From contig JAUIJE010000009.1 of assembly GCA_030431455.1 (NCBI GenBank), positions 248,001-312,000 on the forward strand: DNA of 64,000 nt, given 5' to 3'. Made by a program: the position numbers and the translations under genes. The stretch is from a bacterium (lineage in GTDB: Bacteria; Myxococcota; UBA727; JAUIJE01). The stretch's first letter is position 1. The number at the start of each line of letters is the position of its first letter. Below are positions 1-64,000 of this stretch, one piece after another. Below the pieces are notes generated by a model. It was given only the letters and a program-made list of their open reading frames with translations. It ran no database searches and was not told the DNA's origin.

Positions 1-173
1 GCGCGTTGTTGTTGCCAAGCCTGCAGCACCTGGAGCACGGCCGCGAGGTCGGCGTCGGGGGACGCGAAGCCGTCCTGGTGCTTGGTCAACCCCATCCACA
101 GCGCTGCCTCCGGCCGCAAAGCCGCGATCTGCGCCAGGTGGTCTTGGTCGATGGAAAAGAGGGTGTCAGGCAT
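1..173 (-). CDS. partial hypothetical protein (N-terminus only), possibly DUF885-like
   Basis: The reverse strand opens at ATG 173-171 and stays open to the window edge, so about 57 residues of the N-terminus are visible, starting MPDTLFSIDQDHLAQ. There is no signal peptide. The segment LRPEAALWMGL followed by an Asp/Pro-containing stretch and a Leu/Ala-rich helix resembles the start of DUF885 hydrolase-like proteins, which begin with a phrase of the type 'P-x-A-(S/T)-x-x-G'. That resemblance is weak and from memory. It is divergent from the sigma factor gene at 281, sharing a 107-base intergenic region. The C-terminal catalytic part, if any, lies outside the window. Confidence 0.5.
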   Translation of the reverse strand, partial: MPDTLFSIDQDHLAQIAALRPEAALWMGLTKHQDGFASPDADLAAVLQVLQAWQQQR

Positions 174-213
174 TGCTTGAGCCAAAAACCACTGGATTTA
201 AGCCCACATGGAT

Positions 214-245
214 GGCTTTGGCCAGATCTTTTGGCCGCCAAAGCC
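214..245. repeat. 9-bp inverted repeat upstream of the sigma factor gene
   Basis: GGCTTTGGC (214-222) is followed 14 bases later by its exact complement GCCAAAGCC (237-245). It lies in the intergenic region between the divergent partial gene and the ECF sigma factor, 36 bases before the sigma start. It could be an operator or a 5'-leader hairpin. Repeats of this size are expected a few times by chance in 64 kb, so the function is open. Confidence 0.4.
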
Positions 246-280
246 GCCAGGTGTCACCAATACATCCACGGGGAGGATGA

Positions 281-1015
281 ATGGATCAGGGGTGGTCGGA
301 CACAGAGGGGGACAAGGAGGAAGGCACGGGTCCTTCCACGGGTGGTTCGATGACTGCAGCGACCGCACAAGACGCCTCACGCCCCGCCGGCTTGCGCTTG
401 GTGAGCGGTCCCAAGAGCGTCGACCCCGACGCCGAGGTCTGGGCGAAAGCCAAGGCCGGCGATTCGGCCGCGTTTTCGGCGCTCTTCGAAAAACACATCG
501 GGCGGGTCCAGGCGATGTGCACCCGGATGCTCCACGACCGGGCCGAGGTCGAGGACGCGGTCCAGCAGACGTTCTTTGAGGCGTGGCGGTCCTTGCACCG
601 GTTCGAGGGACGTTCGCTGTTCTCGACGTGGATCACCAAGATCGCGATCCACACGTGTCTTGGCTTCCGCCGCAAGCTCAAGCGCCTGTTCTTCTCCGAC
701 GACGTCGAGGGCGACAAGCAGGTCGAGCCCGCGATGATGGGCCCGCAGGTCTCGCCCCACGAAGGTGCGGTGGCGCTGGCCACCCAGCGCGCCCTCGATG
801 AGGTGTTGCGGCACATGACGATGAAAAAGCGCGCGGTGTTCGTGCTCGCCGAGCTCGAGGGCATGACCGCCCCGGAGGTGTCCGAGATCCTCGACATCCC
901 CGAGGCGACGGTGCGCACGCGCTTGTTCCACGCGCGCAAAGAGTTCCACAAGCGGGCGCGCAGCCACCCGGTGTTCAAAGACCGCTACGAGGGCGGCGAG
1001 GAGGTGTCGCCGTGA
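281..1015 (+). CDS. ECF-type RNA polymerase sigma factor
   Basis: The 244-residue product has sigma region 2 (about residues 55-125, with DRAEVEDAVQQTFFEAW as the DAED-like core and FSTWITKIAIHTC near the -10 recognition helix). Region 4 occupies about residues 165-225 with the helix-turn-helix MTAPEVSEILDIPEATVRTR. The start at 281 is chosen because GGGAGG at 271-276 is ideally spaced; an internal ATG at 350 has no such site. This gives an unusually long N-terminal extension of about 50 residues for an ECF factor. The stop overlaps the GTG start of the next gene by four bases (GTGA), and that gene encodes a zinc-binding anti-sigma protein, so the pair is a classic sigma/anti-sigma operon that probably responds to an envelope signal. 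Confidence 0.93.
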   Translation: MDQGWSDTEGDKEEGTGPSTGGSMTAATAQDASRPAGLRLVSGPKSVDPDAEVWAKAKAGDSAAFSALFEKHIGRVQAMCTRMLHDRAEVEDAVQQTFFEAWRSLHRFEGRSLFSTWITKIAIHTCLGFRRKLKRLFFSDDVEGDKQVEPAMMGPQVSPHEGAVALATQRALDEVLRHMTMKKRAVFVLAELEGMTAPEVSEILDIPEATVRTRLFHARKEFHKRARSHPVFKDRYEGGEEVSP

Positions 1016-2184
1016 GCCACCCCTCGTTTGATGACCTGTTCGACCTCGCCCACGGCGTGGGCACCCCGCGGACCCGGGCCCACGTCGAGACCTGCGCGGC
1101 CTGTCGCGCCGAGATCGCGGGCCAACGCCAGGTGCTCGCGGATGTGCAGGACGCGCACCGGCACGACCGGCCCGATCCGTTCACGGTGGCGCGGCACAAG
1201 CGCGCGCTGATGGGCCGCATCGGTGAGGCCGCCCGGCCCCGCCGCCGGTTGAACCTGCAAGCCGCGGCCGCGCTCGCCATCGCCGCGTGTTCGGGGGCGG
1301 CCATGGCCTACGGCGTGATTCGCTACGCCGACCGCGCGCCCGCGGTCGACCCGGTGGTGCTGGGCGCGCCGGTGCCCGCGGCCCCCGCCGCGCCCGTGGC
1401 CGTGGTCGTCGACGAGCCCGCGCCCGAGGCGGTCGAGCCCGCGCCGGTCGTCGAGGCGGCGCCCGCGCCGGTGGTGACCAAACGGCCCGCGCCGAAAAAG
1501 CGGCCCAAGCTCGCCCGCATCGAACAAAAGCCGAGCGCCAAGAAGGTCGCGGCCCGGCTCCTGGCCGAGGCCGCGGACGTGCCGAGCGGGCGCACCGCGC
1601 ACTTTGACGCCGGCGAAGTCGCCGCCCTCGCGGGCGATGCCGACGGCGCCACGCGCTCGTTTGTCCGGGCGCTGGGCAGCAAGAAGGGCGGGGCCGCGCG
1701 CGAGCGTCTGGAGATCATGGCCGGCGACGGCTCGACCAGCCGGGCGGTCGTGCTCGGTCTCATCCGCGACGACGACGTGGCCCGCAACAGCAAAGACGGC
1801 CTCAAGCTGCTGTGCCAGTGGAGCCTGGCCGAGCGCTCCGACCGCGAGGCGGTGATGTTCTGCAAGGCCGTGGCCGAGCGGTTCGGCCAAGACCCCGACG
1901 TCCGGCGCCTGGCCTTGGCCGCCGGCCGCGTGGCCGAGCACGACCTCGAGGACATGGACCTGGCGCGCCGGTTGTACACCCGCGCGATCTTGGTCTCGCA
2001 ATACGCTGGCCTGGCCAGCACCGAGGCGCTGTTGGCGCGGGCCCGGGTGCTCGCGCGCATGGGCGAGCGGGACGCGGCCGCCGCTGACCTCCGCCTGTAC
2101 ATCCACCGGCACCCGGAAGCGACCTACCAAGACGATGTCGCAGAGCTGATGCGCAGCCTGGGTGTGACCGCCCAAAAACCTTAA
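1012..2184 (+). CDS. membrane-anchored anti-sigma factor with ZAS zinc finger and TPR-like C-terminus
   Basis: The start is GTG 1012, overlapping the sigma factor stop (translational coupling). The cytoplasmic N-terminus carries the anti-sigma zinc motif HxxxCxxC (His24, Cys28, Cys31 in HVETCAACRAE). A single hydrophobic segment at about residues 82-104 (AAAALAIAACSGAAMAYGVI) should cross the membrane. Next comes an Ala/Pro/Val-rich linker (about 110-150), a Lys-rich stretch, then an alpha-helical region of about 200 residues with TPR-like periodicity (LARRLYTRAILVSQYAGLAS). By family knowledge the ZAS domain holds the sigma factor inactive. The helical outer domain could be the sensory or protein-binding part. 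390 residues is long for this family because of that domain. Confidence 0.88.
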   Translation: MSHPSFDDLFDLAHGVGTPRTRAHVETCAACRAEIAGQRQVLADVQDAHRHDRPDPFTVARHKRALMGRIGEAARPRRRLNLQAAAALAIAACSGAAMAYGVIRYADRAPAVDPVVLGAPVPAAPAAPVAVVVDEPAPEAVEPAPVVEAAPAPVVTKRPAPKKRPKLARIEQKPSAKKVAARLLAEAADVPSGRTAHFDAGEVAALAGDADGATRSFVRALGSKKGGAARERLEIMAGDGSTSRAVVLGLIRDDDVARNSKDGLKLLCQWSLAERSDREAVMFCKAVAERFGQDPDVRRLALAAGRVAEHDLEDMDLARRLYTRAILVSQYAGLASTEALLARARVLARMGERDAAAADLRLYIHRHPEATYQDDVAELMRSLGVTAQKP

Positions 2185-2185
2185 G

Positions 2186-2200
2186 AAATCAATATCTTAC
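2186..2200. repeat. AT-rich 15-bp element, copy 1 (second copy at 35204-35218)
   Basis: The sequence AAATCAATATCTTAC begins one base after the anti-sigma stop codon and recurs exactly at 35204-35218. Both copies are intergenic. In a genome near 70% GC an exact AT-rich 15-mer shared by two intergenic sites is unlikely by chance. It could be a protein-binding site or part of a dispersed intergenic element. No function is known to me. Confidence 0.6.
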
Positions 2201-2207
2201 GGTTCGC

Positions 2208-2236
2208 TTGGCGCAGCCAAGACGTTTTCATACAAT
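2208..2236 (+). promoter_or_regulatory. candidate sigma70-type promoter of the SDR gene
   Basis: TTGGCG (2208-2213) and TACAAT (2231-2236) are separated by 17 bases, a close match to the housekeeping -35/-10 consensus. Transcription would begin near 2243, leaving a leader of about 75 bases before the TTG start at 2318. That leader contains a very GC-rich hairpin around 2270-2288. The AT-rich element at 2186-2200 lies just upstream. Confidence 0.5.
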
Positions 2237-2317
2237 TCAAACTGAACGCCGGGTCGGACCCCGGGCGGGCAGGGCGCCCCCCGGGGGCGCAGGCCGTGTG
2301 GGGGCGGAGGGCCAGGG

Positions 2318-3175
2318 TTGAGTCGAAAGCCGCACGTGATTCTGGGCTGTGGGTACACGGGCCTCCGCATGGCCGCCCAATGGCGTGCGGAAGGGGCGTT
2401 TGTCATCGGCACCGCCCGCTCCGCCCTGCGCCGCGCCGACATCCAAGCCGCCGGCGCGCGGTTTGTGCCCTTCGACCTCGATGCCCCCGACCCCTTTGTG
2501 CACGACCGGCCCCGGAGCGTCACGCTGCTGTTCGGGCCGCCGCGCGGCGACGACCAGGCCACCGAAAAGCTCCGCCGGCTGGTGACCACCATCGGCCCCG
2601 ACGTGCCGGTCACGGTGGTGGTCAGCACCGCGATCTTCGGGGCCACGCGCTCGCTGCTCACCGAGCGCACCCACCCCAAGCCGCTCACCGAGCGCGCCCG
2701 CCGCTGGGCGGAGTGGGACAAAGCCGCCCTGTGCCTGCGCCTGTGCGGCTACGACGTCGCGGTCGTGCGCACCCCGGCCATCTACGGCCCCGGGCGCGAC
2801 CACCGGGCGAAGCTTTTGACCCACGCGGCCAAGGTCATCCGGCCCGCCGCCGCCACCAGCCGCATCCACGTCGACGACCTTGCCCGGCTGCTGCGGCGCA
2901 TGGCCGACAAAGGCCGGCCCCCGATCCTGCTCGCCACCGACGAGCTGCCCGCGCCGACCTGGCGGGTGGTGGAGGAGGCGTCGCGTCTGTTGCGCACCGA
3001 CCCCCCGCTGACCCTCAGCCCCGAGGAGGCCAAACAAGCCTTCTCCGAGCTGGGCTACGAGATGCGCACCAACGGCCATTCTTGCAGGAGCATTGTGCGG
3101 CCTTGGCTCGGGGTGCGCCTGCAATACCCCACCTACCGCGAGGGGTTGCGCGCGTCGTTATCCGCCGGGGGCTGA
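2318..3175 (+). CDS. NAD(P)-dependent epimerase/short-chain dehydrogenase, YeeZ-like
   Basis: The 285-residue product begins with a Rossmann motif, ILGCGYTGLRMA (GxGxxG), followed by acidic FDLDAPD. VVVSTAIFGAT and TPAIYGPGRDH match the substrate-side motifs of the YeeZ-like 'atypical' SDR group, in which the usual YxxxK is altered. The start is TTG 2318, supported by GGAGGGCCAGGG just upstream; no in-frame ATG fits better. The substrate is unknown, though family members act on nucleotide-sugar-like or other small molecules. The gene is single, with its own candidate promoter, and its 3' end overlaps the convergent ROK kinase gene by 18 bases. Confidence 0.8.
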   Translation: MSRKPHVILGCGYTGLRMAAQWRAEGAFVIGTARSALRRADIQAAGARFVPFDLDAPDPFVHDRPRSVTLLFGPPRGDDQATEKLRRLVTTIGPDVPVTVVVSTAIFGATRSLLTERTHPKPLTERARRWAEWDKAALCLRLCGYDVAVVRTPAIYGPGRDHRAKLLTHAAKVIRPAAATSRIHVDDLARLLRRMADKGRPPILLATDELPAPTWRVVEEASRLLRTDPPLTLSPEEAKQAFSELGYEMRTNGHSCRSIVRPWLGVRLQYPTYREGLRASLSAGG

Positions 3176-4087
3176 CCGGGCGTGGACCGCGGCCCCGATG
3201 ATGCCGGCGCGATCCCCGAGGGCGGGCGCCCGCCGGGCACAGCGCGCGGGGGGATGCACGACCTCGTCGAGAACTGTGGCGAGCCGCCGGCCCAGTGAGG
3301 GCGCGTGGTCGAGCACGCCTCCCCCGAGCAGGAGCACGCCGGGGTTGAGCAATGTGACGGCATGGGCAACGGCCAGCCCCACCCGGGCCGCGACCTCGTC
3401 CCACAACGAGGCCGCGTAGCCCACGCGGTCCTCGGCCGCGGCCTCGATGAGGGGCACGATCCAGGGCCGGGACCCCACCGCGCCCCGCAAGGGGGCGGGG
3501 ACACGGCCCGCGTCGAGGTCGTCCTGGACCCGGGCCTCGAGGGCGTGGCCCCCGACGTAGGCTTCGAGGCAGCCTTGGCGCCCGCAGCCGCACGTACGGC
3601 CGCCGGGCTCGACGAGGACGTGGCCGAGTTCCATGGCCACCCCTTGCGCGCCGCGGAGCAGGCGCCCCCCGCACACCGCGCCGGTGCCGAGCCCGCTGCC
3701 CCACATCACGCACAGCACGTCGTCGTGCCCGCGCCCGGCCCCGGCGGTGGCTTCGCCGAGGCAGATCGCGTCCACGTCGTTGAGCAGGGCCACGTCCCGG
3801 CCGAGCGCGGCCCGCCACCGGGCGGCCACCGGGAGGTCACGCCAGCCGAGGTTGGGCGCGTTTTTGACCACGGTGCCGTCGGGGGAGAGCATGGCCGCGC
3901 AGGCCACGCCCACCGGGCCGTCGCCCAGGGCCTGCACGCGGTGGGCGAGCACCGCGGTGATGTCCTCGAAGCTGCGCCCGGCGATGGCGTCCTTGGTGGG
4001 CGCGCCCTCGACGGTGCCGTCGGGGGCGCAGCGCGCGACCCGGAGGTGACTGCCCCCGAGGTCCACGCCGATGGCGGGACCGGTCAT
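3158..4087 (-). CDS. ROK-family sugar kinase (glucokinase-like)
   Basis: The 309-residue product starts with the phosphate-binding motif IGVDLGGSHLRVA and has NDVDAICLGEA, which places the catalytic Asp. The ROK zinc motif CGCGRQGCLEAY follows, with the three-Cys pattern intact. These are features of ROK glucokinases and related hexose or aminosugar kinases; substrate cannot be fixed from sequence. The ATG overlaps the stop of the upstream RND pump gene by four bases (ATGA), so it is translationally coupled to the efflux operon. That is a strange place for a sugar kinase and may be a matter of compact packing. The 3' end overlaps the convergent SDR gene. Confidence 0.88.
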   Translation of the reverse strand: MTGPAIGVDLGGSHLRVARCAPDGTVEGAPTKDAIAGRSFEDITAVLAHRVQALGDGPVGVACAAMLSPDGTVVKNAPNLGWRDLPVAARWRAALGRDVALLNDVDAICLGEATAGAGRGHDDVLCVMWGSGLGTGAVCGGRLLRGAQGVAMELGHVLVEPGGRTCGCGRQGCLEAYVGGHALEARVQDDLDAGRVPAPLRGAVGSRPWIVPLIEAAAEDRVGYAASLWDEVAARVGLAVAHAVTLLNPGVLLLGGGVLDHAPSLGRRLATVLDEVVHPPARCARRAPALGDRAGIIGAAVHARSAPGG

Positions 4088-7000
4088 CCTTCGCTCTGGT
4101 CAGCCACCGCGGCGGTGGGGGTGGTGGCGTCCGACGACGCTGCGGCCCGCTCCCCGTCCGCGCCGTTGTCGACGTCGTCCCCGCCCAAGAACCTCCCGAA
4201 GAACTTCGAGACCGGGATGGACAGGTCATACAACACCGGGACCACCACCAAGGTGAGGAACGTGGTGAACACCAAGCCGGTGGACACCGCCACCGCCATC
4301 CCTGACCAGAACTCCGCCGAGCGTCCGCCCACCGAGATCTTGGCGTTGATGAAGTCGATGTTCACCCCGAACACCATGGGCATCAGACCGAGCACGGTGG
4401 TGATGGCGGTGAGCAGCACCGGCCGCAGACGGATGACCCCGGCCTTGGTGATGGCCTCTTTGCGCTCGCCCCCTTTGCGGAGCTGGTCAACGATGAAGTC
4501 GATGAGTACAATGGCATTGTTGACGGCCACCCCCGCGAGGCTGATGATGCCGAGGCCGGTCATGATCACCCCGAACGGTCGCTGGAAGATGATCAGGCCC
4601 CAGAGCACGCCGATGAGGCTCAGCAGCACCGAGGTCATGATGATGAGCGGGGTGAGCAGCGAGTTGAACTGCAGCACGATGATCAACAGGATCGAGAACG
4701 CGGCGAGGAAGAACGCCCGGGACAAGAACGCCTTGGCCTTGTCTTGTTCTTCGTTCTCGCCGGCCAAGCGCCAGCTGTAGCCGTCGGGGAAGTCGAGGGC
4801 CTCGACCTTCTTGACCACGTCCTTGCGGACCTCGTCGGGGAGGCGGCCGTCGGTGTTGGCGGTGATGGCGATGACCCGATCCTGGTCTTTGTGGCGGATG
4901 GAGCCCGCGCCCGCGGTGGTGACCACGTGGGCCACCTCCCGCAGGGGGATGATCGCGCCCTCGCGGCCGGTGACGTAGAGGTTGTCGAGGGCCTCCAGGG
5001 TGTTGCGGTGCTGCCGCTCGAAGCGCACGGTGATGTCGTATTCGTCGGACCCGTCGCGAAATGCAGTGGCTTTGCTGCCGTTGATCGCGGTGCGCACCGC
5101 CGAGGCCACCCGGAAGGTGTCGGTGCCGAGGAGCTTGGCCCGCTCGCGGTCGACCCGGACCTGCACCTCGGGGCGGCCGTTGTTGAAGTCGTCCTTGAGG
5201 TCGACGAGCCCGTCGATGTTTTGGATCGCGAGGGTGACCTTCTGGGTCAACGCCCCGAGCACCGACCAGTCCGGCCCGATGACCTCGACCCCCACCGGGG
5301 GGCCGGAGGGCGGGCCCATGGCTTGCTTTTGGATGTCGAAGCGGGCCCCCGGGATCTTGAGCAGCTCGGTCCGGATGTGCTCGATGGTGACGAGCGAGCT
5401 TTCGGTGCGGTCGTCCTCGTCGAGGAAGTCGAGCTGCAGCCGGGCGAGGTGGGGGGCGGAGCCGCCGGATTGGCCCACGCCGACGTCGGCGGTGTAGTTC
5501 TTGAGGTGCTTGTTGGCGTCGAGAATGGTCTCGATGCGGCCCACGATTTCATCGGTGGCGTCGAGCCGGGTCCCGTCCGCGGCCCGCACGTCGACCACCG
5601 CGGTGTCCGGGGTCCCCGACGGGAAGAACTCGACCCCGAGGCCCAGGCTGCCGTAGAGCATGGCGGAGCCGATGAGGGTGATGAAGGTTCCGCCCATCAC
5701 CAGCGCGCGCTGGCGCAGGGCGAAGGACAACGTGCGCCGGTAGTAGCGGTACATCCACCCTTGGGGCTCAAAGTCGTCGCTCACCTCGTGCTTGTCGTCG
5801 ACGCGCAAGAACACCGCACACATCACGGGGTTGATGCAGAGGGCCACGAACAGCGACGAGAGCAGGGTGATGATCAGCGTACGGGGCAAAAAGCCCATGA
5901 ACTTGCCCATGATCCCGGGCCAGAACAGCAAGGGCACAAACGCGGCCACGGTGGTGGCGGTGGAGGCGATGACCGGCCACGCCACCTGCTTGGCCCCGAT
6001 GAGGGCGGCCTGGAAGCGGGTGTGGCCTTCGCCGAGCAAACGATAGGTGTTCTCCACGACCACGATGCTGTTGTCGACGAGCATGCCCAGCGAGAGGATG
6101 AGCGAGAACAGCACGATCATGTTCAGGGTGATGCCCATGAACTGCAGCACCGCCATGGTGATGAGCAGGGCGAGCGGAATCGCGGTCGCCACAATGAAAC
6201 TGGATCGAATGGTGAGGAAGAACGGCAGCACCAGCAGGATCAGGAGCAGGCCGGTGAGGATGTTGTTCTGCAGGTCGCTGACCATCGAGCGGATGAACTT
6301 GCTCTGGTCGCCGAGGATGGTGACCTTGGTTCCGGCGGGGAAGGTGGGCGACATCTCGTTCACGATGTCTTTGACCTCGTCGGTGATGGCGATGAGGTTT
6401 TCGCCGCCGCGTTTCTTCACCTGCAGGGTCACCGCCTCCCGGGAGCCGAGCCGGCTCTTGGTGGTGCGCTCCTTGTACGTGTCGAGCACGTGGCCGACGT
6501 CCCGGACCCGGATGGGGGCGTGTTCGCCCCCGAACACGGTGGCCTTGGTCTTGATCACCACCTCTTCGATGTCGCGCGGGTTTTCGTACTCGCCGGGCAC
6601 GCGCACCAAGAACGACGACCGGCCGGCGTCGACGCTGCCCCCCGGGAGGTTGACGTTCTCGCCCTGGACCGCGCGCACCACCTCGTCGATGCCGATCTCG
6701 TGGTAGGCGAGCCGCACCGGGTCGACCACCACCTGAATCTCCCGTTCGAGCCCGCCGGCGAGGTCCACTTCGAGCACGCCCTTGATCGTCTCCAGACGAT
6801 CTTGGACGTCCTCGGCCACGCGCTTGAGCGCGACCAGCGAATAGTCGGCCGAGAGGTTGACCGAGATGATCGGGAAGTCTTCGAAGCTGACCTCCTTGAC
6901 CTGGGGCTCGAGCGCGTCCTCGGGGAGCTTGGGCTTGGCGATGTCGACCTTCTCGCCGACCTTGCGCACCGCATCCTCGATGGAGATGTTGGGGTTGAAC

Positions 7001-7284
7001 TCGAGGGTGACCAGCCCGCTGCCCTCGGCGGACGTGGATTTCATCACCTTGAGGTCCTTGAGGTCCTTGAGCTCCTTTTCGAGCTCACGCACCACCTGGC
7101 TCTCGATGTCGGTGGGGGACACCCCGGGGTAGGGCACCGCCACCAACACCACCGGGATCTCGAGGTCGGGGGCCGCTTCGCGGGGGAGCGCGAGGTAGGC
7201 CTGGGCCCCCATGGCCGCGAGGATGAAGACGAGGATCGCCACCGCGACCCGCTTTTCCAAAAAGAAGCGGAGAAAGCCGTTCAT
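4084..7284 (-). CDS. RND-family efflux transporter inner-membrane subunit (HAE1-type)
   Basis: At 1,066 residues this is full length for an RND pump. It begins with the first transmembrane helix (VAVAILVFILAAMGAQAYLAL) and the typical EAAPDLEIPVVLV and PGVSPTDIESQV porter motifs. Two blocks of transmembrane helices follow, around residues 340-560 and 860-1030. The first contains GMLVDNSIVVVENTYR, where the paired acidic/Asn residues of the proton relay normally sit, and the second contains GVAVNNAIVLIDF. It exports drugs, lipophilic compounds or similar substrates using the proton gradient. It sits four bases downstream of the membrane fusion protein gene. No outer-membrane channel gene is in the operon, so a TolC-like partner must be encoded elsewhere. 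Confidence 0.96.
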   Translation of the reverse strand: MNGFLRFFLEKRVAVAILVFILAAMGAQAYLALPREAAPDLEIPVVLVAVPYPGVSPTDIESQVVRELEKELKDLKDLKVMKSTSAEGSGLVTLEFNPNISIEDAVRKVGEKVDIAKPKLPEDALEPQVKEVSFEDFPIISVNLSADYSLVALKRVAEDVQDRLETIKGVLEVDLAGGLEREIQVVVDPVRLAYHEIGIDEVVRAVQGENVNLPGGSVDAGRSSFLVRVPGEYENPRDIEEVVIKTKATVFGGEHAPIRVRDVGHVLDTYKERTTKSRLGSREAVTLQVKKRGGENLIAITDEVKDIVNEMSPTFPAGTKVTILGDQSKFIRSMVSDLQNNILTGLLLILLVLPFFLTIRSSFIVATAIPLALLITMAVLQFMGITLNMIVLFSLILSLGMLVDNSIVVVENTYRLLGEGHTRFQAALIGAKQVAWPVIASTATTVAAFVPLLFWPGIMGKFMGFLPRTLIITLLSSLFVALCINPVMCAVFLRVDDKHEVSDDFEPQGWMYRYYRRTLSFALRQRALVMGGTFITLIGSAMLYGSLGLGVEFFPSGTPDTAVVDVRAADGTRLDATDEIVGRIETILDANKHLKNYTADVGVGQSGGSAPHLARLQLDFLDEDDRTESSLVTIEHIRTELLKIPGARFDIQKQAMGPPSGPPVGVEVIGPDWSVLGALTQKVTLAIQNIDGLVDLKDDFNNGRPEVQVRVDRERAKLLGTDTFRVASAVRTAINGSKATAFRDGSDEYDITVRFERQHRNTLEALDNLYVTGREGAIIPLREVAHVVTTAGAGSIRHKDQDRVIAITANTDGRLPDEVRKDVVKKVEALDFPDGYSWRLAGENEEQDKAKAFLSRAFFLAAFSILLIIVLQFNSLLTPLIIMTSVLLSLIGVLWGLIIFQRPFGVIMTGLGIISLAGVAVNNAIVLIDFIVDQLRKGGERKEAITKAGVIRLRPVLLTAITTVLGLMPMVFGVNIDFINAKISVGGRSAEFWSGMAVAVSTGLVFTTFLTLVVVPVLYDLSIPVSKFFGRFLGGDDVDNGADGERAAASSDATTPTAAVADQSEG

Positions 7285-7288
7285 GATG

Positions 7289-8395
7289 TCACCGGTTCGC
7301 GCTCACCACCGGCGCGGGGGCATCGCGCCGGCAGCAGGTCATCTCTTTGTTGACCGTGACCTTTTGCCCATCGACCACCTGGCGTTGGCCGAGCACGATC
7401 AACCGGTCCCCCACCTCGAGGCCGTCGTCGACCACCACGTAGGCCCCGCGGGCGGGACCGAGGGTGACCACCCGGGAGCGGGCCACACCGTTTTCATCGA
7501 CGAACACCAACTTCTTGTCCACGTCGTCGATGACCGCGTCCCGCGGCACCACCAAGGTGTCGTCGAAATGTCGCCGCACCAGCTCGAGGCTCGCCATCAT
7601 CCCCGGGCGCAGGCGCCCCTCTTTGTTGTCCAATGTGATTTCCACCGGGAACGTGCGGGTCTTGCCGTTGGCCACCAACCCCACCTCGGTGATGGGGCCT
7701 TCGAAGGCTTGTCCCAACGCTTCGATCCACACCCTGGTCACCGCCCCGGGCTCGATGCGCACGATGTCTTGCTCGGGCACGTCCGCGTCGACCACCACCT
7801 TGCGCAAGTCCACGACCTCGAGCAGGGGCATGCCGGGCTGGGCCATCTCGCCCGGCTTTGCCGTCACATTGGTGGCCCGCCCCGCGATGGGGCTGGTGAT
7901 GATCGCCTTGCCCACCTGGACGTCGGCGAGCTCGTGGGCGGCCTCGGCCTGCTGCACCTGGGCGCGCTGCATCGACAGCTGCTGCTCGGTGGCCAGCTTC
8001 TTGGCGACCATCTTCTCGAGCCGGGCGAGCTCGGCGCGGGCGAGGTTGAGGCTCGCCTCCGCCTGCTTGCGTTGGGCCAAGGCGGCCCGGGCCCCGATGC
8101 GCACCACCGCTTGGCCGCGGCCGACCGCGTCCCCGTTGTCCTTGGGCACCGAGTCGATGCGACCGGGAATCTCGGCCGCAATGCTCACGCGTTTCAGCGC
8201 GTCGATGCGGCCATAGATCTGGACCGCGTCGGTGAACGAGGCGTGCTCGAGGACCGCGACCTCCACCGGCACCTCATATTCGGCTTTCTCCGTGGTTGCG
8301 GCGTTGGCCTCGTCGGGGCGTTTGCACGCGGTGGACCATGCCAGGCTGCACAGCAGCACGATCCACGTCGAGGAACGCAGGGCAGGGACTGTCAT
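7289..8395 (-). CDS. RND efflux periplasmic adaptor (membrane fusion) lipoprotein
   Basis: The 368-residue product starts at ATG 8395, overlapping the tetR stop by four bases, with GGAG upstream. The N-terminus is a lipoprotein signal (WIVLLCSLAWSTAC). Then come a beta-barrel/lipoyl-like half motif (SIAAEIPGRIDSVPKDNGDAV), a long alpha-hairpin of about residues 115-190 rich in Ala/Glu/Lys, the second lipoyl half (IISPIAGRATNVTAKPGEMA) and a C-terminal beta-barrel and membrane-proximal domain. This is the HlyD/AcrA-type arrangement. It bridges the RND pump encoded four bases downstream with an outer-membrane channel. Longer readings with an upstream start are rejected because they run through tetR. 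Confidence 0.94.
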   Translation of the reverse strand: MTVPALRSSTWIVLLCSLAWSTACKRPDEANAATTEKAEYEVPVEVAVLEHASFTDAVQIYGRIDALKRVSIAAEIPGRIDSVPKDNGDAVGRGQAVVRIGARAALAQRKQAEASLNLARAELARLEKMVAKKLATEQQLSMQRAQVQQAEAAHELADVQVGKAIITSPIAGRATNVTAKPGEMAQPGMPLLEVVDLRKVVVDADVPEQDIVRIEPGAVTRVWIEALGQAFEGPITEVGLVANGKTRTFPVEITLDNKEGRLRPGMMASLELVRRHFDDTLVVPRDAVIDDVDKKLVFVDENGVARSRVVTLGPARGAYVVVDDGLEVGDRLIVLGQRQVVDGQKVTVNKEMTCCRRDAPAPVVSANR

Positions 8396-8997
8396 TTTCC
8401 GTCTCCTGGGGGGGTGGGGAGCACCCCATACAAAAACAAGTCGAGAACCGCGCCCACGTCGGGCGGCGCCGGCATGTCGGGTTGTTCGCGGGCGCGCAAC
8501 CGGGCGAACAACGCCGAGAACAACAACGCCATAAACGCCTGGGCCGCGACGTCGGGGGGCTGGCGCAGCGGGGCATCGGCGAACAACGCGACGGTGGCCA
8601 CAAAGCACCGCATCTGGGCCTCTTGCACGTCGAAGGTCCCCGCGATCTCCGGGGGCGTCGACTCCAGCCGGAGCATCAAGCTCAAGATCGCGGGGTGCTC
8701 GTCACAAAAACGCACGTGCTCGTCGGCCAACGCGCGCAGCGCGGCCTCGAGGGGCAAGTGGGCCACCCCCTCGACGGTCTCGAGGTAGCCCTCCAGCGAC
8801 GTCGACAACAACGTGCGGATGAGGTCGGCCTTGTTGCCAAAGTAGTAGTAGAGCATCGGCTTGGTCACGCCCGCGGCCTCGGCGATTTCGCGCATGCTCG
8901 TCTGGGAAAAGCCCTTCCGCGCGAACAACTCCGCGGCGTGTTCGAGCAAGGTCTCCGCCGTGCTCGATTCGGGTAGAGGGGCTTCGGGGCCAGCCAT
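8392..8997 (-). CDS. TetR/AcrR-family repressor of the efflux operon
   Basis: The 201-residue product has an N-terminal TetR helix-turn-helix (about residues 13-58) with AAELFARKGFSQTSMREIAE followed by AGVTKPMLYYYFGNKADLI, a near-consensus match. The C-terminal ligand-binding helices are variable, as usual. The start at ATG 8997 is chosen because the TetR domain begins right after it and because an inverted repeat lies 8-21 bases upstream. It is first in the operon tetR-MFP-RND-ROK with stop-start overlaps, so it probably represses itself and the pump until an inducer binds. Confidence 0.94.
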   Translation of the reverse strand: MAGPEAPLPESSTAETLLEHAAELFARKGFSQTSMREIAEAAGVTKPMLYYYFGNKADLIRTLLSTSLEGYLETVEGVAHLPLEAALRALADEHVRFCDEHPAILSLMLRLESTPPEIAGTFDVQEAQMRCFVATVALFADAPLRQPPDVAAQAFMALLFSALFARLRAREQPDMPAPPDVGAVLDLFLYGVLPTPPGDGK

Positions 8998-9005
8998 GCG
9001 CTTAC

Positions 9006-9019
9006 TTACCAGTCGGTAA
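9006..9019. promoter_or_regulatory. candidate TetR operator
   Basis: TTACC (9006-9010), AGTC, GGTAA (9015-9019) form a perfect inverted repeat. It sits just ahead of the tetR start, where TetR proteins commonly bind to control themselves and their pump genes. TTACCGACTGGTAA-like palindromes are a familiar form of AcrR/TetR sites. The same region also precedes the divergent cdnL gene, but the distance (about 250 bases) argues against control of it. Confidence 0.6.
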
Positions 9020-9148
9020 ACAACCGCGCACCCCGAAGGCCAGATCCTCCGCCAAGGCCGTCCCGGGGGCGGCCGGGGCCGCGCGAATGGGCCGGCCAAA
9101 CACGCCTGGGATCAGGCAAAATTGCGCCCGCGGAGGTCCTTGGCTAGC

Positions 9149-9177
9149 TTGCATAAGGACTCACTTTTCTTTACAAA
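9149..9177 (+). promoter_or_regulatory. candidate cdnL promoter
   Basis: TTGCAT (9149-9154), 17 bases, TACAAA (9172-9177). An overlapping alternative is TTGCGC (9122-9127), 17 bases, TAGCTT (9145-9150). Either gives a leader of roughly 85-110 bases before the cdnL start at 9269. Both are housekeeping-type matches; which is used cannot be told from sequence. Confidence 0.4.
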
Positions 9178-9268
9178 CCGAGCCCTTGGCAGAGGGATCA
9201 GCTTCTGCCCCCAGCATCGAATGGGGCCTGGTTCGGCCCTGTGAGAACCGTCGTGAAAGGTCGGATAG

Positions 9269-9769
9269 ATGGATACATTTAAGGTTGGTGACAAGGCGGT
9301 CTATCCCGGTCACGGCGTCACCGAGGTGATCGCCATCGAGGAGATGGAAATCAGTGGCCAGCAGCTCAGCGTGTACGTGCTCGAGCTCCTCGACGGCAGC
9401 CAACGCGAACGCACCAAGATGTACATCCCGACGTCCAACGTGCAGAGCGTCGGCATGCGCGAGATCATCTCCGAAGACGAAGCCGAGCAGGTGTTCAAGA
9501 TTCTGCGGAAAAAGGAAAAGGTCGTCGAGTCCACGACGTGGAACCGTCGCTACCGGGAGTACGTCGAGAAGATCAAGACCGGCTCGGTGTTCGAGGTGGC
9601 CAAGGTCATGCGCGACCTCTACCTGCTGAAAGCGGACAAGGACCTCTCGTTCGGCGAGCGCAAGATGCTCGACGCGGCGCGTTCTCTGCTCATCAAGGAG
9701 CTGGCCATCGCCAAGAACATGACCGAGGACGAGGTCGACAACGAGTTGCGGACCATCTTCAAGGTCTGA
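9269..9769 (+). CDS. cdnL: CdnL/CarD-family RNA polymerase-binding regulator
   Basis: The 166-residue product has the CarD_CdnL_TRCF Tudor-like domain at residues 1-65 (FKVGDKAVYPGHGVTEV and MYIPTSN), which binds the RNA polymerase beta subunit. An all-helical C-terminal domain (about 70-160) ends with RKMLDAARSLLIKELA, the DNA-facing part. Length and layout match Myxococcus CdnL (about 164 residues) rather than the larger CarD, which has an added HMGA-like tail. By family knowledge it stabilises open complexes at rRNA and housekeeping promoters. AAAGG lies about nine bases before the ATG. It is monocistronic or nearly so: a strong terminator follows within 50 bases. Confidence 0.95.
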   Translation: MDTFKVGDKAVYPGHGVTEVIAIEEMEISGQQLSVYVLELLDGSQRERTKMYIPTSNVQSVGMREIISEDEAEQVFKILRKKEKVVESTTWNRRYREYVEKIKTGSVFEVAKVMRDLYLLKADKDLSFGERKMLDAARSLLIKELAIAKNMTEDEVDNELRTIFKV

Positions 9770-9818
9770 GCGACCCCGCGGCGCCGGCCCGTCGTCGGCG
9801 GCGGTCTGGGCGATGGTG

Positions 9819-9843
9819 CGCGGCCTCTCGAGGCCGCGTTTTT
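9819..9843 (+). terminator. rho-independent terminator after cdnL
   Basis: CGCGGCCT (9819-9826), loop CTCG, AGGCCGCG (9831-9838), then five T (9839-9843). This is a perfect 8-bp GC stem with a tetraloop and a U-tract, the clearest intrinsic terminator in the window. It isolates cdnL from the IspD-like gene 117 bases further on. Confidence 0.85.
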
Positions 9844-9960
9844 CGTGGGGCCCGTGGGCGACGGCATGAACCACATCGCCACGGTGGGGCGAGGATTTCG
9901 GAAACCGCGCCAAAGTGCGCTACAACCTTCACTCGGCCGGTCCGGCCTCGAGGAGGGATC

Positions 9961-10740
9961 ATGCTGGGGTTGATCGTGGTGGCGGTGGACGGTTCCGACG
10001 GTCTCGCGGCGCACGCGGTCCTCGACGAGCTGCTCGGGGTGCCGGTGCTCGCGCGGTCCATCGCGGGTGCGCTCCCCGCCGACGAGTCGGTGACCGGGGT
10101 GCTCGTGGTGCCGCAGGAGCTGTGCGACAAAGTACAAGCCGACGTCGTCGAGCGCTTCGGGTTTGACGAAATCGACCGGGTGGTGAGCGGCGGTCCGGGC
10201 ATGGCCGCGGCGGTGCAAGCCGGCTTGAGCGCGCTCCCCGACGACGTCGAGACCGTGATCGTGCAGCACGGGGCCCAGGCGTTGTGTCCCATGGGTCTGG
10301 TCGAGCGGGTGGTGCAGGCGGCCCGGGATGGTGGCGCGGCCGCCCCCGGGGTGCGGTTGCTGGGCACGGTGGTCAACGCCGCGGGCGACGACGTGGAAGC
10401 GGCCGCGGGCGGGCACAACCTGCGGCAGCTGCAGGGGCCCCAGGCGTTCGCGGTGGGCGACCTCAAAGAAGCGGTGGGCAACGCGGGCGACGGGGCGGCG
10501 GTGAGCCAAGACCCCGCCCAGTGGGCGTTGGCCGCGGGCGGCAAGCTCGCGGTGATCGACGGGGACGCCGACAACATGTTGCTGCGCGACGCGGCCGACG
10601 TGGGACGCGCCATCGAGGTGTTTTCCCGCCGCGCGGTGGAGTTTCCGTTCGTGTACCCGCGCGACCTGCTGCCCGACGATCCGCTCGCCGACGCGCTGGC
10701 CCCCGGGGACAGCGGCGAAGGGCAGGGCGCGTCGGAATAG
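9961..10740 (+). CDS. IspD-like nucleotidyltransferase fold protein lacking catalytic residues
   Basis: The 259-residue product aligns along its whole length with IspD (2-C-methylerythritol 4-phosphate cytidylyltransferase) but key motifs are changed. The nucleotide loop AAGxGxRM-G is replaced by VAVDGSDGLAAHAV. The GG-RxDSV motif reads SGGPGMAAAVQ, the HDAARP motif reads QHGAQAL, DTxK reads GTVVN, and the C-terminal NIKIT reads NMLLR. The scaffold phrases (LGVPVLARSI, GPQAFAVGDL, DAADVGRAIEVF) remain. The order CarD-IspD is common in bacteria, so this is probably a decayed or repurposed orthologue, not a random homologue. AGGAGG precedes the ATG. If no other ispD exists the pathway role must be re-examined. 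Confidence 0.7.
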   Translation: MLGLIVVAVDGSDGLAAHAVLDELLGVPVLARSIAGALPADESVTGVLVVPQELCDKVQADVVERFGFDEIDRVVSGGPGMAAAVQAGLSALPDDVETVIVQHGAQALCPMGLVERVVQAARDGGAAAPGVRLLGTVVNAAGDDVEAAAGGHNLRQLQGPQAFAVGDLKEAVGNAGDGAAVSQDPAQWALAAGGKLAVIDGDADNMLLRDAADVGRAIEVFSRRAVEFPFVYPRDLLPDDPLADALAPGDSGEGQGASE

Positions 10741-10813
10741 GCGCCCGCCGACGGGCGGCGAGATCGTTCCCGCCCCGGTGCCGTTCATGGCCTGTATTGG
10801 GTAAAGGAACGGC

Positions 10814-11470
10814 ATGGCCAGCAAAAAAACAGACCGCGAGCTCGAGGCGTTCATGGACGCGGACATCGTCGAAGGCCGACGGGTCCGCAAGGTTCAAGTT
10901 CAGCCTCGCCGGGCGTTGTTGTTCGGGGCCAGCCTGGTCGCCTTGGTGTGGCTCGCGTCCGATTGGGTCGACGAGCTCAGGTACAACTTCTCGTCCCAGG
11001 AGGTGACCGACCTCGGGCCCGCGCTCGATTTGCCCGACGTGCCATTGCCGCTGGAGGCGTACGTCACCATGGAGGGCGTGTTGGGCAACAAGGCCGCGAC
11101 CATCTCGGGCATGTTGCGGCCCAAGTCGTTGCGCGGGGGGCCGGTGCAGATTCGCCAGATGCTGGGCACGCCGGTGTTCGTCGAGTTCGACCAGGACAAG
11201 TACCTCGACGTGTTCACCCCGTTCACCCAGGTCACGGTCACCGGCCGGCTCACCGACTTTTCGCCCGGCTCGGAGCTCGAGCGGGTGCGGCAATACTTTG
11301 TGCAGACCCTGGGCGCGGACGTGCCCCCCGACGCCCGGCTGCTCATCGTCGATGAAAAGCCCGGTGAGATGACGCGATATCCGGTGGCGATGCTGGTCTT
11401 TTTCCTGTTGGGGTTGCTGAGTTGTGCGTTGTTCGTCAAAAGTTCGGTTCGAACCGAAATTGAGCGCTAG
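10814..11470 (+). CDS. hypothetical two-TM membrane protein next to cysS
   Basis: The 218-residue product starts at ATG 10814 with AAAGGA upstream. After a charged N-terminus of about 34 residues comes a transmembrane helix (ALLFGASLVALVWLASDW). A soluble domain of about 130 residues follows, with beta-rich phrases (TMEGVLGNKAATISGML and VTVTGRLTDFS) that look like an OB-fold strand pattern. A second helix near the C-terminus (VAMLVFFLLGLLSCALFV) ends in a short basic tail. The soluble part should face the periplasm. It lies 23 bases before cysS and is probably co-transcribed with it. I do not recognise the family. Confidence 0.75.
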   Translation: MASKKTDRELEAFMDADIVEGRRVRKVQVQPRRALLFGASLVALVWLASDWVDELRYNFSSQEVTDLGPALDLPDVPLPLEAYVTMEGVLGNKAATISGMLRPKSLRGGPVQIRQMLGTPVFVEFDQDKYLDVFTPFTQVTVTGRLTDFSPGSELERVRQYFVQTLGADVPPDARLLIVDEKPGEMTRYPVAMLVFFLLGLLSCALFVKSSVRTEIER

Positions 11471-11493
11471 CCGCGCTCGGTGAAGAGACCGTC

Positions 11494-13149
11494 ATGACCC
11501 TGCGCCTGTACAACACCCTGACCAAACAAAAAGAAGAGTTCGTGCCCCTCGAGGCGGGCAAGGTCCGGATGTACGTCTGCGGGGTGACCCCCTACGACCT
11601 GTCCCACGTCGGACACGCGCGCTGCTACGTGGCCTTTGACGTCGTGCAGCGGTGGCTGCGGACCAAGTACGAGGTCACCTACGTCCGCAACTTCACCGAC
11701 GTGGAGGACAAGATCATCGCCCGGGGCAACGAGATCGGGGAGGACCCCATCGCGTTGGCGGCCCGGTTCATCGACGAGTATCACGCGGACATGGACGCCC
11801 TCGGGGTGGCCCAGGCCGACGTCGAGCCCAAGGTCTCGACCCACATCGAGCAGATCGCGGCGTTCGTGAAGAAGCTTGAAGACGAAGGGTACGCCTACCG
11901 GGTGGACAGCGGCAGCGACGTCGAGGGGGCGGGGAGTGACGTCTACTACCGGGTCAAAAAGTTCGGGACGTACACCGACCTCTCCGGGCGCAACCTCGAC
12001 GACATGTTGAGCGGGGCCCGGGTGGACGTGGACAGCCGCAAGGAGTCGCCGCTCGACTTTGCCCTCTGGAAAAGTGCCAAGCCAGGCGAGCCCAAGTGGG
12101 CCTCGCCCTTCGGGCAGGGCCGGCCGGGTTGGCACATCGAGTGCTCGGTGATGGCGGCCGAACACCTGGGCCAGACCTTCGACATCCACGGCGGGGGCAA
12201 GGACCTGATCTTTCCCCACCACACCAATGAGATTGCACAGTCCGAGGCCTGCCACGGGGGGGCGAAGTTCGTCCGGTATTGGATGCACAACGGGTTCGTC
12301 AACGTCCAGGACGAGGACACCTGCCCGGTGTCGCAGCGCCCGTTGGGGCACATCCCCGTCGAGGACCGCATCAGCGCCGAGTACAACGGGCAACGGTATT
12401 TCTTCTCCAGCGCCCAGTGCCTGGAGAAGTTCAAGGCCGACCCCGAGACCTACCTGAAGATGTCGAAGTCGTTGGGCAACTTCTTCACCATCCGTGACGT
12501 GCTCGCGCGCTTCACCGCCGAGTCCTTGCGGTGGCTGCTGCTGAGCACCCACTACCGCAACCCCATCGGGTTCTCGCCGCGGCTCCTCGAGGAAGCGGAG
12601 CGGCGGGTGGCCTACGTGTACGAAACGTTCCAGAAGGTCAGCGAGTACTTGGGGCAACATGAGCCCGACGACGGCCCCGGCCTGAAGGAGACCTTCGCCC
12701 ACGACAGCGCCCCCTTCGACCCCTATGCACAGTTCTGCGCGGGGCTGGACGACGACTTCTCCACCCCGGTGGCGATGGCCGCGTTCGTGGAGATGCTCAA
12801 GGTCGCCAACCTCCTCGTCACCGGCCGGGAAAAAGAACTCATCGGCAAGAAGCTCAAGCCCAAGGACCGCGCGCGCCTGCTCACCGAGTGGCAGGGCGAG
12901 GTGGGCAAAATGGTCGCCATTCTCGGCATCGGCCAAAAGGACCCGGCGGCGTTCTTGCTCGCCCAGCGGGCCCTGCGGGTGAAGGCCATGGACATCGACG
13001 AGAGCGAGGTCGAACGGTTGCTCGCCCAGCGTGGCACCGCCCGGGCCAACAAAGACTGGGCCGCGGCGGATGAAGCCCGCGACGCGCTCAAGGCCATGGG
13101 CATCGAGGTGCGGGACACCAGCGCGGGCCAGGACTGGTCGGTGGCCTGA
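11494..13149 (+). CDS. cysS: cysteinyl-tRNA synthetase with an inserted YHS-like domain
   Basis: This class I synthetase charges tRNA-Cys with cysteine. The catalytic zinc ligands of the family are present (Cys in MYVCGVTPYD, Cys in WHIECSVM, and His and Glu in HHTNEIAQSE), as are the HIGH-type motif (SHVGHARCY) and KMSKSLGNF at residues 322-330. The anticodon-binding DALR region follows. At 551 residues it is about 90 longer than E. coli CysRS. Fifty of these (272-321) form an extra domain between HNGFVNV and KMSKS, described separately; a smaller insertion sits near residue 140. The start at ATG 11494 has GGTGAAGAG upstream. The reading frame is intact on both sides of the insert. Confidence 0.97.
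   Translation: MTLRLYNTLTKQKEEFVPLEAGKVRMYVCGVTPYDLSHVGHARCYVAFDVVQRWLRTKYEVTYVRNFTDVEDKIIARGNEIGEDPIALAARFIDEYHADMDALGVAQADVEPKVSTHIEQIAAFVKKLEDEGYAYRVDSGSDVEGAGSDVYYRVKKFGTYTDLSGRNLDDMLSGARVDVDSRKESPLDFALWKSAKPGEPKWASPFGQGRPGWHIECSVMAAEHLGQTFDIHGGGKDLIFPHHTNEIAQSEACHGGAKFVRYWMHNGFVNVQDEDTCPVSQRPLGHIPVEDRISAEYNGQRYFFSSAQCLEKFKADPETYLKMSKSLGNFFTIRDVLARFTAESLRWLLLSTHYRNPIGFSPRLLEEAERRVAYVYETFQKVSEYLGQHEPDDGPGLKETFAHDSAPFDPYAQFCAGLDDDFSTPVAMAAFVEMLKVANLLVTGREKELIGKKLKPKDRARLLTEWQGEVGKMVAILGIGQKDPAAFLLAQRALRVKAMDIDESEVERLLAQRGTARANKDWAAADEARDALKAMGIEVRDTSAGQDWSVA
12307..12456 (+). other. YHS-like domain inserted in CysRS before KMSKS
   Basis: Residues 272-321 of CysRS read, in pieces, CPVSQRPLGHIPVED, YNGQRYFFSSAQC and LEKFKADPETYL. 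This is the pattern of YHS-type small metal-binding domains, in the variant 'CPV(T/S)GxxLG...Gr.v..CC..C...F..dP.kYl'. The first and last Cys (277 and 309) are kept, while the usual middle Cys pair is Ser-Ser. Ordinary CysRS enzymes go straight from NGFVNV to the KMSKS loop. The insertion is in frame, with no repeat or scar at its edges. Confidence 0.8.
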
Positions 13150-13228
13150 GCGACGACGCGGCGGTCGGGCCTGCCTCAGTTTTTTTGGCCCGCGCGCCGA
13201 GGGGCGCGGGTACGCCGCGCCCGGGTGC

Positions 13229-13245
13229 TTGGCATTTGCATTGCA
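13229..13245 (+). promoter_or_regulatory. candidate sigma54 promoter
   Basis: TTGGCATTTGCATTGCA contains GG (13231-13232) and GC (13243-13244) with exactly ten bases between, fitting the -24/-12 pattern TGGCAY-N5-TTGCA. Transcription would begin near 13256, about 22 bases before the ATG at 13278 and ahead of its GGAGG site. Sigma54 use implies an enhancer-binding activator elsewhere. No other match of this quality was found in the window. Confidence 0.55.
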
Positions 13246-13277
13246 GTCTTCGAGCGCAAACCGCATCGGAGGAACGC

Positions 13278-14114
13278 ATGCACAAGACAATGACATGGGC
13301 TGGACTGTGGGTGGCCACGTTGTTCGCGGGGGGCGCGGCCGCGCAAGCTGCCTCAGACGCACTGGTGGCCCCGCCCAACAACATTGATTGGGTCGCCATC
13401 GGCGAGGGCGGCGCGGTCCCCGAAGGCGGTGGCTTTTTCATCGGGGTCACCGAGACCACCGGGACGCTGCGCGCGGAGATCGCCGGCACCGCCCTGGAGA
13501 CGGTGGACCTGGCGTCGGTGATCGACGGCATCGCGACCTACCCGCGGGTGTTGTTCGTGAAGGTGCCGGGCGCGGACGGCGACAGCGCCAACGTGGACCT
13601 GTTCTTCGAGGGCGACGTGGCCGGGGCCCAGACCCAATCGGTGCAGTTGGTGGCCGCGGACGACGAGGCGCCCACCGTGACCTTCACCGCCGACGACATC
13701 GAGCTGCAGTTCCTGGACGAGCAGGCCGGGCCGCTCGACGCGTGCACCAACCAGTATTTCGCTTCGTTGTCCTCGGACCGCATCGTGGCCAGCGACCACG
13801 GGGTGCTCGTGCTCGACGCCCCGTCGGGCCAGGCCACCCCCGCGATGCCCGCGGGGGGCCCGGGCAGCTTGGTGGCCTGGGGCGAGACCGACGCGGAGAC
13901 CGCCTGCCTGATGACGTGGATGGTGGACCTCGGGCTCAACGTCGGCCAATCCGATGCTGTGTGCAAAGACATTGTGGTCCCGGACTCGACCTGTGAGACC
14001 GTGCCCAATCCCCTCGGCGGGTGTTCGGGCACCGAGGTGCCCCGCGGGGGCGCGCTCGGGGGCGGGTTGGCCCTTGTGCTGTTGGGGGCGAGCCTGCGCC
14101 GTCGACGACGCTGA
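13278..14114 (+). CDS. secreted protein with MYXO-CTERM-like C-terminal sorting signal
   Basis: The 278-residue product starts at ATG 13278 with GGAGG at 13268-13272. Residues 1-25 are a Sec signal peptide ending near AAAQA. The C-terminus has Cys and PRGG (GCSGTEVPRGG) followed by a hydrophobic helix (ALGGGLALVLLGASL) and five or more Arg. This Cys-helix-Arg layout is that of MYXO-CTERM surface-anchoring tails, processed by myxosortases in myxobacteria. The middle part is beta-rich and acidic, with several Cys (CTNQYF, ACLMTW, CKDIVV, CETVPN) that could form disulfides. Function is unknown. A candidate sigma54 promoter is upstream. It converges on the next gene with 12 bases between. Confidence 0.82.
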   Translation: MHKTMTWAGLWVATLFAGGAAAQAASDALVAPPNNIDWVAIGEGGAVPEGGGFFIGVTETTGTLRAEIAGTALETVDLASVIDGIATYPRVLFVKVPGADGDSANVDLFFEGDVAGAQTQSVQLVAADDEAPTVTFTADDIELQFLDEQAGPLDACTNQYFASLSSDRIVASDHGVLVLDAPSGQATPAMPAGGPGSLVAWGETDAETACLMTWMVDLGLNVGQSDAVCKDIVVPDSTCETVPNPLGGCSGTEVPRGGALGGGLALVLLGASLRRRRR

Positions 14115-14126
14115 CCGCGCGCGGGC

Positions 14127-15347
14127 TCAGACCATGAGGTCGAGCCCGTAGGCCACGCCCTGTTGGCCGAACACCAACAGCACCTCCGCGCCCTCTTCGG
14201 TGCCGGCCTCGGCTCCCGCGGCCACGAACACCGCGAGGTCGTCGCCGTGGGCGGTGCGCAGGTCCGCGAGCAACGCATCGAACTGCGCGCGGCGGGTGTC
14301 CGCGGACTCGGCCAGGCCGAACTTCGTGTCCAAAAAGGTGAACAGCTGGGGACCGGTCATCGCCTGGTAGTCGGCGCTCGGCCCCGTGCCCCCGAACACG
14401 CCGGCGTGCAGCTCGTAGGCGCGGTCGAGGTCGATGTCTTGGCCGGGGGTGAACCGGGCCCGGGTGGCCACGTGCTCGTCGAGGGCCAGGGTGTAGGCGA
14501 GCTCGGCGAAACGCGGGGCGAGCTTTTCCGCGGTGCGCTCGGTGAGCACTTCCCGGCCGCTGGCCAAGAGCGCGGGGCGGTCCTGCGCGGGCCGGAGGAC
14601 ACCCCCCTCGATCATCTGGCCGATGAGCAAGAAGGCCTTGGCCGAGGTCGAGAACCGCCCGATTTCTTTTTGGGAATAGCCGTTTCGGTTCTCGTCTTTG
14701 CTGCGCAGGAACTTCTTGTCCGCGTAGGCGAGGGCTTTTTCGATGTCGGCCGAGGTCACCCGCGCGCCCTTTTTCGCGTCCCGGTGGTCGATGTGGCCGA
14801 ACCAGAACGCCACCGCCAGCGCCTCGGTCCCGCGCCCGCTTTGGGTGAGCTTGTCGACGAGGGCGTCCTTGTCCGCGCGGGAGATGATGCCGTCGGTGGA
14901 CGCGCGGTTGATCAGGGCGGCGACGTGCTCCATGCCCTGCTGGGGGATGCGGTGGGCGACGCGCCCGGGGCGGGCCTCGAGCCGGAGCACCTGACCGAGC
15001 TCGAGCAGGGCTTTGCCCGCGCCCTTGAGCTGTTCGATCTCGGCCCGGCTCAGGACCCCGTCGAGGTTGAGGTCGGCGTCCTCGAGCATCTCGTCGATGA
15101 CGGGCGCGTGGGCGCGCAGGTCGTAGCCGGTGACCCGCGCCCCGCGGGTGGTGTCGGCGAGGTCGATGGCGGCGAAGATTTGTTCGGCCGCGAGGGCTTC
15201 GGTGCCCCGTCCCGCGGTGCGCAGCTCGTCGATCAGCTGGGCGGCGTCCGCGCGCGAGACGATGCCGTCCCGGCCGGCGGCCTGCTCGAGCAGGGTCTTG
15301 ACGTGGGCAAAGGCATCTTGGCCGGCGGTGCGGGAAATCGGGGGCAT
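14127..15347 (-). CDS. hypothetical protein with duplicated EF-hand-like modules
   Basis: The 406-residue product has no signal peptide. It contains two homologous segments of about 110 residues. The first (about 14-125) has RDGIVSRADAAQLIDEL, GRGTEALA and DADLNLDGVLSRAEIEQL. The second (about 139-250) has TDGIISRADKDALVDKL, GRGTEALA and KDENRNGYSQKEI. DADLNLDGVLSRAE fits the EF-hand calcium loop well (Asp at 1, 3 and 5, Gly at 6, Glu at 12); the others are partial or degenerate. The last 150 residues form a different domain ending LVFGQQGVAYGLDLMV. AGGAG precedes the ATG at 15347. A calcium-dependent structural or effector role is possible; I do not recognise the family. Confidence 0.8.
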   Translation of the reverse strand: MPPISRTAGQDAFAHVKTLLEQAAGRDGIVSRADAAQLIDELRTAGRGTEALAAEQIFAAIDLADTTRGARVTGYDLRAHAPVIDEMLEDADLNLDGVLSRAEIEQLKGAGKALLELGQVLRLEARPGRVAHRIPQQGMEHVAALINRASTDGIISRADKDALVDKLTQSGRGTEALAVAFWFGHIDHRDAKKGARVTSADIEKALAYADKKFLRSKDENRNGYSQKEIGRFSTSAKAFLLIGQMIEGGVLRPAQDRPALLASGREVLTERTAEKLAPRFAELAYTLALDEHVATRARFTPGQDIDLDRAYELHAGVFGGTGPSADYQAMTGPQLFTFLDTKFGLAESADTRRAQFDALLADLRTAHGDDLAVFVAAGAEAGTEEGAEVLLVFGQQGVAYGLDLMV

Positions 15348-15527
15348 ACGACGCTCCTGTGACCGTCAATGTAGCGCCGGGCGGGTGATTTTGGCGCGCG
15401 GTGGGGTGCGGGGCACAGGCATCAGCGGCGGGGGAGAACCGACGCTGACAGTTGCGGTAAGTATCTGAATTCATGTAGAAAAATGAATGGCACCAAAACT
15501 GCTGTGGGGAAGGGTGCGAGGTGCATC

Positions 15528-18500
15528 ATGAAACGTGGGTTGTGGACTGGATTGTGGACGCTGGGGCTGGTGTTGGCGGTGCCGCTGGGGGCGGGGTGCC
15601 CCGGCACGGCCGGGGATGGAGACGGGGACGGCGATGGCGATGGAGACGGAGATGGCGACGGTGACGGTGACGGAGATGGCGACGGTGACGGCGATGGCGA
15701 TGGCGACGGCGACGGCGACGGGGACGGGGACGGGGACGGTGACGGCGATGGGGATGGTGATGAGTTCACGTTCCCGTACGAGTGGCCCTACCCGTTCGAG
15801 GAGGTGACGATCACCCCGGACGCGTCGTGGACCACCACGATCAACCGCGACCATGCCTTTGTGGTGCGCCCCTACGACGGCTATTCACGGCCGCTCCCGG
15901 GGTACGTGAAGTTTTCCATTCTCATGCGCGATCCGGACACGGTGTACTTCCAAGACACCCAGCAACTCCCGTTTCACTACGATTTTGCCACCGCCCACCT
16001 GGACCCGTTTTTGGGCATGAGCCACGCGGCCTTCGACGCGGTGTCGCTGCACCAAGAGGGGCAGGAGGTCGTGCTCGGGGCGGTGGTGTTCGCGCCGGTG
16101 GACGCGCCGGCCGACGAGTACGGCATTCAGTTCGTGCGGCAGGACGCGATGCATCCCGAACTGGTGAAGATCCTGCACGACCTGGTGGTGAGCGCGGTCG
16201 AACAGACCACGCCGTTCTATTTTCCCACCTTTGAACAGCAGGGCGTGGCCCAGACCTATGCCGACTACTTCCTCGACGAGGGGGTGGTGATCTCGGACGC
16301 GGGCCGCTGGGCCAAGGACGACGACTGTTACGTGGAGGGCTGGGCCTACGGCCGGCTGGTGGAGGTCGATCCCGCCGAGGTCAACAATGCCTATGCAAGT
16401 GGTGCGCTCTTGCCCACCGACATCCTCGTCCTGGACGGGGTGCCGGCCGAGATCCCGTTTGTGCAGGGGGTGATCAGCCGCTCGGCCTCGACCCCCAACA
16501 GCCACGTGGCAATCCTCGCCGCGCAGTACCAGACCCCGTTTGTGTTCGTGCGGGACGAGGCCGCCCTCGACGACATCGACGCCCTCCTGGGCCAGACCGT
16601 GATGCTGGTGGTCGAGGCCGATTACACCGGGACCTGCAAGGCGGAGGTGTTCGACGCGTCCGGCTTCCCCGCGGCCACCGTGGACCATTTGCTCGACCTC
16701 AAGGTGCCGGCCCCGGTGGTGTTCGAGGCCAAGGACACCGCGGGCGCGGTGAGCCTCGCGGTGGACGATCTCGGCCCCGATGACGCGCGGTACGTCGGGG
16801 GCAAGGCCGCCCACTACGGCCTGCTCATGGACGTGCACGATGAGCCCGTGGTGCGCGACGCGGTGGCCCTGACCTTCGACGTGTGGGACGCGTTCATGGC
16901 CCAGCCCCACACCGACGGCGGGACCTACGCGAGTCAGATCGAGGCCCGCTTGTCGGGGCACGCGTTCCCGCCCGACTTCGACGCGCTGTTCGACGACCTG
17001 GCCGCGGTGCGGGACATGATCGAGACCGCGCCGTTCCCCAGCGATCTGGGCGACGAGGTGCTCGGCGCGCTCGCAGGCTACGAGCCGCTGGTCCGGCTGC
17101 GGTTCCGCTCGTCGACCAACGTCGAGGACGGCGAGACGTTCACCGGGGCGGGGCTGTACGACTCCAAGACCGGCTGCCTCGCCGACGACCTTGATGAAGA
17201 CGGGGCCGGGCCCAGCGCCTGCGACCCGGGCGAGGCCAATGAAAAGGGCGCGCTGCGGGCCCTGCGCAAGGTGTACGCCAGCTTCTACAATGACAATGCA
17301 TTCGTCGAGCGGCTGCGGCGCGGGGTGGACGAAGCCGACGTGGGCATGGCGGTGCTCGTGCACCGCTCGTTCCCCGACGAGACCGAACAGGCCAACGGCG
17401 TGGTGGTGCTGCGCCGCTCGGGGGTGAGCGACCAGCTCGAGGTGGTGACCCAAAAGGGGGCGGTGTCGGTGACCAACCCCGACACCGCGGCGCTGCCCGA
17501 GGTGATGAGCATCTACGCCAGCACCCTCGGCACCTACCCCACCTTGGTGCAGTCGTCGTCGTTGCTGCCCCTGGGGGCCACGGTGATGACCGACCCCGAC
17601 GACTACGAGACCTTGACCCAACACCTGCGGCTGGTGGCGGACCGCTACGAGGACGTGGTCAGCCCGGTGGTGCCGTTCACCCTGGACTTCGAGTTCAAGA
17701 AAGTCGTCGACGAGGGCTTGGTGGTCAAGCAGGTGCGGCGCCTGCCGCAACCCACCGCCCAACAGGACACGGTGTTCGTCGACAAGGCCCCGGAGCTTTG
17801 TGTGTTCCAGGGCGAGACCGGCGAGGTGTTCGCCAACCACCGGCTGAAGTCCCGGCTCACGCTGCGCACCGATTCGTTCCCGGTCACCGAGGAGCGACTC
17901 GCCCAGGCCATCGTCACCGACAGCAACCTGTTGTCGCTGGCCGCCGACGGCACGTTCCAGACCCACACCGGGGCGCTCGGCACCTACCCCAATGCCGTTC
18001 ACACCGCGGACGGCAACGACGTGCACGACGTGTTCGACGTGGGGCCCGTGACCTGGGACCTCGGCTACACCGTGCCCCTGACCGTGGGCCCCTCCGATGT
18101 GCCCATCATCGGCCTGTCCGACCTCGGGGTGTACGTGATGGCGACCCAGCCGAGCCCGATGCCGCAGTCCAACTACGGCGGCGTCCCGTCCAGCGGCACC
18201 GAAGACTGGATCAATCTTCAGCCCTGCGCCCCCGACGCGCCGCCCCCGGGGGCGATCCCCCACCACGTCGACGTCACCCACGGGGGCATCAGCGTGGCGG
18301 TGGACATGTTCTACCCGCCGGCCACGTTCCAACAGGGCGCGGGCTACACCGCGTGGTGGGTGGGCTGGGACCAGACCGTGATCACCGGCCTCACCACCGA
18401 TCCCCTGGTGCTCACCGGCTACTGGTCCCAGACCTTCCGGCCCGAGCACCACAACTTCTCCGAGCACTTCGTGTTCGAGCCCCGGCTCGACGAGAACGTC

Positions 18501-18632
18501 ACCGCCGCCCAGCTCGATGAGCTGGCCGCCGCCGACATCAAACAAATCTACATCTACGGCGGGCTGCTCTCGCCCGGGGGCGAGGGCGTCGTGTACCTCA
18601 TCGGCTTCGACGACGTGCCGCGCGAACCCTGA
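15528..18632 (+). CDS. lipoprotein with Gly-Asp linker and PEP synthase-like domains in reversed order
   Basis: The 1,034-residue product starts at ATG 15528 (GAGG seven bases upstream; an in-frame ATG at 15483 has no site). Signal and lipobox are LVLAVPLGAGC. A (Gly-Asp)25 linker follows at residues 29-78. A segment near 300-350 (VQGVISRSASTPNSHVAILA) resembles the phosphohistidine domain of PEP-utilising enzymes with its His. VGGKAAHYGLL (about 425) and RFRSSTNVEDGETFTGAGLY (about 525) match the PPDK N-terminal ATP-grasp domain. In PpsA/PPDK the ATP-grasp domain comes first, so the order here is reversed. A beta-rich C-terminal domain ends the protein. ATP chemistry outside the cytoplasm would be unexpected, so activity is uncertain. 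Confidence 0.85.
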   Translation: MKRGLWTGLWTLGLVLAVPLGAGCPGTAGDGDGDGDGDGDGDGDGDGDGDGDGDGDGDGDGDGDGDGDGDGDGDGDGDEFTFPYEWPYPFEEVTITPDASWTTTINRDHAFVVRPYDGYSRPLPGYVKFSILMRDPDTVYFQDTQQLPFHYDFATAHLDPFLGMSHAAFDAVSLHQEGQEVVLGAVVFAPVDAPADEYGIQFVRQDAMHPELVKILHDLVVSAVEQTTPFYFPTFEQQGVAQTYADYFLDEGVVISDAGRWAKDDDCYVEGWAYGRLVEVDPAEVNNAYASGALLPTDILVLDGVPAEIPFVQGVISRSASTPNSHVAILAAQYQTPFVFVRDEAALDDIDALLGQTVMLVVEADYTGTCKAEVFDASGFPAATVDHLLDLKVPAPVVFEAKDTAGAVSLAVDDLGPDDARYVGGKAAHYGLLMDVHDEPVVRDAVALTFDVWDAFMAQPHTDGGTYASQIEARLSGHAFPPDFDALFDDLAAVRDMIETAPFPSDLGDEVLGALAGYEPLVRLRFRSSTNVEDGETFTGAGLYDSKTGCLADDLDEDGAGPSACDPGEANEKGALRALRKVYASFYNDNAFVERLRRGVDEADVGMAVLVHRSFPDETEQANGVVVLRRSGVSDQLEVVTQKGAVSVTNPDTAALPEVMSIYASTLGTYPTLVQSSSLLPLGATVMTDPDDYETLTQHLRLVADRYEDVVSPVVPFTLDFEFKKVVDEGLVVKQVRRLPQPTAQQDTVFVDKAPELCVFQGETGEVFANHRLKSRLTLRTDSFPVTEERLAQAIVTDSNLLSLAADGTFQTHTGALGTYPNAVHTADGNDVHDVFDVGPVTWDLGYTVPLTVGPSDVPIIGLSDLGVYVMATQPSPMPQSNYGGVPSSGTEDWINLQPCAPDAPPPGAIPHHVDVTHGGISVAVDMFYPPATFQQGAGYTAWWVGWDQTVITGLTTDPLVLTGYWSQTFRPEHHNFSEHFVFEPRLDENVTAAQLDELAAADIKQIYIYGGLLSPGGEGVVYLIGFDDVPREP
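15612..15761 (+). repeat. 25-copy GGNGAY tandem repeat encoding (Gly-Asp)25
   Basis: Twenty-five in-frame hexamers of the form GGNGAY code for alternating Gly-Asp. Third positions vary freely among copies, so the DNA is not a recent perfect expansion and the protein sequence seems to be under selection. The linker follows the lipidated Cys within a few residues and should hold the folded domains away from the membrane; its negative charge might bind calcium. Confidence 0.95.
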
Positions 18633-19724
18633 TCACGCCCCCGGCGGCCAGGGAATGGCCTTGACCTGGTGATTGTCCAGGTCGGCTATCCACAGTAGCC
18701 CGTCGTGGATCAGGACCGCGGCGGGGCGGTTGAGGCGCGCGCCGCCGGCCCCGGGTTGGCCCGTGCCCAGCACCGGCCGCGGGGGCTCTTCGGCGAAGGT
18801 GGCCACCACCTGGTGTTGGTAGAGGTCGGCCACCACCACCCGGCCTTGGTCGTCGACCGCGACCCCGTGTGGCATCGCGAACGTGGCCTCGACGCGAGGC
18901 GTGCTCAGGCCGGTGGGGGCCGAAAACGCGCGAAGCATTTTGGCCCCGGCGTCGGCGATCAACACCACCGACGAGCCCGCGGCCCGCGCCAGATCCATGG
19001 GCATGTGAAGCGTGCCGGTGCCGAGCGCGCCGTCGTCGTGACCGGCCTGCCCGGTCCCGGCCACGGTGGTCACTTGGCCGTCGTGTACCCGGCGCAGCCG
19101 CGCGTTGCCGATGTCGGCCACGAGCACCGACCCGTCCGCGTCGAGGAGGATCCCGTGGGGCGAGGCGAACTGCGCGGTGGCCGCGGGCCCATCGGCGAAC
19201 CCCGATTGGCCGGGCACCCCCGCGAGGGTGGAGACCACAAACCCTGCTTGCTCGTCGGGGGTGAGCAGCCGGAGGGTGTGGTTGCTGGCCTCGGCCACGA
19301 CGATGGACCCGTCCTTGTTCACCGCCACGCCGTGGGGGCTGTTGAGCTTGGCGGCGACGGCGGGGCCGTCCTGGTGCCCGGCTTTGTCCGGTCCCCCCAC
19401 CAGGGTGGTGACGGTGCCGTCTTTGGACACCGCCCGCAGCGCGTGGTTGCCGATGTCCGCGACCACGACCCGGCCGGGGCCGTAGGCGGCGAGCCGAATG
19501 GGTTTGGAAAACTGGGGCGGGTCGTCGGAAAAGCCGGCCGTGCCGGTGCCGACGACAAACCCGCCCGGGGGTGGCGCGTGGACGTCGTCCCCCGCGGGCT
19601 GGCTCGCGGCGCCGGCGGGGTGGCTGGCCGGGGCCGAAGGGGGGGACGACGACGAGCGCGGGCAGCCGGCGCACAGACCGAGGGACACGGCGAAGAGGAG
19701 GACAGTACGAGGGGCGAACACCAT
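18633..19724 (-). CDS. NHL-repeat beta-propeller lipoprotein
   Basis: The 363-residue product starts at ATG 19724, with GGAG six bases upstream; a GTG two codons earlier is less well placed. Residues 1-23 form a lipoprotein signal (LLFAVSLGLCAGC), followed by a Ser/Pro/Ala linker. About six NHL-type repeats follow, each with phrases such as SPHGVAVNKDGSIVVAEASN, SPHGILLDADGSVLVADIGN and MPHGVAVDDQGRVVVADLYQ, which should fold as a propeller. Such domains bind proteins or small ligands at cell surfaces. Its stop codon abuts the stop of the convergent lipoprotein gene (TGATCA). Its start is only 43 bases from the divergent gene at 19768. Confidence 0.9.
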   Translation of the reverse strand: MVFAPRTVLLFAVSLGLCAGCPRSSSSPPSAPASHPAGAASQPAGDDVHAPPPGGFVVGTGTAGFSDDPPQFSKPIRLAAYGPGRVVVADIGNHALRAVSKDGTVTTLVGGPDKAGHQDGPAVAAKLNSPHGVAVNKDGSIVVAEASNHTLRLLTPDEQAGFVVSTLAGVPGQSGFADGPAATAQFASPHGILLDADGSVLVADIGNARLRRVHDGQVTTVAGTGQAGHDDGALGTGTLHMPMDLARAAGSSVVLIADAGAKMLRAFSAPTGLSTPRVEATFAMPHGVAVDDQGRVVVADLYQHQVVATFAEEPPRPVLGTGQPGAGGARLNRPAAVLIHDGLLWIADLDNHQVKAIPWPPGA

Positions 19725-19755
19725 GGACACTCCGGGGTGGGGCGGGCAGAGCCTG

Positions 19756-19761
19756 TATAGT
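19756..19761 (+). promoter_or_regulatory. -10 box for a leaderless transcript
   Basis: TATAGT lies six bases upstream of the GTG start at 19768, so transcription should start at or next to the first codon. No Shine-Dalgarno sequence is present and no good -35 is visible. Similar boxes precede 38582, 41451 and 62206. Confidence 0.5.
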
Positions 19762-19767
19762 TCGTGC

Positions 19768-21261
19768 GTGCGCGAACGGCTTCACCGGTGGCTGGCGACG
19801 TCGTGGGGGGCCCGGCTGGCGGTGGCGGCCGGGCTCTTGATCGTGTTCGGCCCCGTGATCGGCTACGACGGCATGAGCGCCGACGCGGCCGGCTTCTTTT
19901 GGGCCCGCGAAGACCCCGGGCCGTTTTTGAAGGTGGCGGGGGACGGGCGGCCGCTCAACGCGCTGTTGTTGTGGTGGGCGATGTCGTGGCCGGACACCGC
20001 CGAAGGGCTGTGGCTGCTGCGGGCCGCGTTCTTGATCCAGTTGGTGCTGCTCGGGTGGGGGCTTTTGGCGTTTGTGGCCCCGCGGCGGGGTCGGGTGGCG
20101 GGGGTGGCGGTGGCGCTGTTGCTGTTGGCCGGCCCGGGCATGATCGCGCGGTGTTTCGCCCAATCCTATTGCACGCCGCTGGCGTGGGCGGGCGCGCTCC
20201 TGGCCGCGGCGTGTTTTCGGCGCTCGGTGGCGGCGACCGCGCCGGGGGCCCGGTGGGGGTGGGGCCTTTGCGGGAGCGTGGCCCTGGTGGGGGCGTGGTC
20301 GGTGTACCAGCCGCTGGGCATGACCTTGGTGGGGCTGTTCGTGTTCGAGCTGACCACCAGCGAGGATCGGGACGGCGGGGGGCTTCGCCGCTGGGTGGCC
20401 ACCTACGCCGGGTTTGGGGGGGCGGCGGTGATCGCCTACGTGGTGGTGGTGATGCGGTGGTTGCGCGGCTGGCTCGAGGCCCCCGATGTGCAACGGGCCG
20501 CGCTCAGCGTCGAGCCGGTGAAGAAGTTGGTGTGGTTTTTCGCGATGCCCCTGCGGGACGCGCTCGGCCTGTTCGTGGTCACGCCGTCGGACCCGGTCCG
20601 GGACGCGGGGCTGTTCGACGCCGATGTGCTCGGCCAGGGCGACCTTGTGGCCCGGGGGTTCGGGGCGTTGCTTCACCCCGCCTATGCATGTGCATTGTTG
20701 GGCGGGCTTGCGTTGCTGTGGTCGTGGCGGCACCATGTCCGGAACTGGCCGCGGCACCGGGCGGTGGTGCTCGCGTTGTTGGCCGGCGCGCTCCCCGCGG
20801 CCTACGCGCTCAACCTCGTGGTGGCGTCGTTTTGGTCGCCGTACCGCACCCAGGTTCCGCTCTACACCGTGGTGGTGCTCACCCTGTGGGGGGCCGCGTG
20901 GTCGGCGCCGGGGGTGCGCCGGTGGGTCGCGGTGTGGGTCGGGGCCACCCTGCTCGGCGGGCTCTGGCTGGGGGTGGGCATGATCCGCCTCCCCGCCGAG
21001 CGGGAGTGGGCCGATGCCACCGAGCAGTTGCGCGCGCTGGCCCCCGACACGCGCCGGGTGCGGCTCCGCCCCGCGGCGGAGACCGCGTACTATGGCTGGG
21101 GCATGCGCTACGAGCTCGGCCGCCCCGCGACCGCGGCCCCGTGGGGCCAAATTCCCTACGTACAGGTGGCGTGGCACGCCCTGGGCCGCGCCCCCCTCGA
21201 CGGGGTCGAGGTGGTGGACGACGCAGCGGGGGCGGATGTGGTGCTCGGCCGGCGCGAGTGA
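19768..21261 (+). CDS. polytopic membrane protein, glycosyltransferase-like
   Basis: The 497-residue product starts at GTG 19768, placed by the TATAGT box and by the start of the positively charged N-terminus before helix 1 (LAVAAGLLIVFGPVIGYDG). About ten hydrophobic helices span residues 15-420, and a soluble C-terminal tail of about 80 residues follows. The overall form resembles GT-C-type or O-antigen-related membrane proteins (a short Asp-containing first loop, SADAAGFFWARED), but there is no decisive catalytic motif. Longer frames beginning further upstream are rejected because they run across the divergent NHL gene. It converges with the aldolase operon, with three bases between the genes. 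Confidence 0.75.
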   Translation: MRERLHRWLATSWGARLAVAAGLLIVFGPVIGYDGMSADAAGFFWAREDPGPFLKVAGDGRPLNALLLWWAMSWPDTAEGLWLLRAAFLIQLVLLGWGLLAFVAPRRGRVAGVAVALLLLAGPGMIARCFAQSYCTPLAWAGALLAAACFRRSVAATAPGARWGWGLCGSVALVGAWSVYQPLGMTLVGLFVFELTTSEDRDGGGLRRWVATYAGFGGAAVIAYVVVVMRWLRGWLEAPDVQRAALSVEPVKKLVWFFAMPLRDALGLFVVTPSDPVRDAGLFDADVLGQGDLVARGFGALLHPAYACALLGGLALLWSWRHHVRNWPRHRAVVLALLAGALPAAYALNLVVASFWSPYRTQVPLYTVVVLTLWGAAWSAPGVRRWVAVWVGATLLGGLWLGVGMIRLPAEREWADATEQLRALAPDTRRVRLRPAAETAYYGWGMRYELGRPATAAPWGQIPYVQVAWHALGRAPLDGVEVVDDAAGADVVLGRRE

Positions 21262-21264
21262 GCG

Positions 21265-21948
21265 TCAGCCGCGCCGGGCCGCGGCCCCGAGCCCGGCCTT
21301 GGTGCGGGCGGCGAGGAGCTTTTTCACGTCGTCGCCGGGCAGGGCGCGGAGGGGGCCGAGCCCCGCGGCCGCGGTGAGAATCTGTGCATAGTGCTCGACG
21401 AGCTCCAGCCGCAGGTAGGCCTGCTCGAGGTCTTGGCCCACGATGAGCACCCCGTTGTGGGCGATGAGCATCGCGTCCGCGTCCCCTTCGGTGAGGGCCT
21501 TCGCAATGTCATTGTCCTGTGACGCGGACTTGGGCATCGCGTACGGGATGAGCGGAACGTTCGCCCCCAGGCTGACCACCATCTCGGGCAGGGCGGGCAC
21601 CCCCAGGGATCGGCCCGCGAGGCCGAAGGCGGTCGCGCACGGGGGGTGGGCGTGCATCACCACCTGCACGTCGGGGCGCGCGCGGTAGCAGGCGGCGTGC
21701 AGGTGCCACTCGGAAAACAACCGCTTGGTCCCGGACAGCTTCTTGCCCTCGAGGTCGACGATGACGGTGTCCGCGGGCCCGACCTCGGCCTTGGCGGTGG
21801 CGGTGGGGGTCGCGTAGAAACGTTGCCCGTCGGGGGCCCGCAGCGAGATGTTGCCGTCGTGGTTGGCCACCCAGCCCCGGGCGGCCAGGCGCTTGGCATA
21901 GTCAGACAGCCCACGCTGGTACGCGGTGTGACCTCGGGTGGCGCTCAT
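21265..21948 (-). CDS. class II aldolase/adducin-family protein (fuculose-1-phosphate aldolase-like)
   Basis: The 227-residue product has HDGNISLRAPDG (substrate-phosphate loop), SEWHLHAACYRARPD with the catalytic Glu position, and HAHPPCATAF with two zinc-binding His. These are marks of class II aldolases that cleave sugar phosphates to an aldehyde and DHAP. The third zinc His normally lies in A-N-H-G; here the order is A-H-N-G (LIAHNGVLIVG), so the ligand is shifted or lost. It is the last gene of an operon, overlapping the EutN/CcmL gene by four bases (ATGA). Class II aldolases occur in sugar-phosphate-type bacterial microcompartment loci, which supports a joint role. Confidence 0.9.
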   Translation of the reverse strand: MSATRGHTAYQRGLSDYAKRLAARGWVANHDGNISLRAPDGQRFYATPTATAKAEVGPADTVIVDLEGKKLSGTKRLFSEWHLHAACYRARPDVQVVMHAHPPCATAFGLAGRSLGVPALPEMVVSLGANVPLIPYAMPKSASQDNDIAKALTEGDADAMLIAHNGVLIVGQDLEQAYLRLELVEHYAQILTAAAGLGPLRALPGDDVKKLLAARTKAGLGAAARRG

Positions 21949-22250
21949 GCCGTGTGCACCTCGTCGACCACGGCCACGATCATGGACCGCACCGGGAGGT
22001 CGTCCCGGGTCACGGCCTCGGACACGGGCACGCCGTGGTCGCGGCCGATGATCTGCCGGATGCCGCTGCCTTCGCGGAGCACGAGCACGGTGTCGCCGAT
22101 GCCGGCTTGGGCCCGGTCGATGGCGAGGATGCTTTGGCCGGACGGGGCTTGGTTCTCGTCGAGCGCTTCCACCGCGAGCAGCTTCTCACCCTGGTACGCC
22201 GGGTGTTTGACCGTCATGGTCACGGTGCCGGTGACCTTGCACAGGATCAT
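21945..22250 (-). CDS. bacterial microcompartment pentameric vertex protein (EutN/CcmL family), second copy
   Basis: The 101-residue product matches the BMC-P (EutN/CcmL) family along its length: CKVTGTVTMTVKHPAYQGEKLL at the start is split by the typical turn, AIDRAQAGIGDTVLVLREGS is the signature middle, and SMIVAVVDEV is the end strand. Pentamers of this family close the vertices of microcompartment shells. It overlaps the upstream paralogue by four bases and the aldolase gene by four. No hexameric (BMC-H) shell gene is in the window. Confidence 0.93.
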   Translation of the reverse strand: MILCKVTGTVTMTVKHPAYQGEKLLAVEALDENQAPSGQSILAIDRAQAGIGDTVLVLREGSGIRQIIGRDHGVPVSEAVTRDDLPVRSMIVAVVDEVHTA

Positions 22251-22525
22251 GGCCGGGCCTTGTTGCCCTGGACGTCGTCGACGATGCCCACGATGGCGGC
22301 GTCCACGGGCACGAACGAGGGGGTATGGGACAGGGCGGCTTCGCGGCTGCCCACGCAGGTCACGAGATCGCCTTCGCCCGCTTGGGCGCCGTCGATGGCC
22401 ACCTGCAGACCGCCTTTTTCGTGGCCGTCGTTGTCCAGGGGCTGGATCAGCAGCAGCTTGGTCCCGGCCAAGCCCTCGACTTTGGTGCTGGCCACCACCT
22501 GGCCTTTGACCCGTGCAAGATACAT
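22247..22525 (-). CDS. bacterial microcompartment pentameric vertex protein (EutN/CcmL family), first copy
   Basis: The 92-residue product starts at ATG 22525 (MYLARVKGQVVASTKVEG), a standard BMC-P beginning. The core is QVAIDGAQAGEGDLVTCVGS and the end is VDAAIVGIVDDV. A longer reading that starts at 22783 is rejected because it would lie inside lspA. The start is seven bases after the lspA stop, so it is in the same operon. Two different pentamer genes in a row are common in true microcompartment loci, where different BMC-P proteins share vertices. Confidence 0.93.
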   Translation of the reverse strand: MYLARVKGQVVASTKVEGLAGTKLLLIQPLDNDGHEKGGLQVAIDGAQAGEGDLVTCVGSREAALSHTPSFVPVDAAIVGIVDDVQGNKARP

Positions 22526-22532
22526 GTGGTCC

Positions 22533-23225
22533 TCAGGCCCCGGCGCCGTTTTCGACGGGGGCGTCGCCCACCTCTTCGTCGTCCTCGTGGTACAGCGGGC
22601 GGAACGTGCGGAACAGCACGCTGAGCGCGCCCACCACAATGCAACTGTCTGCAATGTTGAACGTGGGCCAGTGGGGCCAGCTCGCCTCCCAGAACCCCGC
22701 GTACACGTCGATGAAGTCGACCACGTAGCCGAAGCGGACCCGATCGATGAAGTTGCCCATCGCCCCGCCGATGATGAGCGCAAACGCGGTCATGAGCAGC
22801 CCGTCGGGCCGGCGCTGCCGGAAGTACATGAAGCCGATGAGAATCATCGCGAAGAAGCTCACCACCAGCAGCAAGGGCCGCCGGTACTGGGCGGGAATTT
22901 GCCGGGTGAGGCTGAAGGCCGCGGCAGGATTCTCCGCGTACTTGAAGTTGAGCAGGGTGGGGATGACCTCCACCGGCTTGAGCGGGCGGTGGCGCAGCTC
23001 CTTTTTCTCCACCGCCTGGCCGTCCTCGTGGACCACCCGGGTGGTCTCGCGGACCTCGGTGAGGCTGGACTGCGCCCACGTCTTGCTGGCCTGGTCCGCG
23101 ACCACCGAAAGCAAGAACAGGGCGACGAACCACACGACCTTGTTGCGCCACACAAACAGCGTGAACGCTTTGCCGCGGGTGTCGGGGACCAGGCTTTCCG
23201 GGCTTTGCTCCATGCCGCTCGTCAT
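22533..23225 (-). CDS. lspA: lipoprotein signal peptidase II, second tandem copy
   Basis: The 230-residue product cleaves signal peptides of lipidated prolipoproteins in the inner membrane. Four transmembrane helices are visible. All active-site motifs are present: ADQASKTW, YAENPAAAFS, GGAMGNFIDRVRFGYVVDF and FNIADSC, with both catalytic Asp. It is longer than the usual 160-170 residues because of an N-terminal cytoplasmic extension and a charged periplasmic insertion between the first two motifs (about residues 60-90, EDGQAVEKKELRHRP). Its ATG overlaps the stop of the first copy by four bases. The large number of lipoproteins in this region would create demand for the enzyme. Confidence 0.95.
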   Translation of the reverse strand: MTSGMEQSPESLVPDTRGKAFTLFVWRNKVVWFVALFLLSVVADQASKTWAQSSLTEVRETTRVVHEDGQAVEKKELRHRPLKPVEVIPTLLNFKYAENPAAAFSLTRQIPAQYRRPLLLVVSFFAMILIGFMYFRQRRPDGLLMTAFALIIGGAMGNFIDRVRFGYVVDFIDVYAGFWEASWPHWPTFNIADSCIVVGALSVLFRTFRPLYHEDDEEVGDAPVENGAGA

Positions 23226-23806
23226 GAACGAGCGGAGGCCGGCTGAAAACCCCCTTCGTCGGGTTTTTCGGGGTCGTGGTGCCGGGCGATGCTGACCAGC
23301 ATCAACGCGCCCCCGATGACGACGCAGGCATCGGCGACGTTGAAGATCGGGAACGGGGGCCAGGCCTCGTTGATGAAGCCAGCGTGCACTTTCAAAAAGT
23401 CGACGACGTAGCCCAAACGAACCCGGTCGATGAGGTTGCCGAGCGCGCCGCCGGCGACGAGGGCGAGGGCGGCGTGGGTGTACAGCGGCAGTTCGCGACG
23501 TCGCCGCCAGGCCAACACAACGACCAACACCAAGAACGCCGACGGCACCACGATCAGCACCGGCCGGCGGATGGCCGCGGGCGCGCTCCGCAAAAAGCTG
23601 AACGCCGCGGCGGGGTTCTCGGCGTAGGAGAGCGCAAACGCCCCGTCGATGATGTCGACGTCGACGGTGCGGCGGTGGTGCACGCTGCCGTCGATGGGCT
23701 CGCTCAAGTGGTCCTGGGCCAGGCGCTTGGTCCCCTGGTCACAGGCCGAAAACACCAACACCGCCCCCACAAAAAGGAGCAGAAAACCGCGCGATCGAAT
23801 GCTCAT
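23222..23806 (-). CDS. lspA: lipoprotein signal peptidase II, first tandem copy
   Basis: The 194-residue product has the family motifs CDQGTKRLAQ, YAENPAAAFSF, GGALGNLIDRVRLGYVVDF and FNVADACVVIG, so it looks catalytically complete. It is the first gene of the operon lspA-lspA-BMC-P-BMC-P-aldolase. The two LspA proteins share motifs but differ in the periplasmic insertion and in their termini. They are therefore older paralogues, not a fresh duplication. Several LspA copies are known in myxobacteria, one case being linked to antibiotic TA, whose product inhibits LspA; a resistance role is a possible alternative. Confidence 0.95.
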   Translation of the reverse strand: MSIRSRGFLLLFVGAVLVFSACDQGTKRLAQDHLSEPIDGSVHHRRTVDVDIIDGAFALSYAENPAAAFSFLRSAPAAIRRPVLIVVPSAFLVLVVVLAWRRRRELPLYTHAALALVAGGALGNLIDRVRLGYVVDFLKVHAGFINEAWPPFPIFNVADACVVIGGALMLVSIARHHDPEKPDEGGFQPASARS

Positions 23807-23942
23807 GGGTCCACCTCATGTGGCCTCAAAACCGTCGCCGGGCCGGGGCGATTCCCGCCGCGCGCCGGCGGGCCCGTGTGGGATCCCTCACTCAACCCCG
23901 CGGCTTCGGCCCCGATACATGACCTCCCCCACAGGAGGCCGC

Positions 23943-25193
23943 ATGACCAAGATCTCGGGACCCAAACCGCGCCCCGTCGTCCAGCCCACACCCACAACCA
24001 CCCACACCCCCCCGACGACGACCCCCGAGATTTCTGGCCCCGCCGCCCCCCGCCCCCACAGCTTCGAAGCCAGCCGCGCGGCCGAGCGCCAGCGCACCAC
24101 CGGCCACACCCGGGACCTCCCCGCGTCGACGTCGAGCGCCCCCGCGGGCACGCTCCGGGCGGGGGACCTCAACCCGCGCCGCGAGCTGCGCCCCCCCGCC
24201 CGCGAAGGTCTGCGCGGCGGCCTGGGCGACCAGGTGAGCGACGCGCGGGTGCAGGCGGGCCAAGAGGCGGCGCAGGACCTCGCCAACAACCCTGTGTACA
24301 GCGACCCGTCCCGGGCGATGTCGAACATGACCCAGATCGACGACGACCGCGGCGCCAACCGCGGCGGGCACGACAGCTACCGGTGCGGGTCCGCGGCGCT
24401 GACCGCGGGCATCGTGGCCAGCGGCAACCCCGCGGACATGGACCGCGCGGTGGGCCGTCTCGAGGAGCGGGTGCAACAGCTGCGCAGCGAGATTCCCTCC
24501 GACGTCGGCTCGAGCGCGCGCAACATCGACACCATCGGTCCCCGGGAAGAGCTCGACCGGGCCGAGCAGGCGCTGCGCACCCTGAGGTCGCGCGGTGGGG
24601 CCCAACACTGGACCCAGCGCGACCTCAGCACCTTCCAGCAGGCGCTTCACTCCACCGCGGTGGTCGACGACTACCTCGCGCCCCGCACCGGGTTGGGCCG
24701 GACCCAGACGAGCTTGCAGCCCCTCGACCCCGAGGCGGGCATCTCGCTGGGCGCCGCGCGCCAATACCGTGACATGCTGTGGGCGCACGCCCCGACCATC
24801 GACGGACAACAGGCCGACATCAACTACATGCAGACCGCGGCCGGCGGGGGGCACTTCGTGCTCGCCGCCGACGGCGAGGTCGACGGAGCGGGGACCGAAG
24901 CGGGGCAGCGCGTGCTGTACGACCCCTGGCCCGACGAGACCGGCTCGCCCTACTCCGCCGCGAACACCGGTCCGGGCGACACCCACGAGTCCGCCGACCG
25001 CCTGCTTGTCCCCATTTCCACGCGGCGGGAAGCGGCCCGGGCCCGGCAACGGTTCGAAGGCACGCGCCAGCTCGGGCCGCGCCAACGCTGGGCCCGCGAT
25101 CCCGACGTGGACCGGGGGGCGAACCCGACCCCGGATGAGATTCGGCGCAGCCTCGACGAAGCCGAAATCATGCGGCGCCTGACCCGCGACTGA
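23943..25193 (+). CDS. hypothetical protein with a possible papain-like (C39-like) Cys-His-Asp triad
   Basis: The 416-residue product starts at ATG 23943 with AGGAGG nine bases upstream. The first 45 residues are Pro/Thr-rich and disordered (PTPTTTHTPPTTTP) with no signal peptide. RCGSAALTAGI (Cys148) resembles the catalytic-Cys helix of C39/papain-like enzymes ('CGxAALxM'). GGGHFVLAADG (His304) and VLYDPWP (Asp327) match the later 'HFVV...DP' strand pair. Spacing is plausible because of a helical insertion of about 130 residues. The C-terminal 70 residues are Arg-rich and helical. It could be a protease, transglutaminase-like or secreted effector protein; the enzyme call is my inference from three short motifs. 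Confidence 0.72.
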   Translation: MTKISGPKPRPVVQPTPTTTHTPPTTTPEISGPAAPRPHSFEASRAAERQRTTGHTRDLPASTSSAPAGTLRAGDLNPRRELRPPAREGLRGGLGDQVSDARVQAGQEAAQDLANNPVYSDPSRAMSNMTQIDDDRGANRGGHDSYRCGSAALTAGIVASGNPADMDRAVGRLEERVQQLRSEIPSDVGSSARNIDTIGPREELDRAEQALRTLRSRGGAQHWTQRDLSTFQQALHSTAVVDDYLAPRTGLGRTQTSLQPLDPEAGISLGAARQYRDMLWAHAPTIDGQQADINYMQTAAGGGHFVLAADGEVDGAGTEAGQRVLYDPWPDETGSPYSAANTGPGDTHESADRLLVPISTRREAARARQRFEGTRQLGPRQRWARDPDVDRGANPTPDEIRRSLDEAEIMRRLTRD

Positions 25194-25205
25194 CAGGTCG
25201 CGTGG

Positions 25206-27014
25206 TCACGGCTCGTCGTCGGGACAGACCGAGGCGGTGACCGTGACCTCCTGATCGCCGGCCACCACCACGCGGTCGCCGGCGAACACCCCAAACCCGG
25301 TGGCTTCGTACCGGTGGGGGGCGTGCTCGTCCCCCAACCGGCGAATCGTGTAGCCCGTGTGCTCGATGGGTTTGCCCAGCTTGTCGAGGAGAAGCGCCCT
25401 GCTTTCCCGCAGCCCTTGGTGCAGCTCCTCCGCCGGGGCGGTGAGCTGCCAGAGAAACGATCGGACGGTGCGCCGGGCCTCGGCACAGCGCGCCGCACGC
25501 ACCGCGGCGAGGAACGCGGCTTCCCCTGTCGGGTCATGCCGCTGCACGAGTTTGTGCAGAGCCTGCCAAGTCTCGACCTCGCGCCGGTCATCGGCGCCGA
25601 GCGCGAAGGCACTTGGCCCCTCGACCAGCGCGTCGCCGAGGGCGGCCAGGCGCAATCCTTGTGCATCGGTGAGCCGCGCTCCGGCGAGGAACCGTTGGGC
25701 GAGCCGCACGACCTCGCGCTCCTCCGCCGGGGTGAGGGCGGTCGCGTCGCCCAAGGGAAGATGTCGTTTGATCGCGCGGGCCAGCGCGCCGGGGTCGTCG
25801 GTGTGGTCCCGCAGGTAGGTCCAGGTCGCGGCGGCCACGTCGTCGACCCAGCCGCGCCCGTCCGCGCGACCATCCGCCGGGGCAAACGCGCCGATGACCC
25901 GGGCCCAGAGCGCACGGCCGTCGTCGTTCTGTGTGCGGTCGTCGGGGTTTTCATCTGTGCGCAGCCACGCGGCGAGGGTGCCGGCCTCGGACGGCGACAA
26001 AAGAGGCGCGAACACCTCCGGTGGCGGGGCGCTTGGCACCGGACACTCGACGCCGGCATGCACGACGTCGTGGCGGTGATCGATGGTCCATCGGTCGCCC
26101 TCGACGGCGGTTCCGGTGCGTCCCACCGCGGTGGCCAGGAACGACGTCTCCAGGTTGCCGTCGTCGGGCGCGGCGGTGATGGTGATGGTGTAGGGCACCT
26201 TCGCGGGGTGTCCGATGTCGAGCCGGCCGAGCTCGTCGACGTAGGTGTCGTGCTCTCCCCGGTGGCCCTCTTGGGCGATGTAGATCGCCTTCAGGATCGA
26301 CTTGAGCGCGCGCTGGGCGTCCAGGCAAGGAGAGCTGGTGTGGGCGAGCGCGCGGTCCGCGTCGCCGAGGGCGAGGGCGGCCCCGAACAACGCGGCGCGG
26401 ACTTCTTCGTCGGTGGGCGGTCCTTTGGCTGAAGACCCCGCCCGCGCGCGTTCGGCTTCGACCGCCTTGTCGCGCAACACCGCCAAGCGGAGCGCACGGC
26501 CCGGGGACACCCCGGTGGTGCGGACGAGGTCGCGCGCGTGATCGAGCAGTTCGCGCCGCTCGTCGTCGGTGGGCGGGCCCTCGGCGGGCAGCGGGGCGAC
26601 GAACGGCTCTGTCGACCGCAGGGCGCCCGGCGCCGCGTCGAGGTCGTGCGCGATGACCAGGCGCAGCAGCGCGCGGCGCACGTCGCGGTGGGCGAGGAGT
26701 CGTTCGCGCGGGGTCACGTCCAGCCGATTCGGGTCCGGGTGGGCGGCCCGGATCAGGCGCGAAAAGGCCCGGTCCGCGGCCGCGCGCGTGTCCTCGTCCG
26801 GCTCGGATGCGTCGTCGTGCAACAGCGCCAGCATGGCGAGGGCGTCGCGCTGTTCGGCGTCGGTCAGGGCCGCGGGGGAGCGCAGGGCGGGGGGCTTTTT
26901 TGCGGTCCGCTCGGCCGCGCGGTCGCCCGCGCAGGACGTGGTGAGGGCGACGGCCACAAAGAGGGACACCGGCCAGCCGGGAACGGGGCGAAGGGGGAAG
27001 AGCAGGGCGTACAT
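25206..27014 (-). CDS. large hypothetical lipoprotein with a pilin-like segment
   Basis: The 602-residue product begins with a lipoprotein signal (SLFVAVALTTSC). Helical repeats rich in Asp/Arg/Ala fill residues 40-215, with phrases PPTDDERRELLDHAR and PPTDEEVRAALFGAA repeating. At about 220-320, LKSILKAIYIAQEGHRGEHD, TYVDELGRLDIG and VGRTGTAVEGDRWTID look like the globular part of a type IV pilin-like protein, in which a helix is followed by a beta sheet. The rest (330-600) is again helical, ending in a small beta domain. Two Cys flank the pilin-like part. It lies 43 bases downstream of the kinase gene on the same strand and may be co-transcribed. Function is unknown. Confidence 0.72.
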   Translation of the reverse strand: MYALLFPLRPVPGWPVSLFVAVALTTSCAGDRAAERTAKKPPALRSPAALTDAEQRDALAMLALLHDDASEPDEDTRAAADRAFSRLIRAAHPDPNRLDVTPRERLLAHRDVRRALLRLVIAHDLDAAPGALRSTEPFVAPLPAEGPPTDDERRELLDHARDLVRTTGVSPGRALRLAVLRDKAVEAERARAGSSAKGPPTDEEVRAALFGAALALGDADRALAHTSSPCLDAQRALKSILKAIYIAQEGHRGEHDTYVDELGRLDIGHPAKVPYTITITAAPDDGNLETSFLATAVGRTGTAVEGDRWTIDHRHDVVHAGVECPVPSAPPPEVFAPLLSPSEAGTLAAWLRTDENPDDRTQNDDGRALWARVIGAFAPADGRADGRGWVDDVAAATWTYLRDHTDDPGALARAIKRHLPLGDATALTPAEEREVVRLAQRFLAGARLTDAQGLRLAALGDALVEGPSAFALGADDRREVETWQALHKLVQRHDPTGEAAFLAAVRAARCAEARRTVRSFLWQLTAPAEELHQGLRESRALLLDKLGKPIEHTGYTIRRLGDEHAPHRYEATGFGVFAGDRVVVAGDQEVTVTASVCPDDEP

Positions 27015-27057
27015 GCCCCGCGCTTAGCAACCCGGCCCCGGCCACGAAACGCCGTCG

Positions 27058-28488
27058 TCAGCGTCGACGACGACGGGACCGGTCTTTGGGGGGCTGGCCC
27101 GAGCGGATCTGTTTGCGGCGTTGGCGGTGCTCGATTTCTTCGAACCCCCGCGCGCCTTTTTCGATGGTGCGGCCGAAGCCGTCTTTGGCCACCTGGGACG
27201 CGCGCTGCACCTTGTCGCGGGCGGTGAGCAGCTTTTGTTTGCTCGACCCCGCGGAAAACTGCGCCAACACCGTGAGCAGCAGGGGCAGGAAGATCTCACC
27301 GAACGCCACCACGAGCACGGTGCCGAGCACGCCAATGCCCATGCGCGCGCCGGATGTCACCAGCGCCGAGGTCTCGTCGGGTTCGCGCTCGTCATCAAAT
27401 CGGGCGTCGGCTTTGCCCGTGTCCCGGATGACCTCGACCTCGGGCTGGGGCCGTTTGCCCCGGCGCGCACGCCTCTGGTCGCGCTCGCGCTGTTTGGCTT
27501 CGCGGCGCTCTTGCTTGGTGGGTTTTTTGCGCCGACCGAACCAACCCGTCGACGAGGGCCGCGGGGCATCGGCGGGGGTGTCGCGCACCTTGCGGAGGCG
27601 GTCTTGCAACACCTGGCCGGAGCCGGGGCGTTGATCCGGCTCGGGGCTGAGCATCTCGCGCATCACCGTGCGCAGCGGCGCGGACAGGCCGGGGCAGGCC
27701 TTGTCCACGTCGAGGGCGAGGCCCTTGCGCGGTTGCTCGTCGGGGGGCGCGCCGGTGGCGAGACAGAGGATGGTGGCGCCCAATGCATACACATCGGTGG
27801 CGGGGGTGGCGCCCCCGTACAGTTGCTCGGGGGCCATGTACCCGAAGGTGCCGACGACGGTGGACGCGCCCTTGTGCGATTGGGCGGTGACCCCGCCAAA
27901 GTCGACGAGGCAGTGGCGGCCGTCGGCCCGGCGCACAATGTTCTTGGGTTTGATGTCGCGGTGCACGATGGGGGGCTGGATGTCGTGCAGGTGGGTCAGG
28001 ACCTCGGCGATCTCCACCAGCACGCGCCAGAGGTCGGCCTCGCGCAAGGGGCCCTCGCGGTCCAAGAGCACGTCGAGGTCCTCGCCCAGCACGCGCTCCA
28101 TCACCAGGGCCTTGGCCCCGCTGTGCTCGTCGTGGAGCACGTCGATGAAGCGCGGCACCTGGTCGTGCTCGATGGCGGCGAGGGCAAAGATCTCGCGCTC
28201 GAACAGCTCGTGGGCCTTCCAGTCCTTGGCCGTCCCGAGGTCGAACAGCTTGATCGCCACCGGCCGATCGGTCTTTTTGTCCTGCCCGGCGAAGGTCACG
28301 CCCTGGGCCCCGCGGCCGAGCACCCCGGTGATCTCGAAGCGCTCCTGCCACAGGTTGGACGCGAACGGGCCCTCGAGCACCGCGGGGCTGACGTCGATGT
28401 CCTCGAGCGCGGCCTCGAACGCGGCGCGCTGCCCGTCGTTTTTGTACAGCGCGGTGCCGGGCACGTAGGCGAGCGAGGGGGTCACCAT
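27058..28488 (-). CDS. Hanks-type serine/threonine protein kinase with C-terminal membrane segment
   Basis: The 476-residue product has the full kinase domain at residues 50-300: glycine loop GRGAQG, VAIK lysine, HRDIKPKN catalytic loop, DFGG magnesium loop and APEQ activation-segment end. A Lys/Arg-rich coiled linker (about 320-365), an acidic stretch, and a transmembrane segment near residue 400 (GIGVLGTVLVVAFGEIFLPL) follow, then a basic tail. Kinases of this form are abundant in myxobacteria. There is no extracellular sensor domain of note. GATTAT six bases before the ATG and no Shine-Dalgarno suggest a leaderless mRNA. It sits 52 bases downstream of secA on the same strand. Confidence 0.95.
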   Translation of the reverse strand: MVTPSLAYVPGTALYKNDGQRAAFEAALEDIDVSPAVLEGPFASNLWQERFEITGVLGRGAQGVTFAGQDKKTDRPVAIKLFDLGTAKDWKAHELFEREIFALAAIEHDQVPRFIDVLHDEHSGAKALVMERVLGEDLDVLLDREGPLREADLWRVLVEIAEVLTHLHDIQPPIVHRDIKPKNIVRRADGRHCLVDFGGVTAQSHKGASTVVGTFGYMAPEQLYGGATPATDVYALGATILCLATGAPPDEQPRKGLALDVDKACPGLSAPLRTVMREMLSPEPDQRPGSGQVLQDRLRKVRDTPADAPRPSSTGWFGRRKKPTKQERREAKQRERDQRRARRGKRPQPEVEVIRDTGKADARFDDEREPDETSALVTSGARMGIGVLGTVLVVAFGEIFLPLLLTVLAQFSAGSSKQKLLTARDKVQRASQVAKDGFGRTIEKGARGFEEIEHRQRRKQIRSGQPPKDRSRRRRR

Positions 28489-28540
28489 GCAGGAATAATC
28501 ACCCCCTGGCCTTTGTCAGGCCCGATCTGAAGGGCGCCGG

Positions 28541-31624
<3,084 letters not shown>

Positions 31625-31762
31625 GGGAGCTTTCCGCCGGGCGACCCGAACCCGACGGGCAGCCATTTTCGCATTTGTGGGCGCAACGTAGGGACCGATC
31701 GGGGGTCGGTCAAGGCGGGGAGGCCCCTTGACGGTGGGCGCCCGCTCTCGCAAACGCGGGAT

Positions 31763-32251
31763 ATGAAACGGATTCTTGCCCTCGCCGGACTGCTTTTGTG
31801 CGTTGCTTGCCCCGGCCCGGCCGAAGACGCCTGCGGCATGTCCGGGGCCGAGGTCACCACCGATGACGTCGCCGACGGCAACCTGAGCGCGATGCGCGAT
31901 GGCAGCACCTGGCTCGAGCCGGGCAGCTACCGCTTGGAGAACCTCGACCTCACCGCCGGCACCTTGTCCATCCGCGCCGGGGTGGACGAAAACGGCGACG
32001 ACACCGCGTCGCTCATCGCCGACGCGGCTTTTCCCATTTGTGTACAAATCGGCGAGCGCTCCGAGACCGTGGGCGCGGCCAACCTCGTCGACGGCAGCTT
32101 CGTGTCCGGGCCCGATCACACCGGCATGGTGAGCCTGCTCGGGCGCACCGACGACGGGATCTTGTTCGGGCGGTTGCAGTTCGACCTCGCCACCCCCCAA
32201 GGGGACGAGACCTCGTTCACCGACGGCGTGTTCCGCTTGGGCGAGCGCTAG
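31763..32251 (+). CDS. small lipoprotein upstream of mpl
   Basis: The 162-residue product starts at ATG 31763. The signal is LALAGLLLCVAC, lipidated at the Cys, followed by PGPAEDACGM. The mature part is beta-rich and acidic (LEPGSYRLENLDLTAGTLSI and GRTDDGILFGRLQFDLATP), with two further Cys that could pair. No family is recognised. No clear Shine-Dalgarno is seen; TTGACG at 31728-31733 could serve as a -35. The stop TAG shares its G with the GTG start of mpl (TAGTG), so the genes form an operon. It is divergent from secA across 138 bases. Confidence 0.8.
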   Translation: MKRILALAGLLLCVACPGPAEDACGMSGAEVTTDDVADGNLSAMRDGSTWLEPGSYRLENLDLTAGTLSIRAGVDENGDDTASLIADAAFPICVQIGERSETVGAANLVDGSFVSGPDHTGMVSLLGRTDDGILFGRLQFDLATPQGDETSFTDGVFRLGER

Positions 32252-33693
32252 TGCCGCGTCTGCCGGACAAGCTGCGCACCATCCACTTGATGGGCATCTG
32301 CGGCACCGGGATGGGGGCGTTCGCGGGGCTGCTCAAGCAGGCCGGCTACGACGTGCGCGGCTCGGATCAAGGGGCCTATCCCCCGATGAGCGACAAGCTG
32401 CGGGACTGGGGCATCGAGGTGCGCACGCCCTACGCCCCCGAGAATCTCGATCCCGTGTGCGACCTCGTCGTGGTGGGCAACGTCATCCCCGCGAAAAACC
32501 CCGAGGCCACCGCCATGCGGGACCGCGGGCTTGTGCACGCGTCGTTCCCCGAGACCTTCTCCGAGCTGTTCTTGAAGGACCGCCACCCGGTGGTGGTGGC
32601 CGGCACCCACGGCAAGACCACGACGACCACGTTGCTCGCCCACGTGCTGATGGCCGCGGGCCAGGACCCGGGTTTTCTCATTGGGGGCATTCCCATTGGC
32701 TTCGACGAGAGCTTTCGCGTCGGGGGGCAAGGGCCCGACGTGCCGGTGGTGGTCGAAGGCGACGAATACGACACCGCGTATTTCGACAAGGGGCCAAAGT
32801 TCCTGCATTACCGGCCGAAGAGCTTGATGGTCACCAGCCTCGAGTTTGACCACGCGGACATCTACGATTCCGTCGACGAGATCCGGGCACGCTTCGTCGA
32901 GGTGTTGCGCCTCGTGCCCGCGGATGGCCACATCGTGGCCTTCGCCGACGCTCCCGAGGTGTTGCGCGCCCTCGAGGAGGCCAGGCCCCAGGCCCGGGTC
33001 GAGACCTACGGACGCCAGGGCGACATCGGCGCCACCGACATCGTGGACGACGCCGCCGGCCTGCATTTCACCGTGACCTCGTCGGGCACCGCCGGGCCTC
33101 GCTTCGATTTGCCCCTCAACGGCCCACACAACCTGCACAACGCCCTCGGCGCGTACGCCATCGCCCGGGGGCTGGGTCTGTCCGACGAGGCCATCGGCGC
33201 GGGGTTCAAGAGTTTTCCCGGGGTGCGGCGCCGCATGGACATTGTCGGCGAACAAGACCAGGTCACCGTCGTCGACGACTTCGCCCACCACCCCACCGCG
33301 GTGGACACGACGTTGCGCGGGGCCAAGGCGCGCTTTGCCCCCCGTCCGGTGTGGGCGCTGTTCGAGCCGCGCTCGGCCACCAGCTGCCGCAAGGTGTTCC
33401 AGGACGACTACGCGAAGGCCTTCGCGGGGGCGGATCGGGTGCTGCTCGCGCCGCCGGGCCGGGCCCTCGATCCCGCGGTGGCGCTCGACGTCGAGAAGCT
33501 CGCCGCGGACATTTCCGCCCAGGGAATAGAGGCCACCGCGTGCACGTCCATCGACGAGATGGTTCGTTGGGTCATCGAGCAGGCGCCCCCGGGCGCGGTG
33601 ATGTTGTGCATGTCCAACGGCGCGTTCGGCGGCATCCACCAACGATTGCTCGACGGCCTCAGAGGCCGGGCGAAGGAGGCGCCCCCGTCATGA
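32251..33693 (+). CDS. mpl: UDP-N-acetylmuramate:L-alanyl-gamma-D-glutamyl-meso-diaminopimelate ligase
   Basis: The 480-residue product is a Mur ligase-family enzyme that joins recycled murein tripeptide to UDP-MurNAc. The N-terminal Rossmann motif is LMGICGTGMGAFAGLL, the ATP loop is GTHGKTTTTTLLAH, and EGDEYDTAYFDKGPKF is typical of Mpl. GPHNLHNALGAYA and DFAHHPTAV follow in the centre and C-terminal domains. Mpl is preferred over MurC because of the EYDTAYFDK motif and the length. The GTG start is fixed by the one-base overlap with the upstream stop. It implies peptidoglycan recycling. The stop overlaps the next ATG by four bases. Confidence 0.92.
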   Translation: MPRLPDKLRTIHLMGICGTGMGAFAGLLKQAGYDVRGSDQGAYPPMSDKLRDWGIEVRTPYAPENLDPVCDLVVVGNVIPAKNPEATAMRDRGLVHASFPETFSELFLKDRHPVVVAGTHGKTTTTTLLAHVLMAAGQDPGFLIGGIPIGFDESFRVGGQGPDVPVVVEGDEYDTAYFDKGPKFLHYRPKSLMVTSLEFDHADIYDSVDEIRARFVEVLRLVPADGHIVAFADAPEVLRALEEARPQARVETYGRQGDIGATDIVDDAAGLHFTVTSSGTAGPRFDLPLNGPHNLHNALGAYAIARGLGLSDEAIGAGFKSFPGVRRRMDIVGEQDQVTVVDDFAHHPTAVDTTLRGAKARFAPRPVWALFEPRSATSCRKVFQDDYAKAFAGADRVLLAPPGRALDPAVALDVEKLAADISAQGIEATACTSIDEMVRWVIEQAPPGAVMLCMSNGAFGGIHQRLLDGLRGRAKEAPPS

Positions 33694-34235
33694 CCGCACG
33701 CTTTTCTCGACGTGATGTCCTCCTCTCGGGCGCGGCCTTGGCCGCCGGCCCGTCGCTGCTGGTGCCCGGGTGCGGCACCACCTCCGGCGCCACCGGTGAA
33801 GGCCCGCCCCAGGACCCCGAGCACCCCCTGGCCGGTCTCGCGTTGTTCAACGGGGACAACTACGACCTGCCCGACCTCGTCGGCCGCGTGACCGTGCTCG
33901 ACTTCTGGGCGAGCTGGTGCGCGCCGTGCCGCATGGCGTTCCGCTACCTCGACCAGCTCTACCGCACCTTTCGCGCCGACGGGCTGCAGCTCATCGCGGT
34001 CAGCGTCGACACCGACCCCGCGGCGGGGCAACGGTTCCGCGCCCGGCTGCGGCCGCAGTTCCCCACCGCCTGGGACCCCGCGGGGGCGGTGCGGGACCGC
34101 TTTCGGGTCGCGTCGTTGCCGACCACGGTGATGCTCGATGGCACCGCGCGGGTGGTGCACCGGCACGAGGGATTCGACATGCGGTCCCACAAGGTCCTCG
34201 AGACCCATGTCCGCCGGTTGGTGCGCGCGGCGTAG
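33690..34235 (+). CDS. thioredoxin-like TlpA/ResA-family protein with Tat-type signal
   Basis: The 181-residue product starts at ATG 33690, coupled to mpl (ATGA) with GAAGGAGG upstream. The N-terminus SRRDVLLSGAALAAG is a twin-arginine signal; a Cys follows in LLVPGCGTT, so it may also be lipidated. The thioredoxin fold carries the active site WCAPC (Cys77 and Cys80) in VLDFWASWCAPCRMAF, and the cis-Pro is in VASLPTTVM. It should act in the cell envelope as a thiol reductant or oxidant, for example in cytochrome c maturation or repair of other extracytoplasmic proteins. The link to mpl may be only positional. Confidence 0.9.
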   Translation: MTARFSRRDVLLSGAALAAGPSLLVPGCGTTSGATGEGPPQDPEHPLAGLALFNGDNYDLPDLVGRVTVLDFWASWCAPCRMAFRYLDQLYRTFRADGLQLIAVSVDTDPAAGQRFRARLRPQFPTAWDPAGAVRDRFRVASLPTTVMLDGTARVVHRHEGFDMRSHKVLETHVRRLVRAA

Positions 34236-34244
34236 CCGTCTCGC

Positions 34245-35126
34245 TCACACGCTCCCGTTCCACCACGAGGCGTGCCACATCGTCGGGTCGGTCTTGACCA
34301 CGATGATCGCTTTTTCGTTCAGCGCGTCGTCATAGACCACAAACCCGGCGCTGCCTTTGCTGGTGGCGTCCCCGTCGGGGTAGCCCCCGATGCGCACCTG
34401 GTGCGGCCGCAGCGTCGGGCCATCGCCGGTCCTGCGGGCGGACCAGCCCGCGGGGAGATCCAGGTCGTACGAGACCTTGATGCTCCCGGGGAGCGGCCGG
34501 TCGCGCTCCCGCGGGTTCGGCGCGTACGTGACCACCGCGGTGACCGAGATGTTGTCCTGGTCGTAGACCGGCACCCGGGTCTCGGGCGCGGGGCGGCGCC
34601 GGGTCACGGTGGGGGCCATTTCCTCGTCGAGGAAGCGTTGCGCGAGGTCGCCGTAGCGCGCCACGAACAGCGGACTGGCCGAGATCAAATCCCGGATGCT
34701 CTGGCGGTGGATGGTGTGGTCTTGGCCTTGGTGCTGGGCGAGCACCTGCACCATCTCTGCATAGCGGCCGGTGGTGTAGGGCGCGGCGGGCAGGGAGTTG
34801 ATGTCCACCGTGGTCGAGCGTTGGTCGTAGGCCGCGGTGGGGAACGTGGCGGTGAGATCGACCCGCGGCACGTCCGCGTCCGCTCGCACCGGCGCGAACA
34901 GCTTTCCCAATGCCTTTGCAGAGGACCGGAGGTGGCCGGGGAAGAGCGGGTCGTGGGCGACCAGGAGGTCTTCGGCTTCGAGCACGCCGTTGTCGGCCTT
35001 TTCGCGGTCGGCCCGGGCCCGGGCGCGGGCGGGCCCCGACAGCTTGTCGCATTGTTGGGCCGCCTCGGTGAGCGGGCTGTGGGGGCCAAACACGGTGGCG
35101 AGGTTGTGCAGGGTGATCGAGCTCAT
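34245..35126 (-). CDS. hypothetical soluble protein
   Basis: The 293-residue product starts at ATG 35126 with AAAGGA six bases upstream; frames that start further upstream lack support. There is no signal peptide or membrane helix. ARADREKADNGVLEAEDL in the N-terminal helical part has one EF-hand-like loop. The C-terminal 120 residues are beta-rich (VPVYDQDNISVTAVVTYAP and GSIKVSYDLDLPAGW), ending TMWHASWWNGSV. The style recalls the EF-hand-like protein at 14127-15347, but I see no firm sequence identity. It converges with the thioredoxin-like gene, with nine bases between. Function is unknown. Confidence 0.75.
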   Translation of the reverse strand: MSSITLHNLATVFGPHSPLTEAAQQCDKLSGPARARARADREKADNGVLEAEDLLVAHDPLFPGHLRSSAKALGKLFAPVRADADVPRVDLTATFPTAAYDQRSTTVDINSLPAAPYTTGRYAEMVQVLAQHQGQDHTIHRQSIRDLISASPLFVARYGDLAQRFLDEEMAPTVTRRRPAPETRVPVYDQDNISVTAVVTYAPNPRERDRPLPGSIKVSYDLDLPAGWSARRTGDGPTLRPHQVRIGGYPDGDATSKGSAGFVVYDDALNEKAIIVVKTDPTMWHASWWNGSV

Positions 35127-35203
35127 GGCGGGTCCTTTGCGAGAGGGGAACGAACGTCTCGCCACCCCTGTCGCAAGGCCCGCGCCATGATAAAAACCAT
35201 ATA

Positions 35204-35218
35204 AAATCAATATCTTAC
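35204..35218. repeat. AT-rich 15-bp element, copy 2 (first copy at 2186-2200)
   Basis: AAATCAATATCTTAC, identical to the copy at 2186-2200, lies 78 bases upstream of the start of the gene at 35126 and inside an AT-rich patch (35190-35226) that stands out from the GC-rich surroundings. Relative to the neighbouring genes its orientation is opposite to that of copy 1. Confidence 0.6.
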
Positions 35219-35236
35219 AGAAACATTCGGACGCCG

Positions 35237-35268
35237 TGGCGCAAACTTTTGCGAAGCGATTTGCGCCA
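35237..35268 (-). terminator. hairpin after the lipA operon, possible terminator
   Basis: TGGCGCAAA (35237-35245) and TTTGCGCCA (35260-35268) form a 9-bp stem with a 14-base loop, two bases after the stop of the gene ending at 35271. No T-run follows, so it may stabilise the 3' end or work with Rho. Confidence 0.4.
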
Positions 35269-35270
35269 AT

Positions 35271-35855
35271 TCACCCGCGGTCGATGCGCAGCACCCGCCG
35301 CCCGACCACAAAGCCATCCTCTTCGCGGCGCATCTCGACCCGGGTGCCCGAGGCGTACATCAAGCGCGCCCGCCGGCCCACTTCGTAAAGACCGGGCAGG
35401 GGGCCGAGCCAGGAAAAGCGCGGCACCGCGAAGGTCTCGCCGAGAAGGCGGCGCAGGCGGCTGTGGTCGAGGAGCTTTTCGTCGGCGAAGTCGAGCACCC
35501 CGGTGACGATGACCCCACGGGGGGTCAGGGTCGCGAACAGGCCCCGGGCCTGGTCGAGAGCGCCGTACAGGGCGGGCAAATGTCGATGCACAAACAGAAG
35601 CAGCTCGCGGGCTTCGCCCTCGTCGCCGGACACGATCCGGCCCTTTGCGGTGAACACGAACGGCTCATACGCCCCGGCGAACCGCAGCGAAAACGGCGTG
35701 CCCCGGGGCAGCGAAAACAGCACCACTTCGGCGTCCCCGAGGGGGGCATCCGCCGCCTCGGGGGCGGGCAGCGGGGGACGGTCCATGCGCCCCACCCGCT
35801 CGACGAGGGGCAGGATGCGGGACAGGGCCGAGGGGGGCGGGTCTTGGTCGGTCAT
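35271..35855 (-). CDS. hypothetical protein, last gene of the lipA operon
   Basis: The 194-residue product has no signal peptide. The N-terminus is Pro/Ala-rich; from residue 40 on the sequence alternates strands and helices (GDAEVVLFSLPRGTPFSLRF, LLLFVHRHLPALYGALD, GVIVTGVLDFADEKLL). The ATG overlaps the stop of the APH/CMK-like fusion gene by four bases, so expression is coupled. I do not recognise the family. Its persistence next to lipA in other genomes would be the best clue to its role. Confidence 0.8.
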   Translation of the reverse strand: MTDQDPPPSALSRILPLVERVGRMDRPPLPAPEAADAPLGDAEVVLFSLPRGTPFSLRFAGAYEPFVFTAKGRIVSGDEGEARELLLFVHRHLPALYGALDQARGLFATLTPRGVIVTGVLDFADEKLLDHSRLRRLLGETFAVPRFSWLGPLPGLYEVGRRARLMYASGTRVEMRREEDGFVVGRRVLRIDRG

Positions 35856-37621
35856 CCGTCGAACAGCGGGGCCCGGCCGGACAGGTCGGGGGCGGTGAGG
35901 GCCCGGCGCCGGGACGCGGGCAAAAGTTGGCGCAAGATGGCGAGGGCCGCGCCGGGGGCGGGGAGCTCGCCGATGTCGATCACGGTGCGGTCCCGGGTGT
36001 CGTCCTTCATCGCCGCGTCGAGGTCCGAGAGCAGGCGGCGCGCGCTGGGCTCGTCGAGGTCGTGGCGGTGGCTGATCAGGCGGGACAGGCGCACCTCGTC
36101 GTCACAATGTAAATGGAACCGTCGGGCCCGGACCGAGAGCAGGTCGGCGGCGTGGGCCCCTTCGATGACCACGCCCGCGGCGGCGAACCGGGTGCCGATC
36201 TCGTTGGCCAGGGCCTTGCGGAAGGCGGGGTCGTCGAGGAGTTGGCCGGCCCGGACCTGGTCGATGTCCGAGTGAATGCCGAGGGTGATGTCCCGCCCGT
36301 CGAGGGTGGCGCGGTAGTAGGGCGGGTCTTTGTCTGGCTCGAGCACAAAATCGTGGTCGAACAACGCGGCCACGAGTTGGGGACCCGACCGCGTGTCGTC
36401 GTCCAGGGATTGCTCGAGCAGCGCGCAGGCCCGGGCCACCACCGAGGTGTTGACGTAATGATGCTGCAACCGTTGGGCGACCGAGGCGCCCACCTGGGTC
36501 TTGCCCACGTAGGCGAGCCCGGTGATCGCGATGTGAAACGTGCGGCCCCGCAGGTACAGCTCCTCGGTGGCCACCGGTTGGCCCATGGCCCGGACCTCGT
36601 CGAGGGTGACGGGGCGGCCCCCCCCGGTGAAGCCGGCCAGGTGGTTGACCGCGGCCACCACCTGGCCGCGCACGCGCTCGGTGCGGGCCTCGATCTCGGC
36701 CAGGGGGTCGCCCACGCTCATCACCTCGGGGCTCTGCTTGAGCGCGCGCAGGCGGCTCAGCTCGCGGACCGGTCGCGCCAAAAACTCGATGTACTTGCGG
36801 GCAAAAAATCGGGCCAGGAAGTTCGGCTCGCGGCGGCCCTGGGCGATGAGCCCGTCGAGGTAGCGGCGCAACAAGCGGTCCTCGTCGTCTTCGGACAGGT
36901 CGGCGTCGACCGCGAACCGGGCGAGATCGATGGCGGGGTCGCCCACCGCGGTCTTGTGCCACAACACCAACGACAGGGGCGCGCCCTCGTCGGCGATGAA
37001 CACGCTCACCCGCGGGTGGCCGTGCAACACCACCGGGCGCGCGGTGAGCCGAAACACGTGGTCCTGGGCGATGGCGAAGTTGCGCAGCGCCCGGGACAGG
37101 TCGGACATGGTCAAGGTGAGCAGGTCTTGGCCCAGGCCGTCGCGTTCGCGCTCGAGGAGCCAGGCGCGCACCTGCTGGGACACGGTCTTGTATTCCTCCA
37201 GCAGGGTCCGGCCTTTGATCCGGGGCAGCCGCTGGACGAGGTCGAACAGCGCGGCGCCGTGCACGGCCGCGAACACGTCCGCGATCTCGTCGACGTGCGC
37301 CGCGACCTCGTCGCGGGCCAGGGTGTGGCCGGGCAAAAACGGGTACACCACGTGCGCGGACGCCCCCTCCCCGCCGCCCCCGTCGAGGAGCACGGGGGGC
37401 GTGCGCAGCGGGGCCAACGCGGTGGCGAACGCGCGCAAGGCGCGGGCCTCGTGCACCAGGCCGCGCCCCTGGGGATCTTGGTCGATGCGCACCACCACGT
37501 CGCCGACGCGGAACGATCGGATGCTGCCGGTGGGCAACAGTTCGGTGCAGCTTTCGTCGGGGTGGCCCGCGGCTTCGGCGAGGCGAAGCACGTCGAGGGT
37601 GGAGACCGCGCCGTCGCTCAT
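35852..37621 (-). CDS. fusion of a degenerate aminoglycoside phosphotransferase-like domain and a cytidylate kinase-like domain
   Basis: The 589-residue product starts at ATG 37621, overlapping the lipA stop by four bases. Residues 1-330 follow the APH/ChoK pattern (FRVGDVVVRIDQDPQGRGLV, then VLHGHPRVSVFI and GDPAIDLARFA), but the catalytic HGDxxxxN reads HGHPRVSVF and the metal Asp of VIDW is missing. The lobe may therefore be a pseudokinase. Residues 375-589 have a Walker A motif (GLAYVGKTQVG) and CMK-like phrases (VNTSVVARACAL, DDPAFRKALANEIGTRF, VVIEGAHAADLL, DDEVRLSRLISHRHD). Such APH-kinase fusions exist in bacteria, but the substrate is not known to me. Confidence 0.8.
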   Translation of the reverse strand: MSDGAVSTLDVLRLAEAAGHPDESCTELLPTGSIRSFRVGDVVVRIDQDPQGRGLVHEARALRAFATALAPLRTPPVLLDGGGGEGASAHVVYPFLPGHTLARDEVAAHVDEIADVFAAVHGAALFDLVQRLPRIKGRTLLEEYKTVSQQVRAWLLERERDGLGQDLLTLTMSDLSRALRNFAIAQDHVFRLTARPVVLHGHPRVSVFIADEGAPLSLVLWHKTAVGDPAIDLARFAVDADLSEDDEDRLLRRYLDGLIAQGRREPNFLARFFARKYIEFLARPVRELSRLRALKQSPEVMSVGDPLAEIEARTERVRGQVVAAVNHLAGFTGGGRPVTLDEVRAMGQPVATEELYLRGRTFHIAITGLAYVGKTQVGASVAQRLQHHYVNTSVVARACALLEQSLDDDTRSGPQLVAALFDHDFVLEPDKDPPYYRATLDGRDITLGIHSDIDQVRAGQLLDDPAFRKALANEIGTRFAAAGVVIEGAHAADLLSVRARRFHLHCDDEVRLSRLISHRHDLDEPSARRLLSDLDAAMKDDTRDRTVIDIGELPAPGAALAILRQLLPASRRRALTAPDLSGRAPLFDG

Positions 37622-38505
37622 GACCGCGGCGGCACCGCGCGTTCGGCGTGGTAGCTCGACCGCACCAGGGGCCCGGCCTCGACGTGGGCGAAGCCCAAGC
37701 CCCGGGCCTCGTCGGCCAGCGCCGCGAACGTCTCCGGGGGCACGTACCGGTCCACCGGGAGGTGCCACGACGAGGGGCGCAGGTATTGCCCCAGGGTGAG
37801 GATGTCCACGTCGTGGGCGCGCAGGTCGCGGATCGCGCCGCGCACCTCGTCGTCGGTCTCGCCCAGCCCGAGCATGATGCCGCTCTTGGTCAGGCGCGCG
37901 GGGCACAGCCGCTTGGCGGTCTTGAGCACGTCGAGGCTGCGTTGGTACTGCGCGCCCGAGCGGATCTTTTTGGTCAGACGCGGCACCGTCTCGAGGTTGT
38001 GGTTGAACACGTCGGGGCGCCCGTCGTGCACCACGTGGGCGATGTCGCGTTCGCGCCCGGCGAAGTCGGGCACCAGCACCTCGAGCCCGGCGTCGGGGAG
38101 CGCGGCCCGGACCGCGTCGAGGCATTTCACGAAATGGTCCGCGCCCCCGTCGGGGAGGTCGTCGCGCGCCACCGAGGTGATCACCACGTGGCTCAACTGC
38201 ATCAAGGTCGCGGCCTCGGCCAGGCGCGCGGGCTCGTCGGTGTCGACCGGGGCCGGGCGGCTGGTGGTCTTCACGTCGCAAAACCGGCAAGCCCGGGTGC
38301 ACTCGTTGCCCAAGATCATGAACGTGGCCGTGCCCGCGGCCCAGCACTCGCCCATGTTGGGGCACGCGGCGGAGCTGCAGACCGTGTGCAGGCGCCGCGC
38401 GGACAACAGCTGGGCCAACGCGGTGGTGCGGCCCCGGCCGGGGGCTTTGACGCGCAGCCAGGGCGGCTTTTGCGCGGGGACATCGACGATGGGCAGACCG
38501 GCCAT
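37618..38505 (-). CDS. lipA: lipoyl synthase
   Basis: The 295-residue radical SAM enzyme inserts two sulfurs into protein-bound octanoate. The auxiliary cluster motif is CSSAACPNMGEC and the radical SAM motif is CTRACRFC. The family phrases DDLPDGGADHF, FNHNLETVPRL and LTKSGIMLGLGETDDEV are all present, as is the C-terminal RSSYHAE. The start at ATG 38505 gives the usual N-terminus (PPWLRVKAPGRG). It leads a three-gene operon with the APH/CMK-like fusion and an unknown gene, all with ATGA overlaps. It is divergent from phhA across 76 bases. No lipB is in the window. Confidence 0.97.
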   Translation of the reverse strand: MAGLPIVDVPAQKPPWLRVKAPGRGRTTALAQLLSARRLHTVCSSAACPNMGECWAAGTATFMILGNECTRACRFCDVKTTSRPAPVDTDEPARLAEAATLMQLSHVVITSVARDDLPDGGADHFVKCLDAVRAALPDAGLEVLVPDFAGRERDIAHVVHDGRPDVFNHNLETVPRLTKKIRSGAQYQRSLDVLKTAKRLCPARLTKSGIMLGLGETDDEVRGAIRDLRAHDVDILTLGQYLRPSSWHLPVDRYVPPETFAALADEARGLGFAHVEAGPLVRSSYHAERAVPPRS

Positions 38506-38568
38506 GGGCGATCCATACCAACCGCGCACCCCGCGGCAAACCGTGGTCGCGGCCCGCGGCCGGCTTGG

Positions 38569-38574
38569 TACAAC
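38569..38574 (+). promoter_or_regulatory. -10-like box for phhA, possible leaderless start
   Basis: TACAAC lies seven bases upstream of the phhA ATG at 38582. No Shine-Dalgarno sequence lies between. TTGG directly before it is part of the same GC-rich stretch and no clear -35 is visible. Confidence 0.4.
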
Positions 38575-38581
38575 CGCAGTC

Positions 38582-39406
38582 ATGAGCCAAGGCGCCTCCC
38601 CCCGTTCGCACCTGGTCGAGCTCGACCAGGACCACCCCGGGTTTCGGGACCGCACCTACCGGCAGCGCCGGGACACCATCGCCCAGATCGCCCACGGCTA
38701 CGTCGAGGGCCACGAGGTGCCGGCCGCCCCGTACACGCCGGAGGAGGACCGGGTGTGGCGTGAGGTGCTCGACGTGTTGCTCCCCCTTCACGCCGATTTG
38801 GCCGCCACGCCCTATCTGGTCGCGTACAAGAAGCTCGCTTTGCCCGCGGATCGGATTCCGCAACTGGCCGAGGTCAACCGTGACCTTCGGCCCGGCCACG
38901 GCATCTCCATGATGCCGGTGGCGGGGCTGGTCTCGCCGGCGGTGTTTTTGACCTATCTGTCCCGCGGGATCTTTTTGTCGACGCAGTATGTGCGCCACCA
39001 CTCCAAGCCGTTTTACACCCCCGAGCCCGACGTGATTCACGAGTTGATCGGCCACGCGTCGACCTTCGTCGACGAGGGCTTTGTCCGGCTGTCCCGGGCG
39101 TTCGGGGACGCGATGGTGGCCCAGCCCGACGACGAAGCGCGCGCGCTGAAGTTGATCCGCGCCTACTGGTACACCCTGGAGTTCGGCTTGGTCGAGGAAG
39201 CAGGCCGCCCCAAGGCCTACGGGGCCGGGCTGTTGTCGTCGGTGGGAGAGCTCCAGCGGTCGCAGCAAGGGCCCCACCGGCCGCTCGACCTCGATGAGGT
39301 GGGGGCGACCCCCTTCGATCCCACCGACTACCAATCGGTGTACTTCGTGGCCCGGTCGTGGGACAGCCTGCTCGAGGAGGTGCCGCAATGGCTCGCAAGT
39401 TTGTGA
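38582..39406 (+). CDS. phhA: phenylalanine 4-monooxygenase (aromatic amino acid hydroxylase)
   Basis: The 274-residue product matches the monomeric bacterial aromatic amino acid hydroxylases, which use Fe(II) and a pterin to convert Phe to Tyr. The iron ligands are His153 and His158 in HELIGH and Glu200 in TLEFGLVEE. FYTPEPDVIHEL and the C-terminal PFDPTDYQSVYFVARSW are typical of the family. A short N-terminus without a regulatory ACT domain is normal for bacterial forms. The stop overlaps the start of the next gene by 19 bases. No pterin-carbinolamine dehydratase gene is adjacent. Confidence 0.94.
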   Translation: MSQGASPRSHLVELDQDHPGFRDRTYRQRRDTIAQIAHGYVEGHEVPAAPYTPEEDRVWREVLDVLLPLHADLAATPYLVAYKKLALPADRIPQLAEVNRDLRPGHGISMMPVAGLVSPAVFLTYLSRGIFLSTQYVRHHSKPFYTPEPDVIHELIGHASTFVDEGFVRLSRAFGDAMVAQPDDEARALKLIRAYWYTLEFGLVEEAGRPKAYGAGLLSSVGELQRSQQGPHRPLDLDEVGATPFDPTDYQSVYFVARSWDSLLEEVPQWLASL

Positions 39407-40167
39407 TCATGGGGGCGGTGTTGGCGGTGTGTGCACTCACATTGGTGACGTGCGTGTCGTGCAGCAGCGACGAGCGGTTCCGCCGGGCCGCGACCCCCAC
39501 CGAAAAGGAGCAAGCCGACGCGTTGGCCCACCAAATGATCCAGAAGCTGGGCGGGGCCGCGGCTTGGGATGCCCTCGGCGGGGTGTCGTTCGATTTCATC
39601 GCCACCTTCGGCGGCATCCAGGCCACCTCGCGGCACCACGACTGGGACAAGCAGCGGGGCATGCACCGCCTGGTGATGGGCGAGGGCGACGACCGCACCG
39701 TGGTGTACACCGACCTGTGGGATCGCCACGCGGTAGTCGAGCGCAACGGCACGGTGCTGACCGGGGAAGAGGCCCAAGAGCTCGCGGACGAGGCCTGGGG
39801 CGCGTACATCAACGACGTGTACTGGTTGATCGCCCCCTACAAGGTGTTCGACGACGGGGTGCAACGCGCGGCGGTGGACGGCGACCTCCGCCTCACCTTC
39901 GACGACGGGGTGGGCTTGACCTCCGGCGATGCGTACATCCTCGACCTCGACGAGGACGGCACCCTGCGCGGCTGGAGCTTCCTGCTCGAGTCGGGCATCA
40001 GCGGGAGCTTCGCGTTCGAGGGCCGCCAGACCCAACACGGGGTGACGTTCTTTTCGCGCAAGGTCGCGTCGGTGGGCGAAATCTCGTTCGGCACCATCGA
40101 CGCGTCGGCGGACATGGCCACCGCGTTGTTCGCGCCGTTGCACCAGCACCGCTCAGCCGGCCAATGA
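39388..40167 (+). CDS. predicted lipoprotein, LolA-like fold suspected
   Basis: The 259-residue product starts at ATG 39388, inside the end of phhA, with CGAGGAGG as its ribosome site. The signal runs to LVTCVSC, with lipidation at one of the two Cys. The mature part has MIQKLGGAAAWDALGGVSF, a run AYINDVYWLIAPYKVFDDGV, and repeated beta strands. This combination recalls a widespread family of envelope proteins with a LolA-like beta sheet, in which 'NDxYWL..P.K..D' is conserved. The role of these proteins is not established. The 3' end overlaps the convergent acyltransferase gene by 15 bases. Confidence 0.82.
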   Translation: MARKFVIMGAVLAVCALTLVTCVSCSSDERFRRAATPTEKEQADALAHQMIQKLGGAAAWDALGGVSFDFIATFGGIQATSRHHDWDKQRGMHRLVMGEGDDRTVVYTDLWDRHAVVERNGTVLTGEEAQELADEAWGAYINDVYWLIAPYKVFDDGVQRAAVDGDLRLTFDDGVGLTSGDAYILDLDEDGTLRGWSFLLESGISGSFAFEGRQTQHGVTFFSRKVASVGEISFGTIDASADMATALFAPLHQHRSAGQ

Positions 40168-41451
40168 GGCCCGGGCCGCGTCGATCGACGCTTTGAGCCG
40201 GGCCCGGCGCCGCACGAGCTCTTCGCGCTCGCCCGGGTGGCGCAGCAACGCCCAAAAGGCGCGTGCATCGTGGGCCATGCGCTTGCGCCGCCGCACAAAG
40301 GCGTGCGCGTAGAGGCCCAAAAAGGGCGCGCTCACCCCGACCAACAACGCGACCTGGGGCTCGAGCCGCCAGCCCAGCCCGACCACGAGCGCGACGTGCC
40401 AGAGCGGAAACACCACCAAGCCACCGAGCAGGCGGACGGTGGCCCACATGTCGCGCGGGGCGCGCAGCAGAGGCGGCAGCAGGCGCAACAGCAGAAACGG
40501 CAGGCCGTACAAGAGCATGCCCGCGAGGGCGAGGGGGCCGCCCAGCAACAATGAAACGGCATGCCGCACCAAGTACAGGCTGAGCACGCCCTTGGTGTAG
40601 ATCATGTCGAGGTGGTCAGGGCCCAGGCCTCGCTTTTGCAACCCGTCGAGCAGCAGCGCGGTCTGTTCCCGCAGGGTCTCGAACCGCGCGGGGTCTTCGG
40701 TGCGCAGGCGCCGCGCCCCTTGCGCCACCCACTTGAGGGCCTGGTCGCGGCTTTGGCCTTCCCCGCGATAGACCTCGGACGCGAGCCACAAAAAGGGCAC
40801 ATCCTCGTCGGTGGCAGCGTGGACCATGACCCGGCGCAGGCGGTCTTCGACCTCGGCCATCAACCGCCGCACCGCGTCCGTCGGGTCCTGGTCGTCGGGG
40901 GCGGCAAAGTCGCGCGCGTCAAAGGGGGCGCCCACCTCGACGGTCACCACCGAACGAAACAGGGACTTGTCCTTGAAGTGCAGCCCCACGGGCACGATCT
41001 GCACCGGGCGCGCGGCCCCGATGGTGCGCACCGCGGACAGCGCCATGCGCGCCACCCCCGTGCGCAGCTCGACGAGGTCGGGGGCGCTGTGGCTGGTGCC
41101 TTCGGGAAAGATACACACCACGTCCCCCTCGCCGAGGGCGTGGTCGACGGCGGCGAAGGTCTTGTCGTTCTGTTTGGTGTCCGCGCCGTCGCGCTTGCGG
41201 TACACCGGCAACGCCCGCGCGCCCTTCACGATCCAGCTGAGCACCGGCATGCGAAACAGTGGCTCCTTGGCCAAAAAGCGCACCGGTCGTCGGGTGGACA
41301 GGGACACCAAGATGGGGTCGAGCAACGAGTTGGGGTGGTTGGCCACCAGGATGCAGGCCCCCTCATCCGGGACCCGTCCGGTGAGGGGCTCGAGCTTGTA
41401 GAACAGCCGCGCGGCCAAGCCGAACACGTACCGGATGAGGAAGTAGACCAT
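40153..41451 (-). CDS. PlsC-type acyltransferase with C-terminal membrane region
   Basis: The 432-residue product has the acyltransferase motifs ILVANHPNSLLDP (NHxxxxD), FPEGTSHSAPDL and a PVGLHF strand. These belong to 1-acylglycerol-3-phosphate acyltransferases and related enzymes of phospholipid or storage lipid synthesis. The C-terminal part (about 285-395) adds two to four hydrophobic helices (VRHAVSLLLGGPLALAGMLL and VVFPLWHVALVVGLGW) absent from minimal PlsC, a form known in bacteria as a bulky variant with unclear substrate. TACAGT seven bases before the ATG suggests a leaderless mRNA. Confidence 0.93.
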   Translation of the reverse strand: MVYFLIRYVFGLAARLFYKLEPLTGRVPDEGACILVANHPNSLLDPILVSLSTRRPVRFLAKEPLFRMPVLSWIVKGARALPVYRKRDGADTKQNDKTFAAVDHALGEGDVVCIFPEGTSHSAPDLVELRTGVARMALSAVRTIGAARPVQIVPVGLHFKDKSLFRSVVTVEVGAPFDARDFAAPDDQDPTDAVRRLMAEVEDRLRRVMVHAATDEDVPFLWLASEVYRGEGQSRDQALKWVAQGARRLRTEDPARFETLREQTALLLDGLQKRGLGPDHLDMIYTKGVLSLYLVRHAVSLLLGGPLALAGMLLYGLPFLLLRLLPPLLRAPRDMWATVRLLGGLVVFPLWHVALVVGLGWRLEPQVALLVGVSAPFLGLYAHAFVRRRKRMAHDARAFWALLRHPGEREELVRRRARLKASIDAARASLAG

Positions 41452-41458
41452 CGGCGCG

Positions 41459-41464
41459 ACTGTA
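41459..41464 (-). promoter_or_regulatory. -10 box for a leaderless acyltransferase transcript
   Basis: On the reverse strand TACAGT (complement of 41459-41464) is followed by seven bases and the ATG at 41451. There is no Shine-Dalgarno sequence. Confidence 0.5.
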
Positions 41465-41493
41465 CTGCGGCGGGCGCGCGGTGGTCACGTCGC

Positions 41494-42552
41494 TCAGCGC
41501 GGGGCCAGCTCAGCGGGGGCGACCCAGTCTTCGTTGCCCCGGTCGTCGCGGACCTTCCACTTGCCGTCCTTCTTCTCGATCACCTTCGCGCGGCGCCCTT
41601 TGGGCACGCGTTCGCCTTCGACCACCGTCTCATCGCTGAACTCGAAGTTGTACTCCTTGTCCAACGCTTGGTTGCGTTTCTTCTTGCCCACAATGATGTT
41701 GCTGGTGGCGCGTTGGAAACCGTAGCTTGATTCGACGTCGCTCATTTTCGCGCCCCCCTTGCCCGAGGCCTTGAACGACTTTTTCTGCTCAGCGGTGAGG
41801 CCATCGATGCCGTCCACCATCTTGTCTGCAGCGACATTGGCGCCTTGGGTCCCGATCTGCCGGTAGAAATGGCTGACCACGTGGATGACCTCGCCGTCTT
41901 CCCACCGGAAGCGCACCATCACCGGGTCCGCCCCGTATTGTTGTTGCATCTGCCGAGAAGAGGCGAGGACCTTGACCCGCTTCTTGTCGAGGATCTTGAT
42001 CGGGTAGCTGCCCCCCTCGAGCCACCATTGGGGTTGGGTGTTTTTGGTGAGCAGCACCCCGGCCATGATGTTGTCGTCCTTCTGCTTCACCTGGACGGCG
42101 GTGACGTGGTCGCCGGTGCCACGTCCGTTGTGGGCGATGGTGTGGGGGAAAGCCTTCTGCACGACGTTGAGCAAGGCCCAGTCGGTGGTGTAGAGCAGCC
42201 CACCGGCCCGAACGAACTTTGCGATCCGCTGCACCCCGGCCGCGGGCATGGTGCCGGGGCAGTTGACCATCACGATCTGGTTGGCGTGAAGATCCGTGTG
42301 CTGCACTTGGTTCGGCTGGATCACGGTGTGGCGAATGTGCGCGGCTTGGAGCACGGACTCGATGTGGTCCATGCTGCCTTTGACCACGATGATCTCTTTG
42401 CCCTTCACGCTCTTGAGCAGCTGAAGGTCCTCGGGGCGCTCGGTCTTCATCCGCATCTCGAGCAGCTCGGCCGCGGCCGCTTCGGCGGCTTCACCGGCCC
42501 AGGCGGGGGCGGAGAGGGTCAGGGCAAGGGCCAAAACGATGGGCGTCCGCAT
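41494..42552 (-). CDS. secreted hypothetical protein with C-terminal SH3-like domain
   Basis: The 352-residue product starts at ATG 42552 with GGAGG five bases away. The signal peptide is IVLALALTLSAPAWA. The central part (about 45-245) alternates strands and helices and reads like a Rossmann-like, amidotransferase-type fold used by DUF4159-class proteins (KFVRAGGLLYTTDWALLNVV and DGEVIHVVSHFYRQIG), with no catalytic Cys-His pair evident. After a charged linker, residues 300-352 (VPKGRRAKVIEKKDGKWKV and EDWVAPAELA) form an SH3b-like domain, often cell-wall binding. The ribosome site lies within a hairpin, described separately. Function is unknown. Confidence 0.8.
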   Translation of the reverse strand: MRTPIVLALALTLSAPAWAGEAAEAAAAELLEMRMKTERPEDLQLLKSVKGKEIIVVKGSMDHIESVLQAAHIRHTVIQPNQVQHTDLHANQIVMVNCPGTMPAAGVQRIAKFVRAGGLLYTTDWALLNVVQKAFPHTIAHNGRGTGDHVTAVQVKQKDDNIMAGVLLTKNTQPQWWLEGGSYPIKILDKKRVKVLASSRQMQQQYGADPVMVRFRWEDGEVIHVVSHFYRQIGTQGANVAADKMVDGIDGLTAEQKKSFKASGKGGAKMSDVESSYGFQRATSNIIVGKKKRNQALDKEYNFEFSDETVVEGERVPKGRRAKVIEKKDGKWKVRDDRGNEDWVAPAELAPR

Positions 42553-42556
42553 CAGT

Positions 42557-42573
42557 ACCTCCAAAGTGGAGGT
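42557..42573 (-). promoter_or_regulatory. hairpin masking the ribosome binding site of the gene at 42552
   Basis: In the mRNA sense, ACCTCCA, loop CTT and TGGAGGT form a 7-bp stem with a three-base loop that contains the whole GGAGG site, four bases before the ATG. The 5' arm is itself an anti-Shine-Dalgarno sequence. Such a structure could limit translation until melted by heat, a protein or an sRNA. Confidence 0.5.
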
Positions 42574-42630
42574 GTGAACGGAGGGCCCCCCAGAAAGTTT
42601 CAGATCTGGCGCGGCGCTTTTGGGTGGGGC

Positions 42631-45600
42631 TCAGCCCCCTTGTTGGTTGTAGCAGCTGCCCGGGCCACACCCGGTGCAGGTGTAAGTGAACTCCACCGTG
42701 CAGGAGCTGCTGCAGCCGTCGCCGTCTTGGGTGTTGCCGTCGTCGCAGAACTCGCCGAGGTCGGGGTTGAGCACCTCGATGATGCCGTTGCCGCACACCC
42801 CTTGGAAGGTCGGCGCCCCGGTGGCGTCCGCGACCCACCCGAGCCCCAGGGTGCACGCCCGCGAGCACCCATCGTCGTCGTTGTTGTTGCCGTCATCGCA
42901 TTCTTCGCGCGCGGGGTCGAAGGCGCCGTCACCGCATTCGGGGGGCACGTTCCACCCGTCGGCGTTGGAGGCTGTCGTCACCGCCCCCACGTACCCGGGC
43001 CCGATGTTGGCCACGTCGGACACGTTGGGGATGTTGACGTCGGGCGTGCCCCGGACGTCGACGAACGCGGGCGAGCCGTCGGGGTTGCCGCTTTTCACCA
43101 ATCCAAAGAGGGTGTCGGTGTAGCGGAACGTGCCGATGATCGACGGCCCGTCGGTGACCCCGCTGATCGCGAGTTCGTTGACACCGTCGTCGCTGTACAG
43201 GCTGATGTCGTAGAAGGTCTTGCCCGGCGCGTCGATGTACATGTTGCCGTCAGAGTTCACTTCGCCGTAGCCGGTCATGTAGATGTCCCCGCAGCGGTGG
43301 TCGAAGCTCGCGGTGGGGTCGATGGTGATGCCCTTGCCGAGGGTGATGTGGGCGGGGGCGGCGAGGCGGCCGTTGTCTTTGACCTCGAGCACGCTGACCT
43401 CGAAGCTCCCCGGCCCCGCGCCGGTGAGCTGACCTTGCTGGTCGATGCGCACGCAGCCGAGCAGCCCATAGGGGCTCTCGTACTTGACGTGGCCACCGTG
43501 CACCACGAGGTTGCTTTGGGCGGTGAGGTTGGTGTCGTCGAGCAGGTGATCCCCGCCCTCGACCACCAGGGTATCGGCGGCGAGGGTGCCGCTGGCCACG
43601 GTCATGGGCGCGTCGACGACCAGTCGAGAGACGTTGAAGTAGCCCGGGAGGTCGACGGTGGGCACGAGGGGGGCGGCCGGGCGCAGGGCCAGCTCGTCGT
43701 AGTAGTTCACGTAGGGGGTGATGCTGAAGTTGCCGCGCACCTCGATGGGCAGGTTGATCCAGAGGGTGGCGAAGTTCGCTTGGTCCCCGGACAACGACGC
43801 GTCGCCGAGGGAGATGATGCGGCTCCCCGGGCGCGCGGCGTAGAAGTACAGACCGTTGCCGAGGAAGTCATCGTTGCGCAGGTCCAGCGAAGACACAGTG
43901 ACATTGCCGCCGATGTAGCGGTTGAAGTTGCCGGACATGTCCTGGGTCGAGGTCAGGCGCGGCAAACGGGCCCCATCCTCGGCCACAAGCTCGCGGAAGG
44001 TGGGGGTGAGGAGCACGGTGCCCTCCGGGTTCTGGAAGTTGGAGCGGAACCAAGCGCCCCCGCTTTGGTTGAAGCTGCCGAGGCGCAGGGTGGCGTCCGG
44101 CCCCATGGTGAACTCGCCGCCCCCCACGAAGCTGTTTTGGGTCTGGAGAATCGAGGAGCCGAGGAGCTCAAAGCCCGCGGCGTCCCCGCGGTAGCCGCTG
44201 GAGAGATTCAGGTAGGCGCCGTCCTCGACGCGGATGGTGACGTTGGAGCCGGCGTCGAAGATGGGGATGCTGCAGGCGGCGAAGGCGAACGCGGGGACGC
44301 GCACAATGCCACTGGCGGTGGACGGGAACACGCAGTCGTTGCCGATGCCGGGCGCGGTGGAGGCGGGCTCGCCCCCGGTGAGCCAGTTGCCCGGCTTGGT
44401 CCAGTCGTCGTCGATGGCGCCGCTCCAGGTGTGGGGCGAGCGGGGGAACCACCGGCAGGTGGCGGCGTCGCAGCCTGCGCCCACGCCTTCACATTCCTCG
44501 CCGAGCCCGGTCTGTACGATGGTGTCGCCGCAGGTCTCGTTCCACCCGGTGGGGGGCGACACCCCGGCGGGGAGGATCGCCGGGATGGTGCGGAACATGT
44601 TGGGGTTGGTCCCGCTGCTGCTCACCGAGAGGTCGCGGAGGTTGGCGGTGTCGAGCACGGTGTTGGCGGTGGGGGCCAGATACCAGGGGAGCTCGCCGGG
44701 TTGGCCAAAGGGGTTGTACCCGGTGCCGACCACCGGGAGGGGGCGGCCCGGATCGCCGCGCAGAATCAGGGTGCCGTCGACGACGAAGTCGGTGCTGCGT
44801 CCGAGGTAGAGGCCGGCGCACTGGTCGGGCTGGGACGCAAACTCCAGCGTGGTGTTGGGTTGCTGGGCGGGCACGTCGAAGGTGAAGTCGTGCAGCACCG
44901 CCTTTCCGGGGATGAACACCGTGGCGGTGCCCGCGGCGTCAAGCGGGTCGTGGGCGACGAGCCCGTTGTTGTGTTCGAACGACGGGGGGAGGCTGAGGGC
45001 CGACTTGAACCGTAGGGTCGCGGGGGCGCCAAAGCTCGTCGCGTCCGCGGCGAGGAACTGGTCGGCGATGAAGCTCGCGGTGTTGGTCGGCGCGCCGGTG
45101 TTGGTCGCCGACCCGGTCCCGGTGAAGACGACCTGGGCGACGCTGAGGCTCCCGCTGGCGTGGGCGACGTCTCCGGCCACGGTCAGCGATTCACCGCCGA
45201 CGGTGCCGCCCGCGAGGGCCAGGGTGCCGCCCGATGCAATGTCACTGTTGGTGACGGTCCAGGTGCCCCCCGGGCCCACCGACAGGGTGCCCGCGACGGA
45301 GAGGTCGCCGGTGACCGTGCCCGCCACCGCGACGGTGCCCGTGGCGGAGAGCTGGCTTGCCACCGGCTGCCAGGTGGCGCCGGCGCCGACGTTCAGGGTG
45401 CCGGCGACGACAAAATCCGCGCTGGTGGTTTGGCCGGGGGCGAGGTCGGTGGTGACCCCGGGGTTGACCTCGGCGGGCGCGTTGAGGGCCCCGCCATTCT
45501 GCGTGAAGGTGCCGTCCGCGTCGAACACCAGAGGGTTGATGACAGAGACATTGTCGCCCAAGGTGGCGTCGGCGACGATCAGGCCGAGGGGGGCGACACC

Positions 45601-48600
45601 CGTCTCGTCCCCGTCGGTGCCGATGTCGATTTCGCCGGTGCCGGCCCCGAAGCTGAGCGACTGGGCCCGCAGGGTGGTGCCGCCCGGGAGGAAGGACGCG
45701 ATCCCCATGAAGCCGGCGGTGGGGTTGTCGAATGACACCGCCCCGACCTCAGAGGGGCCGGAGATGTCCACACAGAGTCCCCCGGCCGGACAGACGCCGC
45801 AGAACGGACGGTCCGAGGGGCACTGGCTGCTGAAGTCCTGGTCGATGCCGTCGGCGGCGACCTGCACCGACAGGTCAGCCACCGCCCCCTGCTGCACATC
45901 GAGCGCGACGTACCCGTTGCCGATGACGTCGAGCGCACCCACGTTCCCGGTGGTGCCCGAGATGCCGACGCTGCCCGGTTGGTGAACCAGGAGACTGCCC
46001 AGGGTCGCTTCGGTCCTCAGCCGCACCTCGGCGCGCGGCGGAAGGTCTGGCGCTGTCTCACCAAACGCCTGACCCACCACCACCGAGGTGCCGGCCGCCT
46101 GCAGCGAGCCCCCGCCGACCTCGAGCACGAACCAGTCGACCAGCGCAAGCTCTGTGTCGCTCACTGTGACCACCCCGTTGTAGCCGGCCCGGGACCAAAG
46201 GCCACCCAAGGGATTGGCGGCCCCGAACTGGTTGCCGGTGTCGATGTCGAGGTGTCCGCTCAGCTCGTCGACCACCACAATGTCATTGGTCACGGGGGCC
46301 GACGCCGGTTGCCAATTGGCCCGGTCGGCGAACACGTCGCCGGCGTCACCCCGCCAGAACCGGTAACCTCCCGCGGGCTTTGGCGTGGTGCCGCTTTGAC
46401 CGAGCTGCCCGGTGCCGCCGTCGTCGAAGTTGTCCGAGCCCCAGCACTGGAAGTCCCCGGTGCGCAGCGTCGCGCAGTTGTGGTCATCACCCGCGCTGAT
46501 CGCTTCGGCGCCCGTGCCCGCGAGGGCACCGATCACGACCTGCACCGGGGTGGCGGTGCTCGACCCCACCGGGATCGCGTCGCCGAGTTGGCCGTCGCTG
46601 TTGCTCCCCCAGCACCACACCGCGCCGGCGTCGGTGAGCGCGCAGCTGTGGCGTTCGCCGGTGGCCACCGCCACCGCCTGCAGACCCGCGGTCGCCCCTT
46701 GGCCGAAGCCAGACGGGACGGGGACATTGGAGGAGGGAACCCCGGCCACGCCCAGCTGGCTGTCCGCGTTGTTGCCCCAGCAGTACACCCCGCCGTTGTC
46801 GACGTGAATCGCGCAGGTGTGGCTGCTGCCCGCGGCCACGCGCAGGAGTTTGTCCGACACCAGGGTCGGGGTCAGCTGGTCTTGGCCGGCGCTGCCGATG
46901 CCCAGCTGGCCGTCGTCGTTGAGGCCCCAACAGTACAGGCCATCGTCGGCGACCGCGCAGGAATGGTTGGCCCCCAATGCCAATGCAGAGAAGGTGCCGG
47001 CCAAGGTCGCGGGGGCGAGGGCGGTGGCGGGGTCGGTGTTGCCGCGGCCGAGTTGGCCGTGGGTGTTCTCGCCAAAACACGTCAAAGTGCCGTCGTTGAC
47101 GGTGAAACAGACGTGCCGGGCCCCGGCCGCGATGGTGCGCGGGGCGGTGCCGGCGATGACGCGCGCGACGTTGAGGTTGTCCTCAAAACCGGTGATGAGC
47201 TGGTCGCCCCAGCAGGCCAACGGGCCGTCGACGGTGGCGGCGCAGGAAAAGCCGTCCCCCACCGCGACTTGGCGGGCGGCCAGCGCGGTGGTGGGTTGGT
47301 TCTCGAGGACGACCTTGGCCGGCTCGGACACGTATTCGTCGCCCCCGTTGGTGGGCAACGGGCTGTTGGTGCCCAGCTGGCCGAGGTGGTTGTGTCCCCA
47401 GCACTGCACCGGCCCCACCCGGGTGATGCAGGTGTGGTCGCGCCCCGCGGCGGGGCCGAACAGGGCATCGCCGATGGTGGCCCCGGGCAGATACTGCTCG
47501 TAGGTGGGCGCGGGGAAGACGTAACAGAGCTCGACGTCGTCGGGCAGGGGCAGGTCACAGAGGGGGAACGGGTCCACCGCGTCGCACAGCCCGTCCCCGT
47601 CCCGGTCGCCGCCGGCGCCGAAGATGAGACACTCGGGGGGCTCGGTGGTGTCGGCCTGGCCGTCGCCGTCATCGTCGCAGTCATACACATTGCCGTCGAC
47701 GGTACAGGTCGCGGTGGCCGAGGCCAGCGCCCCAAAGGCATCGCCGCATTGGCCGGCGCACTGGGTGTACACGTCGACAAAGCCGTCGAGACCGCCGTCG
47801 GGGTTGCGCTTGAGCCGCGGCAGGCCGAACACCCCGTCGCCATCGCAGTCGCGCTCGGGGGCGACGTTGTCGTCGGCCACCGGCGCGATGCCGGGTTGGG
47901 CCACGCAGCCCGGGCTGGGGGGGGCGAGCTCGGTGGGGCCGAGGATTTGGTTGTCCAGCCCGGGGAGCAGGAGCTGGTCGAAGAGGGCCCCTTGTTTGCC
48001 CCCGCTGACGATCCACACGTCGACGCGCTGGCCGGTGGGCATGTCGAGCGGCAGCTGTGCGTCGTCGCCGATGGTCAGGCCCTCGCCGCCGTAGTCGGCC
48101 AGGCGGTCGTCGAGGTTGACCGGCGAGACCCCGGCGGGGAACACGTACACATCCGCGCTCGCGCCCACCGGGGGCGGGTCGTCGACGACGACCACGGCCG
48201 CGGGCACGTCGTCGGGAGTGTTGAGGGTGAGGGCCACGGTGGGCTCGTAGCGTCCGCCGGCGTCGAGGTCGAACTCCAGCGGCTCGGCGTACTCGAGGGT
48301 GTCCCCGTCCTGGTAGGACGCGAAGAGTTTGTATTGCCCCGCGGGCACGTCGGGCATGAAGAACACGCCGCGGGAGTCGGTCTTGGCCCGCGCGGCGATG
48401 CCGGTGTTGAGGCTGAACGCCTCTGCGGGGGCGAGGGGGTTGTTGAGGTCGTAGAAACTGACCAGCACGACCTCGGCCCCCTCGACGACGGCATCGCTCA
48501 TGCTCACTTCGCCGCGGACCACGCCAGCGCCGAGCAGCAACACGCTGGAGAGGTCGACCGGCCGAATCTCGATGTCGCCGTCGTCGTCGGTGTACGGGGT

Positions 48601-48930
48601 CAAGTCGATGACCGCGGTGCGCGTCGCGAATCGCTCGGACCGGCCGTCGCCGTTGTCGTCGTGGGCGAAGGTCAGCTTCCAGCCCCCGTAGTACAGGCCC
48701 GGAATGGTGAACGCGCCGTCGCCGCCGGACCGCTCGGTGCGCAAGGTGCCGCCCACCTGGATGTTGGTGTGGCCGAGGGGGGTGCCTTGCTCACCGTCGA
48801 GCGTCTGGCCGACCACGTCGCCGGGCTCGAGCTCGCTGACCTCGCGGTCGAACGGGAAGGTGACGGAGCAGCCGGCGGTGACCAGCAGCAGGCCGCCCAC
48901 AAGGGCGGGGGGGCAATTCCATGCGCGCAT
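42631..48930 (-). CDS. giant surface lipoprotein with RCC1 propeller, beta-helix and Cys-rich modules (paralogue 1)
   Basis: The 2,099-residue product starts at ATG 48930 with AGGAG upstream; the lipobox is LLLVTAGC (Cys21). Modules in order: two carboxypeptidase-regulatory-like beta domains (about 35-100 and 135-235); Asp-rich calcium-type segments such as [15 protein letters not shown] (about 385-480); seven RCC1-like repeats (about 490-850) of the form 'HTCAI...YCWGNNxxxQLG'; a header with W and NW ([10 protein letters not shown]) and a long beta-helix; a Cys cluster near 1463 ([14 protein letters not shown]); a second header ([11 protein letters not shown]) and beta-helix; and two DUF4215-like Cys-rich repeats ([18 protein letters not shown]). 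It probably sits on the outer surface and binds partners. The next gene upstream on the strand is a paralogue. Confidence 0.92.
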
Positions 48931-48989
48931 GATGAGACTCCTGACCGCTTCAGCATTCCACAGCCATCCAGCGGTACAAGAGCCCCACG

Positions 48990-49021
48990 CTCACACTGTG
49001 AGAGGCGCGCGGGTGCGCGCC
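48990..49021. repeat. two inverted repeats between the giant lipoprotein genes
   Basis: CTCACACTGTGAG (48990-49002) is a perfect palindrome around a single C. Next to it, GGCGCGC (49004-49010), loop GGGT, GCGCGCC (49015-49021) forms a 7-bp GC hairpin 20 bases after the stop of the upstream giant gene. The hairpin has no U-tract and could be a weak or Rho-assisted terminator; the palindrome could be an operator for the downstream giant gene. Confidence 0.4.
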
Positions 49022-49041
49022 AAGTCACGCAACCGGCCCGG

Positions 49042-52000
49042 TCAGCCGCCGAGGAAGCACCGGCCCTTGCCACAGCCAAAGCACAGGTAGCCGGTGAACT
49101 CCGCGCCGTTTTCGCACCCGTCGACCGCCCCGTTGGCATCGCCGTCGTCGCAGTCTTCGCCGGGCTCGGTGATCAGGTTGTTGTTGCCGGGGAGGTTGGG
49201 CGCGCACACCGACGGGTCGCCGGTGCAGGTGTAACCCAGCTCCTCGGTGCAGCCCGCGCTGCAGCCGGGCCCGCCGCCGCTGTCGCACTCCTCTTGGCCG
49301 TCGAGGCTGCTGTTGGGGCAGGTGGCGGGGATTTCGAAATTGGCCGCCGCGGTCCCGCTCGATTCGTGGCCGAGGTAGCCGAGCCCCGCGGGGCCGATGT
49401 CGGTGGCGGTGCCGACGTTGATCGCCGGCGTGCGGGCGTCGACGAGCACGGTGGAGCCCGGGGAGGTGCTCTGCAGGGTGAGCCCCGCCCCCAAGGCCTG
49501 GAACTGGTTGAGCACGGTGAGCGGGCTGTTGGGGTCGAGGGCCACGGTCTGGCCGCCGTCGAGGGTCATGTCGTACACGGGGTGGTCGTTGACCGCCATG
49601 GTGATGAACGGCGCGGGTTGGAAGTTGTCGATGAGGATGTCGCCACAGTGGTGCTCGAAGGTCGCAAACGAGCTCGGGGCGACGTAGAGGTCTTGGCCGA
49701 CGCGCAGCTCGGGGGGCGCGTGGAATGTGCCCTGTTGGATTTGGATGTTGGACGCCCGCACGAGGTACGCGGCGTCGAAGGTGCCGCCGGACTGTACGAG
49801 GTCGAACTGCACATGCACGTCGCGGCGGCCGAAGTCCAACGACCCGCCGATGAGGGTGAGGGCGTCCATCACCGTGGCCTCGTTGCCGAAGGGGTCGCTC
49901 ACCGGGGAGACCACGGTGGCGCCGTCGACGGTGAACTCCCCGATGACCCCCGCGGAACCAAACGCCCCGGAGAGGACAAACGAGGTGCCGGTCACCCGCA
50001 AGCCCCCGAAGAGGTCCCCGCCTGCGCTGTGGTCGATGGTGCCGGCCCCGGTGAGGGTGACGACCTCACTGATGTTGAGGCACGCGGCCGAGGTGAAGTT
50101 TCCGTTGACCTCGAGCAGCACATCGGCGCCCAGCCCGAGGGTGAACGGCGCGGTGCAGCCGTCGCCGCCGACGGAACCGAAGTCCCCGCCCGCGGTGATG
50201 TGAATGGTCTGCCCGGTGGCGGCTTGGAACGACGTGCTCGCGGTGCCGTAAGACTCGACGAGCACGGCCCCGGCGCTGAGGTCGTTGTAGAGGGTGCCGG
50301 TGCCACCGGAGAGGCCCGCGCCGAGCTGGAGGGTATCGGGAACCGCGCCGGCGAAGTCGTAGGTTGCGCTGCCTTCGGGGCGGAGCTCGACGACGGTGGT
50401 GGCGCTGTCGAACTGCGCCGCGGTCAGGGTGGTGTGCCCGGCGAGCCGGAGCAGACTCGCGGTGTCGGTCTGCACGAACGTACCGGGGTGGCCGAAGCTC
50501 CCGGTGACCTCGAGGGTGGCGCCGTTGATGACCTGGACCGCGCCGCTTTCCCCGTAGAACCCGCCGGCGATGGTGACGGGTTGGCCGTCGACGCGGAGGG
50601 TGCCGCCGAAGGTGGGCTCAATCTTCAAGCCACCGAACGACGAGGTGAAGCTGTTGATCACGGGGTCGTTGCCGGCCGCGGGGTTGGGGATGACCGCGAG
50701 GTCGTTCAGGCCGGGGGGCGCGCCCACGGGTTGGCCGATGTCGTCCTCCCAGTTGCCCTCGTCGTTCCAGTTGGTGCTCAGGTTGCCGTTCCAGACCAGG
50801 ACCGCCCCGGCCCCGGTGGGCTCCAGCAAGCAGGCCGCGTTGCAGCCGTCGCCGGCGAACAGGTTGCCGTCGTCGCACTCCTCGCCGGGGTCGAGGTAGG
50901 CATCGCCGCAGGGAGGCGGTTCGGGACCCCAGCGCAGGTTGCCGCCGAGGTCGGTGAAGTTGGCGGGGTCGATGTAGGTCGCGCTGACGTTGTTGGAGTC
51001 TTGGACGGACACGAAGTCGATGTCGCGGGTGCCGTCGGCCGCCACGGTCCATTGGCCCAGCGAGGTGGTGGTCGAGCAGTCACTGTCGAGCTGCAAGGGG
51101 CTGACCCCGCTGCCGCGGAAGGTGAGCAGCCCATCGACGCTAAAATCAATGAAACTGGAGAACCCGCTGAACTCGACGCAGCGGCCGGGGGCGTTGACGG
51201 TGAGGTCGTAGAAGGTGGTGTTGTTGAGTTGGTCGATGCAGAAGTCCGCGTTGGCGCTGCAGGGGAGGGCGCCCCCGGAAGCTTGGAGCACGACTTCGCC
51301 ATTTTGGTGATTGAACGTGCCATCGACGTAGAGGTGGTGGGCGAGGTTGAGCGTGCCGGGGGCGTTGAAGGTGGCGCCGGAGTACACCGCGAGTTCGTCC
51401 GCGCCGACGGTCTGGGTCGGCGCGCCGTTGAACAGCCCGGAGACACCAAGCGGCCCGGCCACGGACACCGCCCCGAACGCTTGGGTGAACGTTCCGTCGA
51501 CGTAGAGGGCGGTGCCGTAGTTGGGTTGGGCGGTGGCGACGTGGTTGAGCGCGCCGCCGGGCTGAACCACGGTGTCGCCGTTGACGCTCAGGGTGCCGGC
51601 CGAATGTTGCAGGGTCCCCCCGACGGAAAGGGCGGTGGGGGAGCCCACGTTGATGGTGTGGGTGGCCCCGCCGAGGGTCATGCTCGCCCCCAGGGCGATC
51701 GAGACAAAGTCGAAGATGGCGTCGGGGCCGTTGACGGTGAACACGGTGGGGCCGGAAACCGCAAATGTTCCTGCATCAACCACCACGGCGTCCGCGGTCA
51801 CCGACCCGGCGGTGGCGATGAATGTGCCGCTGCTGGGTCCCATCGAGAGGCGCTCGGCCTGGATCACGGCGCCGGACACGTTGACGGTCGCGTTGTTGAC
51901 GGACAGGCCGAACCCATCGGCCACCGTCACCGCGCCACCGGTGAACACCGCGCCGCTGCCGCCGTCGATGGCGATGCCATCCGCGTCAAAGGTGCCACCC

Positions 52001-55000
52001 GAGATTTGCAGGTTGGGGGTGCCCACGGTGGCGAGCGGGGTGACATGGGCCAGGCCGCCGGTGGACAGGATCGCGCCGTCGGACTGGGTCAGCAGGCCGT
52101 CGATGATGATGCCCCCGGCGGACAACGACGCCGCGGGGCCGGTCATGGTGTACGTGCCGAGCACGCCGGTGGTGGAGAGGGGGGCGAGGATGGCGCCCCC
52201 GCTGTGTTGGAGCGTGCCCCCGGTGTCGACGTCGAGGTAGTCGAGGTTGGCCGTGCCCGCGCTCATCGTCGAGGTGCCGGCGGCGATGCGCCAGGACTGG
52301 GCCGACAACGTCGCGCCGTCGAGGTGGATGCTGGGGTTTGACCCGATTCCGGTGTCGGCGGCGAGTGCGTCTTGGATGAGGAGGGTTCCGCCATCGAGCT
52401 GCAGCACGGCGTCGTCGCGAACAAACGCGGTGCCGACCCCGGCGTTCTGGGCGATGACGCCGACGTTGAGATCGATCGTCGAGCTGTCGACAAGCTCGAT
52501 GTTGTCGAACGAGAGGTGGGGGCCGGCGCCAGCACCGCTGACGGTGAGGACGTGGCTGCTGCCGGTTTGCAGGGTTCCCGCCACCGCCAGCGACGAGGTG
52601 TCGGCGATGAGGCCAGCGCCGCTGCCGCCGAGGGTCAGTCCGGCGGCGGTCATCGCCGCGCCGTTTTCGACGGTGAGGTCGCCGTTCAGGCTCGCGCTGC
52701 TGGTCAACGACAGGGCCCCGTTGTTGAGGGTCACGTCGCAGGACAAGAGCGCGGCGTTGGCGGCCGCGCTCGCGCCGGTGTCGACGAGGAACGCGCCCGC
52801 CCCGGCCCCGTAGGACGTGCCCACGTCGAGGAACCCGGCGGCGCCGCTGACCTCGAGGGACGAGCCCGTCCCGGTCTGGTTGACGGTGTCGACGAGCAGG
52901 GTCGCGCCGTTGTTGTCCACGGTCCCGCTCAGTCCGAGGGTGGCGCACGCGCCCTGGCCGCCGTTGAGGGTCCAGGTGCCGGACACCGAGCAGGTGGGGA
53001 TCGGGCTCCCGCCAAATCCTGCGTCCACATTGCCGGTGGTGGTCAACGCGCCCCCCACGGTGAGGTTCGGACCGCTCACCGACACGTTGGTCACGTCGGT
53101 GACCACCCCGCCCGCGGGCACGGACAAGGTGTGGCAGAACACGCTGCCGCTCGTGCCCCCGTCGAGCGTACCGCTCACGACGCAGGCGCCGTCGGGGTCG
53201 GAGGCGAACACATCGTTGCCGGACGTGTCCAGGGTGGCCCCGGCCTCGACGATGAACGCCGGCGCGGCCCCGCCTGGTCCATCGCTGAACAAGAACAGCG
53301 CGCCGGAGAGCGTGGTGTCGGCGTGCACCACCACCGGCCCCTCGATGTTGCCCTGGGTGGGGTCGATGGTGCCCCCGTTGAGTCCCAACTGGGACACGAA
53401 CTCGAGGCCGTCAATGTCGTTGACCGCGGCGCCCAGTTCGACGTTGAGGTTGGGACCAAACCGCAACAGGCTCGCGTCCTGGCGCGTGATCGTGCCCGTG
53501 ATGGTCACGGTGTGCGGGCTGACCGCATCCAGGGTGGTGGTGCCGCTCGACGTGCCCACCCCGACGACGATGTTCTGCACCGTGAGGTCGGTGGTGAGCA
53601 CGACCTGGGCCGGCGTGAACAGGTTGGGGACCTCGAGCTGGGGCACGGTCGGACCCTGCACGCTCAGGGTCGCGTCGGGGCCGCTGGCGAGGGGCACGAG
53701 GGCCAGCGCTTCGGTGATGCTGGAACCGCTCTCCAACGTCGCGGTGGTGCCGGTGCCGATCTGAAGCCGGGCGATGCTCGCCCCGGTGCGGTGGGTCAAC
53801 TGGGGATAGCCGGGCCCGGTGCCTTGCAGCGCCACGCCCTCGCCCGGGCCCGCGCCCACGGTGCCGCTGTTGTCGATGGTGACGTCCCCCTCGGCCAACA
53901 CATTGTCGAGGACCGCGCCCCCCTCGATGACCACGCTGGACGAGCCTCCGTTGGCCTGTACGGTGACGTCGGCGGCTTGGGCGCTGGCGGCGAACACCAC
54001 GTTGGCGGGCCCGTGAAACTCCAGGTTGTCGGCGGTGCCCGACCCCGACCAGGTGTTGGGCGTGTCGGTGCTGGTCAGGTTGGCGAAGCCCATCGTGCCG
54101 TTGTGCACCACGTCGACGACGTTGAAGCCGGACAGGTCGCCGCCCAGGGCCCCCGCGTTGCCGACGGTGAGGCGCGCGCTGTTCGCGACGGTGGTGTTGC
54201 CGGTCACGGAGTTGCCGACGGTGGCAGCGGCATCGCCCACCACCGTACCGGCCCCGAGCACCAGGAGGTTGCCGGTCACCGGCCCGGCCAGGGTGGCGGT
54301 GAACGTGCCCTCGAGGGTGACGTCCCCCAGCGCGCAGCTCGCGCAGCTGTTGAGCGACGCGTTCTCGAGGTCGAGCAGCCCCGCGGCCCCGCTGGACACG
54401 AAGCCGGCGGCGCCGCCGCCGGACACGAACGACACGTTGGCTTGGCCCTGGGCCGAGACCGTCCCCACCGTGCTGGCCTCGACCGCGAACACCGCAGGCT
54501 GGGCGCTGGTGGCGAGCACCGACACGTTGGCCACGCTCGCCCCCGGCAACACCACCGCGTCTCCGCCCGCTTCGATCACGAGGTCGAGCAGCACCGTGCC
54601 CTCGATGTCCGCCACCGTGGCCGCGCCGACCGTCATCGTGGAGGTCGCGGCGCCCGCGTTCATGACCAACTCGCCCCCGGTGACGTTGACCGCGCTGAAC
54701 GTCCCGGTGGGGACGTCCACAATGCGGTTGCTCCCCGCGCAGGCGATGTTGACCACGCCCCCGGCGCCCGCGAGCACCACGGTACAGTCGGTGGTCACCA
54801 CCTCGAGGTTGCCGAACGCGCTGCCCCCATCGAGGACGACGTCGGTCGCTGGCGCCCCCACCTGCCCGAACAACGGGCCCGGGTGGTCGAGCCCCCCCGC
54901 GTCGTCGAACAGTTGGGTGCCGAAGTAGAACGCGGCCGCACCGGTCACGGTGTGGGCAAAGTCGTCGCGGATGTGCAGGCCGAGCACCTGGCGCTCACCG

Positions 55001-58000
55001 GGGGGCGCGGCCGGGGCGGTGTCGAGGTCGCAGCCTTGCTGGGCGTTGAGATCAAAGATGACGAAGTCATCCGCGCCGGGGACCACGCCGAGGTCCCAGT
55101 TGCCGGGGTCGGAAAAGTCTGTGCCGTTGGTGCCGAGCCAGGACGCGATCCGCGCGAGGGGCACTTCGACCGGCCCGGGCGGGTCCTGGGCGGCGTCGAG
55201 CCCGAGCTGTCCAGCGGCATTGTCCCCCCAACAGAACAGCCGCCCACCGCCGTAGCGGGCGCAGGCATGGCGGGCCCCCGCGGTCAGCCCCTGCGGGTTG
55301 GGCAACAGGCCGGGGACCACCACGGGGTCGGTCCCGCCCGGCGCCGCGTCGGCCCCGAGCTGTCCTTGGGCGTTGTCGCCGAAGCAGCGCACCACGCCGT
55401 CGGCGTACCGCGCGCACGTGAAGGCGTCGCCGAGGGCAAACTGCACGAACGGGGCCGGGGCGGCGTCGACGATGAAAGGCACGTTGGTGGCGTTGGCCGA
55501 TCCCGACCGGCCGAGCTGGCCCGCGGCGTCCGCGCCCCAGCAATACCCGTCGCCGGTGGCGGCATCGAGCGCACACGCGTGCTGGGCCCCGAGCGCCGGT
55601 CGCACCAGCTCCACGCCCCCCGCGGCCACGAGCACGGGGCCGGGCGCGTCGGTGCTGTTGCCGTCGCCGAGCTGGCCGGCGTCCCCCGCGCCCCAGCAGT
55701 ACAAGGCGAATGTCCCTGCAGGGTCGGCGGTGACCGCGCAGGTGGACGCGCCGCCGGCGGCGACGTCCACGAACACCGCCCCCGTGGTCCCGGTTGTGCT
55801 TTCGGGATCGATGCGAACCGGCTGACCGCCCGCGCTGCCGAGCTGCCCGCGGCTGTTGTCCCCCCAGCATTCGACAAACCCGTCGTCGGTGAGGGCGCAG
55901 GTGTGGCTGGCCCCGGAGCTGATCTTGGTGGGGACGCCGGTGAGCGCCACCGGCACAAACGCGGGGCTGTTGCCCGGGGGCCCCGCGGGGCCGAGCTGCC
56001 CGGCCGCGTTTTGGCCCACGCAGTGCACGCTCGCCGGCGTGGTGTCCGCCCGCACGCAGGTGAAGCCCACGCCCCCGCTGGTCTCGACGACGGCCGCGCC
56101 GTCGAGGGCGCCGCTGGCGTCGACCGCGCCCGGGGCTTGGTTGGTCGCGCCCACGGTGTCGGTGCCCAGCTCCCCGGCGGTGTTGTTGCCGAAGCACCAC
56201 AATGGACCTGCGTTCGAGATCGCGCAGGTGTGGGTGTCGCCCGCGGCCGCGCCCGCGGGGGCGAGCGGGTAGTCATCGAGGTCGAACACGGGCCCCGCGT
56301 CCACGCCGGCATCCACGCCCGCGTCGAGACCGGCGTCGGCCCCCGCGTCGAGGTCGTTGGCATCGAGGCCCCCGTCGAGCACCCCGCCGTCGAGGCCCCC
56401 GTCGGGACCGCCCGCGTCAAGCCCCGCGTCGGGGCCCCCCGCGTCCGGCCGCGCGCCCGCATCGATGCCGCCCCCGGGGGGCGGGGGCACGTACTGGCCC
56501 GCGCACACGCCGTCCTCGGTGAGGGGCGTGCAGCCAGGGCAGGGGCCGGGGTCCTCGACCGTGCCCGGGCAGTACGGGTAGGGGTCGACCGCGTCGCACA
56601 GGCCGTCGCCGTCGCGGTCGCCGCCGAGCCCGATCCCCACGCACGCGGGGTTTTCGGTGGCGTCGACCTGCCCGTCACCGTCGTCGTCACAGTCGAAGGT
56701 GTAGCGGGCCCCGTCGAACCCTTCGACTTCGCACGTCGCTGGGGCGCTGGCGTCGACACATTGGACATAGCAGGCCTCCCAGGCGTGGGCCGCGTCGACC
56801 GCCTCACAGGCGAACGTGACCCGGGTGCCGTCGGCTCGCTCGGCGTCGCAGGTCGCGTCGGTGCCGCCCCCCTGACAATCGCCGGCGCAGTCTTCCCACA
56901 ACGCCTCGAGGTCGAAGCTCACAAACGGCGAGAGCCGGTCCGGCCCCAGCCCGGGCAGGCCCCGGAATGTATCTGCGTCGCAGTCGTTGGCCGCTTCCTC
57001 CAGCCCCTCCACCCGGCTCGCTTCGCCGGGCAGGCGGAAGCAGGCGAGGGTCGCGGGCTGGAGCAACACCGGGCCCCACAGCGGCTGGTCGTCGACCGGA
57101 AGGGCGATGGCGCTCGGCAACAGGCCCCGGGGCGTGCCCTCGTCGGCCGCGAGGTACACGTCGAGCGGGACCCCCACCGGCACGGTCAAAGCCAGGCGGC
57201 GGTCCTCATCGACCGCGGCCTGCTCGAGCAGGGGCAGGGCGCCGTCGGGCAGCGGCGTGCCCGCGCGCACGGTGAACACGTCGAACGCGTTGCCGTCGGC
57301 GAGGTCCGGCGGGGTGAGCACAATCTGGACCTCGTCCTCCCCCAGGGGGGTCGGGTCGAGGGCGAGCTCCACCTCGGACTCGGGGTTTTCGGGGTCCGCG
57401 AACTTGGGCAGCAGCTCGCTGGCCCGGCGGGTGTCCTCGTCCTCCTCGAGCACGGCAAAGATCTGTACGTCCCCGGCGGGCACATCGAGCAGGTAGTAGC
57501 GGCCGCGCACATCGGTGATGGCGCTGTCGAGGACCGCGCTGGCGTATTCGAGGTCGTTGACGCTGTCGACGACCTGGTGCACCGCGTACACCCGGGCGCC
57601 CTCGACCAGGGTCCCGTCCTCCTCGACCACGGTGCCCGAGATCACCCCGGGTCCGGCCATGACCACGTCGCCGAGCACCTCGTAGGTCAAGCGCTCCTGG
57701 GCGGTCAGCCCCTCCAGGTGCGGCTCGACGGACAGGAGCACAAACCGGGACGCGGTGCGTTCGGCGATGCCGTCGCGCTCGACGTCCTGCACGAAGCCGA
57801 GCTGCCAGGCCCCCGCGGCGAGGCCGCGGATGTGAAAGTCCCCGTCCGCGTCGGAGGAGGTCGGCCGGGCGCCGCGCACGTCGATGAGCGCGCCGGGCAC
57901 GATGCCGTCGGGGTTTTGTTTGATCGTGCGCCCCAGGATGTCGCCAGGCTCGGCCCCCTCGGGCATGCCGTCGAACGAAAACAGCAGGCTGCACGACGAC

Positions 58001-58065
58001 AAAGCCGGCCACAGGAGGCCGGCGAGCAACACGGTTCGGACCCGACGATTCATTCCCACGTTCAT
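49042..58065 (-). CDS. giant surface lipoprotein with RCC1 propeller, beta-helix and Cys-rich modules (paralogue 2)
   Basis: The 3,007-residue product starts at ATG 58065 (GGAGG four bases upstream); the lipobox is [10 protein letters not shown]. The module order matches the neighbour: carboxypeptidase-regulatory-like domains (about 35-190), a Cys and Asp-rich segment ending [15 protein letters not shown], a Asp-Ala-Gly linker (about 533-592), and seven RCC1-like repeats (about 600-960). A header [16 protein letters not shown] opens a beta-helix of about 1,400 residues with 'GT(L/F)...G.V' strands. A Cys cluster ([16 protein letters not shown]), a second header (NEGNW-type, [10 protein letters not shown]) and helix, and a C-terminal Cys-rich repeat follow. 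It is the first of the two genes; length is gained in the beta-helix and linker. It likely extends far from the cell as an adhesin-like or scaffold protein. Confidence 0.93.
56291..56470 (-). repeat. Asp-Ala-Gly low-complexity linker in the larger giant lipoprotein
   Basis: About 60 codons encode repeated D-A-G and D-G-G units (for example [15 protein letters not shown]). Codons vary between units, and no nucleotide-perfect array is present. The linker separates the N-terminal domains from the RCC1 propeller and is absent from the neighbouring paralogue. Confidence 0.85.
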
Positions 58066-58126
58066 GCATCCTCCGACGGCAAGCATTCTGCCACAGCTTC
58101 CGCCGCTCGTCGGTGAGAGGGTTCAC

Positions 58127-58141
58127 GGCTCAACTTGAGCC
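58127..58141. repeat. palindrome between the histidine kinase and giant lipoprotein genes
   Basis: GGCTCAA, C, TTGAGCC is a perfect 7-bp inverted repeat around one base, 11 bases after the kinase stop and 61 bases before the giant gene start. It could be an operator for the giant gene or a short hairpin. No U-tract follows. Confidence 0.4.
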
Positions 58142-58152
58142 AGTCGACCAGA

Positions 58153-59601
58153 TCAGTTGTTGGTGGGGAGCAAGATCGTGAAGCGGGTACCCTGGCCGCT
58201 GTCCGACTCGACCCAGATTTCGCCGTCGTGGGCGTCGACGAAGCTCTTCACGATCGACAGACCGAGGCCGGTGCCGCCGTACTCGCGGGTCGAGGTGTTG
58301 TCCACCTGGTAGAACCGCTCGAACACGTGGGGCAGCTTGTCTTTGGCGATGCCGATGCCGGTGTCCTGCACGGTGATGCGGACGAACTCTTCCTCGTCGA
58401 GATCGAAGAGCTCCGAGGCCCCAAAGTCGTCTTCTTCCTTCGGCTTTTCTCGACGGGAGCCGGAGTGCAGATCGGCGGTGAGCGTGATGGTGCCCCCGTC
58501 GGGGGTGAACTTCACCGCGTTGCCGAGGAGGTTCACCACGATCTGGCGAATCTTGTCCCGGTCGCCGAGATACAGGGGGAGGTCGTTGTCGATCTGGACG
58601 TCGAGGGTGAGCTGGCCTTTTTGGGCCTGGGGCAGCACCGAGGTCATCGCCTGCTCGAGGGCCTCGGCGATCGAGAACTCCTCGCGGGAGATGCGCAGAT
58701 GCCCGCTTTCGATCCGGCTCAGGTCGAGGATTTGGCTGATCAACTCCAGCAGGGTCTCGCCCTTGTTCATGATCGTCTGCACGTACTCATGCTGCTCGTC
58801 GGTGAGCTCCCCGGCGAGACCCTCGAGCAACATCTCGCTGTAGCCGATCACCGAGGTCAGGGGGGTGCGCAGCTCGTGGCTGACGGTGGCGAGGAAGTTG
58901 GACTTCATCTTGTCCAGTTCCTGCAGCCGCTCGTTCGCCTCGCCCAGCGAGGTGTTCTTCTCTTGTAGCTCGTTGTACGCCGACGTGACCGACTCGATGT
59001 GCAGCTTGCTGGTCACCATCGAGCGGTAACTGGTGAACACGATGACGTCCATGATCTTCTGCAGCTGGCGCAGGACCTTGGCCACAATGTCGTTGGGTGC
59101 GCGACGGACGGCGCGGGTGAGCCTCTCCACCTCCGCGCGCTCGATGCGCTCGTCGAGGGCGTACAAGCTCTCATCGGTGTCCGGCGTGGTCGTGGGCAGG
59201 TAGGGCCCGAAAATGAGCCGACCGAGCAAGCGCCCCTCCTGGAGCACGGGCACGAGCACGTAGTGCAACCCGGTGAAGCAGGTGACCAGCCGGGGCATCT
59301 CCACCCCGTCGCGCAACGGGAACGGAGACCGCTTCAAGGTCTCGACCAAGTCGGTGATTTTGCGGCGGGTGGGGCCGAACTGGAACAGGTACGCGTACAG
59401 CGGGCCGGAGGCCACCCGCACGTCGCACAGCTTGCGCCCATCGATGTCGTAGACCCGAATGCCGATGCGGTAGAGGTCGGCAAAGGAGGTCATCACCTCG
59501 CGGAAGCTCTCGGGGTCCAGGACCTCGGCGAGCCGAATGTCGTCTTGGAGCACCGACTCGAGGGTGCCCCCGGTGTGGTCGGGAGAGGGTGCGCCGCTCA
59601 T
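58153..59601 (-). CDS. sensor histidine kinase with N-terminal PocR-like sensory domain
   Basis: The 482-residue product has no membrane helix. Residues 15-190 look like a PocR ligand-binding domain (FADLYRIGIRVYDIDGRKLC, then LHYVLVPVLQEGRLLGRLIF). A coiled-coil (about 205-230) leads to the HisKA domain with His242 in SHELRTPLTSVIGYSEMLLE, and the HATPase domain has N and G boxes NLLGNAVKFTPDGG, DTGIGI and GGTGLGLSIVKSF. An acidic insertion sits in the ATPase domain (KPKEEDDFGASELFDLDEEE). It has no receiver domain and no adjacent response regulator. The ATG overlaps the stop of the GTPase gene by four bases, so kinase and GTPase are made together. Confidence 0.95.
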   Translation of the reverse strand: MSGAPSPDHTGGTLESVLQDDIRLAEVLDPESFREVMTSFADLYRIGIRVYDIDGRKLCDVRVASGPLYAYLFQFGPTRRKITDLVETLKRSPFPLRDGVEMPRLVTCFTGLHYVLVPVLQEGRLLGRLIFGPYLPTTTPDTDESLYALDERIERAEVERLTRAVRRAPNDIVAKVLRQLQKIMDVIVFTSYRSMVTSKLHIESVTSAYNELQEKNTSLGEANERLQELDKMKSNFLATVSHELRTPLTSVIGYSEMLLEGLAGELTDEQHEYVQTIMNKGETLLELISQILDLSRIESGHLRISREEFSIAEALEQAMTSVLPQAQKGQLTLDVQIDNDLPLYLGDRDKIRQIVVNLLGNAVKFTPDGGTITLTADLHSGSRREKPKEEDDFGASELFDLDEEEFVRITVQDTGIGIAKDKLPHVFERFYQVDNTSTREYGGTGLGLSIVKSFVDAHDGEIWVESDSGQGTRFTILLPTNN

Positions 59602-60377
59602 GCGTCACCCGTCCGCGGCGCGTTTTCCGTCTGCCGTTCGTCGTCGTCGCTGGCCACGCTGTCTTCGTCGCTGCCGGCGCTGTCCTCGCCGCTGCCGAGG
59701 TTGACCACGTCGGTGCCGTCGGGCTTGCGGACGTTCTTGAATATCGCGCGCAAAAAGGCCCGCTCGCTCAGGCCGAACTTGTCCTCGATGCCGTGGCGGC
59801 TGTCGAGGTTGCGGTACGTGAGCTTCAGCAAGGCGTACAACGTCTCGAGCACGCCATCGCCCCGGACCGCCACCGCGGGAAAGATCGGCTCGCGGCTTTT
59901 TTCGCGCAGGCGCTCGATTTCCTCGTCGGAGCGAATGCCCGGCAGGTCGCGTTTGTTGAACTGCACCGCGATGGGAATGTCCGCCGGGTCCATGCCGATC
60001 TGCTTGAGGTTGTCCATCATGCCGCGCCAGGCCTCGGTGTTGGCCCGGGCCTCTTTGCGCTGGGAATCGGCGACAAAAATGATGCCGTCGGCGCCGGTGA
60101 GCACGACGCGGCGGGTGCTGTTGTGCATGACTTGACCAGGAACCGTGAACAGCTTGAGGCGAATCTTGAACCCGTGGGCGGTCTTGAAGAACACCGGGAG
60201 CAGGTCGAAGAACAGGGTGCGGTCGTCGGCGGTGTCCAGGGTCAGCAGCCGGCCCCGGGACCCGGGATCGAGAAACTTGTGCAGCATCTGCAGATTCGTC
60301 GTCTTGCCCGACAACGCCGGGCCGTAGAAGACGATCTTGAGCGTGATCTCACGTTGGGTGTGGTTGAACTGGACCAT
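59598..60377 (-). CDS. MglA-like small Ras-family GTPase with acidic tail
   Basis: The 259-residue product has the MglA pattern: VFYGPALSGKTTNLQ (P-loop), TLDTADDRTLFFDLLP, the G3 region LFTVPGQVMHNSTRR (TVPGQ in place of DxxG, as in MglA) and FNKRDLPGI (NKxD). MglA is the polarity switch of gliding myxobacteria; this paralogue is longer because of an acidic Ser/Asp tail (GSGEDSAGSDEDSVASDDD). No MglB-like activating protein is adjacent. The operon partner is a cytosolic histidine kinase, suggesting that the GTPase relays or tunes a two-component signal. TAGGCT 19 bases before the ATG could be its -10 box. Confidence 0.93.
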   Translation of the reverse strand: MVQFNHTQREITLKIVFYGPALSGKTTNLQMLHKFLDPGSRGRLLTLDTADDRTLFFDLLPVFFKTAHGFKIRLKLFTVPGQVMHNSTRRVVLTGADGIIFVADSQRKEARANTEAWRGMMDNLKQIGMDPADIPIAVQFNKRDLPGIRSDEEIERLREKSREPIFPAVAVRGDGVLETLYALLKLTYRNLDSRHGIEDKFGLSERAFLRAIFKNVRKPDGTDVVNLGSGEDSAGSDEDSVASDDDERQTENAPRTGDA

Positions 60378-60476
60378 CGGCGTGCCGCTGGCGACGAGCC
60401 TATGCCGGATGATCGCGTGGGGGCAAAGGTGCCTCCGGACTTGACAGAAAAAAGCCCCCGGGTGATCGAGGTCCCC

Positions 60477-60504
60477 TTGCTGGGTCCGCGTTGGGCCCTA
60501 TCTT
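60477..60504 (+). promoter_or_regulatory. candidate promoter of the ybjN-like/pspA genes
   Basis: TTGCTG (60477-60482), 16 bases, TATCTT (60499-60504). The start would be near 60511, with AAAGGAGG at 60530-60537 as the ribosome site for the ATG at 60543. A TTGACA at 60441-60446 lacks a partner -10. Confidence 0.5.
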
Positions 60505-60542
60505 GGCTCCACCAGGACACGACCTGGGACAAAGGAGGATCC

Positions 60543-60941
60543 ATGGCCACGGCCGAGGATATCGAGGGATATCTGATTCGGATGGGCGTCCCCTACGAGA
60601 CCATCGGGGAGCAGATGTGGATGATTCACGACGAGTACGAGATGGTCGACAACATCGTCGTGACCCTCAACGACCCCGTCGTTTTGTTCCACGTCCGCCT
60701 GATGAAGATTCCCCCCGGCTGCGACCGGGTCGGTCTGTACCAGGCGCTGTTGACCCTCAACACCACCGACATGATGCACGGCGCGTATGGCCTCGAGGGC
60801 GACGACGCGGTGGTCGCCACCGACACGCTGCAAGCCGAGAATCTCGACTTCAACGAGTTCCAGGCGTCGGTTGACTCCTTGTCGCTGTGCATCTCCAAGC
60901 ACTACGAGACCCTGCTGCCGTACACCCGCGGGGCGGCGTGA
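60543..60941 (+). CDS. YbjN/CesT-like small protein upstream of pspA
   Basis: The 132-residue product starts at ATG 60543 with a near-perfect AAAGGAGG. It has the alpha/beta layout of YbjN-domain and type III chaperone-like proteins: helix (EDIEGYLIRMGVPYETI), strands (MWMIHDEYEMVDNIVVTLND and VVLFHVRLMKIP), helix (GLYQALLTLNTTDM), strands with ALEGDDAVVATDT-type text, and a last helix. Such a gene often precedes pspA and may help PspA or another client assemble at membranes. It is divergent from the GTPase gene and 79 bases before pspA. Confidence 0.85.
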   Translation: MATAEDIEGYLIRMGVPYETIGEQMWMIHDEYEMVDNIVVTLNDPVVLFHVRLMKIPPGCDRVGLYQALLTLNTTDMMHGAYGLEGDDAVVATDTLQAENLDFNEFQASVDSLSLCISKHYETLLPYTRGAA

Positions 60942-61020
60942 CCGGATGCCCCGCCCGCCGCTCGACCCCCCTGCCCAAAACGCGTAAGCTCACCTGAGGC
61001 CGCCGGCCGGAGTTTTTGAC

Positions 61021-61782
61021 ATGGCTATCTTTTCCAGAATCGGGACCTTGCTGAAGTCGAACGTAAACGACCTGATCAACAAGGCCGAAGACCCCGAAAA
61101 GATGCTCAACCAGATGCTGATCGACATGCAGCAGCAGCTGGCGGAGGCCAAAAAGCAGGTCGCCCGGGCCATCGCCGACGAGAAGCGCCTGCGCAAGCAA
61201 TACGAGAACGAAAAGCAGCTCGCGGTCGAGTGGGAAAAGAAGGCGATGTTGGCGGTCAAGGCCGGCAACGACGACCTCGCCAAACGGGCGCTCCAGCGCA
61301 AGACCGAGCACGAGAAGCTCTCGCTCGGTTTCCAGCAGCAATGGCAGGCCCAAAAAGCGGCCGTCGACCAGCTCAAAGGCGCACTGCAGAGCCTCAACAA
61401 CAAGATCCAAGAGGCCAAGCGCAAAAAGAACCTGCTCATCGCGCGGCAAAAGCGGGCCGAGGCCCAAAAGAGCATCGCCGAGACGATGGACGGCATCAGC
61501 AACGAGTCCGCGTTTGAGACCATGTCGCGCATGGAAGAGCGCATCGAGAAGGAAGAGGCCGAAGCCGCGGCCCGTTTCGAGCTCGCCGAGACCGCCACCG
61601 GCGACGACCTCCAGCGCCAGTTCGATCAACTGCAAACGGTCGAGGCCGACGACGCGCTCGCCGCCCTCAAGGCAAAAATGGGCGTGGCCCCCGCCGTCAC
61701 CGCCGAGCCGGCGGTGGCCGAGCAGCAGTCGGTCGAGGAGATCGAGCAGGCCATCGAAGCCGAACTCGCGGCCAAACGCTAA
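61021..61782 (+). CDS. pspA: phage shock protein A (PspA/IM30/Vipp1 family)
   Basis: The 253-residue product begins MAIFSRIGTLLKSNVNDLIN, the amphipathic helix by which PspA binds stressed membranes. A long coiled coil (about 25-215) is rich in Lys/Glu/Ala (AEAKKQVARAIADEKRLR, EKQLAVEWEKKAMLAVKAGN). A short Ala/Val linker and a C-terminal helix (SVEEIEQAIEAELAAKR) follow. It is an ESCRT-III-like remodeller of the inner membrane. No pspB/pspC/pspF genes accompany it, as is usual outside gammaproteobacteria. A sufE gene follows nine bases later. Confidence 0.95.
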   Translation: MAIFSRIGTLLKSNVNDLINKAEDPEKMLNQMLIDMQQQLAEAKKQVARAIADEKRLRKQYENEKQLAVEWEKKAMLAVKAGNDDLAKRALQRKTEHEKLSLGFQQQWQAQKAAVDQLKGALQSLNNKIQEAKRKKNLLIARQKRAEAQKSIAETMDGISNESAFETMSRMEERIEKEEAEAAARFELAETATGDDLQRQFDQLQTVEADDALAALKAKMGVAPAVTAEPAVAEQQSVEEIEQAIEAELAAKR

Positions 61783-61791
61783 GCCTCCGAC

Positions 61792-62196
61792 GTGGGCGCG
61801 GCAGAACTCCTCGAGGACCTCGATCTGTTCGACGATTGGGTCGAGCGCTACCAGTACATCATCGACCTCGGCAAGAAGCTGCCCCCGCTTCCCGAGGCCG
61901 ATCACACCGACGCCAACAAGGTGCGCGGCTGCATGAGCCAGGTCTGGCTCACCCATTCGTTCGACGGCGCGGCGCTCACGTTTCAGGGCGATTCCGACGC
62001 CGCCATCGTCAAGGGCCTCATCGCGCTGCTGTTCGAGGTCTATTCGGGCCAGGCCCCGGCCGACATCCTCGCCTTCGACCTGCCCGCGTTCTTTGAGCAA
62101 CTGGGCCTGTCCGAGCACCTCAGCCCCAACCGCCGCAACGGCTTTTTCTCGATGGTGGAGCGCATCCGGGCCGCCGCCGCCGCCGAGTCGGCGTAG
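61792..62196 (+). CDS. sufE: cysteine desulfuration protein SufE
   Basis: The 134-residue product starts at GTG 61792, nine bases after pspA. It has the SufE layout: helix (LFDDWVERYQYIIDLGKKLP), the active-site loop NKVRGCMSQVWLTHSFDG with Cys47, strands (LTFQGDSDAAIVKGLIALL) and the final LSPNRRNGFFSMVERI. SufE takes sulfur from the desulfurase SufS and passes it to the Fe-S scaffold. The partner suf genes are not in the window. The stop TAG is part of the -10-like box of the following regulator gene. Confidence 0.94.
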   Translation: MGAAELLEDLDLFDDWVERYQYIIDLGKKLPPLPEADHTDANKVRGCMSQVWLTHSFDGAALTFQGDSDAAIVKGLIALLFEVYSGQAPADILAFDLPAFFEQLGLSEHLSPNRRNGFFSMVERIRAAAAAESA

Positions 62197-62199
62197 ACT
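62194..62199 (+). promoter_or_regulatory. -10 box for a leaderless AraC-regulator transcript
   Basis: TAGACT begins at the sufE stop codon and is six bases before the GTG at 62206. There is no Shine-Dalgarno sequence. The gene may also be read through from sufE. Confidence 0.45.
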
Positions 62200-62205
62200 C
62201 TTTTT

Positions 62206-63213
62206 GTGGCCACCGTAGACGTCGCCTACCCCAATGCGCTGCTCGCGTTCGGGCGTTTCCACGGGCTCGATGTCAAGAGCCTGCGCGCGGCCGTGGGCCT
62301 GGACGAGAGCGTGCTCGCCGAGGAGAACGCGCGGGTGGGGAGCGAGAAGCTCTACGCCTTGTTCGACCTGCTCGCGGAGCGGTTGGACAACCCCACCGTG
62401 GGGTTGCGGGTGGCGGCCGAGACCGAGCCCGACTCCGGGGCGCTCGCGATCGTGCGCTACGCGGCCACCAACTCGTCGTCGATTCGCGAGGTCGGTCAGC
62501 GGGCGGCCGAGCTGCTCACCATTGTCGACGACACCAACCAATGCGTGTTCGAAGAAGATGAGCACGTCATGCGCTATGCCCTGGTGGGGCCCAATCCCCC
62601 CGAGGGCATCAACCGGTACGCGGTGCAGTACTCGTTCAGCCAGCAGCTGCGCATCGCGCGCCTCATCGCGGTGACCCCGTTTTCGCCGGTGGAGGTCCAC
62701 TTCGCGCACACCGCGCCGGTGCGCGGGCTCGACGAGTACGAGCGCGCTTTCCACTGTAAGGTGATCAAGTTTGGGCAGCCCCGCGACGAGCTCGTGTTCG
62801 ACGCGGCGGTGGCCGACCAGGCGGTGGTGGGCGCCGACCTCGCCCTCGGGCGGCTGCTGTTTTCGATGGCCCAGCAGCGGCTCGCCGACCTCCCCGAGGA
62901 CACCCTCGAGGCGCGCGCCCGCCGGGAGGTGGTCGCCACCCTCGTCGAGGGGGCCGGGCTCGACCTGCTCGCCAAGCGCATGTCCATGAGCGAGCGCACC
63001 CTCCAGCGCCGGCTCAAGGAAGCGGGCCTGTCCCACAAAGCCCTGGTCGAGGACGCCCGCCGCGCCCTGGCCGAGCGCATGGTCAAAGAGGGGCGCATGA
63101 CCCAGCCCGACATCGCCCATTTGCTCGGGTATTCGGACACCACCGCGTTCGCGCGCGCGTTCCGGCGCTGGTTTGACCAGAGCCCGGGCGAGTTTCAGCG
63201 CGGCGCGTCATAG
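62206..63213 (+). CDS. AraC-family transcriptional regulator
   Basis: The 335-residue product has an N-terminal 'arabinose-binding-like' (OruR/ArgR-type) domain with LFDLLAERLDNPTVGLRVA and FHCKVIKFGQPRDELVF. The C-terminal AraC DNA-binding domain is at about 240-335: LAKRMSMSERTLQRRLKEAG as the first helix-turn-helix, and DIAHLLGYSDTTAFARAFRR with WFDQSPGEF as the second. The GTG start at 62206 is placed by the N-terminal domain and by the TAGACT box. The regulator may respond to a small hydrophobic or amino-acid-derived ligand; no target gene is evident. Confidence 0.93.
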   Translation: MATVDVAYPNALLAFGRFHGLDVKSLRAAVGLDESVLAEENARVGSEKLYALFDLLAERLDNPTVGLRVAAETEPDSGALAIVRYAATNSSSIREVGQRAAELLTIVDDTNQCVFEEDEHVMRYALVGPNPPEGINRYAVQYSFSQQLRIARLIAVTPFSPVEVHFAHTAPVRGLDEYERAFHCKVIKFGQPRDELVFDAAVADQAVVGADLALGRLLFSMAQQRLADLPEDTLEARARREVVATLVEGAGLDLLAKRMSMSERTLQRRLKEAGLSHKALVEDARRALAERMVKEGRMTQPDIAHLLGYSDTTAFARAFRRWFDQSPGEFQRGAS

Positions 63214-63578
63214 CCCAAACCGCGGTCCAACAGCACACTGGCGCTCGGGGTCAAACCTTTGGCAGCAGCTGTCACGCGCTGGCGGATGTCACTGCGTACA
63301 AGAGAATCCGGAGGTTTTCTCATGTACGCACAACTGAAGCACGCCATGTCGTTTCTGCCCGTGATGCTCCGCATCGGCTTTGTGGTGTTCCGCGCCCCGG
63401 TCGCGGCGGCGGCCTAGCTCGTCGACGCCGCGTCGGTGTACGCGGCCCTGCGCCCCAGGCGGCGGCGCGGACAGACAGCCGACCGACCCCCGCTCGTTCG
63501 CGTTCGGCGTCCTGATACGCTCCATTGACATTGTAGGGCCTCGCGAAGGCCGTGCCCCCGGCGCACGCCGGGCGCGCG
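63214..63578. other. 365-base region without a large gene
   Basis: Between the AraC gene and typA there is a small ORF with a good ribosome site (63322-63417). The rest holds short GC hairpins, including GGCCT-CGCGA-AGGCC near 63538-63552 and a GGGCGCG/CGCGCCC pair just downstream of the typA stop, none with a U-tract. I see no tRNA or recognisable ncRNA. Confidence 0.5.
63322..63417 (+). CDS. candidate small hydrophobic protein (31 residues)
   Basis: The frame ATG 63322 to TAG 63417 encodes MYAQLKHAMSFLPVMLRIGF plus VVFRAPVAAAA. It has a strong ribosome site, CCGGAGG, at 63309-63315. The product is a short amphipathic or membrane-associated helix with four basic residues. No homologue is known to me. 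TACAAG at 63297-63302 is a possible but poorly placed -10. A competing reverse-strand frame over the same bases has no ribosome site. Confidence 0.4.
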   Translation: MYAQLKHAMSFLPVMLRIGFVVFRAPVAAAA

Positions 63579-64000
63579 TCACGCGCCCGCGGTGGCCTCG
63601 TCCTTGAGCTTCTTGCCCTTTTTGGGCCGCATGTTGGGCTTGAGCACCCGCTTGCGAATCCGGATCGCCTTGGGCGTGACCTCGACCAGCTCGTCCATGT
63701 CGATCCACTCCATCGCGTCCTCGAGCCGCATCAGGCGGGGGGGGCTCAGGATGGTGGCTTCGTCTTTGCCCGCGGCCCGGACGTTGGTGAGCTTTTTGGC
63801 GCGACAGCAGTTCACGTCGATGTCGTTGTCGCGGGCGTGTTCGCCGATGATCATGCCCTCGTAGACCTCGGTGTTCTCTTTGATGAACAGCTGGCCACGC
63901 GGCTGCAGGTTGAACAGCGCGTACGGCGTGGTCTTGCCCGTCTCCGAGCTCACCAGCGCCCCGCTTTTGCGCGCCTGGACCGGGCCGAGATACGGGCGCC
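63579..64000 (-). CDS. typA: translational GTPase TypA/BipA, C-terminal part (5' end outside window)
   Basis: The visible 140 residues read RPYLGPVQARKSGALVSSE, then GKTTPYALFNLQPRGQLFI, TEVYEGMIIGEHARDNDIDV, KKLTNVRAAGKDEATIL and MDELVEVTPKAIRIRKRVL. These are the domain V and C-terminal domain signatures of TypA/BipA, a ribosome-binding GTPase needed for assembly at low temperature and under stress. The end is basic (KPNMRPKKGKKLKDE), as usual. NCCRAKKLTN shows a Cys pair at the site where most relatives have polar residues. The GTPase domain is beyond the window edge. Confidence 0.95.
   Translation of the reverse strand, partial: RPYLGPVQARKSGALVSSETGKTTPYALFNLQPRGQLFIKENTEVYEGMIIGEHARDNDIDVNCCRAKKLTNVRAAGKDEATILSPPRLMRLEDAMEWIDMDELVEVTPKAIRIRKRVLKPNMRPKKGKKLKDEATAGA

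Follow-up and report, generated by a model that had tools for sequence, protein, structure and literature searches.

A YHS domain inserted before the KMSKS loop of a cysteinyl-tRNA synthetase in a small lineage of Myxococcota

Introduction

Small domains lodged beside the KMSKS motif are known from aminoacyl-tRNA synthetases. In bacterial leucyl-tRNA synthetase (LeuRS) the leucine-specific (LS) domain sits just ahead of KMSKS in the chain, and a zinc ribbon stripped of its ligands has been proposed as its origin (PMC6588880). The domain is a buttress for the mobile loop and a guide for tRNA, important but not essential (PMC5059758). In cysteinyl-tRNA synthetase (CysRS), an insert of about 20 residues near the active site of the Halobacterium enzyme raises turnover (PMC3787623, citing Evilia and Hou 2006). 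YHS/TRASH domains, by comparison, bind metal through four positions (D or C-x2-C ... C-x3-C), and in the toluene-4-hydroxylase crystal one occurs with no metal bound (PMC4626032). We describe here a CysRS in which a domain of the latter type occupies a position like that of the LS domain.

Results

The gene and its insert

The window is the whole stretch of DNA analysed, 64,000 nucleotides of contig JAUIJE010000009.1 from a bacterium of the phylum Myxococcota, and all features described lie on its forward strand. Positions 11494..13149 hold cysS, encoding a CysRS of 551 amino acids that matches TIGR00435 (E=1.6e-143) with a score of 479.2 bits, above the curated cut-off of 340. It is the only CysRS match in a genome rated 96.87% complete, which rules out a second, diverged CysRS standing next to an ordinary one. 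Since no other copy is at hand, the enzyme very likely aminoacylates tRNA-Cys. The sequence retains what one expects of the family: the HIGH-type motif as HVGH (residues 38-41, 11605..11616), the KMSKS catalytic loop (residues 322-326, 12457..12471), and the equivalents of the catalytic-site zinc ligands in conserved columns of the CysRS alignment, namely Cys29 (11578..11580, nearly invariant), Cys217 (12142..12144, invariant), and His242 and Glu246 (12217..12231, where H242, H243 and E246 are all invariant).

An earlier note on this DNA, made from the letters alone, had pointed to 50 extra residues between NGFVNV and KMSKSLGNF, and the translation bears this out. Positions 12307..12456 (residues 272-321, between V271 and K322) read QDEDTCPVSQRPLGHIPVEDRISAEYNGQRYFFSSAQCLEKFKADPETYL. 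Solved CysRS chains align with residues 1-274 of the query and resume at 322, so that residues 272-321 are additional. The open reading frame is continuous across the insert, and the GC fraction of the insert is equal to that of the remaining gene (0.653 vs 0.655). As homologous inserts are present in two other, diverged genomes, an assembly artefact, one of the outcomes that would have undone the note, is ruled out, as is contamination.

The insert is a YHS domain

The core of the insert, residues 294-321 (12373..12456), matches the Pfam family YHS (PF04945) with E = 6e-10 and 39.4 bits within the whole protein, against a cut-off of 30.3, and the profile search that the note had proposed for the insert alone gives 43.3 bits. 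The corresponding inserts of the two relatives, L002 and L003, reach 13.5 bits (below the cut-off) and no listed match, respectively; they are tied to YHS through sequence alignment and through an independent profile built locally from 16 YHS domains, free-standing or from ATPases. On that profile the insert of the window scores 42.5 bits and those of the relatives 26.7 and 16.7, each above all 5000 of its own shuffles (for the window, 0 of 5000 reach its score and the highest reaches 9.6). The three inserts together align by hhalign with the 16 YHS domains at 98% probability, and the two relatives' inserts alone at 96.5%.

Predicted structures agree. The AlphaFold2 model of the full-length enzyme, whose alignment contained no free YHS row, has a mean pLDDT of 92, with blocks of the insert at about 56-79, and shows the insert as a hairpin plus helix (strands 293-297 and 300-304, helices 307-315 and 317-321). 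A model of the insert alone reached a pLDDT of 83 from a shallow alignment that included two YHS domains from viral contigs. (When viral contigs were scanned by pattern, one pattern led to only three real YHS proteins and two other YHS patterns gave no productive match.) Foldseek places YHS-bearing phenol/toluene hydroxylases in all first ranks for this model (prob 1.00, TM 0.76 by query length, E 0.008), and it also matches the TRASH domain 2das. Owing to the two free YHS rows, the match is not fully independent, though the full-length model, made without them, gives the same hairpin and helix. At its N-terminal end the insert has the CPV pattern of the phylum's free-standing YHS proteins, among them a protein of genome G021 and a predicted lipoprotein of genome G022; the note had named planctomycete lipoproteins among the bearers of YHS-type domains. 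The insert is a genuine YHS domain of the treble-clef/TRASH type. It does not belong with the LS domain of LeuRS, a fold derived from a rubredoxin-type zinc ribbon: its profile and fold are those of YHS, and the protein is a CysRS.

Metal-ligand positions

The full set of four YHS/TRASH ligands was looked for in the insert of the window and is not there. Two of the four positions are kept, the residues being C277, S280, S305 and C309, in line with the note's account of two cysteines kept and a central CC pair lost. L002 also keeps two (C, S, G, C, with a shifted Cys304), and L003 keeps one (C, T, A, A, with extra cysteines at 285 and 304). The third position is thus Ser, Gly or Ala. The note had singled out two cysteines for a check of conservation, and they fare differently: Cys277 (12322..12324), the first ligand position, is present in all three enzymes and is the only ligand position common to them, whereas Cys309 (12418..12420), the fourth, is present in two and replaced by Ala in L003. 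The missing cysteines are kept in free YHS proteins and in the same genome, where a heavy-metal P-type ATPase (L064/L067, G000:C27:43854-44120) carries two tandem intact YHS domains with D-C-C-C. To judge from these sequences, the ligand set is decaying, or changing from lineage to lineage, while the residues that define the fold persist.

Distribution and gene context

The two relatives carry their inserts at the same site and at equal length, 44% (L002, genome G004) and 28% (L003, genome G001) identical to that of the window. Both genomes belong to the window's order but to a different family, within which they represent two genera. Identity is higher outside the insert, 54-74% in the flanks and about 70% in the catalytic part. 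The KIIK motif of CysRS is KIIA in the window (residues 73-76, 11710-11721), KIIK in L002, and KIIR in L003 and in a further relative, L005.

A search with the insert region through 195 genomes of the phylum gave matches spanning the YHS domain in three genomes only, those of the window, G004 and G001; only one further match ran through the site, in G017, where the insert is zinc-ribbon-like and unrelated. Contigs of about 85,000 species were also scanned with the pattern P..[FY][hydrophobic]KMSKSxGN, which misses YHS inserts that are joined by a linker or lack the proline; the scan, which may omit the window's own genome, returned the two relatives, listed as Myxococcota MAGs, and otherwise only L061, a chance match in a frame that does not encode a CysRS. 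Within the reach of this pattern, a wide, overlooked family of such enzymes can be set aside. YHS domains as such are common in the phylum (148 of 189 genomes), and among the matches listed in that search only the window's, in a frame of 561 amino acids, is known to lie within cysS, the two relatives falling under the threshold of the search.

Beside cysS lie carD, an ispD-like gene and a gene for a 218-residue protein with no Pfam match. The upstream neighbours carD and the 218-residue protein are kept in relatives whether or not these carry the insert, and the two insert-bearing relatives share the gene neighbourhood with the window. It follows that cysS was inherited vertically and that the insert arose within the gene. 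In a free tree, the window's enzyme (family f1) groups with f3 (support 93/82), and a single clade of YHS-bearing enzymes (f1 and f2) is not rejected (p-AU 0.259). The YHS domain probably entered cysS once, in a small lineage of Myxococcota.

Two nearby genes of the window may be recorded here. The IspD-like protein (9958-10737, forward strand) matches PF01128 (E=7e-17) from profile position 23 and begins LIVVAVDGSDG; its nucleotide-binding loop looks altered from the usual IspD form. At 15483-18632, also on the forward strand, lies a gene for a protein of 1049 amino acids with a signal-like N-terminal stretch, then a (GD)n repeat and a PPDK_N ATP-binding domain (E=1.2e-13). From its sequence the protein is apparently exported, which is odd for a PPDK_N domain.

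Other states of the site

Other members of the phylum have something else, or nothing, at the same point. L004 and L005, from the same order, carry Cys-free inserts of about 25 residues before KMSKS. Considered as candidate shrunken YHS domains, they proved similar to one another, with 1 of 5000 shuffles scoring as high, but shuffle-tested comparison detected no similarity between them and the YHS inserts. The two share VEEIVDE and come from families f3 and f4. In family f7 (L006/L223 of G017, and L222 of G040), the insert directly before KMSKS has two Cys pairs, CxxC...CxxC and CxxC...CxC; matches to zinc-ribbon/rubredoxin models are below threshold, and the local YHS profile gives no match. 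L007-L009 and most other enzymes have no insert before KMSKS.

There is also a second insertion site in CysRS, after HYRSPxNFEV (near residues 362-365 of the window's enzyme), occupied by zinc-ribbon-like inserts of about 40 amino acids with CPxC...CxxC, all of whose matches to zinc-ribbon models are below cut-off. These are carried by L007-L009, L019, L021-L026 and L225, in genus g4 of family f4 and in families f7, f8 and f10.

tRNA-Cys

Among 30 tRNA-Cys genes of the phylum, an A:U pair at position 12:23 of the D-stem occurs in the three genomes with a YHS-bearing CysRS and in no other. As a check on chance, 7 of 4060 arbitrary triples show at least 2 exclusive columns. The pair may be a weak hint that the tRNA adapted to the insert, and it may equally be one shared ancestral change with no co-adaptation. 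The inserts are acidic (net -4 to -6), which disfavours direct contact with tRNA or broad contacts with its phosphates.

Discussion

What might a YHS domain do at this position? The best explanation, to which we give about an even chance, is that the insert is a structural brace or lid for the KMSKS loop. A YHS domain would have entered cysS where the Rossmann catalytic domain meets the region of KMSKS and stem contacts, and there shed most of its metal ligands but not its hairpin-plus-helix fold. Packed beside the KMSKS loop, it may tune mechanically the closing of the loop, and perhaps also the docking of the acceptor/D-stem side of tRNA-Cys, as the LS domain does in LeuRS. Metal would by then be dispensable to it. 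The persistence of the fold-defining residues through the decay of the ligands favours a structural role, and kinetic effects are plausible, as the insert of Halobacterium CysRS raises turnover. The zinc-ribbon-like insert of family f7 at the same site and the A12:U23 pair are supporting hints. On the other side of the ledger, the insert diverges faster than its flanks, so constraint on it may be loose; it is acidic; and its likeness to the LS domain is one of position and history, neither of sequence nor of fold.

Or perhaps the insert has little function, a passenger tolerated at a permissive site and now decaying. Its fast divergence, loss of ligands and narrow distribution would all be expected in that case, as would the same-order relatives with short, Cys-free inserts or none. 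However, the inserts hold on to the YHS pattern (CPV, F, P..YL) at 28-44% identity, well above shuffles, and at the conserved residues 16 of 22 same-residue codons differ between the window and L063. A pattern that outlasts so many synonymous changes indicates selection on the fold, and we regard a mere passenger as possible but unlikely. Less probable still is the suggestion of the earlier note that the domain senses metal, thiol or redox state and tunes the activation of cysteine. On this reading Cys277 and Cys309 would bind a metal, Cu(I) for example, or form a disulfide, and the KMSKS loop would shift in response. For Cu(I) two thiolates can be enough, and the window does retain two cysteines, at the first and last ligand positions. 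There is also precedent, in that a C-terminal YHS domain gives an adenylyl cyclase of Mycobacterium phlei its response to copper (PMC4626032). A conserved sensor should keep its ligands, yet only Cys277 is common to the three enzymes, the positions of the other cysteines vary, and the cysteines lost here are the ones that the ATPase of the same genome and the free YHS proteins keep. The domain is, moreover, limited to three genomes of one order. The idea of a sensor is thus unsupported, and a structural brace is the more likely, although the window's own enzyme might still have a two-Cys site.

That a partner protein docks on the domain, recruiting to CysRS some protein of translation or of cysteine or metal handling, strikes us as the most doubtful of these possibilities. 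Fingers of the treble-clef and FCS types often serve as contact sites for other proteins (PMC4047054), and the surface of the insert is acidic; the neighbouring genes (carD, the ispD-like gene and the protein with no Pfam match), however, suggest no partner and are kept irrespective of the insert. If one were to speculate further, CysRS might respond to copper or thiol state through Cys277 and Cys309 or, in a milder variant, the domain might be a newly acquired tRNA-docking module that co-evolved with A12:U23. We think this improbable, and were the two cysteines a sensor after all, metal or redox stress would throttle the charging of cysteine in this lineage.

Returning to the structural brace, inserts adjacent to KMSKS shape the motion of class I synthetases, and the origin of the LS domain as a decayed zinc ribbon is known by inference only. 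Related CysRS show four states at one site: no insert, a short Cys-free one, one with four cysteines that is zinc-ribbon-like, and a YHS domain with decayed ligands. They offer a natural series in which to test how an essential enzyme takes up a metal finger and converts it to a structural part, and whether the tRNA adapts.

Like the note, which knew of no described CysRS of this kind, a literature search found no published CysRS with a YHS domain (automatic domain databases may list the architecture). What we describe is a new domain at an insertion hot spot already known from synthetases, and it may be compared with several systems. Within CysRS, the f7 insert occupies the same site and differs in its four cysteines, its zinc-ribbon-like character and its lack of a YHS profile match. 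The Halobacterium salinarum peptide likewise lies near the CysRS active site and affects catalysis there; unlike the YHS insert, it is about 20 residues long, has no reported domain fold and belongs to an archaeal halophile (PMC3787623). Among YHS domains (PF04945), those of heavy-metal P-type ATPases, diiron hydroxylases, adenylyl cyclases and lipoproteins share with the insert the profile, the hairpin-plus-helix and the pattern CPV...FxxxC...F...P..YL, but those are terminal or free, whereas this one lies inside an enzyme and, in the window, has lost ligand positions 2 and 3. The copper-responsive cyclase of M. phlei joins YHS in one chain with an enzyme that uses nucleotides, as here, but by C-terminal fusion and with the full D/C/C/C set (PMC4626032). 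The LS domain of LeuRS is a close parallel: like the insert, it is a small domain of a class Ia synthetase placed directly ahead of KMSKS in the chain, its proposed ancestor is a metal finger, and some relatives do without it (PMC6588880, PMC5059758). It is, however, related to rubredoxin and zinc ribbons, whereas the CysRS insert is a YHS/treble-clef domain of independent origin, in another synthetase, whose comparable role we infer.
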